Of a stretch of DNA of 34,151 nucleotides, positions 1 to 34,151 are shown piece after piece (position 1 is the first letter of the stretch; the number at the start of each line of letters is the position of its first letter). Source of the DNA: Bacteroidota bacterium. Lineage in GTDB: Bacteria > Bacteroidota > Bacteroidia > Bacteroidales > UBA7960. The notes below the pieces were generated by a model that had not been told where the DNA came from, did not search any database, and saw only the letters and a program-made list of their open reading frames with translations. The stretch is taken from assembly GCA_018335675.1 (NCBI GenBank), contig JAGXRQ010000041.1, forward strand, positions 1-34,151. Direction: 5' to 3'. The translations under genes and the position numbers were made by a program.

Positions 1-160
1 GACATGATTTAATGATTCTTTTCTCTATACGCTCTTGCTTCACATTCTCTAATACTTGACCTTTTAACTCAAAGTCTTTTAATAAGTCATCAAGTAATTG
101 CTCTTGTGATGCTCCTGTTAACTCTTGGAATAAGTTGCGGATTTCTTGTATTGTTTTCAT
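1..160 (-). CDS. N-terminus of a possible transposase, cut by the window edge
   Basis: An open frame starts at ATG 160-158 and runs off the left edge after 53 codons. The protein begins MKTIQEIRNLFQELTGASQ and is helical and charged; the last readable residues are ...IIKSC, so the next part could be a CxxC zinc ribbon, as in IS1/IS1595-type transposases. I cannot see any catalytic residues, so the family is a guess. A perfect -7 box (TATCTTTG) lies only four bases before the ATG, which would make the message leaderless. The neighbouring DUF4328 gene ends 38 bp away on the same strand, so any element boundary must lie in that gap. It could instead be an ordinary DNA-binding protein. Confidence 0.4.
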   Translation of the reverse strand, partial: MKTIQEIRNLFQELTGASQEQLLDDLLKDFELKGQVLENVKQERIEKRIIKSC

Positions 161-164
161 TTGG

Positions 165-172
165 CAAAGATA
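165..172 (-). promoter_or_regulatory. Bacteroidota -7 box (TATCTTTG)
   Basis: The minus strand reads TATCTTTGCC, an exact match to the TAnnTTTG box. It ends four bases before the start codon at 160, so transcription would begin at or within the ATG. I see no clear -33 TTG at the usual distance. Confidence 0.5.
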
Positions 173-197
173 ATATATTTGCTGATATATTTAGAAC

Positions 198-881
198 TTA
201 GCTATTATTATCAACCAAAACTTCTTGATCTAAAATTAATGTATCTTCCATAGATGCATAATTTTTTATAATCTTAACTGTTATAATTGCTAAAAGAATT
301 CCAATAATTGATGCTACTATATTTGCAATGTTTGAAGCCATATAATCTTCAAGTGTTTCAGCATTAAATGCAAGTCTTATGATAAATTGGCCAATAAAAC
401 CAGAAGTAAGCCATAAAAACCACCAAATACCTAATAGGTATGTTGAAGTTGATTTTGAAGTTTCTGCATCACTTGCATTTGTATTTAAAATCTTACCTGT
501 TTCTATATACAATTCTTTCATTATTTGATAAGACCTATAAATATTTACAATAGGCACAAACCATGATGCTGCTGCCCAACTTTCCTTATACGACAAATTA
601 TTTACCTTTATATGGAGATTAAAATAGGCCCGACGAAACCATTTTATAAATGTAATTCCTGAAATAGTGAAAAACACAAGATTTAAAACCCCAATTATAA
701 TCTGCCTCGTATCATTAGCTTCAGTTTCTTCAACAGAAACATAAAAGCCATCATAAACAGATTTAACAAGGGTATATTCAAAATATTCAGACACAATTGC
801 AATTATTTCTATTATAAGCATAATCCATATAAACATAATTGCAGTTTTTGCTCTTTTTTCGTTTGGTCTTAATAAATTCAT
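198..881 (-). CDS. DUF4328 family membrane protein
   Basis: A 227-residue polytopic inner-membrane protein of unknown function. Hydrophobic segments are visible near residues 14-33, 62-82, 104-120 (short), 147-170 and 182-206. The DUF4328 signature is clear: KWFRRAYFNL followed about 25 residues later by SWFVPIVNIYRSYQIMKEL, the usual F..WFRRAY...WFVPI.N..RPYQ pattern (PF14219 from memory). It stands alone, with 38 bp to the partial gene downstream and a 211-bp divergent gap to secDF upstream. I see no good -7 box in front of it. The family is widespread in bacteria; no reaction or partner is known to me. Confidence 0.8.
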   Translation of the reverse strand: MNLLRPNEKRAKTAIMFIWIMLIIEIIAIVSEYFEYTLVKSVYDGFYVSVEETEANDTRQIIIGVLNLVFFTISGITFIKWFRRAYFNLHIKVNNLSYKESWAAASWFVPIVNIYRSYQIMKELYIETGKILNTNASDAETSKSTSTYLLGIWWFLWLTSGFIGQFIIRLAFNAETLEDYMASNIANIVASIIGILLAIITVKIIKNYASMEDTLILDQEVLVDNNS

Positions 882-1033
882 AGGTTTTTATTTTAGTTAT
901 TAATAAAAGTTTTTATGTGGGATAAAAGACTGTATTGTTTTATAAACAATCAAAATTAACAGGAATTCATTAAAAAAGATAAACACACCTATGATATTTT
1001 TGTACAATCATACAATTAAATTGCAAATAGGTG

Positions 1034-1064
1034 TTGTATATTAGAATTCGAAATTCTATCTTTG
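1034..1064 (+). promoter_or_regulatory. Promoter of secDF
   Basis: TTG at 1034-1036 and TATCTTTG at 1057-1064 are separated by 20 bases, matching the Bacteroidota -33/-7 arrangement. Predicted start of transcription is near 1070, giving a leader of roughly 20 bases before the ATG at 1093. Confidence 0.75.
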
Positions 1065-1092
1065 CAGCCTTAAAAAATTAAAATTCATTAAT

Positions 1093-4000
1093 ATGCAAAA
1101 TAAAGGAATAGTAAGATTTTTTGCTCTCGCATTAGTTTTGGTATGTATCTACCAATTGTCATTTACATTTTATGCAAGGAAAGTAGAGAGCAATGCTAAA
1201 GAGTTTGCTTACAGTGATAAGTTCAGAACTCAGGCAGAAAATATAGCAAAAGCTGAATTAAGATTAGAAGGTGAAGAAATTAATCCTGAAAGATTAGCAT
1301 TGAGAACATCAATGATTTATGATTCAATTTCAAAATTCCAAGAGAACTTCTATCTTGATTCTATGATGAATCAATCGGTATATAATTTTCTTTGGATCAA
1401 AAAATACACATTCCGCGAGTGCAAGGAAAGGGAATTGAACCTTGGCCTTGACTTAAGAGGTGGTATGAATGTTACTTTGGAGATTTCGGTTGAAGAAATT
1501 GTTCATGCACTTTCAAATTACAGCACTGATCAGACTTATACCAGAGCAATGGCTTTGGCTAAAGAAAGACAGAGAACAAGCACAGAGGATTTTATAATTC
1601 TTTTTGCAAATGCCTTTAAGGAAGTAGATCCTAATGCAAGTTTGGCTTCTATATTCAGTACTGCCGAAATGCGCGATCGTATTCCTTTTAATGCTTCTAA
1701 TGAAGATGTTATAACAGTTCTGTCAAGAGAAGTAGATGACGCTGTTGATCGTTCATTCAATATATTACGAACTCGTATTGATAGATTTGGAGTAGCACAG
1801 CCAAATATTCAAAAACTTGCAACATCAGGTAGGATTCTTGTTGAGCTACCAGGTATTAAAGAGCCTGATAGAGTTAGAAGACTTCTTCAGGGAACAGCTC
1901 GCCTTGAGTTTTGGGAAACTTTTGAATTTTCAGAAGTTTATGAACTATTTATGGAAGCCAATGAAAGACTCAGAGGAACTATTGGTGAAGATGTTGATGC
2001 AAAAGAAAAAGAATTACTTGCTCAAGATTCAAGATTTGTATTTGAAGGTACTGAAAGCAACGAAGCAGAAGCAAAAGCTGATTCTGTTGAGAAAACAGAT
2101 ATTCCTGAACTTCTAGATTTAATTGAAACAGCACCTGAAACTGATGAATTCAAGGATTTTGCTAAAGACAACCCATTGTTCGCATACCTAGAGCCAGCAT
2201 TTGTAATGGATCCTAATATGGGTATGGTACCTGGAAGAGGCCCTGTTGTTGGTATGGCAAAAGCTCAGGATGTTTCAAGGGTGAATGCTATGTTGGCTCA
2301 ACCTCAAGTTAAGTCATTATTCCCAAGAACACTTAAGCTTTATTGGACTGCTAAACCAAATACTGTTAAAGGACAGGATTATTTTCAATTAATAGCTATT
2401 AAATCAACCGGTAGAGATGGAAGAGCACCTCTAACAGGTGATGTTATTTCAGATGCACGTCAGGATTTTAGCCCCACAGGTAATGCTGAGATTGCTATGA
2501 ATATGAACAGCGAAGGTGCAAGAATTTGGCGTCGCCTTACAGCTGATAATGTTCAAAGATCAATTGCTATCGTGCTTGATGACTTAGTATATTCTTTCCC
2601 TACAGTTCAAAATGAAATAGCCGGTGGTCGCTCTAGTATTACTGGAACATTTTCAATTCAGGAAGCTCAGGACCTTGCAAATATTTTAAAAGCCGGTTCT
2701 TTACCTGCTCCTGCTCGTATTGTTGAAGAAGCTATTGTTGGTCCTTCTTTGGGCCGTGAGGCTATCAACAGCGGTATGATTTCATTTATTGTTGCGTTTA
2801 TTCTTGTTCTAATTTATATGGCATCCTACTATTCGAAAGCCGGCTTGGTTGCTGACTTTGCATTGGTTGCAAATATATTTTTCATCTTCGGAGTTCTTGC
2901 ATCTTTAGGTGCAGTTCTTACTTTGCCAGGTATTGCCGGTATTGTGCTTACCCTTGGTATGGCCGTGGATGCCAACGTTATTATTTATGAAAGGATTATC
3001 GAGGAGATTAGGGCAGGAAAAGGTCTTAAACTTGCTATTTCAGATGGTTATAAAAATGCTTACAGTGCAATTATTGACGGTAACGTTACTACTTTACTGA
3101 CAGGTGTTGTTCTTTACATATTTGGATCAGGACCTGTTCAAGGTTTTGCAACTACTCTTATAATAGGGATTATCTGTTCTCTTTTCACTGCAATCCTTCT
3201 CTCAAGATATATTTTCTCATATTGGATTGACAGAAATAAAAATGTATCATTTGAAACAAAAATTTCAAGAGGTTTCCTTGCTAATGTAAATTTCGATTTC
3301 ATTGGCGTTAGAAAGAAATTTTATGTGTTATCTGCAATAGTCATTATGCTTGGTATAACTTCATTCTTTGTAAGAGGGTTGAGTTATGGAATTGATTTTG
3401 CCGGCGGTCGTACTTATGTTGTTCGTTTCGATAATGATAAATTGAATACTCAAGAAATCAGGAATGAATTAACTGCAAGATTTGTTGAATCTCCTGAAGT
3501 AGTTACATTTGGACCAAACAGACAGTTAAGAATTACAACTTCATTTTTGATTAATGATGATTCTGCTGAAGCAGATTCTATTGCAGAACGTACTCTTTAT
3601 GAAGGTTTGAAAGACTTCTTTGAAAATCCTGTTACATTTGAACAGTTTTCGGGAGACGAAGAAAATAAACTTGTTGGACGCTTGAGTTCGCAAAAAGTAG
3701 GTCCTACAGTTGCTAGAGATATTAAAATAGGCGCGATAATTAGTGTTATTGTTGCATTATTTATCATTTTCTTCTATATAGCCATCAGATTTAAAAAATG
3801 GCAATTTGGTCTTGGAGGTTTAATTACTCTTGCTCATGATGCCATAATCGTTATTTCTCTATATTCATGGTTCCACCATATTGTGCCATGGACTATGGAA
3901 ATTGATCAAATATTTATTGCTGCTATTCTTACAGTAATTGGTTATTCTATTAATGATACCGTGGTAATATTTGACCGCGTTAGGGAAAACCTTAATCTAT

Positions 4001-4251
4001 TCCCCAAAAGAGATCTTAAAACAAATGTCAACTTGGCCTTAAATGCTACATTATCACGTACATTTAATACGTCAGGTACTACAGCAATTGTTCTTTTGAT
4101 TATTTTCTTCTTTGGTGGTGAAGTAATTCGTGGTTTCTCATTTGCTTTATTAATTGGTGTTATAGTTGGTACTTATTCATCATTGTTTAACTCTACAACT
4201 ATTGCATACGATCTTATTAATTGGAGTGAGAAAAAGAATAAAAAGAAGTAA
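1093..4251 (+). CDS. secDF: Fused protein translocase subunit SecDF
   Basis: Auxiliary subunit of the Sec translocase that uses the proton gradient to pull exported proteins through to the periplasmic side. At 1052 residues it has the length of fused Bacteroidota SecDF. The SecD half starts with a membrane segment (about 8-27) and the conserved motif LGLDLRGGMNVTLE at 117-130; an acidic stretch near 290-345 is a lineage insertion. A block of membrane segments follows with GMAVDANVIIYERI. The SecF half has GIDFAGGRTYVVRF near 766 and GYSINDTVVIFDRVREN near 948, the charged membrane motif used in proton coupling. It has its own promoter and a hairpin terminator, so it is probably transcribed alone. 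The tatA-like gene follows after 103 bp. Confidence 0.97.
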   Translation: MQNKGIVRFFALALVLVCIYQLSFTFYARKVESNAKEFAYSDKFRTQAENIAKAELRLEGEEINPERLALRTSMIYDSISKFQENFYLDSMMNQSVYNFLWIKKYTFRECKERELNLGLDLRGGMNVTLEISVEEIVHALSNYSTDQTYTRAMALAKERQRTSTEDFIILFANAFKEVDPNASLASIFSTAEMRDRIPFNASNEDVITVLSREVDDAVDRSFNILRTRIDRFGVAQPNIQKLATSGRILVELPGIKEPDRVRRLLQGTARLEFWETFEFSEVYELFMEANERLRGTIGEDVDAKEKELLAQDSRFVFEGTESNEAEAKADSVEKTDIPELLDLIETAPETDEFKDFAKDNPLFAYLEPAFVMDPNMGMVPGRGPVVGMAKAQDVSRVNAMLAQPQVKSLFPRTLKLYWTAKPNTVKGQDYFQLIAIKSTGRDGRAPLTGDVISDARQDFSPTGNAEIAMNMNSEGARIWRRLTADNVQRSIAIVLDDLVYSFPTVQNEIAGGRSSITGTFSIQEAQDLANILKAGSLPAPARIVEEAIVGPSLGREAINSGMISFIVAFILVLIYMASYYSKAGLVADFALVANIFFIFGVLASLGAVLTLPGIAGIVLTLGMAVDANVIIYERIIEEIRAGKGLKLAISDGYKNAYSAIIDGNVTTLLTGVVLYIFGSGPVQGFATTLIIGIICSLFTAILLSRYIFSYWIDRNKNVSFETKISRGFLANVNFDFIGVRKKFYVLSAIVIMLGITSFFVRGLSYGIDFAGGRTYVVRFDNDKLNTQEIRNELTARFVESPEVVTFGPNRQLRITTSFLINDDSAEADSIAERTLYEGLKDFFENPVTFEQFSGDEENKLVGRLSSQKVGPTVARDIKIGAIISVIVALFIIFFYIAIRFKKWQFGLGGLITLAHDAIIVISLYSWFHHIVPWTMEIDQIFIAAILTVIGYSINDTVVIFDRVRENLNLFPKRDLKTNVNLALNATLSRTFNTSGTTAIVLLIIFFFGGEVIRGFSFALLIGVIVGTYSSLFNSTTIAYDLINWSEKKNKKK

Positions 4252-4274
4252 CACAAATTCATTGTAATTGCATT

Positions 4275-4313
4275 AAGCCGTTTCATTTAATTTGAAGCGG
4301 CTTTTTGTTTTTT
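4275..4313 (+). terminator. Intrinsic terminator after secDF
   Basis: AAGCCGTTTCA (4275-4285) pairs with TGAAGCGGCTT (4293-4303), with one G-U pair and a 7-base loop, and is followed by TTTGTTTTTT. It lies 24 bp behind the secDF stop codon. Confidence 0.85.
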
Positions 4314-4338
4314 ATAAATGTAATTTCGTGATTTGAAT

Positions 4339-4346
4339 TAACTTTG
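4339..4346 (+). promoter_or_regulatory. -7 box (TAACTTTG) for the tatA-like gene
   Basis: TAACTTTG followed by CAGATA and the ATG at 4355; the leader would be nearly absent. It lies downstream of the secDF terminator, which fits separate transcription. No convincing -33 TTG was found. Confidence 0.6.
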
Positions 4347-4354
4347 CAGATAAT

Positions 4355-4735
4355 ATGCATGCAATTCCAATAAATACATTGTTGTTTGGTATAAGCGGAG
4401 GAGAGATAGTAATAATTCTCCTGGTTGTTATTCTTGTATTTGGCCCGAAAAAAATTCCTGAAATAGCAAAGTTTTTAGGCAAGGGGCTTAGAGAGGTAAA
4501 GAAGGTGCAGAGGGAAATTAATAATGAAATAAACCGTTATTCTGAAGATAATAGTATATCCGAGAAAATGCAAAAAGATATTGATGTCTACAAAGAAGGG
4601 GATAAAACATCCGAAAATGCAGATGATAATAATTTAACAAAACCAGAAGGCAATACTAATGAGGTATCAGAATCTGATGATAATTCAGATCTTCCATATC
4701 CGTATAATAAGGCTGGAAAATTTAATCAGGAATAG
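4355..4735 (+). CDS. tatA: Twin-arginine translocase subunit, TatA/TatB type
   Basis: Pore or adaptor subunit of the Tat system, which exports folded proteins with twin-arginine signals. The 126-residue protein has the family layout: a short N-terminus, one membrane helix (about 14-28, SGGEIVIILLVVILVFG), the hinge FGPKKIPE, an amphipathic helix (about 30-55) and an acidic, polar tail rich in N, D and E. The Glu just before the membrane helix is usual for TatA/TatB. Bacteroidota commonly carry TatA-type proteins plus TatC; no tatC is in this window. TatA and TatB cannot be told apart safely from sequence alone; TatA is the better guess. The next gene begins 51 bp downstream. Confidence 0.88.
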   Translation: MHAIPINTLLFGISGGEIVIILLVVILVFGPKKIPEIAKFLGKGLREVKKVQREINNEINRYSEDNSISEKMQKDIDVYKEGDKTSENADDNNLTKPEGNTNEVSESDDNSDLPYPYNKAGKFNQE

Positions 4736-4786
4736 CAATTTTAATAAATGCTCAACGTTTAATATTATTGAAATAGTATCAAAATT

Positions 4787-6877
4787 TTGAAGAATAGACA
4801 GATGATAAGATTATTGTTTTTTACAATTCTCACATTGTTATTAAGCACCGGGGCTTCATATTCACAATCGAGAAAACTTGAGAAAGCTGATAGAGCATTT
4901 GAATTACATCAATATAATCAGGCAGTTGAATTATATAATAAAGCTCATAGAAAAGTAAGTCGAAAAAATAAGTCCGAAGGCGCAAGGGTTACTTTCCAGA
5001 TTGCAATGTGCTACAAATTTATGAATCAACCTCGCAGAGCTGAAAATACTTTCAGACGAGCAATAAGGCAAAACTACCCTGATCCTATAGCTATCTTATA
5101 TCTTGCTGAAGCTATGCTTCAGAATGAAAAATATGAAGAAGCTCTGATTGAGTTTAATAAGTATAAGGAGAAAAAGCCGGATGATACAAGGGCGGAATTA
5201 GGAATTAATTCTGCAAAGTTTGCAATTGAAATGCTTGAAAATACAAGCAGATATGAAGTTGAAATCAGTAAAAGATTTAGCTCACGTAGTTCTGATTTTA
5301 CCCCTGCATTTGCTGATCATCTTGAGTCTTCATTAATATTTGCCTCTTCAAGAGATGGAGCTCTTAGCGACAAAACAGATCCCTGGACCGGTGAAAATTT
5401 CACCAGTTTATTTATATCTTTTTTAGATAGGCAGGGCAATTGGAGTAATCCTGCATTATTAGACGAAGGACCTGTTAATACTCAGTTTAATGAAGGTGCT
5501 CCGTCATTCAATGCTACTTTTACTACAATGTATATTACTCGTTGCCCCAGCGATCCCGGAAAGAGATATGGTTGTCGTATATTTGCCTCAAATTTGGCTG
5601 GATCTGATTGGGGAGAGCCATCAGAAGTGGTTTTGTTTAATGATACTACAATAAGTGTTGGGCATCCTGCAATAAGCCCTGATGAACTAACTCTATATTT
5701 TGTTGCTGAATTACCTGAAGGAAAAGGAGGTAAAGATATTTGGATCGCAAAAAGAACTACTCCTTCAGGGTCATTTGAAAAAATAAGCTTACTAGATTCT
5801 GTTATTAATACTGCTGGGGATGAAATGTTCCCTTATTTAAGACATGATGGAGTATTGTTTTTTTCTTCTACAGGGCATGCCGGATTGGGAGGTCTGGATA
5901 TTTTTTATTCCCAACCACAAGGAAATACTTGGACAAAGCCTGTTAATTTAGGCGTTCCAATTAATAGCTCAGGTGACGATTTTGGAATTGTCTTTTTCAG
6001 AGGTAAAGAAAGTGGCTTCTTCTCATCAAATAGGGGTAGGGCAGGCACCGACAACATTTATTCCTTTGTTTTACCACCTTTGCTATTTACTTTAAGAGGT
6101 ACTGTTAGGGATGATATAACAAAAGAACCAATTGATGATGTCACAGTGCAAATGATTGGTTCAGATGGTACAATTGTGCAGTCAGAGACCGACAAACAGG
6201 GAAGGTTTTTATTTGATAAGAATCAAGTAAGACAAGATACTCGTTATGATATTCTTATAAGCAAGGAAAAATATTTCTCAGCAAGAGGCCAGGAAACAAC
6301 TGTAGGAATTAGCAGAAGCAGAGACTTTGTTAATGACTTTTATCTTGCCCCAATTCCACAGAAACCTATAGAATTGCCTCAAATTTTATATGAATTCGCT
6401 AGCTTTGAGTTGAAGCCTCAATATCAGGATTCTCTTAGGGGATTAATACAAACTTTACAAGATAATCCCAAGCTTATAATTGAGCTGGCTTCACATACTG
6501 ATAGCAGAGGAACACATGATTATAATGATACCCTTTCTCAGAAAAGAGCTCAAACTGTTGTTGAATTTCTTGTTTCTAATGGCATAGATAAAGATAGGTT
6601 AGTCGCTAAGGGTTATGGGAAAAGAGTTCCAAGGAAAATTGAAAAAGTAATTGAGCGTGATGGATTTACTTTTGAAGAAGGAACAGAATTAACAGAAAAG
6701 TACATCAGTAGTCTGCCCACTGAAAAACAAAGAGATGTTGCTAATCAATTGAATCGTAGAACTGAGTTTCGTGTGTTGTCAGAAGATTATAGTACAGATA
6801 AATCTTCTAAGGATGAAAAGTTGTCAAAACCATACAATACAGGCAATTTAAAACCCGAAGACAAGAAACCCAAATAA
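4787..6877 (+). CDS. OmpA-family lipoprotein-like protein with TPR, PD40 propeller and CRD domains (PorE-like)
   Basis: Periplasmic, peptidoglycan-associated protein of about 696 residues. Domain order: signal peptide (MIRLLFFTILTLLLSTGASYSQ), TPR-like helices (about 28-140), PD40/WD40-like beta-propeller blades (about 160-430, with repeats such as DIWIAKR, GLGGLDIFYSQ, GFFSSNRG), a carboxypeptidase-regulatory-like beta-sandwich (about 435-530) and an OmpA peptidoglycan-binding domain (about 535-680) with SHTDSRG and LSQKRAQTVVEFL. This order matches PorE of the type IX secretion system, but paralogues with the same order are common, so a T9SS role is inference. The open frame begins at TTG 4787; ATG at 4802 gives a cleaner signal peptide and may be the real start. 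It is probably co-transcribed with the tatA-like gene. Confidence 0.85.
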   Translation: MKNRQMIRLLFFTILTLLLSTGASYSQSRKLEKADRAFELHQYNQAVELYNKAHRKVSRKNKSEGARVTFQIAMCYKFMNQPRRAENTFRRAIRQNYPDPIAILYLAEAMLQNEKYEEALIEFNKYKEKKPDDTRAELGINSAKFAIEMLENTSRYEVEISKRFSSRSSDFTPAFADHLESSLIFASSRDGALSDKTDPWTGENFTSLFISFLDRQGNWSNPALLDEGPVNTQFNEGAPSFNATFTTMYITRCPSDPGKRYGCRIFASNLAGSDWGEPSEVVLFNDTTISVGHPAISPDELTLYFVAELPEGKGGKDIWIAKRTTPSGSFEKISLLDSVINTAGDEMFPYLRHDGVLFFSSTGHAGLGGLDIFYSQPQGNTWTKPVNLGVPINSSGDDFGIVFFRGKESGFFSSNRGRAGTDNIYSFVLPPLLFTLRGTVRDDITKEPIDDVTVQMIGSDGTIVQSETDKQGRFLFDKNQVRQDTRYDILISKEKYFSARGQETTVGISRSRDFVNDFYLAPIPQKPIELPQILYEFASFELKPQYQDSLRGLIQTLQDNPKLIIELASHTDSRGTHDYNDTLSQKRAQTVVEFLVSNGIDKDRLVAKGYGKRVPRKIEKVIERDGFTFEEGTELTEKYISSLPTEKQRDVANQLNRRTEFRVLSEDYSTDKSSKDEKLSKPYNTGNLKPEDKKPK

Positions 6878-6902
6878 AAGATTACAGCAATAGGAAATTT
6901 TT

Positions 6903-8531
6903 CTAAAGCTCAATGATGATGTTTATTAAGGCAGATAAGTCTGCAATATTAATAATGCCATCAGAGTTTACGTCTGCGTTGAAATGATTAAAACCACCGG
7001 GAGTTTCACCTAGAATATGGCTAATTAACCAAACCATATCTAGCACATTAACTAACCCATCATTATTGACATCACCCGGTTTAATCTCGAACTCTTCAAA
7101 ATTGGCTGTTATAGTTTTATGACTATTTACAAATAATGTATATTCCGGTAGGTTTGATAAAAATACTCCGCCTTCAGACCAGTTTAGAAAAATAAAACCC
7201 AAATTAGAAGTCGCTTTTATAGTTAATTCATAGTTGTTGCTGTACCATCCTCCTCCATCTATTTGTCCTCCTCCGATGGGGTTTGACAACAATGTTACAA
7301 GATGATCTATTGTGAAGTATATAATATTAGTGTGGCTCCATTTTCCTTTAGCATCCTTTGTTCTTATATAAAGCCTGTTTACCCCTTGGGTGCTAAGTTC
7401 AGACAAAGACGCGCTTGCCAAAACGCTAATATTTTGACCTGGTGCAACTGTAATAGGAGTGCCATTGCCAATTCCCGGATCGGTGTTAAAGAAGTATTCT
7501 GCAGCAACAATGTTTGCAATAGAATTATCAATAGCGTCTTTGTAAAATGCAACAATATTAGTTAAACTCCATACGCCATTATTGTCTTTTGCTCTTAAAT
7601 ACAAATGATTGAATCCATTATCCAGAGAATTGATATTTGCACTGATATTTGCTGCTATTAAGGGATTGCCGGGTGTAATAGGAATATTAACTCCATTGCC
7701 AAAGCCCGGGTCAGTATTGAGAAAGTATTCTACAGCAACAATATTTCCAGCCGGAATAAAATTTTCAATATAGAATGACCTAATATTGGTTAAACTCCAT
7801 TGCCCTTCAGAATTTTTAACTCTCATATAAAGATTATGAAAGCCTTTTTCCAACATACTTATGTCTGCACTAAAGCTAATGCCTGTAATTTGTGTAGCTG
7901 ATGCTATAGGAATATTTGTTCCATTTCCTATGCCGGGATCAGTATTGAAGAAATACTCTGCTTTTACAATTTCAAAAGGAGTAGGAGAGAAAGTTTCCTT
8001 CAAAAATGATTTAATATTTGTCAAGCTCCATACTCCATCAGAGTTTCTGACTCTCAGATATATATGATGAAATCCTTTATCAAGTGTAGTAATGTCTGCA
8101 ATGAAATTAATATCTGAAAGATGTGTGCTAGATGTAATTGGTATATCTGTTCCGTTTCCCAAGCCGGGGTCTGTATTAATAAAGTATTCAGCTTTTACAA
8201 TATCAGCTAATGTCGGTTTTATATTGTCCTTGAAAAAAGATACGACATTTGTTAAACTCCATAATCCATTTTCATCTTTTGCTCTAATGTACACATAGCT
8301 AAAGCCATTATTAAGCATATTCAAATCAATACAATGTATCTGGTTTAGTATATTTGAAGATGGAGTAATCGGAATATTTGTGCCAAGCCCAAAGCCTGGA
8401 TCAGAATTAATAAAATATTCAACCTTGACTATATTTTGAGCCTGACTATAATTGCAAATATTTATGAAAGTAATCAAGCCAAAAACAGCCAATAATACAT
8501 TTGAGATTATTCTGCTCTTTGGATAGTTCAT
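6903..8531 (-). CDS. Secreted protein with five tandem repeats, InlB-like domain and C-terminal dockerin
   Basis: Starting at ATG 8531 gives 542 residues with a good signal peptide (RIISNVLLAVFGLITFINI, cut after SQAQ). In-frame ATGs at 8567 and 8603 would give over-long N-regions, and the one at 8603 overlaps the upstream gene. Five repeats of about 77 residues begin near 34, 112, 189, 265 and 342; each runs IVxAEYFxNTDPGxGNG ... YxRxKxxxGxWSLTNI. Residues about 416-480 resemble a divergent InlB B-repeat (FLNWSEGG, TITANFEE). The last 57 residues form a type I dockerin with two calcium loops, DVNNDGLVNVLDM and DVNSDGIINIADL. The function of the repeats is unknown to me; a surface adhesin or scaffold role is a guess. 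Repeats are about 230 bp apart in DNA, so array length may vary between strains. Confidence 0.85.
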   Translation of the reverse strand: MNYPKSRIISNVLLAVFGLITFINICNYSQAQNIVKVEYFINSDPGFGLGTNIPITPSSNILNQIHCIDLNMLNNGFSYVYIRAKDENGLWSLTNVVSFFKDNIKPTLADIVKAEYFINTDPGLGNGTDIPITSSTHLSDINFIADITTLDKGFHHIYLRVRNSDGVWSLTNIKSFLKETFSPTPFEIVKAEYFFNTDPGIGNGTNIPIASATQITGISFSADISMLEKGFHNLYMRVKNSEGQWSLTNIRSFYIENFIPAGNIVAVEYFLNTDPGFGNGVNIPITPGNPLIAANISANINSLDNGFNHLYLRAKDNNGVWSLTNIVAFYKDAIDNSIANIVAAEYFFNTDPGIGNGTPITVAPGQNISVLASASLSELSTQGVNRLYIRTKDAKGKWSHTNIIYFTIDHLVTLLSNPIGGGQIDGGGWYSNNYELTIKATSNLGFIFLNWSEGGVFLSNLPEYTLFVNSHKTITANFEEFEIKPGDVNNDGLVNVLDMVWLISHILGETPGGFNHFNADVNSDGIINIADLSALINIIIEL

Positions 8532-8574
8532 CCTATACTTGATTTTATTATTGTTAAAATCAATCATAGCATCA

Positions 8575-9621
8575 TTAATTATGAGATTTAACACTAAATT
8601 CAATTTCCAGAAGCTGGTTTTCGTAATCTATGTTATGATTAATCTCATATATTGCTGGAATATTTGGCAACCCTGATAGTTTATAAGGAGTAGCTCCTCC
8701 AAACATCCCAACATCTGTTCCTCCAACTCCTGTGCCAATTGCAGGAGAGCCGGGCCTTAATCTCCATTGACCATCAGTGCTGTTTCCTGTAGCACCTAAG
8801 AATATAGTTGATGGTGAAACATTCTGCTGATTGCCGTTGATTGTGCCAAATTGGGTGGAGTTACCAATATTATGAGTTACATTGCAATTTGTACATGAGA
8901 ATGCTCCAAATGTGATAATATTATTATGAAACTCAGCATTATTAACATGCGTTACTCCATATAATATGTTGTTTTCAATGATTCCTGAAAATCCACTTGT
9001 AAAATACAATGCATATCTTCCAGAAGTTGTGCTGGTAATCTCAATGAAATTATTTTGAATAATAATGTTATTTGTACCTGTTTGCCATGCTCTTATTGCT
9101 TCACTGCCATATGTTGTATATGTTTGTCTAATATAGTTATTTCTGATAATAACATTGCTAATATTTGCTCCTAGTAACATCGCATAATTGCTACTTGTTG
9201 TATTTTGCCAAACTAAGTTGCCTTGAAATAATATGTTTGACGTATTAATATCAACCCTTGCCATAGTGCAGCCTTTGATAACAGATCCCTGACTTCCGTT
9301 ATTTATATAAAGGATGTCAATTAATGCTGAATTCAGATCAGCTTGAGTTTCCGGATTTTCTGCAAGGTAGAACCCCGGTCCAATTATAGTTAGCATTTTA
9401 TTTAAAGTAATAGTTCCATGAGAACCCGAAGATGCTTCTAAGTAAATAGTATCTCCCTGATTTACTAATGGTGATGAAATAGCTGCTGACAAAGCTGTAA
9501 AATCAGCAGAAACACCTGCGCGATTGTTTACTCTCCAAACTTTTGCCTGAGTGCTTAAGGCAAACAACAGCATAATAGCTGTGAAAGAGATAAATGTCGA
9601 AAAATTAACATTGTTTTTCAT
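8575..9621 (-). CDS. Secreted right-handed parallel beta-helix protein
   Basis: A 348-residue exported protein. Residues 1-26 are a signal peptide ending LSTQA. The N-terminal part of the mature protein (ADFTALSAAI, GDTIYLEASSG, LTIIGPGF) is the usual cap of pectate-lyase-like beta-helices, followed by short repeated strands with Asn-rich turns (NIIIQNNFIE, GIIENNILYG, AEFHNNIITFG). I see no catalytic signature that would name a polysaccharide substrate. The C-terminal end (LRPGSPAIGTG, YKLSGLPNIPAIYEI) resembles many secreted Bacteroidota beta-helix proteins; no T9SS C-terminal domain is evident. The dockerin gene follows on the same strand with a 43-bp gap, so the two are probably an operon of surface proteins. 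Confidence 0.85.
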   Translation of the reverse strand: MKNNVNFSTFISFTAIMLLFALSTQAKVWRVNNRAGVSADFTALSAAISSPLVNQGDTIYLEASSGSHGTITLNKMLTIIGPGFYLAENPETQADLNSALIDILYINNGSQGSVIKGCTMARVDINTSNILFQGNLVWQNTTSSNYAMLLGANISNVIIRNNYIRQTYTTYGSEAIRAWQTGTNNIIIQNNFIEITSTTSGRYALYFTSGFSGIIENNILYGVTHVNNAEFHNNIITFGAFSCTNCNVTHNIGNSTQFGTINGNQQNVSPSTIFLGATGNSTDGQWRLRPGSPAIGTGVGGTDVGMFGGATPYKLSGLPNIPAIYEINHNIDYENQLLEIEFSVKSHN

Positions 9622-9649
9622 GTTGGTCAGTTTTGATTATGAAAAGTTT

Positions 9650-11104
9650 TTATTTGTTTTTTGAATCCTTGAGTTTTCTAATTCTGATATTGAAATATGC
9701 AAAGATTATTGTCATTAACGGACTAATAATGTTAAAAAAGCAATATGGCAAAAACGTTAAAGTTGAAACTCCCAATACAGTTGCCTGTGTTGCTCCACAA
9801 GTATTCCATGGTACAAGCACTGATGTTACGGTTCCGCTATCTTCTAAAGTACGGCTTAGGTTTTCCGGAGCTAAGCCCCTGTCTTTGTATGTTTCTGCAA
9901 ACATTCTACCCGGAACAACAATGCTTAGATACTGATCGCTTGCCGTTATATTGAAAAAAATGCAAGTTCCTGCAGTGGATGCAATCAGTGAGCCTGTATT
10001 ATGAGCAAGTTTTATTACTGACTCTGTAATTCTTTGAAGCAAACCGCTAGACTCCATTATTCCTCCGAATATCATAGCACATATTATTAGCCAAACAGTG
10101 TTTAACATTCCTCTCATTCCTCCTGTTGTGAGGAGGCTGTTTACCATTTCATTATCTGTTGTTACACTGATTTCTGTGTACATAGATTTCATTATAGCAA
10201 TATATGAAGCAACATGAAATTTATTTTCCATTTCACTAACTTCATAAATTATGTGAGGTTGGAATATTAAAGCAAACAGCGCACCGGCTAAAGTTCCGAT
10301 TAACAAAGCAGGCAAAGCCGGAGTTTTTCGCACAATTAAGGTTATAACTAAAACCGGTACAGCAAATAGCCAAGGTGTAATATTGAATGTTCCTTTTATT
10401 GCACTTAAAACTGGTTCAACATCATTAATTATTCCATCTTGCGACCTTGTGAAGCCCATTATCAGAAATATCACTAAAGTTATGCTAATTGAAGGTATTG
10501 TTGTGAGAGCCATATATCTTATATGGGTGAAAATGTCTGTTCCAGCCATTGCAGGTGCCAGGTTTGTTGTATCGGATAAAGGCGACATTTTATCTCCAAA
10601 ATATGCCCCTGAAATAATAGCTCCACCAATTAATCCATCTGGCAAACCCAATGTTCTTCCAATTCCTAACAATGCAACTCCCAATGTAGCAACTGTCGAC
10701 CAACTACTTCCGGTTGCAAGAGATACAATCGCACTAACTACACATGCTGCTAAAAGAAATATGGTAGGATTTAATATCTGTAATCCGTAATATATCATTG
10801 ATGGAACAATCCCGCTTAACAACCAAGTGCCGGCAAGAGCGCCGATTAGCAGTAATATTAATATAGCCGACATTGCAGATCCAATGCTTTTAACAATTCC
10901 ATTAAGTAAATGATCCCACTTATATCCGTGAGAAAATGCAACAATTCCGGCTACTGCAGCTGACAATATCAACACTATCTGGTTTGATCCTGATAAAGAA
11001 TCATCTTTGAAAATGAAAACATTAATTGAGATTAAAGCAGTGAGGAACATTACAGGCAGCAAAGCCATTAATAAGCTGGGCTTCTTCTTCTCGATATTTA
11101 CCAT
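9650..11104 (-). CDS. nhaC: NhaC-family Na+/H+ antiporter
   Basis: A 484-residue inner-membrane protein with about 11-12 hydrophobic segments. The NhaC family motif region is readable: LATGSSWSTVATLGVALLGI, then GAIISGAYFGDKMSPLSDTTNLAP, with the DKMSPLSDTTNLA block typical of the family, and near the end TASDQYLSIVVPGRMF and LEDSGTVTSVLVPWNTCG. The role is sodium extrusion coupled to proton uptake, although some family members exchange organic substrates such as malate and lactate, and sequence reading cannot decide which applies. It ends 28 bp before the beta-helix gene starts, and 73 bp separate its start from the dus gene behind it. No clear -7 box is seen. Confidence 0.92.
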   Translation of the reverse strand: MVNIEKKKPSLLMALLPVMFLTALISINVFIFKDDSLSGSNQIVLILSAAVAGIVAFSHGYKWDHLLNGIVKSIGSAMSAILILLLIGALAGTWLLSGIVPSMIYYGLQILNPTIFLLAACVVSAIVSLATGSSWSTVATLGVALLGIGRTLGLPDGLIGGAIISGAYFGDKMSPLSDTTNLAPAMAGTDIFTHIRYMALTTIPSISITLVIFLIMGFTRSQDGIINDVEPVLSAIKGTFNITPWLFAVPVLVITLIVRKTPALPALLIGTLAGALFALIFQPHIIYEVSEMENKFHVASYIAIMKSMYTEISVTTDNEMVNSLLTTGGMRGMLNTVWLIICAMIFGGIMESSGLLQRITESVIKLAHNTGSLIASTAGTCIFFNITASDQYLSIVVPGRMFAETYKDRGLAPENLSRTLEDSGTVTSVLVPWNTCGATQATVLGVSTLTFLPYCFFNIISPLMTIIFAYFNIRIRKLKDSKNK

Positions 11105-11177
11105 AAGTGAATTTTTAAGTAAAGTAAATTGTTTTTTTTGAAATAGGCAATTATTTCAACATCAAACTTTTGCCGGA

Positions 11178-12173
11178 TTAGAATGCCTCTTTTAAATATA
11201 TGGATTGCTGGTTTTCATCAGAGAATTGGTTTTCTAACGCATTACTTATGGCAGCAGTATATTCGTTAGTGTTTTTAGATATTTTGACTTTATTGAAAAT
11301 TTCTCTTCCATTTTCAAATACTCCCGATAAATATCCCCACACTGATTTCATTCTGCTTAATAGCCTGGTCTCATTCTTTATATATTTACTGTAATTGTTA
11401 AGCAACTCATTATTAAATTCCTCCAACATATTAACTTTTTCATCATTATCGAAAAATTTACCCTTTAAAGAATGTGGTAGAAAAGGATTCATTAGTGCGC
11501 CTCTGCCAATCATCCATATCTCTTGTTTGGGCAGCAATGATTTTACTCTATTGAAGCTTGAAATATTAAAAATATCTCCGTTATAAATGAGTTTATGCCT
11601 AGAAACAGACATACATTCAATATATTTCTCAGGATTAGTATCTCCGCCGTAAAACTGCTTTCCTATTCTGGCATGAATAATAATGTGTTCTATAGGATAT
11701 TGATTTGCTATTTCGAGAATCTTAAAAATTTCATCCGAATTATGGTATCCCAGCCTAGTTTTTATCGACATCTTCACGGGCAAATCAGAAAAGATTCCAT
11801 CTAGTAGTTTATGGAGCTCATCAGGATAGGGGAGTATACCGCAACCTCTTTTTTTGTTTGCTATTTGTTTAAACGGACAACCAAGGTTCCAGTTAAAGCT
11901 ATCATATCCATTATCTTTTATTGTTTTCCCAAATAGCTTAATTTCATCGGCATTTATGCTTAAAATCTGAGGTATGGTTTTTATTAGGTTGTTTAAAATG
12001 GGAGTTATATCAGTAAGCTTTGATGGATTGATAATCTTGGTGCCTGAGCCAGAAATAAAAGGAGCATATATCTCATCAAACCCTCCAAAACACTTTGCAA
12101 ATGCATTACGGTAAGTTTTGTCGGTTATCCCGTGAAAAGGTGCAAAAAGAAGTTTATGATTGTTATACATCAT
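11178..12173 (-). CDS. dus: tRNA-dihydrouridine synthase (Dus family)
   Basis: Flavoenzyme that reduces uridines in tRNA. From ATG 12173 it has 331 residues and starts MMYNNHKLLFAPFHGITD, the usual first strand of the TIM barrel. The open frame extends to 12245, but a -7-like box lies at 12186-12193, so the longer N-terminus would be upstream of transcription. Motifs: NLGCPFKQ with catalytic Cys99 (number from 12173), MSIKTRLG, HARIGKQFYGG, LIYNGDI and WMIGRGALMNPFL, all in Dus order. The sequence is rather divergent (IHAR for the common VHGR), so I do not assign a DusA/B/C subgroup. The helical C-terminal part (about 240-331) fits the tRNA-binding domain. Transcribed away from the AEC gene. 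Confidence 0.9.
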   Translation of the reverse strand: MMYNNHKLLFAPFHGITDKTYRNAFAKCFGGFDEIYAPFISGSGTKIINPSKLTDITPILNNLIKTIPQILSINADEIKLFGKTIKDNGYDSFNWNLGCPFKQIANKKRGCGILPYPDELHKLLDGIFSDLPVKMSIKTRLGYHNSDEIFKILEIANQYPIEHIIIHARIGKQFYGGDTNPEKYIECMSVSRHKLIYNGDIFNISSFNRVKSLLPKQEIWMIGRGALMNPFLPHSLKGKFFDNDEKVNMLEEFNNELLNNYSKYIKNETRLLSRMKSVWGYLSGVFENGREIFNKVKISKNTNEYTAAISNALENQFSDENQQSIYLKEAF

Positions 12174-12185
12174 TAAAATTTGCTG

Positions 12186-12193
12186 CAAAGTTG
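12186..12193 (-). promoter_or_regulatory. Imperfect -7 box (CAACTTTG) for dus
   Basis: Minus strand reads CAACTTTGCAG, one base from TAACTTTGC. Its position about 12 bases before ATG 12173 supports the shorter Dus start. Confidence 0.4.
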
Positions 12194-12265
12194 ATGATTT
12201 TTTTGAGACAATCACGTTTGTAATATGCTTGATTTTAAATTTCATGAAGCTTCGTAGTATTTAAC

Positions 12266-12345
12266 ACATCGGCACATTAGCAAATTAGCACATTGGCACA
12301 TTTACACATTGGCACATTAGCACATTGGTAAATTAGCAAATTATC
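12266..12345. repeat. Tandem array of ten 8-bp units
   Basis: Ten uninterrupted 8-base units fill the intergenic space between dus and the AEC gene: acatcggc, acattagc, aaattagc, acattggc, acatttac, acattggc, acattagc, acattggt, aaattagc, aaattatc. The phase is exact; variation is limited to a few positions (C/A at base 2, G/A/T at bases 5-6). Unrelated in sequence to the GCGCAGAGG arrays. Confidence 0.9.
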
Positions 12346-12386
12346 TTAAATCTTATTAATCTTACAAAACCAACAAATCATTTTTA

Positions 12387-12394
12387 TAATTTTG
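12387..12394 (+). promoter_or_regulatory. -7 box (TAATTTTG) for the AEC transporter gene
   Basis: TAATTTTG with the start codon TTG 20 bases downstream. It supports translation from 12415 because transcription would begin near 12400. Confidence 0.6.
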
Positions 12395-12414
12395 GACTCT
12401 TAAAACTAATCTGA

Positions 12415-13377
12415 TTGGAAGGAACTGGGATAATAATAAATCAAATACTGATTCTGGGTATTGTTAGTGTTGTTGGCGTGATTGCTGCCAAGATTGGAGT
12501 CATTTCGGAAGGACTGAGAGATGGCATTGCTAAATTGGTGTTTAATATTACGTTACCTCTCAATATTTTCACATCTTTTACTGCAATGCAATCGAGCGGG
12601 GAATTGCTGAGAAATGCTTCAATGGTTATTTTGTATGCATATCTTGCCTTCTTTTTGCTTTTTTTAATTGGAAAATTGTCGTCTGTTTTATTTAAAATGG
12701 ATTCGAAAACAGGCACTATTCATATTCTTCATACTGTTTTTGGGAATCATGGGTTTTTGGGGTTTCCTTTACTTAGCGCTTTATTTCCCGACGGTCAAGG
12801 TATTTTTTATGCAAGTTTTGTTTTTGTGGCATCTAGCTCAATTTTGTGGACTTTGGGAGTTTATATGCTTAACACCGGCAAAAGAATCTCTTTTAAAGAG
12901 AGAATGATTCAGTTGTTTAATCCTAATACTATTGCATTTATTGTAGGTATAACATTTATGCTTTTTGAAATCAGATTGCCAAATTTACTGCAAAGCTCAC
13001 TCGGAGGACTTGGGAAAACGACAAATTATCTCGCAATGCTATACATTGGAGCACTATTGGCGAAAGCAAATTTTAAAAGTATTATCAAACATAAACATGT
13101 ATTTATGTTGGCTTTTAATAAATTGCTTTTAGTGCCGGTTGTTATGATGTTTTTAATTACCTATTTTAATGCTTTATTGCCTTTTGATATAAGCCATGTT
13201 GCCAAGTCTGTTGTTATTCTTCAAGCTGGAATGCCTTGCATGGCAATTATTGTTATTCTCGCAAAAAAGTATAACTCAGACGATATGCTTGCCACTGAAA
13301 ATGTTTTTGTTACCACTGTGTTGAGTATTGCAACTTTACCATTTTTGTATTTTCTTATAAGCTTACTGAGTTCTTAG
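12415..13377 (+). CDS. AEC-family transporter (auxin efflux carrier type)
   Basis: A 320-residue inner-membrane carrier with about ten membrane segments in two inverted halves. The first half carries KLVFNITLPLNIF, the family's broken helix, and the second half LQAGMPCMAIIVILAKKYN with the matching conserved stretch. Bacterial members export or import organic acids or amino acids; the substrate is not readable. The start is TTG at 12415: an in-frame TGA lies directly before it and the next ATG would remove the first membrane helix and the KLVFN motif. A -7 box at 12387-12394 agrees with this start. prfA follows 55 bp later from its own promoter. Confidence 0.87.
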   Translation: MEGTGIIINQILILGIVSVVGVIAAKIGVISEGLRDGIAKLVFNITLPLNIFTSFTAMQSSGELLRNASMVILYAYLAFFLLFLIGKLSSVLFKMDSKTGTIHILHTVFGNHGFLGFPLLSALFPDGQGIFYASFVFVASSSILWTLGVYMLNTGKRISFKERMIQLFNPNTIAFIVGITFMLFEIRLPNLLQSSLGGLGKTTNYLAMLYIGALLAKANFKSIIKHKHVFMLAFNKLLLVPVVMMFLITYFNALLPFDISHVAKSVVILQAGMPCMAIIVILAKKYNSDDMLATENVFVTTVLSIATLPFLYFLISLLSS

Positions 13378-13402
13378 TTTTTTAGTACTGAGTTTTTTAG
13401 TA
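13363..13402 (+). repeat. Short imperfect tandem repeat behind the AEC gene
   Basis: TTACTGAGTTCTTAGTTTTT and AGTACTGAGTTTTTTAGTAA share the pattern nTACTGAGTTnTTAG with a shift of about 22 bases. It covers the AEC stop codon and runs into the prfA -7 box. Confidence 0.5.
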
Positions 13403-13408
13403 ATTTTG
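13401..13408 (+). promoter_or_regulatory. -7 box (TAATTTTG) for prfA-pyrF
   Basis: TAATTTTGCACAC lies 24 bases before the prfA ATG, inside the short gap behind the AEC gene. Confidence 0.6.
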
Positions 13409-13432
13409 CACACCCAAATTAATTAATTTATT

Positions 13433-14506
13433 ATGTTGTTAGAGAAATTAGAAGCCATTAATAAAAGGTATCTGGAAGTTGAACGTCTTTTGTCAGAACC
13501 TGATTTAATGAGTGACATGAAAAGATATGTTCAGCTAAACAAGGAATATAAAGACCTTGAAGACATTATTGCATTATATAAAGAGTATAAAAACGTTATT
13601 GAGAATATTACTTCAGCCAAGGAAATTATCTCAAAAGAAAAGGATGAAGAGTTCAGAGAAATGGCAAAGGAAGAACTTGATACATTATTAGAGAAGAGAG
13701 AAGATCTGGAAGAAAGGATAAAAATAGAATTATTACCCAACGACCCTCAGGATTCTAAAAATGCAATTGTTGAAATTAGAGCTGGAACTGGAGGAGATGA
13801 AGCAGCCATCTTTGCTGGCGATATTTTCCGAATGTATATGAAATATTGCGAAAATAAGGGATGGAAAACTGAAATTGTTGATGTTAATGAAGGAACTTCC
13901 GGTGGGTATAAAGAAGTCATTTTTAATGTTTCAGGCAAAGGGGTTTATGGATTGATGAAATATGAATCTGGTGTTCACAGGGTTCAAAGAGTTCCTCAAA
14001 CAGAAACTCAAGGGAGAGTTCATACTTCTGCAGCTACTGTTGCAGTTCTGCCTGAAGCTGATGAGTTTGATGTGGAACTTAAATTGAGTGATGTACGAAA
14101 GGATACTTACTGCTCTAGTGGTCCGGGTGGACAGTCGGTTAACACTACGTATTCTGCAGTGCGGTTAACTCACGAGCCAACAGGTATTGTTGTAACTTGC
14201 CAGGATCAAAAATCTCAAATTAAAAACTACGAACAAGCGCTTAAAGTTCTTCGTACCAGGTTGTTTGACGTTGAGCATAAGAAATATCTTGACCAAATTG
14301 CAACTCAGAGGAAAACTATGGTTTCTACAGGCGACCGTTCAGCAAAGATTAGAACTTATAACTATCCGCAAGGCCGTATGACCGATCATAGAATTAACCT
14401 CACTTTGTATAATTTAGGACCTATTATGGACGGAGAGATTGATAGTATAATTGATGCACTTCAGGTTGCTGAAAATGCTGAGAAACTTAAGGAGGGCGTT
14501 TCATAA
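13433..14506 (+). CDS. prfA: Peptide chain release factor 1
   Basis: Reads UAA and UAG stop codons and triggers release of the finished protein from the ribosome. At 357 residues it has the usual length. The helical N-terminal domain is followed by [22 protein letters not shown], a PxT stop-codon-reading motif in [10 protein letters not shown] (RF1 type, not the SPF of RF2), [14 protein letters not shown], and the catalytic GGQ at residues 232-234 ([10 protein letters not shown]). The end is intact. The gene is first in a two-gene unit: pyrF starts 9 bases after the stop codon. Confidence 0.97.
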
Positions 14507-14514
14507 TTTTTATA

Positions 14515-15342
14515 ATGGAAAGAAAAAAACTAGTTGAAATAATATTTGAAAAAAAATCATTCCTCTGTGTAGGTTTAGATTCAGACATAGACAAAATTCC
14601 CCATTTTCTTAGGTCTGAAAAAGATCCTATATTTTCTTTCAATAAAGAAATTATAGATGCAACTATTGATTATGCAGTTGCATATAAACCAAATATGGCA
14701 TTTTACGAATCATTGGGTAGCAAAGGTTGGGCTAGCTTAGAAAAAACAATGGATTATCTCAAGTCTAAATCGCCTGATATTTTTACTATTGCTGATGCAA
14801 AAAGAGGCGATATAGGCAATACTGCTGAAATGTATGCTAAAGCTTTTTTTGATAATCTAGGTTTTGATTCTGTAACCATTAATCCATATATGGGCTCTGA
14901 TTCTATTACTCCATTCCTTAGTAGAAAAGGTAAATGGGCAATTATACTTGGAATTACTTCAAACAAAGGTGCTGAGGATTTTCAATTTCTTGATATGAAT
15001 CAAGGTTCAGGGAAGAAATTATATGCAGAAGTTATTGATAAGGCGATGAGTTTGGGTAGTGATGAAAATATTATGTTTGTTGCAGGCGCTACTCAAGCCA
15101 ATTTGCTTGTAAAAATAAGGGAAATTGTACCATCAGCTTTTCTTTTAGTGCCAGGAGTGGGGGCTCAAGGTGGTAGTCTTCAAGAGGTATGTAGATACGG
15201 GATGACTAAGGATTGCGGACTTTTAGTTAATGCTTCCCGTAGCATTTTGTATGCAAGCAATAAAAATGATTTTTCTGAAAAAGCAAGAAATGCAGCCCAG
15301 GAATTGCAAAATGAGATGAGTCAGATCTTGGACAATAAATAA
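14515..15342 (+). CDS. pyrF: Orotidine 5'-phosphate decarboxylase (long, type 2)
   Basis: Last step of de novo UMP synthesis: decarboxylates OMP to UMP. The 275-residue length and the N-terminal FLCVGLDSDIDKIP mark the longer subgroup typical of Bacteroidota and actinobacteria. The catalytic stretch is TIADAKRGDIGNT with Asp94, Lys96 and Asp99. VAYKPNMAFYE before it and LLVPGVGAQGG and LLVNASRSILYA near the end are the phosphate- and substrate-binding strands. It is translated from an ATG 9 bases after prfA, so it shares that gene's message. The convergent sucD gene ends 21 bp beyond its stop with no obvious shared hairpin. Confidence 0.96.
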   Translation: MERKKLVEIIFEKKSFLCVGLDSDIDKIPHFLRSEKDPIFSFNKEIIDATIDYAVAYKPNMAFYESLGSKGWASLEKTMDYLKSKSPDIFTIADAKRGDIGNTAEMYAKAFFDNLGFDSVTINPYMGSDSITPFLSRKGKWAIILGITSNKGAEDFQFLDMNQGSGKKLYAEVIDKAMSLGSDENIMFVAGATQANLLVKIREIVPSAFLLVPGVGAQGGSLQEVCRYGMTKDCGLLVNASRSILYASNKNDFSEKARNAAQELQNEMSQILDNK

Positions 15343-15363
15343 TTCCATAAAAGTTTAGAGCTG

Positions 15364-16233
15364 CTATTTCAACAACTCGGCAATTTTGCCACCAATATCA
15401 GCCGGAGAATCTACACAATAAACACCGCATTCTCTTAAAATTTTCTTTTTAGCTTCTGCAGTGTCGTCTTTGCCGCCAATAATGGCTCCTGCGTGACCCA
15501 TTGTACGTCCTTTTGGCGCTGTGGCACCCGCAATAAAACTAACAACAGGCTTATTGCCATGCTCTTTAATCCAATATGCAGCCTCTGCCTCCATACCTCC
15601 ACCAATTTCCCCAATCATAATAATGCCTTTTGTTTCATCATCTTGCATAAAAAGCTCAATAATTTCTTTCATGCTTGAGCCTAGAATTGGGTCACCGCCA
15701 ATTCCAACGCAAGTTGATTGTCCTAAGCCGGCTTTTGTAACTTGGTCAACTGCTTCGTAAGTGAGAGTCCCGGATCGGGATACTATCCCTATGTTTCCCT
15801 TTTTATGTATAAAGCCTGGCATTATACCAACCTTACATTCTTCGGGTGATATAATCCCTGGACAATTTGGACCAATAAGTCTGGTGTTTTTATCTTTCAG
15901 ATATTCTTTAACAACTATCATGTCTTTAACAGGAATTCCTTCAGTAATACATACTATTACCTTAATTCCGGCTTCAGCGGCTTCCATTATAGCATCTGCA
16001 GCAAATGCCGGTGGAACAAAGATAAGGCTTACATCAGCCTTTTCTTGCCTTACGGCTTCCGACACTGTATTATAAACCGGCTTGTTTAAATGAGTACTTC
16101 CGCCTTTTCCCGGAGTTACGCCTGCCACAACGTTTGTTCCATATTCAATCATTTGCTCCGCGTGAAAAGTGCCTTCAGAACCGGTAAATCCCTGGATTAT
16201 TACTTTAGAATTTTTATTAACTAGAATACTCAT
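15364..16233 (-). CDS. sucD: Succinate-CoA ligase, alpha subunit
   Basis: Alpha subunit of succinyl-CoA synthetase of the TCA cycle, which makes ATP or GTP from succinyl-CoA. From ATG 16233 it has 289 residues and starts [18 protein letters not shown]; an extended frame to 16269 lies upstream of the likely transcription start and lacks homology to the family. [14 protein letters not shown] is the CoA-binding loop, [20 protein letters not shown] is the family signature, and GHAGAI contains the phosphorylated histidine (residue 247 from this start). The beta subunit gene sucC is not beside it, which is common in Bacteroidota. It has its own -7 box at 16267-16274. Confidence 0.96.
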
Positions 16234-16266
16234 AGCTGATTTTTTTCTTTTTGTTTTTACAATAAA

Positions 16267-16274
16267 CAAAAATA
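16267..16274 (-). promoter_or_regulatory. -7 box (TATTTTTG) for sucD
   Basis: Minus strand TATTTTTG; transcription would begin near 16260, leaving a leader of about 27 bases before ATG 16233. This decides against the longer open frame. Confidence 0.6.
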
Positions 16275-16347
16275 GTCTTTTAAAAAGAAATTGAATTAAT
16301 GAATGAAAAAATTTAAATAAAAATGATATTAATTTGATATTTATCCA

Positions 16348-16355
16348 TAAATTTG
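16348..16355 (+). promoter_or_regulatory. -7 box (TAAATTTG) for the outer-membrane lipoprotein gene
   Basis: TAAATTTGCGCG lies divergent to the sucD promoter and 71 bases before the preferred ATG at 16426. Confidence 0.5.
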
Positions 16356-16425
16356 CGCGATATTTCTATTAAAAATTGTTATTCCTATGTCAATACTGAA
16401 ATTATTTAAAACTAAACTTAAAACT

Positions 16426-17118
16426 ATGAAAAACATTAAAATTTTTACTCTATTGGCAATTTCAGCAATGTTACTTGCAAATTCCTGTTCACCCCCTGTT
16501 TACCATCCTACTATGGTAAATGTTCCTTTATTTAAAGAAGCAGGAGAAATAAATGTAGCCGCTAATATATCTACATCCGGCATAGAACCACAGCTTGCTT
16601 TTGCTGTTACCGATAATATCGGCATTATGGCTAATGCATGCTATAATAACATGTCTAAAGAAGGTTCGAGAGATTATGAAATTTTTCAAATGATAGAATT
16701 TGGTGCAGGGTATTATAAAAATTTCTTAAAGAATGGACGATATGAGGTTTACGGAGGAGTTGGTTATGCAAATAAGGCATTTCATGTATTCAATAATGGT
16801 TCCTTTACTACTGAAGAAGTTCCGTATACTAAATTTTTTATTCAACCATCAATTGGGATAACAACTCAATTTGCTGATGCAGCCTTTTCACCAAGATTTG
16901 TGTTAGCAAATATTGAAGACACTAATTATACTTATGGGGTAATGTATGTAGAACCTGCATTTACTGTTAAGCTTGGGTATAAGTATATAAAGTTTATTGC
17001 ACAAGTTGGCGCATCACTTAGATTTCAGCAACATGATTACTCTGTAAATAATAGAGCCCATCAGCCATTAATTCTTGGCTTTGGGTTGCAGGCAAACTTG
17101 AATAGAAATTGGGAATAG
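16426..17118 (+). CDS. Predicted lipoprotein with beta-barrel-like body
   Basis: From ATG 16426 the protein has 230 residues and a lipoprotein signal (MKNIKIFTLLAISAMLLANS then Cys21). An ATG at 16387 in frame would add 13 basic residues and is less likely. The body alternates polar and hydrophobic residues in short strands rich in Gly, Tyr and Asn (INVAANISTSGIEPQLAFAV, EVYGGVGYANK, GVMYVEPAFTVKLGYKYIKF) and ends in an aromatic/charged stretch, as in small outer-membrane barrels. I do not recognise a named family. The gene stands alone between sucD, transcribed divergently, and the transketolase gene; a hairpin follows it at 17192-17238. Confidence 0.65.
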   Translation: MKNIKIFTLLAISAMLLANSCSPPVYHPTMVNVPLFKEAGEINVAANISTSGIEPQLAFAVTDNIGIMANACYNNMSKEGSRDYEIFQMIEFGAGYYKNFLKNGRYEVYGGVGYANKAFHVFNNGSFTTEEVPYTKFFIQPSIGITTQFADAAFSPRFVLANIEDTNYTYGVMYVEPAFTVKLGYKYIKFIAQVGASLRFQQHDYSVNNRAHQPLILGFGLQANLNRNWE

Positions 17119-17129
17119 CAGTTTCTTAG

Positions 17130-17155
17130 TTATTTTATTTGCAGAAATAAAATAA
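17130..17155. repeat. Perfect AT-only inverted repeat
   Basis: TTATTTTATTT (17130-17140) and AAATAAAATAA (17145-17155) are exact complements around the loop GCAG, 12 bp behind the lipoprotein stop codon. It may help end transcription or protect the 3' end of the message. Confidence 0.6.
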
Positions 17156-17191
17156 TATTAAGCTTAGGATTTTGTATTTGTTTTTTATTAT

Positions 17192-17248
17192 AAGGTTATT
17201 TCGGTTATTTTTGTGAGTCAAAAAGTCGAAATAACCTTTTGTTTTATA
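17192..17248 (+). terminator. Hairpin terminator with a promoter inside its loop
   Basis: AAGGTTATTTCG (17192-17203) is the exact complement of CGAAATAACCTT (17227-17238), and TTTTGTTTT follows. The 23-base loop contains the -7 box of the transketolase gene (17206-17213). Confidence 0.75.
17206..17213 (+). promoter_or_regulatory. -7 box (TATTTTTG) for the transketolase-sigma operon
   Basis: TATTTTTGTG, 52 bases before the ATG at 17266, within the loop of the preceding terminator hairpin. Transcription from here would include only the right arm of the hairpin. Confidence 0.55.
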
Positions 17249-17265
17249 AAATCATCTACATATAA

Positions 17266-18222
17266 ATGAAGAAATATACATATACTGAAAAGAAAGATAC
17301 TCGCTCAGGTTTTGGCGATGGATTGCTTGAAGCAGCAAAGAAAAATGAGAATGTTGTTGGATTATGCGCCGACCTCACAGGATCGCTTAAAATGAACGCT
17401 TTCCAAAAAGAATTTCCTGAAAGATTTTTTCAGGTTGGAATAGCTGAAGCTAATATGATAGGTGTGGCGGCAGGACTTACAATTGGCGGGAAAATTCCAT
17501 TTGCCGGAACATTTGCAAATTTTGCCACAGGAAGAGTGTATGATCAAATTCGTCAAGCTGTTGCTTATTCAGATAAAAATGTTAAAATTGCTGCTTCTCA
17601 TGCAGGAATAACCTTAGGGGAAGACGGTGCAACACATCAAATTTTGGAAGATATCGGACTTATGAGAATGCTCCCCAATATGACAGTTATTGTGCCTTGC
17701 GATTATCTTCAAACAAAAGACGCAACATTAGCAATAGCAGAATATAAGGGACCTGTGTACCTGAGATTTGGCAGACCTGCAGTGCCTGTTTTTTCACATA
17801 ATGCCCCTAAATTTGAAATTGGTAAAGCCCAAATGATTAATGAAGGAACCGATGTGTCTATTTTTGCATGCGGTCACCTGGTTTGGAAAGCCATTGAAGC
17901 AGAAGAAATATTGGCGGAAAAAGGAATTAATGCCGAAATAATAAATATTCATACAATTAAACCTTTAGACGAAAAAGCAGTCTTACAATCAGTGGCAAAA
18001 ACAGGTTGCGTGGTTACTGCAGAAGAACACCAAGCAAATGGTGGTTTAGGTGATTCAATTGCTCAGCTTCTCTCATGCAAAATGCCTACTCCTTTAGAAA
18101 TGGTTGCTGTTTTTGATCGCTTTGGAGAAAGCGGAACTCCTGATCAACTAATGAAAAAATATGGCCTTGAGTCTTCTAATATAGTAGAAGCCGCAATTAA
18201 GGCTATTGGAAGAAAAAAGTAA
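17266..18222 (+). CDS. Transketolase, C-terminal half (separate subunit)
   Basis: Carries the pyrimidine-binding and C-terminal domains of transketolase (pentose phosphate pathway). 318 residues is the size of the separate C-terminal subunit seen in split transketolases. Readable motifs: GFGDGLLEAAKKNENVVGLCADL, the ThDP-site glutamate region GIAEANMIGVAAGL, PFAGTFANFATGRVYDQIRQ, AASHAGITLGEDGATHQ and GPVYLRFGRPAVP, then an alpha/beta C-terminal domain. The N-terminal half that holds the diphosphate of ThDP is not in the window; the gene before this one encodes a lipoprotein. Start is supported by the Met-Lys N-terminus usual in these subunits. The ECF sigma gene begins 9 bases downstream, so the two are almost certainly co-transcribed. 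Confidence 0.9.
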   Translation: MKKYTYTEKKDTRSGFGDGLLEAAKKNENVVGLCADLTGSLKMNAFQKEFPERFFQVGIAEANMIGVAAGLTIGGKIPFAGTFANFATGRVYDQIRQAVAYSDKNVKIAASHAGITLGEDGATHQILEDIGLMRMLPNMTVIVPCDYLQTKDATLAIAEYKGPVYLRFGRPAVPVFSHNAPKFEIGKAQMINEGTDVSIFACGHLVWKAIEAEEILAEKGINAEIINIHTIKPLDEKAVLQSVAKTGCVVTAEEHQANGGLGDSIAQLLSCKMPTPLEMVAVFDRFGESGTPDQLMKKYGLESSNIVEAAIKAIGRKK

Positions 18223-18231
18223 CATCTAAAA

Positions 18232-18780
18232 ATGATGCATTATTCTGATGGCGAGTTAATTGAAATGTTCCATAATTCGGACAACCCAGATTATGCCTTC
18301 AGTTTAATAGTAAATAAATATCAATCTCAAATTTATTGGCACATTCGTCGCCTTGTTATCGATCACGAAGATAGTGCCGATATTGTTCAGGATGTGTTTG
18401 TGAAAGCATGGCAAGCTTTTGGTAATTTCCGCAGCGATTCGGCGATTTATACCTGGCTCTACAGAATAGCAACCAATGAAGCAATTTCATTTTTGAATAA
18501 GAAGAAAAGGAAGTCTTTTATCTCTTTCAACGATGTTGAATTTTCATTGTCAGAAAAACTTGAAGATGATAACTTTTTTAATGGCGATGAAATTCAAAAA
18601 AAATTACAGAAAGCTATACTTACTCTTCCACCTAAACAAAGAGCAGTGTTTAATTTAAGGTATTATGATGAAATGAAATACGAGGAAATGGCCAAAGTTT
18701 TAGGAAAGTCGGAAGGCGCTCTGAAAGCTAATTATCACCATGCTGTGAATAAAATTGAAGAATATCTGAAACGAGGTTAA
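18232..18780 (+). CDS. ECF-type RNA polymerase sigma factor
   Basis: A 182-residue sigma-70 family factor of the extracytoplasmic-function class, which directs RNA polymerase to a stress regulon. Region 2 spans about 24-90 with DSADIVQDVFVKAWQAF and AIYTWLYRIATNEAISFL; region 4 spans about 120-180 with LPPKQRAVFNLRYYDEMKYE and the helix-turn-helix ending SEGALKANYHHAV. It starts 9 bases after the transketolase half. A membrane protein of the expected anti-sigma type and a Spy/CpxP-like periplasmic protein follow, an arrangement frequent in Bacteroidota and suggestive of an envelope stress circuit. Confidence 0.93.
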   Translation: MMHYSDGELIEMFHNSDNPDYAFSLIVNKYQSQIYWHIRRLVIDHEDSADIVQDVFVKAWQAFGNFRSDSAIYTWLYRIATNEAISFLNKKKRKSFISFNDVEFSLSEKLEDDNFFNGDEIQKKLQKAILTLPPKQRAVFNLRYYDEMKYEEMAKVLGKSEGALKANYHHAVNKIEEYLKRG

Positions 18781-18811
18781 ACTTTTATACAAAAATATTG
18801 TCAAACAATAG

Positions 18812-18870
18812 GATTGAAGATTGAAGATTTGTAAGATTGAAAACTTTAGACTGTCGACTCTAGACTCTAA
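18812..18870. repeat. Two short 7-bp-period arrays between sigma and anti-sigma genes
   Basis: The gap holds gattgaa twice (18812-18825), a degenerate unit, gattgaa again (18835-18841), then four 7-base units: actttag, actgtcg, actctag, actctaa (18843-18870). Units of the second type share ACTnTnG/A. They fill most of the space between the two genes. Confidence 0.75.
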
Positions 18871-18881
18871 TATTAAAAAGC

Positions 18882-19367
18882 ATGACAAACGATTTTAAAA
18901 TAAATGATGAATTAAGAGATGAAGGGAAGTTGTTGAATTCAATTCCAAAACAAAATCCTTTTGCTGTGCCTGATGGATTTTTTGAAACGCTGCCTCAAAG
19001 CATTAACAAGAGAATCCACAAAGGTCAGCAGCCTTCTCTGCTTTCGGTTTTATTTCCAAAGCCGGTAAGAGTTGCTTTTGCTTCAATAGCTGCCATTGCT
19101 TTGGTTTTTGCAGGAGTATTATGGTTTAATAAAATTGAAACTGGTAATATTGCGAATTTTGATGATGAAAATTATGTAGAGGAATATCTTCTAGGATATA
19201 TGGATTATAATCCTTCAGGGCTTTATCAAATGGTGTATGATGAAGATTTTGACTTTACAGATGCTAATGATAAGTCAGAAATTGATGATGATGACGACCT
19301 GTTTGATATGTTCATTATTTATGCAAATTATCATATGATGAGTCCGGATCAGTTTAATGGAGAGTAA
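18882..19367 (+). CDS. Putative anti-sigma factor / membrane-anchored regulator
   Basis: A 161-residue protein with a cytoplasmic N-terminal part (about 1-60, including the stretch PFAVPDGFFETLPQSI often seen in Bacteroidota proteins behind ECF sigma genes), one membrane helix (about 64-84, VRVAFASIAAIALVFAGVLWF) and a strongly acidic periplasmic tail (DDENYVEEYL, EIDDDDDLFD). No zinc-binding HxxxCxxC motif is present, so it is not a classical ZAS anti-sigma. Its position directly behind the sigma gene and the membrane topology are the only grounds for the anti-sigma call. The Spy-like gene follows after 48 bp. Confidence 0.6.
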   Translation: MTNDFKINDELRDEGKLLNSIPKQNPFAVPDGFFETLPQSINKRIHKGQQPSLLSVLFPKPVRVAFASIAAIALVFAGVLWFNKIETGNIANFDDENYVEEYLLGYMDYNPSGLYQMVYDEDFDFTDANDKSEIDDDDDLFDMFIIYANYHMMSPDQFNGE

Positions 19368-19415
19368 TAATACTGCAAATCACTATAGCTAAATATCTAA
19401 CTAAAACATATAGAA

Positions 19416-19940
19416 ATGAAAAATCTAAATCCGCTTAAATTTCTAAACATTAAGTCATTTTTTATGCTGTTAATGTTATTCGTTTTTACCGGAAGTTTAT
19501 TTGCTCAACCACCTCACGGACACGGAAGAAGGTTTGAAAGAAGAAGCGAGGAAATTCACTCTCGCAGAGTGGCATTTATAACTCTTAAGGTTAATCTTAC
19601 TTCTGAAGAAGCTCAGGTTTTTTGGCCGGTTTATAATGAATATAATCAAAAGAAAGACGGTCTAATGCAGATGCAAATGTTTGCAGAAAGTATAGAAACA
19701 CGAATAGCTGACATGACTGACGCTGAAGTTTTGGAGTTTATTGAAAAGGAAATTGTTATGATGGAAAAGGGTGCGCAGTTGAGACGGGAGTATCATAATA
19801 GATTTTTACAAATATTGCCGGTCCAAAAAGTCGCATTGCTTTATATGGCTGAAAAGGAATTTAACAGAGAGCTATTTAAAGAGGTTCGCCAGCGTGGTCC
19901 AAGAGAACATGATTTGAAGAAAGACGATAAAAGGAAATAG
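19416..19940 (+). CDS. Spy/CpxP-like periplasmic protein
   Basis: A 174-residue secreted protein: signal peptide (FFMLLMLFVFTGSLFAQ, cut near residue 31), a His/Arg-rich stretch (PPHGHGRRFERR) and a helical body. The motif VNLTSEEAQVFWPVYNEYNQK matches the LTxxEAxxFxPxYxEY pattern of small helical proteins found behind ECF sigma genes in Bacteroidota and is reminiscent of the Spy/CpxP LTxxQ family. It may act as a chaperone-like sensor of envelope stress or metals; this is inferred from place and helix pattern. It closes the transketolase-sigma operon and is followed by a strong terminator. Confidence 0.7.
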   Translation: MKNLNPLKFLNIKSFFMLLMLFVFTGSLFAQPPHGHGRRFERRSEEIHSRRVAFITLKVNLTSEEAQVFWPVYNEYNQKKDGLMQMQMFAESIETRIADMTDAEVLEFIEKEIVMMEKGAQLRREYHNRFLQILPVQKVALLYMAEKEFNRELFKEVRQRGPREHDLKKDDKRK

Positions 19941-19960
19941 GATAAAATAAATTTGAAGTA

Positions 19961-20004
19961 AAAGAGGCTGTGTCATTTTTTCTTTTGATACAGCCTCTTT
20001 TGTT
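19961..20004. terminator. Bidirectional hairpin terminator
   Basis: AAAGAGGCTGTGTCA (19961-19975) pairs with TGATACAGCCTCTTT (19986-20000), 15 bp with one G-U pair, flanked by T-rich sequence on both strands. It sits between two convergent genes and can serve both. Confidence 0.9.
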
Positions 20005-20008
20005 TATT

Positions 20009-20542
20009 TTATAACAATTCCGGATTCTTTTTCTTAGTGAAAATTGAAATAATTAATGAGAATACAAAGCATAAAAATATTTTACCAAACAAACTGACTA
20101 TAAATTGACCAATTGGACTGAATAACTTTCCATAAATTCCTGTGAGAAAATCAATCTGTTCAATAGTCATGTTTGGACTATAAGTTTCAGCTGCAATAAT
20201 AACATTAGTTACTAATATGTCTTGTAATTCAGGAGCGATAAATTTAAAAAAGATAAACGCATAAACTGCATAAATAATCCCTGTAAATACTCCAATTAGA
20301 GTTCCAAATCCAAGAGATTTTCCATAAGTAATAAATCCATCGTTTTCTTCATCTCTATGCTTTATAATGCTAAAAACCAAAATGCCGATAAATAATGGGT
20401 AAGATAACCAACTTGCCCATTTGTTAGTGCCTTCTCCTATAAGATAAAAAATAAGACTTAGCATAATTAGCGCTAAGGATAATATTAAGCCATACTGCAA
20501 AGCAGGCTTTAACATTCCTTGTTGTTTTGTTTCGTTTTCCAT
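20009..20542 (-). CDS. DUF4199 family membrane protein
   Basis: A 177-residue inner-membrane protein with four hydrophobic segments (about 14-36, 40-60, 74-98, 143-167). The layout and the stretch FITYGKSLGFGTLIGVFTGIIYAVY after the second helix are typical of DUF4199 (PF13858 from memory), a family found mainly in Bacteroidota with no assigned reaction; members often neighbour glycosyltransferases. A -7 box lies 25 bp before the ATG, so it has its own promoter. The FkbM gene ends in the region upstream on the same strand, about 100 bp away. Confidence 0.8.
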   Translation of the reverse strand: MENETKQQGMLKPALQYGLILSLALIMLSLIFYLIGEGTNKWASWLSYPLFIGILVFSIIKHRDEENDGFITYGKSLGFGTLIGVFTGIIYAVYAFIFFKFIAPELQDILVTNVIIAAETYSPNMTIEQIDFLTGIYGKLFSPIGQFIVSLFGKIFLCFVFSLIISIFTKKKNPELL

Positions 20543-20566
20543 GATTTTTAGGTTTTAATGTTGTTG

Positions 20567-20574
20567 CAAAAATA
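20567..20574 (-). promoter_or_regulatory. -7 box (TATTTTTG) for the DUF4199 gene
   Basis: Minus strand reads TATTTTTGCAAC, 24 bases before the start codon at 20542. Confidence 0.6.
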
Positions 20575-20643
20575 AAAACTTAATTAGTTTTCTCATTCAT
20601 ATTATTTATATAAAAGCTCAATCATAACTTAATTTATGAGAAC

Positions 20644-21438
20644 TTATATTTTAATATCATTTCTAAACGCAATTACATCTTTCTTTATAGTCATTAAAGT
20701 ATATCCATGTTTTTCAATATAGTTACGACATTCTTTAGTGGTATTATCATCGAAATTTACTTCCTCATAAAGAATAACTTCAGGAGAAATTCTAGACAGG
20801 TCAAGCATTTTCAGTATTTCAAAATCAAATCCTTCTGTATCTATTGCAAGTAATTTAAACCCATTTTTGTCAAATAATTTAAGAAGAGTATCAGGGCTAA
20901 TTGTGGGTATATTTTCCGAAACAACAATTTCTTCAATATTTTCAGGAAGTTTTATTTTTTCTCTCTTTACATATTTTAGAAACCTTTTGCTGTTAAGTTT
21001 GCTTATAAGAACATCCTTGTAGAAACTTGACAAACCAGTTGCCCATCTTTTGTTGCTTATCGCTATTTTATAAAGAGGTCTAAAACCATCTGAAACATCA
21101 AGAGCAGCATTTATTGTTTTTATTTCCGGCCTTTTTCTGTGAAGTTTAGATAAGAAGTCTTTATATACATCCGGCAGTGGCTCAAGCATTACACCAGACC
21201 ACATATCTCTCTTAATAAATTTATGCAATGGGTCGTAAACAAAGCCATCGTTGGCACCTATTTGTAAAAAGCTAACAGGTTTGTGTTTACGGGAGTACTG
21301 GTCTAAATAATACTGAAGACTTCCTTTTTTTGGCTTGTAAAAATATTTATAAAACATCAGATAGAGCCTGTTTTCAGAAGCACTTAGGTTGAAAATGAAT
21401 TTAGTATAACGGTTTTTAAGTTTGAAAAGAAGGCTCAT
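20644..21438 (-). CDS. FkbM-family SAM-dependent methyltransferase
   Basis: A 264-residue protein with a class I methyltransferase fold. The SAM-binding glycine loop is FLQIGANDGFVYDP at 57-70; MLEPLPDVY (the acidic strand-2 end) and NAALDVSDG follow, and LLAIDTEGFDFEILK is the FkbM family strand with the conserved Asp-x-Glu-Gly. The family O-methylates sugars or small acceptors; in Bacteroidota many members act on surface polysaccharide, but no glycosyltransferase lies nearby and the acceptor is unknown. No signal peptide or membrane helix. It stands alone, 75 bp behind the RND gene block on the same strand. Confidence 0.85.
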   Translation of the reverse strand: MSLLFKLKNRYTKFIFNLSASENRLYLMFYKYFYKPKKGSLQYYLDQYSRKHKPVSFLQIGANDGFVYDPLHKFIKRDMWSGVMLEPLPDVYKDFLSKLHRKRPEIKTINAALDVSDGFRPLYKIAISNKRWATGLSSFYKDVLISKLNSKRFLKYVKREKIKLPENIEEIVVSENIPTISPDTLLKLFDKNGFKLLAIDTEGFDFEILKMLDLSRISPEVILYEEVNFDDNTTKECRNYIEKHGYTLMTIKKDVIAFRNDIKI

Positions 21439-21513
21439 AATGTGGGTTCTGTCTTTAATTTGTTAACGAAATTAGTTAAAAACAATGTAAAAATTAGATT
21501 TGCTTACGACAGT

Positions 21514-24500
21514 TTAAATCTGGGCTTTTTGAGGCTTAAATTTCATAAACAATGGGAAAAAAATAATTATAGCAGTAATTGAAAAAATTAATCCCCCCAT
21601 TGAACCTGCTGCAAATGCATACCAGAAAGGTTCTTTCGTTCCGGTAATAAATGGTATCAAACCCAAAACAGTAGAGCTAATTGTAAGAATTACCGGGATT
21701 ATTTTGTTGTTGTATGCTTTAACGTATATTTTAACAAGTGATTTATTGCTTTGTTGTTTTTTGAAGTTGTTATAATCATTAAGTATATATAATCCGGCAT
21801 TTACAGAAAGTCCGCTAAGCAAAATAAATGCAGCTAATCCGCCTTGGTCGAAATTTATATCAAACAAGTAAAAAGTTAGAAACAAACCAATAAATGAAAT
21901 GGGAATTAATCCAATAATAGCTAATGGTTGAATTAATGATTCCAGTAAGATGGCGCAAATAAAATATATTATAACAATAACCAATAAAATCAAGTAGTAC
22001 TGATTTTTTCCTCCTGAATCCCATGACCATCTCAAGGTATATGCTCTATATCCTAATGGCATTTCACTATTTATTTCCTCAATAAGTTTTTCTCTGAATT
22101 TTTCCATAGGCACATGAGGACCCAAATAATCAAAGAGAACGCTTAGTTTGTACTGCTGATTAAATTTATAAACATCGTTACCTGTTTCTCTTTTTTCTAT
22201 CGAAACCAAATCATCTGATTTCAAACTCAAATCATTAATAATTAGTGGCTCGTTTTTCAAGTCCCAAACGCTGTATGAGTTGTTTTTGTCAGATAAAAGT
22301 CTTACGGGGATTGATTTGTAGCCGTCAAAAACAGGATTTGCGTAGGTTTGTGATACTGTTTCCCTGAGACTGGTGTAGAAATCAATCATAGAGATATTAT
22401 TCAGGGCCATGATTTTCTCATTAAAGCTCATGTAATACTCCATTCTGTTGGTAGTACTCCAATAATTATCTCCTCCTGAAATTCTTATATTTGTTGCTCT
22501 TGGATTTTCGGCAGCCTTTTTAGAAATTTTTTCTGCAAAATGATATAATTGTTCATAATTATATCCTGAAAGTGTAATTGTTGCATTACCACCTCCACCT
22601 CCTAAAACATTGCTGAATCCTTTTCCCACTCCTGATACTCTCCACTCAGCCCCGCCAAATAAAATAGCTTTTTGAATAACTTGATTGTACAGATAGTATG
22701 GGAATGCTGTTTGGTCGTATTCAGGTTTGAACAAAACAGAAATTCTCCCATTATTATAAGCAGAAATTGAAGTTTGAAATTGCTCTATTTCATGGAAGCC
22801 GGAAAGGTAATCTTCCATCAGTAATATTGTTTCATTGAGCTGATGAATGCTGCATCCATCAGGCATTTGCGCACCAATAAACAAAGTTGTTCTCTCAGGG
22901 CTAGTATAGTATGAATGTTGGAATACGTATTGTGAAAAGAGTCGGAGAGAACCACCAAGTATTTTTTCAGTAGTTTTTTTGGCTTTCATTTGATACCAGC
23001 TACTTCCTATGGTCTTGTTATATATGTCTGCAGCAATAGAACTGCCTTGAACCTCTCTTGGTAACCAATGGACAGGAATTCCAAAAGCAAGAATTATTAT
23101 TATAAAGAATACCCATTTATACTTTTTTGAGAATAAAATAAATCTAATATATGCCTTACTTATTCTTACAATTCGCTTTTTCCGAATTATAAACGCTCTA
23201 TTTACTTTTTTAAATAATCTGATTTTATCTTGCAAAGCTGGCACAAAAAACCATGCAATAATTAAAGAAACAGTAAGATTAATAAGCATTACAGATGCAA
23301 AATCTTTGAGCTGAACTCTTTGCTCGTATGAAAGGAAGAAAATCACAGATAAGGCGCCTATAGTGGTGGTAGTTGCTGCAAGTATCGCTATAAATACTCT
23401 TTTGTTCTTTTGATGCCTTAAGTGATCTGTCATTACAATAGCATTATCTATGATAATGCCAAAAGAAACTGTAATGCCAGCTAATGAATACAGATGAATG
23501 TCTATTTTAAACCAATAATAAAGAACTACAGCAATAAGAAGATTGACCGTAATCGTAATAAGAATTAAGAACAAGTATTTTATATTTCGGCTAATTAGCA
23601 ATACAAAGGCAAGCAATATTAAAAGCGCAAATAGCATTCTGTAACCAATCTTTTGCAAATCTTTAATGATGTACTCTGTGTCGTCGTATGTGAGCAAAAC
23701 ATTAAAGCCTTGAGGCAGAGTGGTTTTCAGTGTGTTGATGGTTTCTTTTATTTGGCTTGCCAACATTAGTTGGTTTGTACCTTGGGTCGGATAAATCACA
23801 AAGTTGATTGTTTTTTGCCCGTTTATTCTATAATACCTTTGAGGAAGTTGCTCTTTATAATGTATGCTCGCAATATCTGTCAAATATATTATCCTGCCAT
23901 TTGAATTAGTTATAGGAATTTTACCCCATATTTCTTCATCTTTTTGTGTTTTGAGAACTACGGGTAAGCCACTGTTTATTGTATTATCAGAAATTTGTGA
24001 ATGAGCTGTCCCAATAAATGTTTCCGAAAAATAGTCAGAAATAGAAGAAAGTATGTTTTCCACAGTAATATTGTAAAGCGTAATCTTTTGAGAGTCGTAA
24101 ACCACTTGGTATTCGTATGGTTGAGCTCCAAATACTGAAATGTTTTCTACTCCGTTTATATTGGAAACTTGTGGTACAATAGTTTTTTGGATATAGGTTT
24201 CAATTGATTGAGAAGGGTAGGGGGCGAAAACGGTGTATGACAGTAATGGGTTTTTACTTCCGGAAATTCTTCGAAGTGAAATGTCGGGATATGTTACGCC
24301 ATGAGGAAAATCATTGTAAATTCTTCTAATCATAGAAGCAATTTCGAATCTAACATTTTCAATATTGGCGTGTTTCTTAATTGTAACATCTATATACCCT
24401 CTACCGTATGTTGAAACAGAACTAATATCCTGAACTTCTGCAATTGAACTAATTACACCTTCAAGCTTTGAAGTTATTTCCCTTTCTATGTTGATTGCAG

Positions 24501-24645
24501 ATGCTTCATGCCAATTATAACTTATTCTCATAGATGGCAAAGTTGTAGATGGATGCAATTGAAGGCTTAATTTTGGTATGAAGGCTGCACCGATAATCAT
24601 TAAAGCAGTAAATATTATTATCACAGAAAAAGAAGATACTCGCAT
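21514..24645 (-). CDS. RND efflux permease, second of two (divergent)
   Basis: Inner-membrane proton-driven efflux pump subunit of the AcrB/HAE type, 1043 residues, with two blocks of six membrane helices around large periplasmic domains. The helix-4 motif reads GIIIDNAIVMTDH (near 400), keeping one Asp followed by Asn. Helix 10 reads SGLSVNAGLYILND (near 948) with no Lys or Asp at the AcrB Lys940 place, so its charge network looks incomplete. The N-terminus begins MRVSSFSVIIIFTALMI directly with helix 1. It lies 36 bp behind the first permease and is surely co-transcribed; the pair may form a heteromeric pump like MdtBC. The substrate is not readable. Confidence 0.92.
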   Translation of the reverse strand: MRVSSFSVIIIFTALMIIGAAFIPKLSLQLHPSTTLPSMRISYNWHEASAINIEREITSKLEGVISSIAEVQDISSVSTYGRGYIDVTIKKHANIENVRFEIASMIRRIYNDFPHGVTYPDISLRRISGSKNPLLSYTVFAPYPSQSIETYIQKTIVPQVSNINGVENISVFGAQPYEYQVVYDSQKITLYNITVENILSSISDYFSETFIGTAHSQISDNTINSGLPVVLKTQKDEEIWGKIPITNSNGRIIYLTDIASIHYKEQLPQRYYRINGQKTINFVIYPTQGTNQLMLASQIKETINTLKTTLPQGFNVLLTYDDTEYIIKDLQKIGYRMLFALLILLAFVLLISRNIKYLFLILITITVNLLIAVVLYYWFKIDIHLYSLAGITVSFGIIIDNAIVMTDHLRHQKNKRVFIAILAATTTTIGALSVIFFLSYEQRVQLKDFASVMLINLTVSLIIAWFFVPALQDKIRLFKKVNRAFIIRKKRIVRISKAYIRFILFSKKYKWVFFIIIILAFGIPVHWLPREVQGSSIAADIYNKTIGSSWYQMKAKKTTEKILGGSLRLFSQYVFQHSYYTSPERTTLFIGAQMPDGCSIHQLNETILLMEDYLSGFHEIEQFQTSISAYNNGRISVLFKPEYDQTAFPYYLYNQVIQKAILFGGAEWRVSGVGKGFSNVLGGGGGNATITLSGYNYEQLYHFAEKISKKAAENPRATNIRISGGDNYWSTTNRMEYYMSFNEKIMALNNISMIDFYTSLRETVSQTYANPVFDGYKSIPVRLLSDKNNSYSVWDLKNEPLIINDLSLKSDDLVSIEKRETGNDVYKFNQQYKLSVLFDYLGPHVPMEKFREKLIEEINSEMPLGYRAYTLRWSWDSGGKNQYYLILLVIVIIYFICAILLESLIQPLAIIGLIPISFIGLFLTFYLFDINFDQGGLAAFILLSGLSVNAGLYILNDYNNFKKQQSNKSLVKIYVKAYNNKIIPVILTISSTVLGLIPFITGTKEPFWYAFAAGSMGGLIFSITAIIIFFPLFMKFKPQKAQI

Positions 24646-24681
24646 TGTTAGTTAGTTTTCAGCATGCATTAATCATTAAAC

Positions 24682-27600
24682 TTATTTTCTTTTTTTGTAA
24701 AATAAATAATAACAAATAGGTATGAAGTATAGACTTACAAATGTTCCCAACCCAAGTCCGCCGATAACTGCCAAGGCCAGAGGTTTTTGTAAATCTCCTC
24801 CAAAACCTTTAATAAACAAGAAAGGCAAAAGTGCGAGTATAGTAGTTATACTTGTCATAAGTATTGGTTTTAACCTATAATGCCCTGCTGTTATTAATGC
24901 CCTTAATAATGGCATTCCCGAGCTTATTAGTCTGTTTATGGTGTCTATTTTAAGTATAGAATCGTTAATTGTTATACCAGCCATTACTATTATACCAATC
25001 ATAGACATAATGTTAATTGATTCTCCAAATATTTGAAGCATTATTAATGCACCAAATAGAGCGATAGGTACTTCCAGTAGCACAATAAAGGGCATTCGTA
25101 ATGATTCAAATTGGGCAGCCAAAATAAAAAACAGAAGTAACAATGCAACAGTACCTATTATAACAAGCTCTTTTACCAGTTCGCGCTGAGAAAAAATGTT
25201 TCCTGAAAATCCTGCTTCATAAAAATTATCTTCCCTAAGGCAACTTTGAACCTTTTTTGTTACATAATCAAGATTTTTTGCGGCAATATTCATCTCAACC
25301 GGATAATATTCGCCCTCAGTACCGGCAATTATAGATTTTAAGTCGGATGCATTGCTTTGTGAGAGTAGTAAATGCAAAGGAATTTCGATTCCGGAATTAT
25401 TGGTTACCGTATAATTATTAAGAATGCTGCTTGTTGTTTTGTTATCGCTACCTATAATAACAGGCATTATATTTTGACTGTTTCTTATTGTAAAAAGCTG
25501 ATTTTGTCGAAAAGCCCTGCTAATAACCTTTTTAACAACTGAAGCATCTGCCTGGTGCAATGCGAGTAGTTCTGTATTTAATAACAGTTCTATGTAATTA
25601 TTAACTGCTATTTCCGAAAAATTTATTTCAGGGAATTCATGTTGAAGTTTTACTATTGTTTTTTGTAAATACTCGGATGAATTATATCCATAATCATTTA
25701 GAGGTCTAAGCCTTACAACCAAAGGAGGCTGTTGTTCGGCAAAAATCATATCGAATAGGTTTTCTGCATCATTAAAATTAATTGTGGCGAATGGATAGTT
25801 TAATCCAAAAAATGAGTTAATGTCATTTATTAGCCTATTTAATTCATTTTCTGAATGGCATTTTAAATATATATATGCTTGCTGTTCATTTGATGTTTTC
25901 GATGAACCAAGCATAAACTGCTGCCTTCCTGAGTAAACTGTGCTATGCTCAATTCTTTGTTTAGTCTGTTCTAAAAGAGAGAATATTCTCTTATTGTTTT
26001 CATTTAGATGAATATTCTCATTCCAGTCTATAAATAGAACTATTTCATTTCTTTCAATACCAGGCAGGCGTTCTTTTGGCGATATATTGTATAAAACTAC
26101 AGTGCCAAACAGTAAGAATATGAATATTATCCATGCAAAAAGTTGATTTCTCATAACAAACGCAAATCCCTTTGAATACAATTTTTGATAGTTGACAGTA
26201 TTAATTTTGTTTAGCATATTTGCCTTTGTGGTGGTACTTTTTTTATAAAACAATTTATAATAAACAGGGAGCAAAACCATTGCAACTACCAATGAAACTA
26301 CAAGGCCAATTGTAATGGCCATTGCCTGGTCAAAGAATAGAGCGCCTGTTAGTCCTCCTAGAAAAATTAAAGGAATAAATACTGAACAAGTAGTTAAAAC
26401 AGAGCTTAATAGTGGTCTGAACACTTCATTTGCACCGTTAATACATGATAAATCCAATGTATTTCCTCTTTCGCGATGCTGAGAGATGTTGTCTATTACA
26501 ATTATGGAATTATCTATCATTAAACCAATGCAAAGTATCAGGCCTGAAAGCGAAATAATGTTTATGGAAATTCCCATTAGATAAAATCCCAGCAAGGAAA
26601 CAATTAGTGCTGAAGGTATTGATATTATAATAAGCCAGGGCGACCTATAATCTTTTAAAAACAAAAACATAACAAGAAAAGCCAAAAAAGCCCCAATGTA
26701 TAAGCTTTGGCTAAGATTGCTCATTGTGTAGTCAAGCAGTTTTGTTTGATCCTGAGTAATTGTGAATTCTATTTGGGGATAATCTTGTTTGAAGTATTCT
26801 ACTAATTTATGCAACTCTGTTTTTAAAGATTGCATTTTTGCATCGGCTTGCTTTATAATTGCTATTGAAATTGCTGCGTTGCCGTTGGAAAATGTTAATC
26901 CAACCGGATTTTGAGGCTGAGTAATAATTTGGCAGAAATCTTTTATTTGCCATATTCTGTTGTTGTGGTTTAAGTATATATTGCCAATATCTTCTTCATT
27001 AAGCAAGCGATTTCCAAATCTTACATTATACTGATATTGCTTATCTCTGATTATAAGATTTCCTAAAGTAATATTGTTTTTTAGGATAGCTTGTTCAATT
27101 TTCTCAAGTGGGAGTGCCAGAGCATTAAGCTTATCGATGTATGGAATAATAACAATTTCTGTAAAAACTCTACCACTCATGTCGGCCATTGCAACTTGTG
27201 GAAGTTGCTCAATGCGTCTGCGAATTATTTCGTCTGCAAAGTTGCTTAAATCAATAAAACTATCGTCAATTTCATTTTTTATAGAGTTGTTTGCAGTGGT
27301 TGCATCATTGCCTTTTAAGCTTATATTAAGATAAAACACTGGGATATCTGAAGCACTTGCTTTAACAACAACCGGTCTGGGAATATCTTTAGGTAAACTG
27401 CTAGAGGCTTTGTCAATTTGCTCATTTACAGCAATGTAGGCAAGATCTATACTTGTGCCAAAGTTAAACTCCATGTTAATAACACCGCTTCCGTCTCTAG
27501 CTTCACTTTGGATTTCGGTGATATTATTCACCTGCATAAGGTACATCCTAAGATTATTAAGAGTTCCTTTTTCAAGTTCTCTGGCAGAATATCCGGGTGC

Positions 27601-27744
27601 TTCGATCTTTACAGTAATTCTAGGAATATCAACATCAGGCACCAAGGAAACCGGAAGAAATGAGGCGGCGGTAATTCCAAGCACCAACACTCCAATGAAA
27701 GCCATCGTGACAGCAATTGGGCGATTGATTAGGAATTTTACCAT
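24682..27744 (-). CDS. RND efflux permease, first of two
   Basis: AcrB/HAE-type pump subunit of 1020 residues. It starts MVKFLINRPIAVTMAFIGVL, the standard family N-terminus, and continues VDIPRITVKIEAPGYSARELE in the first porter domain. Helix 4 reads CIGLMIDNSIIVIDN (near 405-415), one Asp plus Asn where AcrB has two Asp. Helix 10 reads MAGITINDSILKIDTINR (near 920), with an Asn-Asp pair instead of AcrB Lys940, a variant common among Bacteroidota pumps. It is separated from its adaptor gene by the GxxExxY cassette, so expression may depend on read-through or a promoter supplied by the insert. No TolC-type channel gene is in the window. Confidence 0.94.
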   Translation of the reverse strand: MVKFLINRPIAVTMAFIGVLVLGITAASFLPVSLVPDVDIPRITVKIEAPGYSARELEKGTLNNLRMYLMQVNNITEIQSEARDGSGVINMEFNFGTSIDLAYIAVNEQIDKASSSLPKDIPRPVVVKASASDIPVFYLNISLKGNDATTANNSIKNEIDDSFIDLSNFADEIIRRRIEQLPQVAMADMSGRVFTEIVIIPYIDKLNALALPLEKIEQAILKNNITLGNLIIRDKQYQYNVRFGNRLLNEEDIGNIYLNHNNRIWQIKDFCQIITQPQNPVGLTFSNGNAAISIAIIKQADAKMQSLKTELHKLVEYFKQDYPQIEFTITQDQTKLLDYTMSNLSQSLYIGAFLAFLVMFLFLKDYRSPWLIIISIPSALIVSLLGFYLMGISINIISLSGLILCIGLMIDNSIIVIDNISQHRERGNTLDLSCINGANEVFRPLLSSVLTTCSVFIPLIFLGGLTGALFFDQAMAITIGLVVSLVVAMVLLPVYYKLFYKKSTTTKANMLNKINTVNYQKLYSKGFAFVMRNQLFAWIIFIFLLFGTVVLYNISPKERLPGIERNEIVLFIDWNENIHLNENNKRIFSLLEQTKQRIEHSTVYSGRQQFMLGSSKTSNEQQAYIYLKCHSENELNRLINDINSFFGLNYPFATINFNDAENLFDMIFAEQQPPLVVRLRPLNDYGYNSSEYLQKTIVKLQHEFPEINFSEIAVNNYIELLLNTELLALHQADASVVKKVISRAFRQNQLFTIRNSQNIMPVIIGSDNKTTSSILNNYTVTNNSGIEIPLHLLLSQSNASDLKSIIAGTEGEYYPVEMNIAAKNLDYVTKKVQSCLREDNFYEAGFSGNIFSQRELVKELVIIGTVALLLLFFILAAQFESLRMPFIVLLEVPIALFGALIMLQIFGESINIMSMIGIIVMAGITINDSILKIDTINRLISSGMPLLRALITAGHYRLKPILMTSITTILALLPFLFIKGFGGDLQKPLALAVIGGLGLGTFVSLYFIPICYYLFYKKRK

Positions 27745-27780
27745 TAAAAGGAGTATTAAAATTTAATTTTAAAATATTTT

Positions 27781-27798
27781 CGCGCAAAGGCGCAGAGA
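27781..27798 (+). repeat. GCGCAGAGG-type repeat, copy A
   Basis: CGCGCAAAGGCGCAGAGA: two units, GCGCAAAG and GCGCAGAG. It lies between the first RND permease and the GxxExxY stop codon, and is in inverted orientation to copy B on the other side of that gene. Confidence 0.85.
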
Positions 27799-27819
27799 GT
27801 AGTAAATGTTACCCAATTT

Positions 27820-28197
27820 TCATAGATTGTTTACAATTCTTACAATACCATCTTTAATAAGATTGACATTGAAATTCACCAATAATCCGAGTTTTAATTC
27901 TGTAAGCTTTAAATACGTTAATAATTGTTTATGATGAACTGGGGCAAGCATTTCTATTGACTTAATTTCAATAATTACTTTGTTTTCAATAATAATATCT
28001 GCGCGAAACCCAATATCCATTTTGACATTATTGTAAACAACAGGAATTCCTTGTTGACGTGTAAATTTTAAATTTGAATTTTGTAATTCGTAACAAATAA
28101 TTTCTTCATAAACACTCTCTAGTAATCCAGGACCAAGCTGCTTATGTATTTTTAAAAAAGTATCTACAAGTATTTTCGATATTTCATTTTCTTTCAT
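27820..28197 (-). CDS. GxxExxY protein (PD-(D/E)xK nuclease-like)
   Basis: A compact 125-residue protein. The family name motif is exact: G24-L-L-E27-S-V-Y30 within QLGPGLLESVYEE. The core GFRADIIIENKVIIEIKSIE has Asp67, Glu77 and Lys79 in the spacing of a PD-(D/E)xK nuclease fold, and HHKQLLTYLKL follows with the Gln/Tyr helix often seen in that fold. Full length, with no frameshift. Members occur in Bacteroidota, Verrucomicrobia and others, often in several copies; the function is unknown. Here the gene stands between an RND adaptor and its permease and is bracketed by inverted GCGCAGAGG-type repeats. Nuclease activity and mobility are inference. Confidence 0.93.
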   Translation of the reverse strand: MKENEISKILVDTFLKIHKQLGPGLLESVYEEIICYELQNSNLKFTRQQGIPVVYNNVKMDIGFRADIIIENKVIIEIKSIEMLAPVHHKQLLTYLKLTELKLGLLVNFNVNLIKDGIVRIVNNL

Positions 28198-28250
28198 TTG
28201 CTTTTTTTGAAAAAAATTCCTTTTTGTTAAAAATAAACATAAAATAAACT

Positions 28251-28303
28251 TTGCGCCCTCTGCGCCTCTGCGAGAAATATTATCTGCGCCTCTACGTGAT
28301 ATT
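28251..28303 (-). repeat. GCGCAGAGG-type repeat, copy B (two blocks)
   Basis: Block 1 (28251-28274) reads ttgcgccctctgcgcctctg then cgag on the + strand; block 2 (28283-28303) reads tctgcgcctctacgtgatat. Both are the complement strand of copy A, so A and B are inverted around the GxxExxY gene. Confidence 0.85.
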
Positions 28304-28314
28304 TTTCAATAAAC

Positions 28315-29412
28315 TCAATTCAGCCTCACTCTCGACCCATGTGCCAGGTTTATATTGTTTGAAACAATAACAGTATCACCTGTATTGAGTGACGCTGTTC
28401 GGTTTGGATTTGCTTTTACAGCATAAAAACTGCTGTTTTCCCAAAGGGTTATTACATAAGTCCAGTATGCTTTTCCGTTCACATATCTAAAAAGCACTTC
28501 AAGATTGTCGCGGTACATCACTGCCGATTTAGGAACTATAAGCTGATTGGGAATTTGTTCTTTTATAACCACTTTTACGTTCATACCTTCTTTTAGTGAT
28601 TCGGTGTTTTGGATTAATGCCACAACTTTGGTTTGTCCATTTTCGTTAATCACAGGATTAATACCTGTAATTATACCGGAAAAAGTATTCTCAGGATTGC
28701 TAAAGGGTATAATCTCAACAGATTTTCCAATTTCGACAAAAGGTAGTTCACTTTCCATTACAGTAAATTCAACAAGAAAAGCAGTATTGTCAATTATTAT
28801 ACAAAAATCTTTGCCTGCATTCACGTGTTCATGCACATGTGCGTCTATATCAGCAATTATACCATTGTATGGTGCAGTTATCTTGGCTTTTTTAATGTCG
28901 GATATGATTCTCTGAAAATCATTAAAAGCCTCAGCATAGCCGGAACGCACACTGGCCATTTGCATTGTTTCTTTAGGAACTTTAAGGCTATCTTTCAATG
29001 TAAATCCGCGGCCAATAAGTATATCTTCCAAATCCATTCTTGCCCGATATAAACGTATTTCTGCTTGTAATTTTTGTCTTTCAAGATTTTCAGTATTTAG
29101 AATAGCAAGTATTTCTCCGGCTTTAACACTTTGTCCGTTTGCAATGTTCAGCTTCACAAGTTCTTCGCTAATACTAAAACTTAGGCGGCTTTTGCGTTTT
29201 GCTCTGAGTTTCCCGTTACTAATCATTTCTCTTGTAAAATCAGAGGTTTGCAAAACAATGAAGTCAACATTAGTTTGCATTTCTTCAGGCGCAATAATTT
29301 CAGTGTCTTTTGCTTCAGCTTCTATTGAGGATTTGCATGAAGAAAATGTGCTAAAACATAAAATTCCAATACATAGTATTGAAAAGCCCCAAATATTAAA
29401 CTTGTATCTCAT
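28315..29412 (-). CDS. RND membrane-fusion (HlyD/AcrA-type) lipoprotein
   Basis: Periplasmic adaptor linking an RND pump to an outer-membrane channel. From ATG 29412 it has 365 residues and a lipoprotein signal with Cys26 in FSTFSSC; a TTG at 29421 in frame is less likely. The lipoyl-like halves are visible (GQSVKAGEILAIL, then AKITAPYNGIIADIDAHVHE), separated by a short helical hairpin, with beta-barrel and membrane-proximal domains after (GKSVEIIPFSNPENTFSGIITGI, VPKSAVMYRDNLEVLF). Start is supported by the -7 box at 29439-29446. Two RND permease genes follow, but the GxxExxY cassette intervenes, which points to insertion into an older operon. Confidence 0.9.
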   Translation of the reverse strand: MRYKFNIWGFSILCIGILCFSTFSSCKSSIEAEAKDTEIIAPEEMQTNVDFIVLQTSDFTREMISNGKLRAKRKSRLSFSISEELVKLNIANGQSVKAGEILAILNTENLERQKLQAEIRLYRARMDLEDILIGRGFTLKDSLKVPKETMQMASVRSGYAEAFNDFQRIISDIKKAKITAPYNGIIADIDAHVHEHVNAGKDFCIIIDNTAFLVEFTVMESELPFVEIGKSVEIIPFSNPENTFSGIITGINPVINENGQTKVVALIQNTESLKEGMNVKVVIKEQIPNQLIVPKSAVMYRDNLEVLFRYVNGKAYWTYVITLWENSSFYAVKANPNRTASLNTGDTVIVSNNINLAHGSRVRLN

Positions 29413-29438
29413 AAAACCCAATTAATATGAAAGCAACG

Positions 29439-29446
29439 CAAAAATA
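29439..29446 (-). promoter_or_regulatory. -7 box (TATTTTTG) for the RND operon
   Basis: Minus strand TATTTTTGCG, 26 bases before ATG 29412; supports the ATG over the upstream TTG. Confidence 0.6.
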
Positions 29447-29616
29447 CAACAAATAATATAACTTTAGTCAAAAAAAAAGAGTGATTTGTGTGTTTATTAT
29501 TGGGTAATAATTAAAAACACAGAAACATTATAATGACTTAAAAATATTAATAGAAATTTCTACATTGTCAAATATTAAGAATCCCCTATATAATAGTTAA
29601 AGTATGAATAATTCTA

Positions 29617-30090
29617 TTATTCGGTAATATTACACTTTAATGACAACAAGTGAAACCTTTCCTGGCTATTACAAGCTAAAGTCGCAAAAATTGTTTGGTA
29701 GCCATATCTCCCAAAGGTGTTAAACTCTACGCTAATCAGGCTATTTTCTTTTGGTTCAATAGTGTCTTCACGAATTGAAAAATTTGTGCAACTACAATCG
29801 GGGTGAACATAAGCAATTACTAGAGGGTGATTGCCTGTGTTTTTGAAATAGAAATTAGCTGTCAGGATTGTGTCACTTGTTACATTTCCAAAGTCAATTA
29901 TTCTATTTTCAAAAGAAATTTCAGTTGCCGGAATGGAATCAAGTAACGAAAGGCGAATGAAATCGGGATCATCACCTATGTCCACAGTTTTAATATTGGG
30001 CCTATTGGTAGCTTCTTTGCAACCGAATTGACATTGCAAAAAAAATAAGACTAGCAAACATATAATTGTTTTGTTATTTATTTCGTACAT
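29617..30090 (-). CDS. DUF1573 domain protein, probable lipoprotein
   Basis: A 157-residue exported protein. The N-terminus (KTIICLLVLFFLQCQFGC) is a signal with an imperfect lipobox at Cys24. Residues about 58-155 are a DUF1573 immunoglobulin-like sandwich: ENRIIDFGNVTSDTILTANF, then FKNTGNHPLVI, then HPDCSCTNFSI, whose cysteine pair is the usual mark of the family, and VEFNTFGRYGYQ. The fold is related to ASH/MSP domains; the binding partner is unknown. It is the last gene of the envelope module, 3 bp behind the unknown lipoprotein, so the two are translated from one message. Confidence 0.85.
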   Translation of the reverse strand: MYEINNKTIICLLVLFFLQCQFGCKEATNRPNIKTVDIGDDPDFIRLSLLDSIPATEISFENRIIDFGNVTSDTILTANFYFKNTGNHPLVIAYVHPDCSCTNFSIREDTIEPKENSLISVEFNTFGRYGYQTIFATLACNSQERFHLLSLKCNITE

Positions 30091-30093
30091 GTT

Positions 30094-31161
30094 CTATTGC
30101 TTTTTTAATTCATTTATTCTATTAATCATTTGAATTGTTTCATCTTCTGTTCTTTCAGGGCTTTCTTCACCATCTGAATAAATTGCGGTATAAAACGGTT
30201 GCATATAATAATACTCAGTTTCGAAGTCGTTTTTGCAATTACATTCTTCATGATTTTGCTTATAAGAAATCATTGGAGCATATTTTGCCCAATCTTTTTC
30301 GCAGAAGATAAGTAAAGGATTGTCACTGTAGTCTTTCATCAGTAGAAATTCATTTTTATCAAATTCTCTTATGTCCGGAGTATTGTTTAATGTTGAAAAA
30401 TAAGCATTTTGCTTTAAGTCTTTTAATATGTAACCTCCGGATATCTTGGATGGCCAACTAATATTATTTGTGTGGGAATAATGAATATTAAGCCAGCCAT
30501 CAATGAGTTCAACATGCTGGTTGGAGTAGTATTTAGCTCGGACAATATTTATTGAGTCAATTTGTGTTTTGGCAGTGTTTAAATAGATTATCCCTTCATA
30601 GTTGAAATTTGGGTTAGCTTCTTTAGGTGAAAATTCTAATGAAAGCATATCGTTTTCTTCGTTTAAAATGCTAAAAGAATAAAAGCTTTTCATGTCTTCT
30701 GAAATAGGCCCGTTAATTTCAAACCATCGAAATGCTTTAAACAAGGAGTTATATTCCGGCGGGAAGTCACTTTGTTCAACTAGTTCTCCTCCAGTTTTTT
30801 TAAAAGTATTTTTTAAATATTCAAGCCACTGATACTCGCGTACACCTTTACGTATATTATCCGGCAAGAACGTTAAGCTGGCTGCTGGAATAATACAGTT
30901 TTTGCCATGTGATACTAACACTCCTAAAGCTTCCGCAAATGAAACGCATTGATTGCTAATTTGGGCACACTCATAATAATAACCACTAATAGCATATTGT
31001 TTATTTAAAATGGTTTTATTATGACTTGAAATTATATCTTTAATGGTATTTTCAGCTTTTTCCGACTTATCAATTTTTGCATTATTGCAGGATGTTAATG
31101 CCATTAAAAGCACAACTCCAAATAAGACAAACGTGTTTAAACTTTTCATATAAATATTCAT
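30094..31161 (-). CDS. Lipoprotein of unknown function
   Basis: A 355-residue protein with a lipoprotein signal (FVLFGVVLLMALTSC). ATG 31161 and ATG 31149 are both possible starts. I do not recognise a named family with confidence. The stretch NFNYEGIIYLNTAKTQIDSI and the following WPSKISGGYI resemble the beta-rich part found behind carboxypeptidase-like regulatory domains in Bacteroidota surface proteins. There are several cysteines (CAQISNQC, CIIP, CEKDW, ECNC). It lies between the propeller lipoprotein (69 bp upstream) and the DUF1573 gene (3 bp downstream) in one operon, so it probably works at the same envelope site. Confidence 0.6.
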   Translation of the reverse strand: MNIYMKSLNTFVLFGVVLLMALTSCNNAKIDKSEKAENTIKDIISSHNKTILNKQYAISGYYYECAQISNQCVSFAEALGVLVSHGKNCIIPAASLTFLPDNIRKGVREYQWLEYLKNTFKKTGGELVEQSDFPPEYNSLFKAFRWFEINGPISEDMKSFYSFSILNEENDMLSLEFSPKEANPNFNYEGIIYLNTAKTQIDSINIVRAKYYSNQHVELIDGWLNIHYSHTNNISWPSKISGGYILKDLKQNAYFSTLNNTPDIREFDKNEFLLMKDYSDNPLLIFCEKDWAKYAPMISYKQNHEECNCKNDFETEYYYMQPFYTAIYSDGEESPERTEDETIQMINRINELKKQ

Positions 31162-31230
31162 TTATGTTTAATTAATGGTTTATAAACTTGCTTTATTGTA
31201 TTTATTAATATAACCGTAACCTTATAATTA

Positions 31231-32421
31231 TTATATATTTATTTTAATTCTGTATATTTTTAATTCTTCTTTTTCAAAATCAAGAAAGGCGTTTGAAATA
31301 AAGTATGGAGCAATATAACCTTCTATTGTAAAACTCTCAGGTTGAGTTCTTTTCCCTGCTGCCTTTGGCACATCAATATCTGCTATTAAAGTAGTTCCTT
31401 TGTAGATTTGCAACCCATCGGTATTAGAATGTGCCCCTTTTGCGTAGCTTCTAAAAACAAGGTCTTGTTCTTCAAAAACTTTAATAGCAGTGTAATACCC
31501 TTTGTTGTGCCATTCTTCTCTACCATGATATTTCATTTCATCAAGAGAAGAGATGTTCAGATAATCAGTATTCATGTTTTTACCTTTTAATCCAAAAGCA
31601 TATTTCGGATTAAATTCAGTATCAAAAACATATATCAAAGAATCCGGTTTGTGGCAAAGATATAAAAGCCCGTCTTTAGTAATGTCAAAATAACTATAGG
31701 CAAGAGCACCAAGGTAATTATATTGTCTATGAACTGGAGAATGCCTTCCTAAAATATTTGTTATTATTCCAGTTTCAGAGTTGATTTTGCAAAGAATTCT
31801 TGCACATTCGTAATATTCTCTTGTGTTAACATACCAAAATTTGGGGTTTTGAGAGTATATCTGATAAAATATTTGCTCATCGTGAAATTTACCTCTTATT
31901 CTTGGATAATTTAGCCCATAAATATTCCTCATATGTGGTTTTGGATTGTTTATTGCTTCTTCTCTTGAATGTTCGGGACGCCAGTCAAGGAAATATCTTT
32001 TGTGTAAAGTCCATGTGGAATCATATATGAAACAATCCCAGGATGTTCCAATCAAAAAGTGTTTTCCGGAAGGTAAGGAAACTAAGTCCATTATAGGTCC
32101 TGTATCAATTTCTCTGGGACCTCGTCCATGTCCAAGATATGTATTTATCAAATTCATCTCCGAGTCATAAGCAAACACTCTTCCAAACCTTTCATCTACA
32201 AAGTATATAGTATTATTGTAAACTCTAACAAACCCAACAAAAGAGGAGTTTATTCCTTTGATAACAAGAGAATCTAGTTCTACTGTTATTTGATTTTGGT
32301 TTAATTCAGTATGAATGATTTCATGCTTATAAAAGTCATCAAGATTGTCGCAAAATTTATTTTCATTTGTACTACACCCATAAACAAAGGTTATTAGCAG
32401 TAGCAATGTTTTGTATTTCAT
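31231..32421 (-). CDS. 6-bladed beta-propeller lipoprotein
   Basis: A 396-residue protein with a lipoprotein signal (KTLLLLITFVYGC, Cys16). The body shows propeller blades of the kind annotated as 6-bladed beta-propeller (BF3441/BF3164-like, TolB-like) in Bacteroidota: NTIYFVDERFGRVFAYDSEM, LGHGRGPREI (the family's LGxxGxGPgE signature), FLIGTSWDCFIYD, ITKDGLLYLCHKPDSLIYVF and IYKGTTLIADI. Such proteins are abundant in gut and marine Bacteroidota near small secreted peptides and thioredoxin-like proteins; their ligand is unknown. The six-cysteine peptide gene lies 89 bp upstream, separated by a strong hairpin. Confidence 0.8.
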   Translation of the reverse strand: MKYKTLLLLITFVYGCSTNENKFCDNLDDFYKHEIIHTELNQNQITVELDSLVIKGINSSFVGFVRVYNNTIYFVDERFGRVFAYDSEMNLINTYLGHGRGPREIDTGPIMDLVSLPSGKHFLIGTSWDCFIYDSTWTLHKRYFLDWRPEHSREEAINNPKPHMRNIYGLNYPRIRGKFHDEQIFYQIYSQNPKFWYVNTREYYECARILCKINSETGIITNILGRHSPVHRQYNYLGALAYSYFDITKDGLLYLCHKPDSLIYVFDTEFNPKYAFGLKGKNMNTDYLNISSLDEMKYHGREEWHNKGYYTAIKVFEEQDLVFRSYAKGAHSNTDGLQIYKGTTLIADIDVPKAAGKRTQPESFTIEGYIAPYFISNAFLDFEKEELKIYRIKINI

Positions 32422-32462
32422 TATAGAACTAATAAGTGAATTAATAAATTGTTTGTTAATAT

Positions 32463-32498
32463 AAAAGGAGTATTGGTTTAGTTATCAATACTCCTTTT
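32463..32498 (-). terminator. Hairpin behind the cysteine-rich peptide gene
   Basis: AAAAGGAGTATTG (32463-32475) and CAATACTCCTTTT (32486-32498) are exact complements, 13 bp with a 10-base loop. On the minus strand the right arm ends in TTTT followed by ATATT. It lies 12 bp behind the peptide stop codon and before the propeller gene. Confidence 0.8.
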
Positions 32499-32510
32499 AA
32501 AAAGCATTTT

Positions 32511-32738
32511 TTAGAAACAGTTAGATTCACCACGCCAACATCTTTTGGTAGTCCAACATGTGCTAGAGCCATCGCCATTTGCATAACAACCAGTATCAGG
32601 AAAAGCTCTACATGTGCAGTGAACTTTCATTTCATCACCTAAGCTGTCTTCAAACGCTTGTGCTTCTTGTTTAGGCGTTAAAATCATTAAACTAAAAATG
32701 ATAAAAAATGTAGCTAAACTTAAAATTTTCTTTTTCAT
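32511..32738 (-). CDS. Small secreted six-cysteine peptide, NVEALA-like
   Basis: A 75-residue precursor: signal peptide (KKKILSLATFFIIFSLMIL), a likely cleavage after KQEAQA, then a mature part of about 47 residues with cysteines at 41, 43, 51, 61, 67 and 74, two Trp and a C-terminal Cys-Phe. The EAQA-FED junction resembles the NVEALA motif of small secreted Bacteroidota peptides, which commonly sit beside propeller lipoproteins; the match is loose. Six cysteines suggest up to three disulfides. The thioredoxin-like gene upstream and the hairpin downstream fit a highly expressed secreted peptide with helper proteins. The function is unknown; signalling, metal binding or toxin roles are possible. 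Confidence 0.75.
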   Translation of the reverse strand: MKKKILSLATFFIIFSLMILTPKQEAQAFEDSLGDEMKVHCTCRAFPDTGCYANGDGSSTCWTTKRCWRGESNCF

Positions 32739-32803
32739 AATTTTCGTTTTTTATTTTTTGATAAAAATGCTCCGGAAGATTTTTTCTGTTTTTAAATCCG
32801 TGT

Positions 32804-32832
32804 AAATAATAGTGGAGCTTTACCTATTATTT
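32804..32832. repeat. Inverted repeat upstream of the peptide gene
   Basis: AAATAATAG (32804-32812) and CTATTATTT (32824-32832) are exact complements with an 11-base spacer; AATCC/GGATT extends the symmetry further out. About 65 bp before the peptide start codon, so it could be an operator or leader hairpin. Confidence 0.5.
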
Positions 32833-32859
32833 TTCAGGATTCTTTTACTTACTTTTTCT

Positions 32860-32867
32860 TATCTTTG
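32860..32867 (+). promoter_or_regulatory. -7 box (TATCTTTG) in front of the structured island
   Basis: TATCTTTGCATC on the + strand, with no + strand gene behind it. If used, the product would be a short RNA ending at the T-run near 32946. Confidence 0.4.
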
Positions 32868-32869
32868 CA

Positions 32870-32946
32870 TCACCTCCTTTCTTGTAAAGGAAGAGGTCGG
32901 GGTGGGAAATAATTGCTTTGCGATAGCGGTTTCCCGCCCCCTTTTT
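32870..32946 (+). ncRNA. Candidate structured RNA or palindromic repeat
   Basis: The first half (CCTTT, loop, AAAGG flanked by CCTC/GAGG) folds into a hairpin. The second half is a strong stem, GGGGTGGGAAA (32899-32909) with TTTCCCGCCCC (32930-32940), one G-U pair, and a T-run directly after. With the -7 box just before, this looks like a ~75-nt RNA with its own terminator. It also resembles dispersed GC-rich palindromic repeats of Bacteroidota, so RNA status is unproven. Confidence 0.35.
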
Positions 32947-32961
32947 CTTCCGGTATAAATA

Positions 32962-32989
32962 CTCTGCGCCCTCTGCGCCTCTGCGTGAG
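32962..32989 (-). repeat. GCGCAGAGG-type repeat, copy C
   Basis: The + strand reads ctctgcgccctctgcgcc then tctgcgtgag, the same orientation as copy B. No GxxExxY gene is beside it. Confidence 0.85.
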
Positions 32990-33251
32990 ATTATTCTAAT
33001 ATTTCTAAATGCTTGTTAATCATAAACTATCGAAAAACGTATATATATTAATCATGTCTATACAATCCAATAAATCAGGATATATAAAAATAAAACATCA
33101 AAAGTATTATTCAAGATAGCAAAAGTAATAGATTAACTGCATTGCGGGCAAATGTAAATAAAATTTAAATTGATTGTTTTTTTTTTTTTATTTTTTAACT
33201 TTTGAAGGTAATAATTAAGGTTTAGTATGTAGAAATCAATTAATTGTTGGT

Positions 33252-33282
33252 CTCGCGCAGAGAGCGCAGAGGGCGCGGAGGG
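33252..33282 (+). repeat. GCGCAGAGG-type repeat, copy D
   Basis: The + strand reads ctcgcgcagagagcgcag then agggcgcggaggg: three to four units in the orientation of copy A, inverted relative to copy C. Confidence 0.85.
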
Positions 33283-33315
33283 TCTGTAATTCATTTTGTG
33301 ATTAAAAAACATTCT

Positions 33316-33915
33316 TTACAGATTCCTTTCCAAAAATGAAATATATTCGTTGAAGAATAACTTATCATTTATAAACTCCAGTGGTAATACCCACCTAACA
33401 GTTAAATTATTATCAATGATTAATAATGCTGAATTATTTGTAAAAGAAATACTGTTGTGGTAAATATCTTCATTTGTCCAAACAATTTTACTATCGCTAA
33501 TTTGTTCTTCCATCTTTGCTTCCTCAATTATTGAAAGATTGTTTTTGTGAGAAACTATAAGAAATGGATCAAGACACCCTAATCTATAAATTATTTTTCT
33601 TACAGTTTCAATATAACAATCTGAGCATGCATTCTTTTCGAGAAACAGAACAGCAACTAATTTTTCTTTTTTTAATAATTGCTCATGGAAATCATCCTGA
33701 ATTGCCAACTCTTTACCATTTTGGTTGAAGTTTTCTCTTAATGTAGCATTGAGGAATTCAATTTTATCATGTGAATTATTTAACTCAATTTCATACTGTT
33801 CTCTTATTTTTGAAATTTTGCTATTTTGTTTGAATAAGACAAATAGGCTGTAAAAAACAAAAACGCTTAAAAGAATTCCAATAATGGTTTTATTTGAAAG
33901 CTTGAATTTTCTCAT
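33316..33915 (-). CDS. Membrane-anchored thioredoxin-like protein with CSDC motif
   Basis: A 199-residue protein: N-terminal membrane anchor (about 9-28, TIIGILLSVFVFYSLFVLF), a charged helical, possibly coiled-coil stretch (about 30-65) and a thioredoxin-like domain (about 85-199). The active-site-like motif is C97-S-D-C100 after VAVLFLEKNA, followed by ETVRKII; the cis-Pro position is not obvious. The domain probably faces the periplasm and could form, isomerise or reduce disulfides, with the six-cysteine peptide encoded downstream as an obvious candidate substrate. This link is inferred from proximity. The IS30 gene ends only 25 bp upstream, so its native promoter may have been displaced. 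Confidence 0.7.
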   Translation of the reverse strand: MRKFKLSNKTIIGILLSVFVFYSLFVLFKQNSKISKIREQYEIELNNSHDKIEFLNATLRENFNQNGKELAIQDDFHEQLLKKEKLVAVLFLEKNACSDCYIETVRKIIYRLGCLDPFLIVSHKNNLSIIEEAKMEEQISDSKIVWTNEDIYHNSISFTNNSALLIIDNNLTVRWVLPLEFINDKLFFNEYISFLERNL

Positions 33916-33940
33916 TTCTAATTATTATTAATTGCTGAAT

Positions 33941-34151
33941 TCAAGTCACAAATGCAACTTTTTGTTTAATCAAATTTAATGATAAAAATTCAATTGGTGA
34001 TAAGAACCCCAATTTTTTTCTTGGTCTGTTATTTAACTTGTGTTGAACATATTGAATTTGTTGATTAGTAATATTTTCAAAAGAAGACCCTTTAGGAAAG
34101 TATTGCCTGATAAGCCCATTTATATTTTCATTAGCACCTCGTTCCCATGAA
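33941..34151 (-). mobile_element. IS30-family transposase, C-terminal part
   Basis: The open frame enters from the right edge and ends at TGA (33941-33943), 69 residues. It reads SWERGANENINGLIRQYFPK, then KLNNRPRKKLGF and SPIEF, the classic IS30 C-terminus with the catalytic-Glu helix and the NNRPRKxLG signature of the integrase core. The rest of the gene and the far inverted repeat are outside the window. The near inverted repeat should lie around the stop codon, close to the thioredoxin-like gene. Confidence 0.95.

Follow-up and report, generated by a model that had tools for sequence, protein, structure and literature searches.

Arrays C and D, two inverted sets of short repeats that enclose a gene-less interval, are probably solo end arrays of a family of small mobile cassettes built on a GxxExxY nuclease. 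The DNA analyzed (34,151 bp, hereafter the window) is contig C41 of a draft Bacteroidota genome of 3.36 Mb in 150 contigs, and the features relevant to this reading are as follows.

27777..27800, plus strand: array A, left end of the GxxExxY cassette
27820..28197, minus strand: GxxExxY gene, 125 aa, predicted PD-(D/E)XK nuclease (TIGR04256, 138 bits; PF13366, 132 bits)
28248..28300, minus strand: array B, right end of the GxxExxY cassette, with one full and one degenerate unit set
32511..32738, minus strand: secreted-looking Cys-containing peptide ORF, 75 aa
32860..32955, plus strand: conserved hairpin RNA candidate adjoining array C, with a TAnnTTTG promoter-like box, CACCTCCTTTC, a long stem and a terminator-like T run
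32962..32989, minus strand: array C, three units of 8–9 bp (plus-strand letters CTCTGCGCCCTCTGCGCCTCTGCGTGAG)
32990..33251, no strand: C-D interior, 262 bp, gene-less, 79.4% AT compared to 66.6% for the whole window
33252..33280, plus strand: array D, three units (CTCGCGCAGAGAGCGCAGAGGGCGCGGAG)
33316..33915, minus strand: 199-aa ORF with an ACSDC motif, thioredoxin-like at best

The 75-aa ORF had no Pfam or NCBIfam match at E up to 5, and the best match of the 199-aa ORF, Thioredoxin_9, was below the cut-off (E 0.11). A tandem repeat of period 8/16/24 (TTAGCACATTGGCACA) at 12261–12343 is possibly another array flavour. The window contig ends in a repeat, as its last 218 bases (33934–34151) are shared without any difference with the end of contig C92.

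The original prediction described C and D as inverted to one another around some 260 bp of AT-rich DNA without a gene, in the opposite order (C-rich strand first) to the arrays around the GxxExxY gene, and both statements were confirmed, the former by reading and measurement. The reverse complement of C was identical to D in 26 of 29 columns (2 mismatches, 1 gap; score 40), and C-D thus has the terminal inverted repeats that are a trait of MITEs, while the ORF list of the window contained no ORF of at least 70 aa within the interior. The G-rich strand is the minus strand in C (CTCACGCAGAGGCGCAGAGGGCGCAGAG) and the plus strand in D, and in both arrays the outer side, TCTCAC in C, is turned toward the interior. 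Gene-bearing cassettes have their TCTC sides outermost and the G-rich strand reading into the element, whereas the TCTC sides of C-D face each other, such that inward polarity is absent. C and D had also been described as longer than the arrays at the GxxExxY gene, which holds relative to A but not relative to B, whose 27 bases aligned with C make it equally long.

All four arrays share one flavour, with CGCAGAG ends. C was identical to B, located 4.7 kb away, at 25 of 27 bases, and D differed from A and from B by one mismatch and one gap each. The exact 9-mer GCGCAGAGG occurred three times in the window compared to 0.07 expected, and a two-unit pattern matched six times in the window, compared to no match in 18 of 20 Markov shuffles, one match in another and two in the last.

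Inverted arrays were a frequent property of the flanks of GxxExxY genes. Among 98 related genomes, 44 had TIGR04256 matches, and the window's own genome had six such genes. We fetched 94 loci from related genomes, in 92 of which the gene was recovered, and 80 named loci, the best 80 of 581 from a scan of species genomes; by title, these were mostly Bacteroidetes, along with Cyanobacteria, Acidobacteria, Planctomycetes, Verrucomicrobia, Roseiflexus, Geobacter, Desulfobacteraceae and others. Of 172 loci, the 162 with 150 bp or more to either side of the gene were used to compare the two 180-bp flanks. Inverted similarity reached a score of at least 24 in 111 of the 162 loci and at least 30 in 85, compared to 5 and 1 of 130 far-flank controls, 60 and 26 of 485 cross-locus comparisons, and 7 and 2 of 98 other ORFs with intergenic flanks, a control that includes two stretches themselves holding GxxExxY genes. 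Scores were below 24 in 51 of the 162 loci, and direct similarity of at least 24 was also common (62 of 162) because arrays are often repeated on both sides. A de novo search for 7-mers over-represented near the genes (within 250 bp of 95 matches at 92 loci) returned, among others, array words (ACACAGA, 36 vs. 3.9 expected; CGCAGAG, 25 vs. 4.2 expected) and AT-rich words. Since flavours vary, a strict two-unit pattern detected arrays at only 26 of 92 genes and none at 66; the commonest arrangement under this pattern was inward (10 exact inward vs. 1 exact outward, the rest being one-sided or mixed). End similarity climbed with protein identity, with the fraction scoring at least 30 increasing from 0.02 at 30–40% to 0.65 at 70–80% identity, a trend that includes same-site orthologues and that plain common descent would predict as well. 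The number of arrays of this flavour did not differ significantly between the 44 genomes with GxxExxY (mean 2.55) and the 54 without (mean 1.39, p = 0.14). Another control, a reversed-pattern array, was not neutral, as the reversed word is close to an array variant. At two loci (L022, L138), GxxExxY genes lie beside a very different, CCTTATATGCCTTATATGG-like repeat.

Comparisons among loci pointed to movement of the cassettes. Cassette-sized homology was detected at different loci in the pairs L123/L124 (87% over 487 bp) and L169/L170 (91% over 481 bp), and the shared sequence was limited to the gene and ~40–75 bp per side in these two pairs and in L103/L134, L167/L168 and L105/L127. L093/L120 share the gene alone, and L106/L124 and L109/L127 are whole orthologous loci. 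One orthologous site holds a CGCAAAA-ended cassette in G004 and G017 and a CTCAAAG-ended cassette in G010, with flanks that are 87% and 83% identical between G004 and G010. Within the window's genome, L296 retains the left array and pieces of both gene ends, ~30 bp from one and ~18 bp from the other, followed by a right array that is shortened, and on this sequence it is a deletion derivative of a GxxExxY cassette; L313 in G010 and L314 in G017 are partially deleted. Together with the flank statistics, these comparisons give good support to the view that arrays form the ends of mobile cassettes and that gene-less forms of such cassettes exist. GxxExxY genes were carried on four plasmid records, and no phage record contained a relative of the window GxxExxY protein. 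No clean empty site was found for the A-B, L123 or L124 cassettes; the flanks of L123 were on different contigs and the site of L124 holds another cassette. A candidate empty site for A-B in G021 was rejected because the orthologous contig ends after three array copies. This site (G021:C168; L178 and L083) is the orthologue of the left side of the A-B cassette and carries three direct copies of the array plus ~90 bp, followed by the contig end.

Pairing of arrays was also assessed for the CGCAAAA flavour, which has 61 ends in the window's genome, compared to 1 for the reversed pattern, with 24 of the 61 being single. Among 19 neighbours within 250 bp, 12 were inward (binomial p = 0.0005 against 0.25), 5 facing and 2 tandem, in a list that includes two-mismatch matches and whose entries are not independent since the C83 pair repeats the C100 element. 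All five facing pairs were spaced 53–55 bp, and the four facing units that were read had a conserved, near-palindromic spacer. Facing end-spacer-end units of this flavour are found at L307, L308, L311 and G000:C69:2297-2371, the C69 spacer being outside those read. For the CGCAGAG flavour, one gene-less pair, which is facing, and copies of it were found in the genome. Random scatter of single arrays, which the original prediction had set against its pairing of C with D, described most of a 397-kb sample of G075 (22 loose-pattern matches, 3 neighbour pairs within 700 bp, mostly single) but not the CGCAAAA arrays of the window's genome.

The assignment of the GxxExxY protein to the PD-(D/E)XK nucleases is well supported by the Pfam match and a predicted model (mean pLDDT 94.5). 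G22, G24, E27, Y30, D67 and K79 (window numbering) were kept in all 26 A1 and 30 A4 proteins, and E77 was invariant in A4 and nearly so in A1. The best match of the model was 4ic1 (SSO0001; Z 9.2, rmsd 5.2, 102 aligned), and it also resembled restriction enzymes and the archaeal Hjc resolvase (1gef; Z 7.0, rmsd 3.3, 86 aligned). Foldseek with the same model returned no match at E 0.001 or better, and searching solved structures by sequence yielded no more than a weak match to Endonuclease I (E 0.79). PADLOC defence models did not match any of three GxxExxY proteins, and in PHROGs the window protein had a single weak match, to a CRISPR-associated entry. This nuclease family is not known to carry out transposition chemistry.

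The original prediction offered two origins for C-D, either a non-autonomous derivative resembling a MITE or two decayed cassettes whose ends face each other, and this interpretation was borne out in part. Gene-less derivatives of cassettes exist, but a canonical MITE is not supported for C-D, given its inside-out polarity, the absence of a nuclease remnant and the lack of an evident target duplication. Neither a nuclease gene nor a remnant was found between C and D, either in the ORF list or among the six TIGR04256 matches in the genome (E 0.001), all of which are elsewhere, and no target-site duplication was evident by eye at the flanks of C-D and seven inward elements. Internal deletion from an autonomous element was likewise not supported as the origin of C-D, since its interior contains no nuclease remnant, in contrast to L296. 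Facing cassette ends would have the polarity seen here, but the six GxxExxY matches of the genome include none located just outside C or D, and a decayed GxxExxY cassette at C-D itself was discarded because none of the six is at that place.

Copies of the C-D block occur elsewhere in the same genome. An array search allowing up to three mismatches gave 17 matches, of which five (C4, C84, C94, C96 and C144) were, by eye, isolated matches and not arrays, and the other 12 were in A, B, C and contigs C22, C29, C92, C109 and C150. D was missed by this search owing to one extra base, and an array in C30, cut by an IS110-like element, was found with a search using the C-D region. The 481 bp around C-D had matches in C29, C92, C109, C150 and C30. 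Alignment of the window with C29, C92, C109 and C150 revealed a single conserved interior between D and C, which was alignable wholly or partly with all four contigs. A breakpoint at array C between two types of interior was considered and rejected, since the alignment shows two diverged homologous interiors. C29 ends at window position 33167 and C150 starts at 33162, each adjoining IS sequence, and the two are probably parts of a single copy that an IS interrupted, generating a short target duplication. In both C109 and C150, position 33280, where D has its inner edge, is the limit of homology to the window, and homology between C109 and C92 ends where C starts; in C109, the sequence to either side of the block is different. 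One more unit set of ~25 bp adjoins C in C29 and D in both C109 and C150. D is missing from C92, which retains the interior and C, and C109 has a degenerate C only and no hairpin. From these differences, end units are, as aligned, gained or lost as whole units of ~25 bp between paralogous C-D copies. Upstream of related peptide-type loci the D-interior-C block occurs again, and the interior, on the same alignment, appears to have been copied with or among such loci.

Several observations concern the contigs that carry these copies. Positions 1–86 of L283 (C109) and of L309 (C138) are exactly identical and then diverge inside the array, one continuing into D and the other into a unit of another flavour, which may be an assembly fork, a duplicated site or strain variation. 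One end of the IS110-like element, assigned by its first residues, abuts the array at GCGCC in L012 (C22, near 1495–1540) and in L029 and L281 (C30, near 280), which suggests that the element targets arrays. A Bacteroidales small SRP RNA gene is located at 1312–1418 of L012 (minus strand, contig C22), with an array ~75 bp off, and this gene probably places the organism in that order.

The hairpin RNA candidate beside C had a predicted fold of −37.4 kcal/mol (z −4.05) in the window. In an alignment of 18 hairpin sequences, both sides had changed in 4 of 20 predicted pairs and many pairs were invariant; no Rfam family matched at the gathering threshold, with noise only at E up to 10. The start of the hairpin resembles the 3′ end of 16S rRNA. 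A DNA search of 59 genomes, including the window's own, gave matches in 17, with 10 relatives matching the hairpin or much of it and the other 6 showing a short interior match. The hairpin was divergent from a short ORF for a Cys-containing peptide (64–106 aa, 67–322 bp away) in 17 of the 21 loci fetched, the search having listed further matches beyond these. The short peptides are presumably NVEALA-like; Pfam and NCBIfam searches gave no family match for peptides of the hairpin loci. In one relative (L033, G010), an array lies 16 bp past the hairpin. The gap between hairpin and gene is 355 bp in the window, 319 bp of which are C-interior-D, compared to 18 and 30 bp, without arrays, before a CSxxC-type-motif gene in the relatives L043 and L052. 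These short gaps are no more than suggestive of an insertion of C-interior-D, because the gap is 585 bp, also without arrays, in a third CSxxC-type relative (L051), and gaps before other genes range from 59 to 751 bp.

The copies and gaps bear on whether C-D moves as a whole. The occurrence of the interior on four other contigs, with homology ending at D or C, leaves room for whole-unit relocation, and C-D could be a discrete end-spacer-end unit of ~320 bp that inserts entire, like the CGCAAAA facing units at 53–55 bp. The arrest of homology at 33280 in C109 and C150 and at the start of C between C109 and C92, with other sequence on both sides of the block, would be expected of such a unit, as would the short L043 and L052 gaps and the five facing pairs of the other flavour, with their constant spacing and a spacer conserved in the four read. 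The copies are nonetheless upstream of similar peptide-type loci, such that locus duplication accounts for most of them, and C92 has the interior and C but no D, the L051 gap is long without arrays, no target duplication was seen at C-D, and the assembly is a draft in which one contig pair forks inside an array. On balance, we regard insertion as a single unit as unlikely, if the strongest of the alternatives.

Mobilization of the arrays by another enzyme, such as a Y1 or IS110-type transposase, with the GxxExxY nuclease as a passenger or defence gene, appears more doubtful still. One end of the IS110-like element does abut arrays in C22 and C30, and the nuclease family is not known for transposition chemistry, but the flavour of the ends tracks the nuclease sequence and deletion derivatives are bounded by the same ends; a defence role also sits poorly with the lack of PADLOC matches for three proteins and of phage records with a relative of the window protein. 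We consider it improbable, and the least credible of these explanations, that C and D are two independent intergenic repeats, unlinked to the nuclease and gathered by chance around a conserved regulatory region. In its favour, solo arrays were common in G075 and the count test against GxxExxY presence was not significant, but the near identity of C with B, which forms one end of the GxxExxY cassette 4.7 kb off, speaks against it, as do the association of this class of arrays with GxxExxY genes and the deletion derivative of a cassette in the same genome.

The reading of C and D as solo cassette ends can be set out as follows. A complete cassette comprises ~480–600 bp, with inverted arrays of ~8-bp units around one gene for a small PD-(D/E)XK nuclease, and the lineage with CGCAGAG ends is represented by the gene-bearing copy 4.7 kb from C-D. 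C-D would be a gene-less, non-autonomous, facing-ends form of this lineage, since it has the lineage's ends without the gene and with the outer sides face to face; the facing polarity is unusual for an element and counts against cassette ends. We infer that the nuclease binds or cuts the arrays and that host repair following a cut copies ends or cassettes to new places, by which C and D would have been positioned. The interior would then serve as the upstream region of peptide-type loci and be copied with or among them. We give even odds to the broader proposal that a class of miniature mobile elements not described so far, found in many phyla, is made up of GxxExxY genes and their inverted 8-bp-unit arrays, with a small PD-(D/E)XK nuclease as the sole gene, an own end for each nuclease lineage, gene-less derivatives, solo ends and rivalry for intergenic sites, in which C-D would be an inside-out member resembling the junction of neighbouring or circularized copies.

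Known systems share part of these properties. Classical MITEs are internal-deletion derivatives of insertion sequences bounded by inverted ends. Derivatives of the L296 type, with inverted ends, are alike, whereas the sole cassette gene here encodes a PD-(D/E)XK nuclease, C-D is inside out and no target duplication was seen. RAYTs are tyrosine transposases of the HUH type, associated with REPINs. Accounts of REPIN/RAYT systems (PMC3116915, PMC3733652) describe a single nuclease-type gene bordered by short intergenic repeats, singlets and inverted doublets that lack the gene, and a repeat type tied to its gene, all of which have counterparts here. Inverted doublets, a REPIN trait, were found as inward pairs in 12 of 19 close CGCAAAA neighbours and, facing, in the one gene-less CGCAGAG pair and its copies. 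Those systems differ in having a tyrosine transposase, compared to a PD-(D/E)XK gene by family and predicted fold here, and in having GTAG or CGTC palindromes, compared to arrays of 8-bp units among which facing doublets also occur. C and D, as read from their sequences, are non-palindromic and carry no GTAG or CGTC tag. By analogy, the GxxExxY-array system is similar to REPIN/RAYT in its workings and does not pass as one by its enzyme or its type of repeat. The BrickBuilt MITE of Porphyromonas gingivalis (PMC4596501) is likewise intergenic and gene-less, with tandem units and small inverted ends, but its 23-nt tandem repeat is inside the element whereas the 8-bp units here are the ends, and no nuclease gene is named in its abstract. 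The nuclease encoded between A and B belongs to the GxxExxY family (TIGR04256/PF13366), and none of the listed open-licence literature matches linked this family to arrays, mobility or bounding by arrays. Searchable open-licence literature also yielded no explanation of CGCAAAG-, CACAGAT- and CGCAGAG-type repeats.

Short, quasi-periodic intergenic repeats such as the CGCAAAG, CACAGAT and CGCAGAG arrays occur in many bacterial genomes. If true, the link between arrays and nuclease would give such repeats a testable origin and would represent a REPIN-like system built on an unrelated enzyme, and within the window, the odd gene-less pair C-D would become an identifiable part of such a system.
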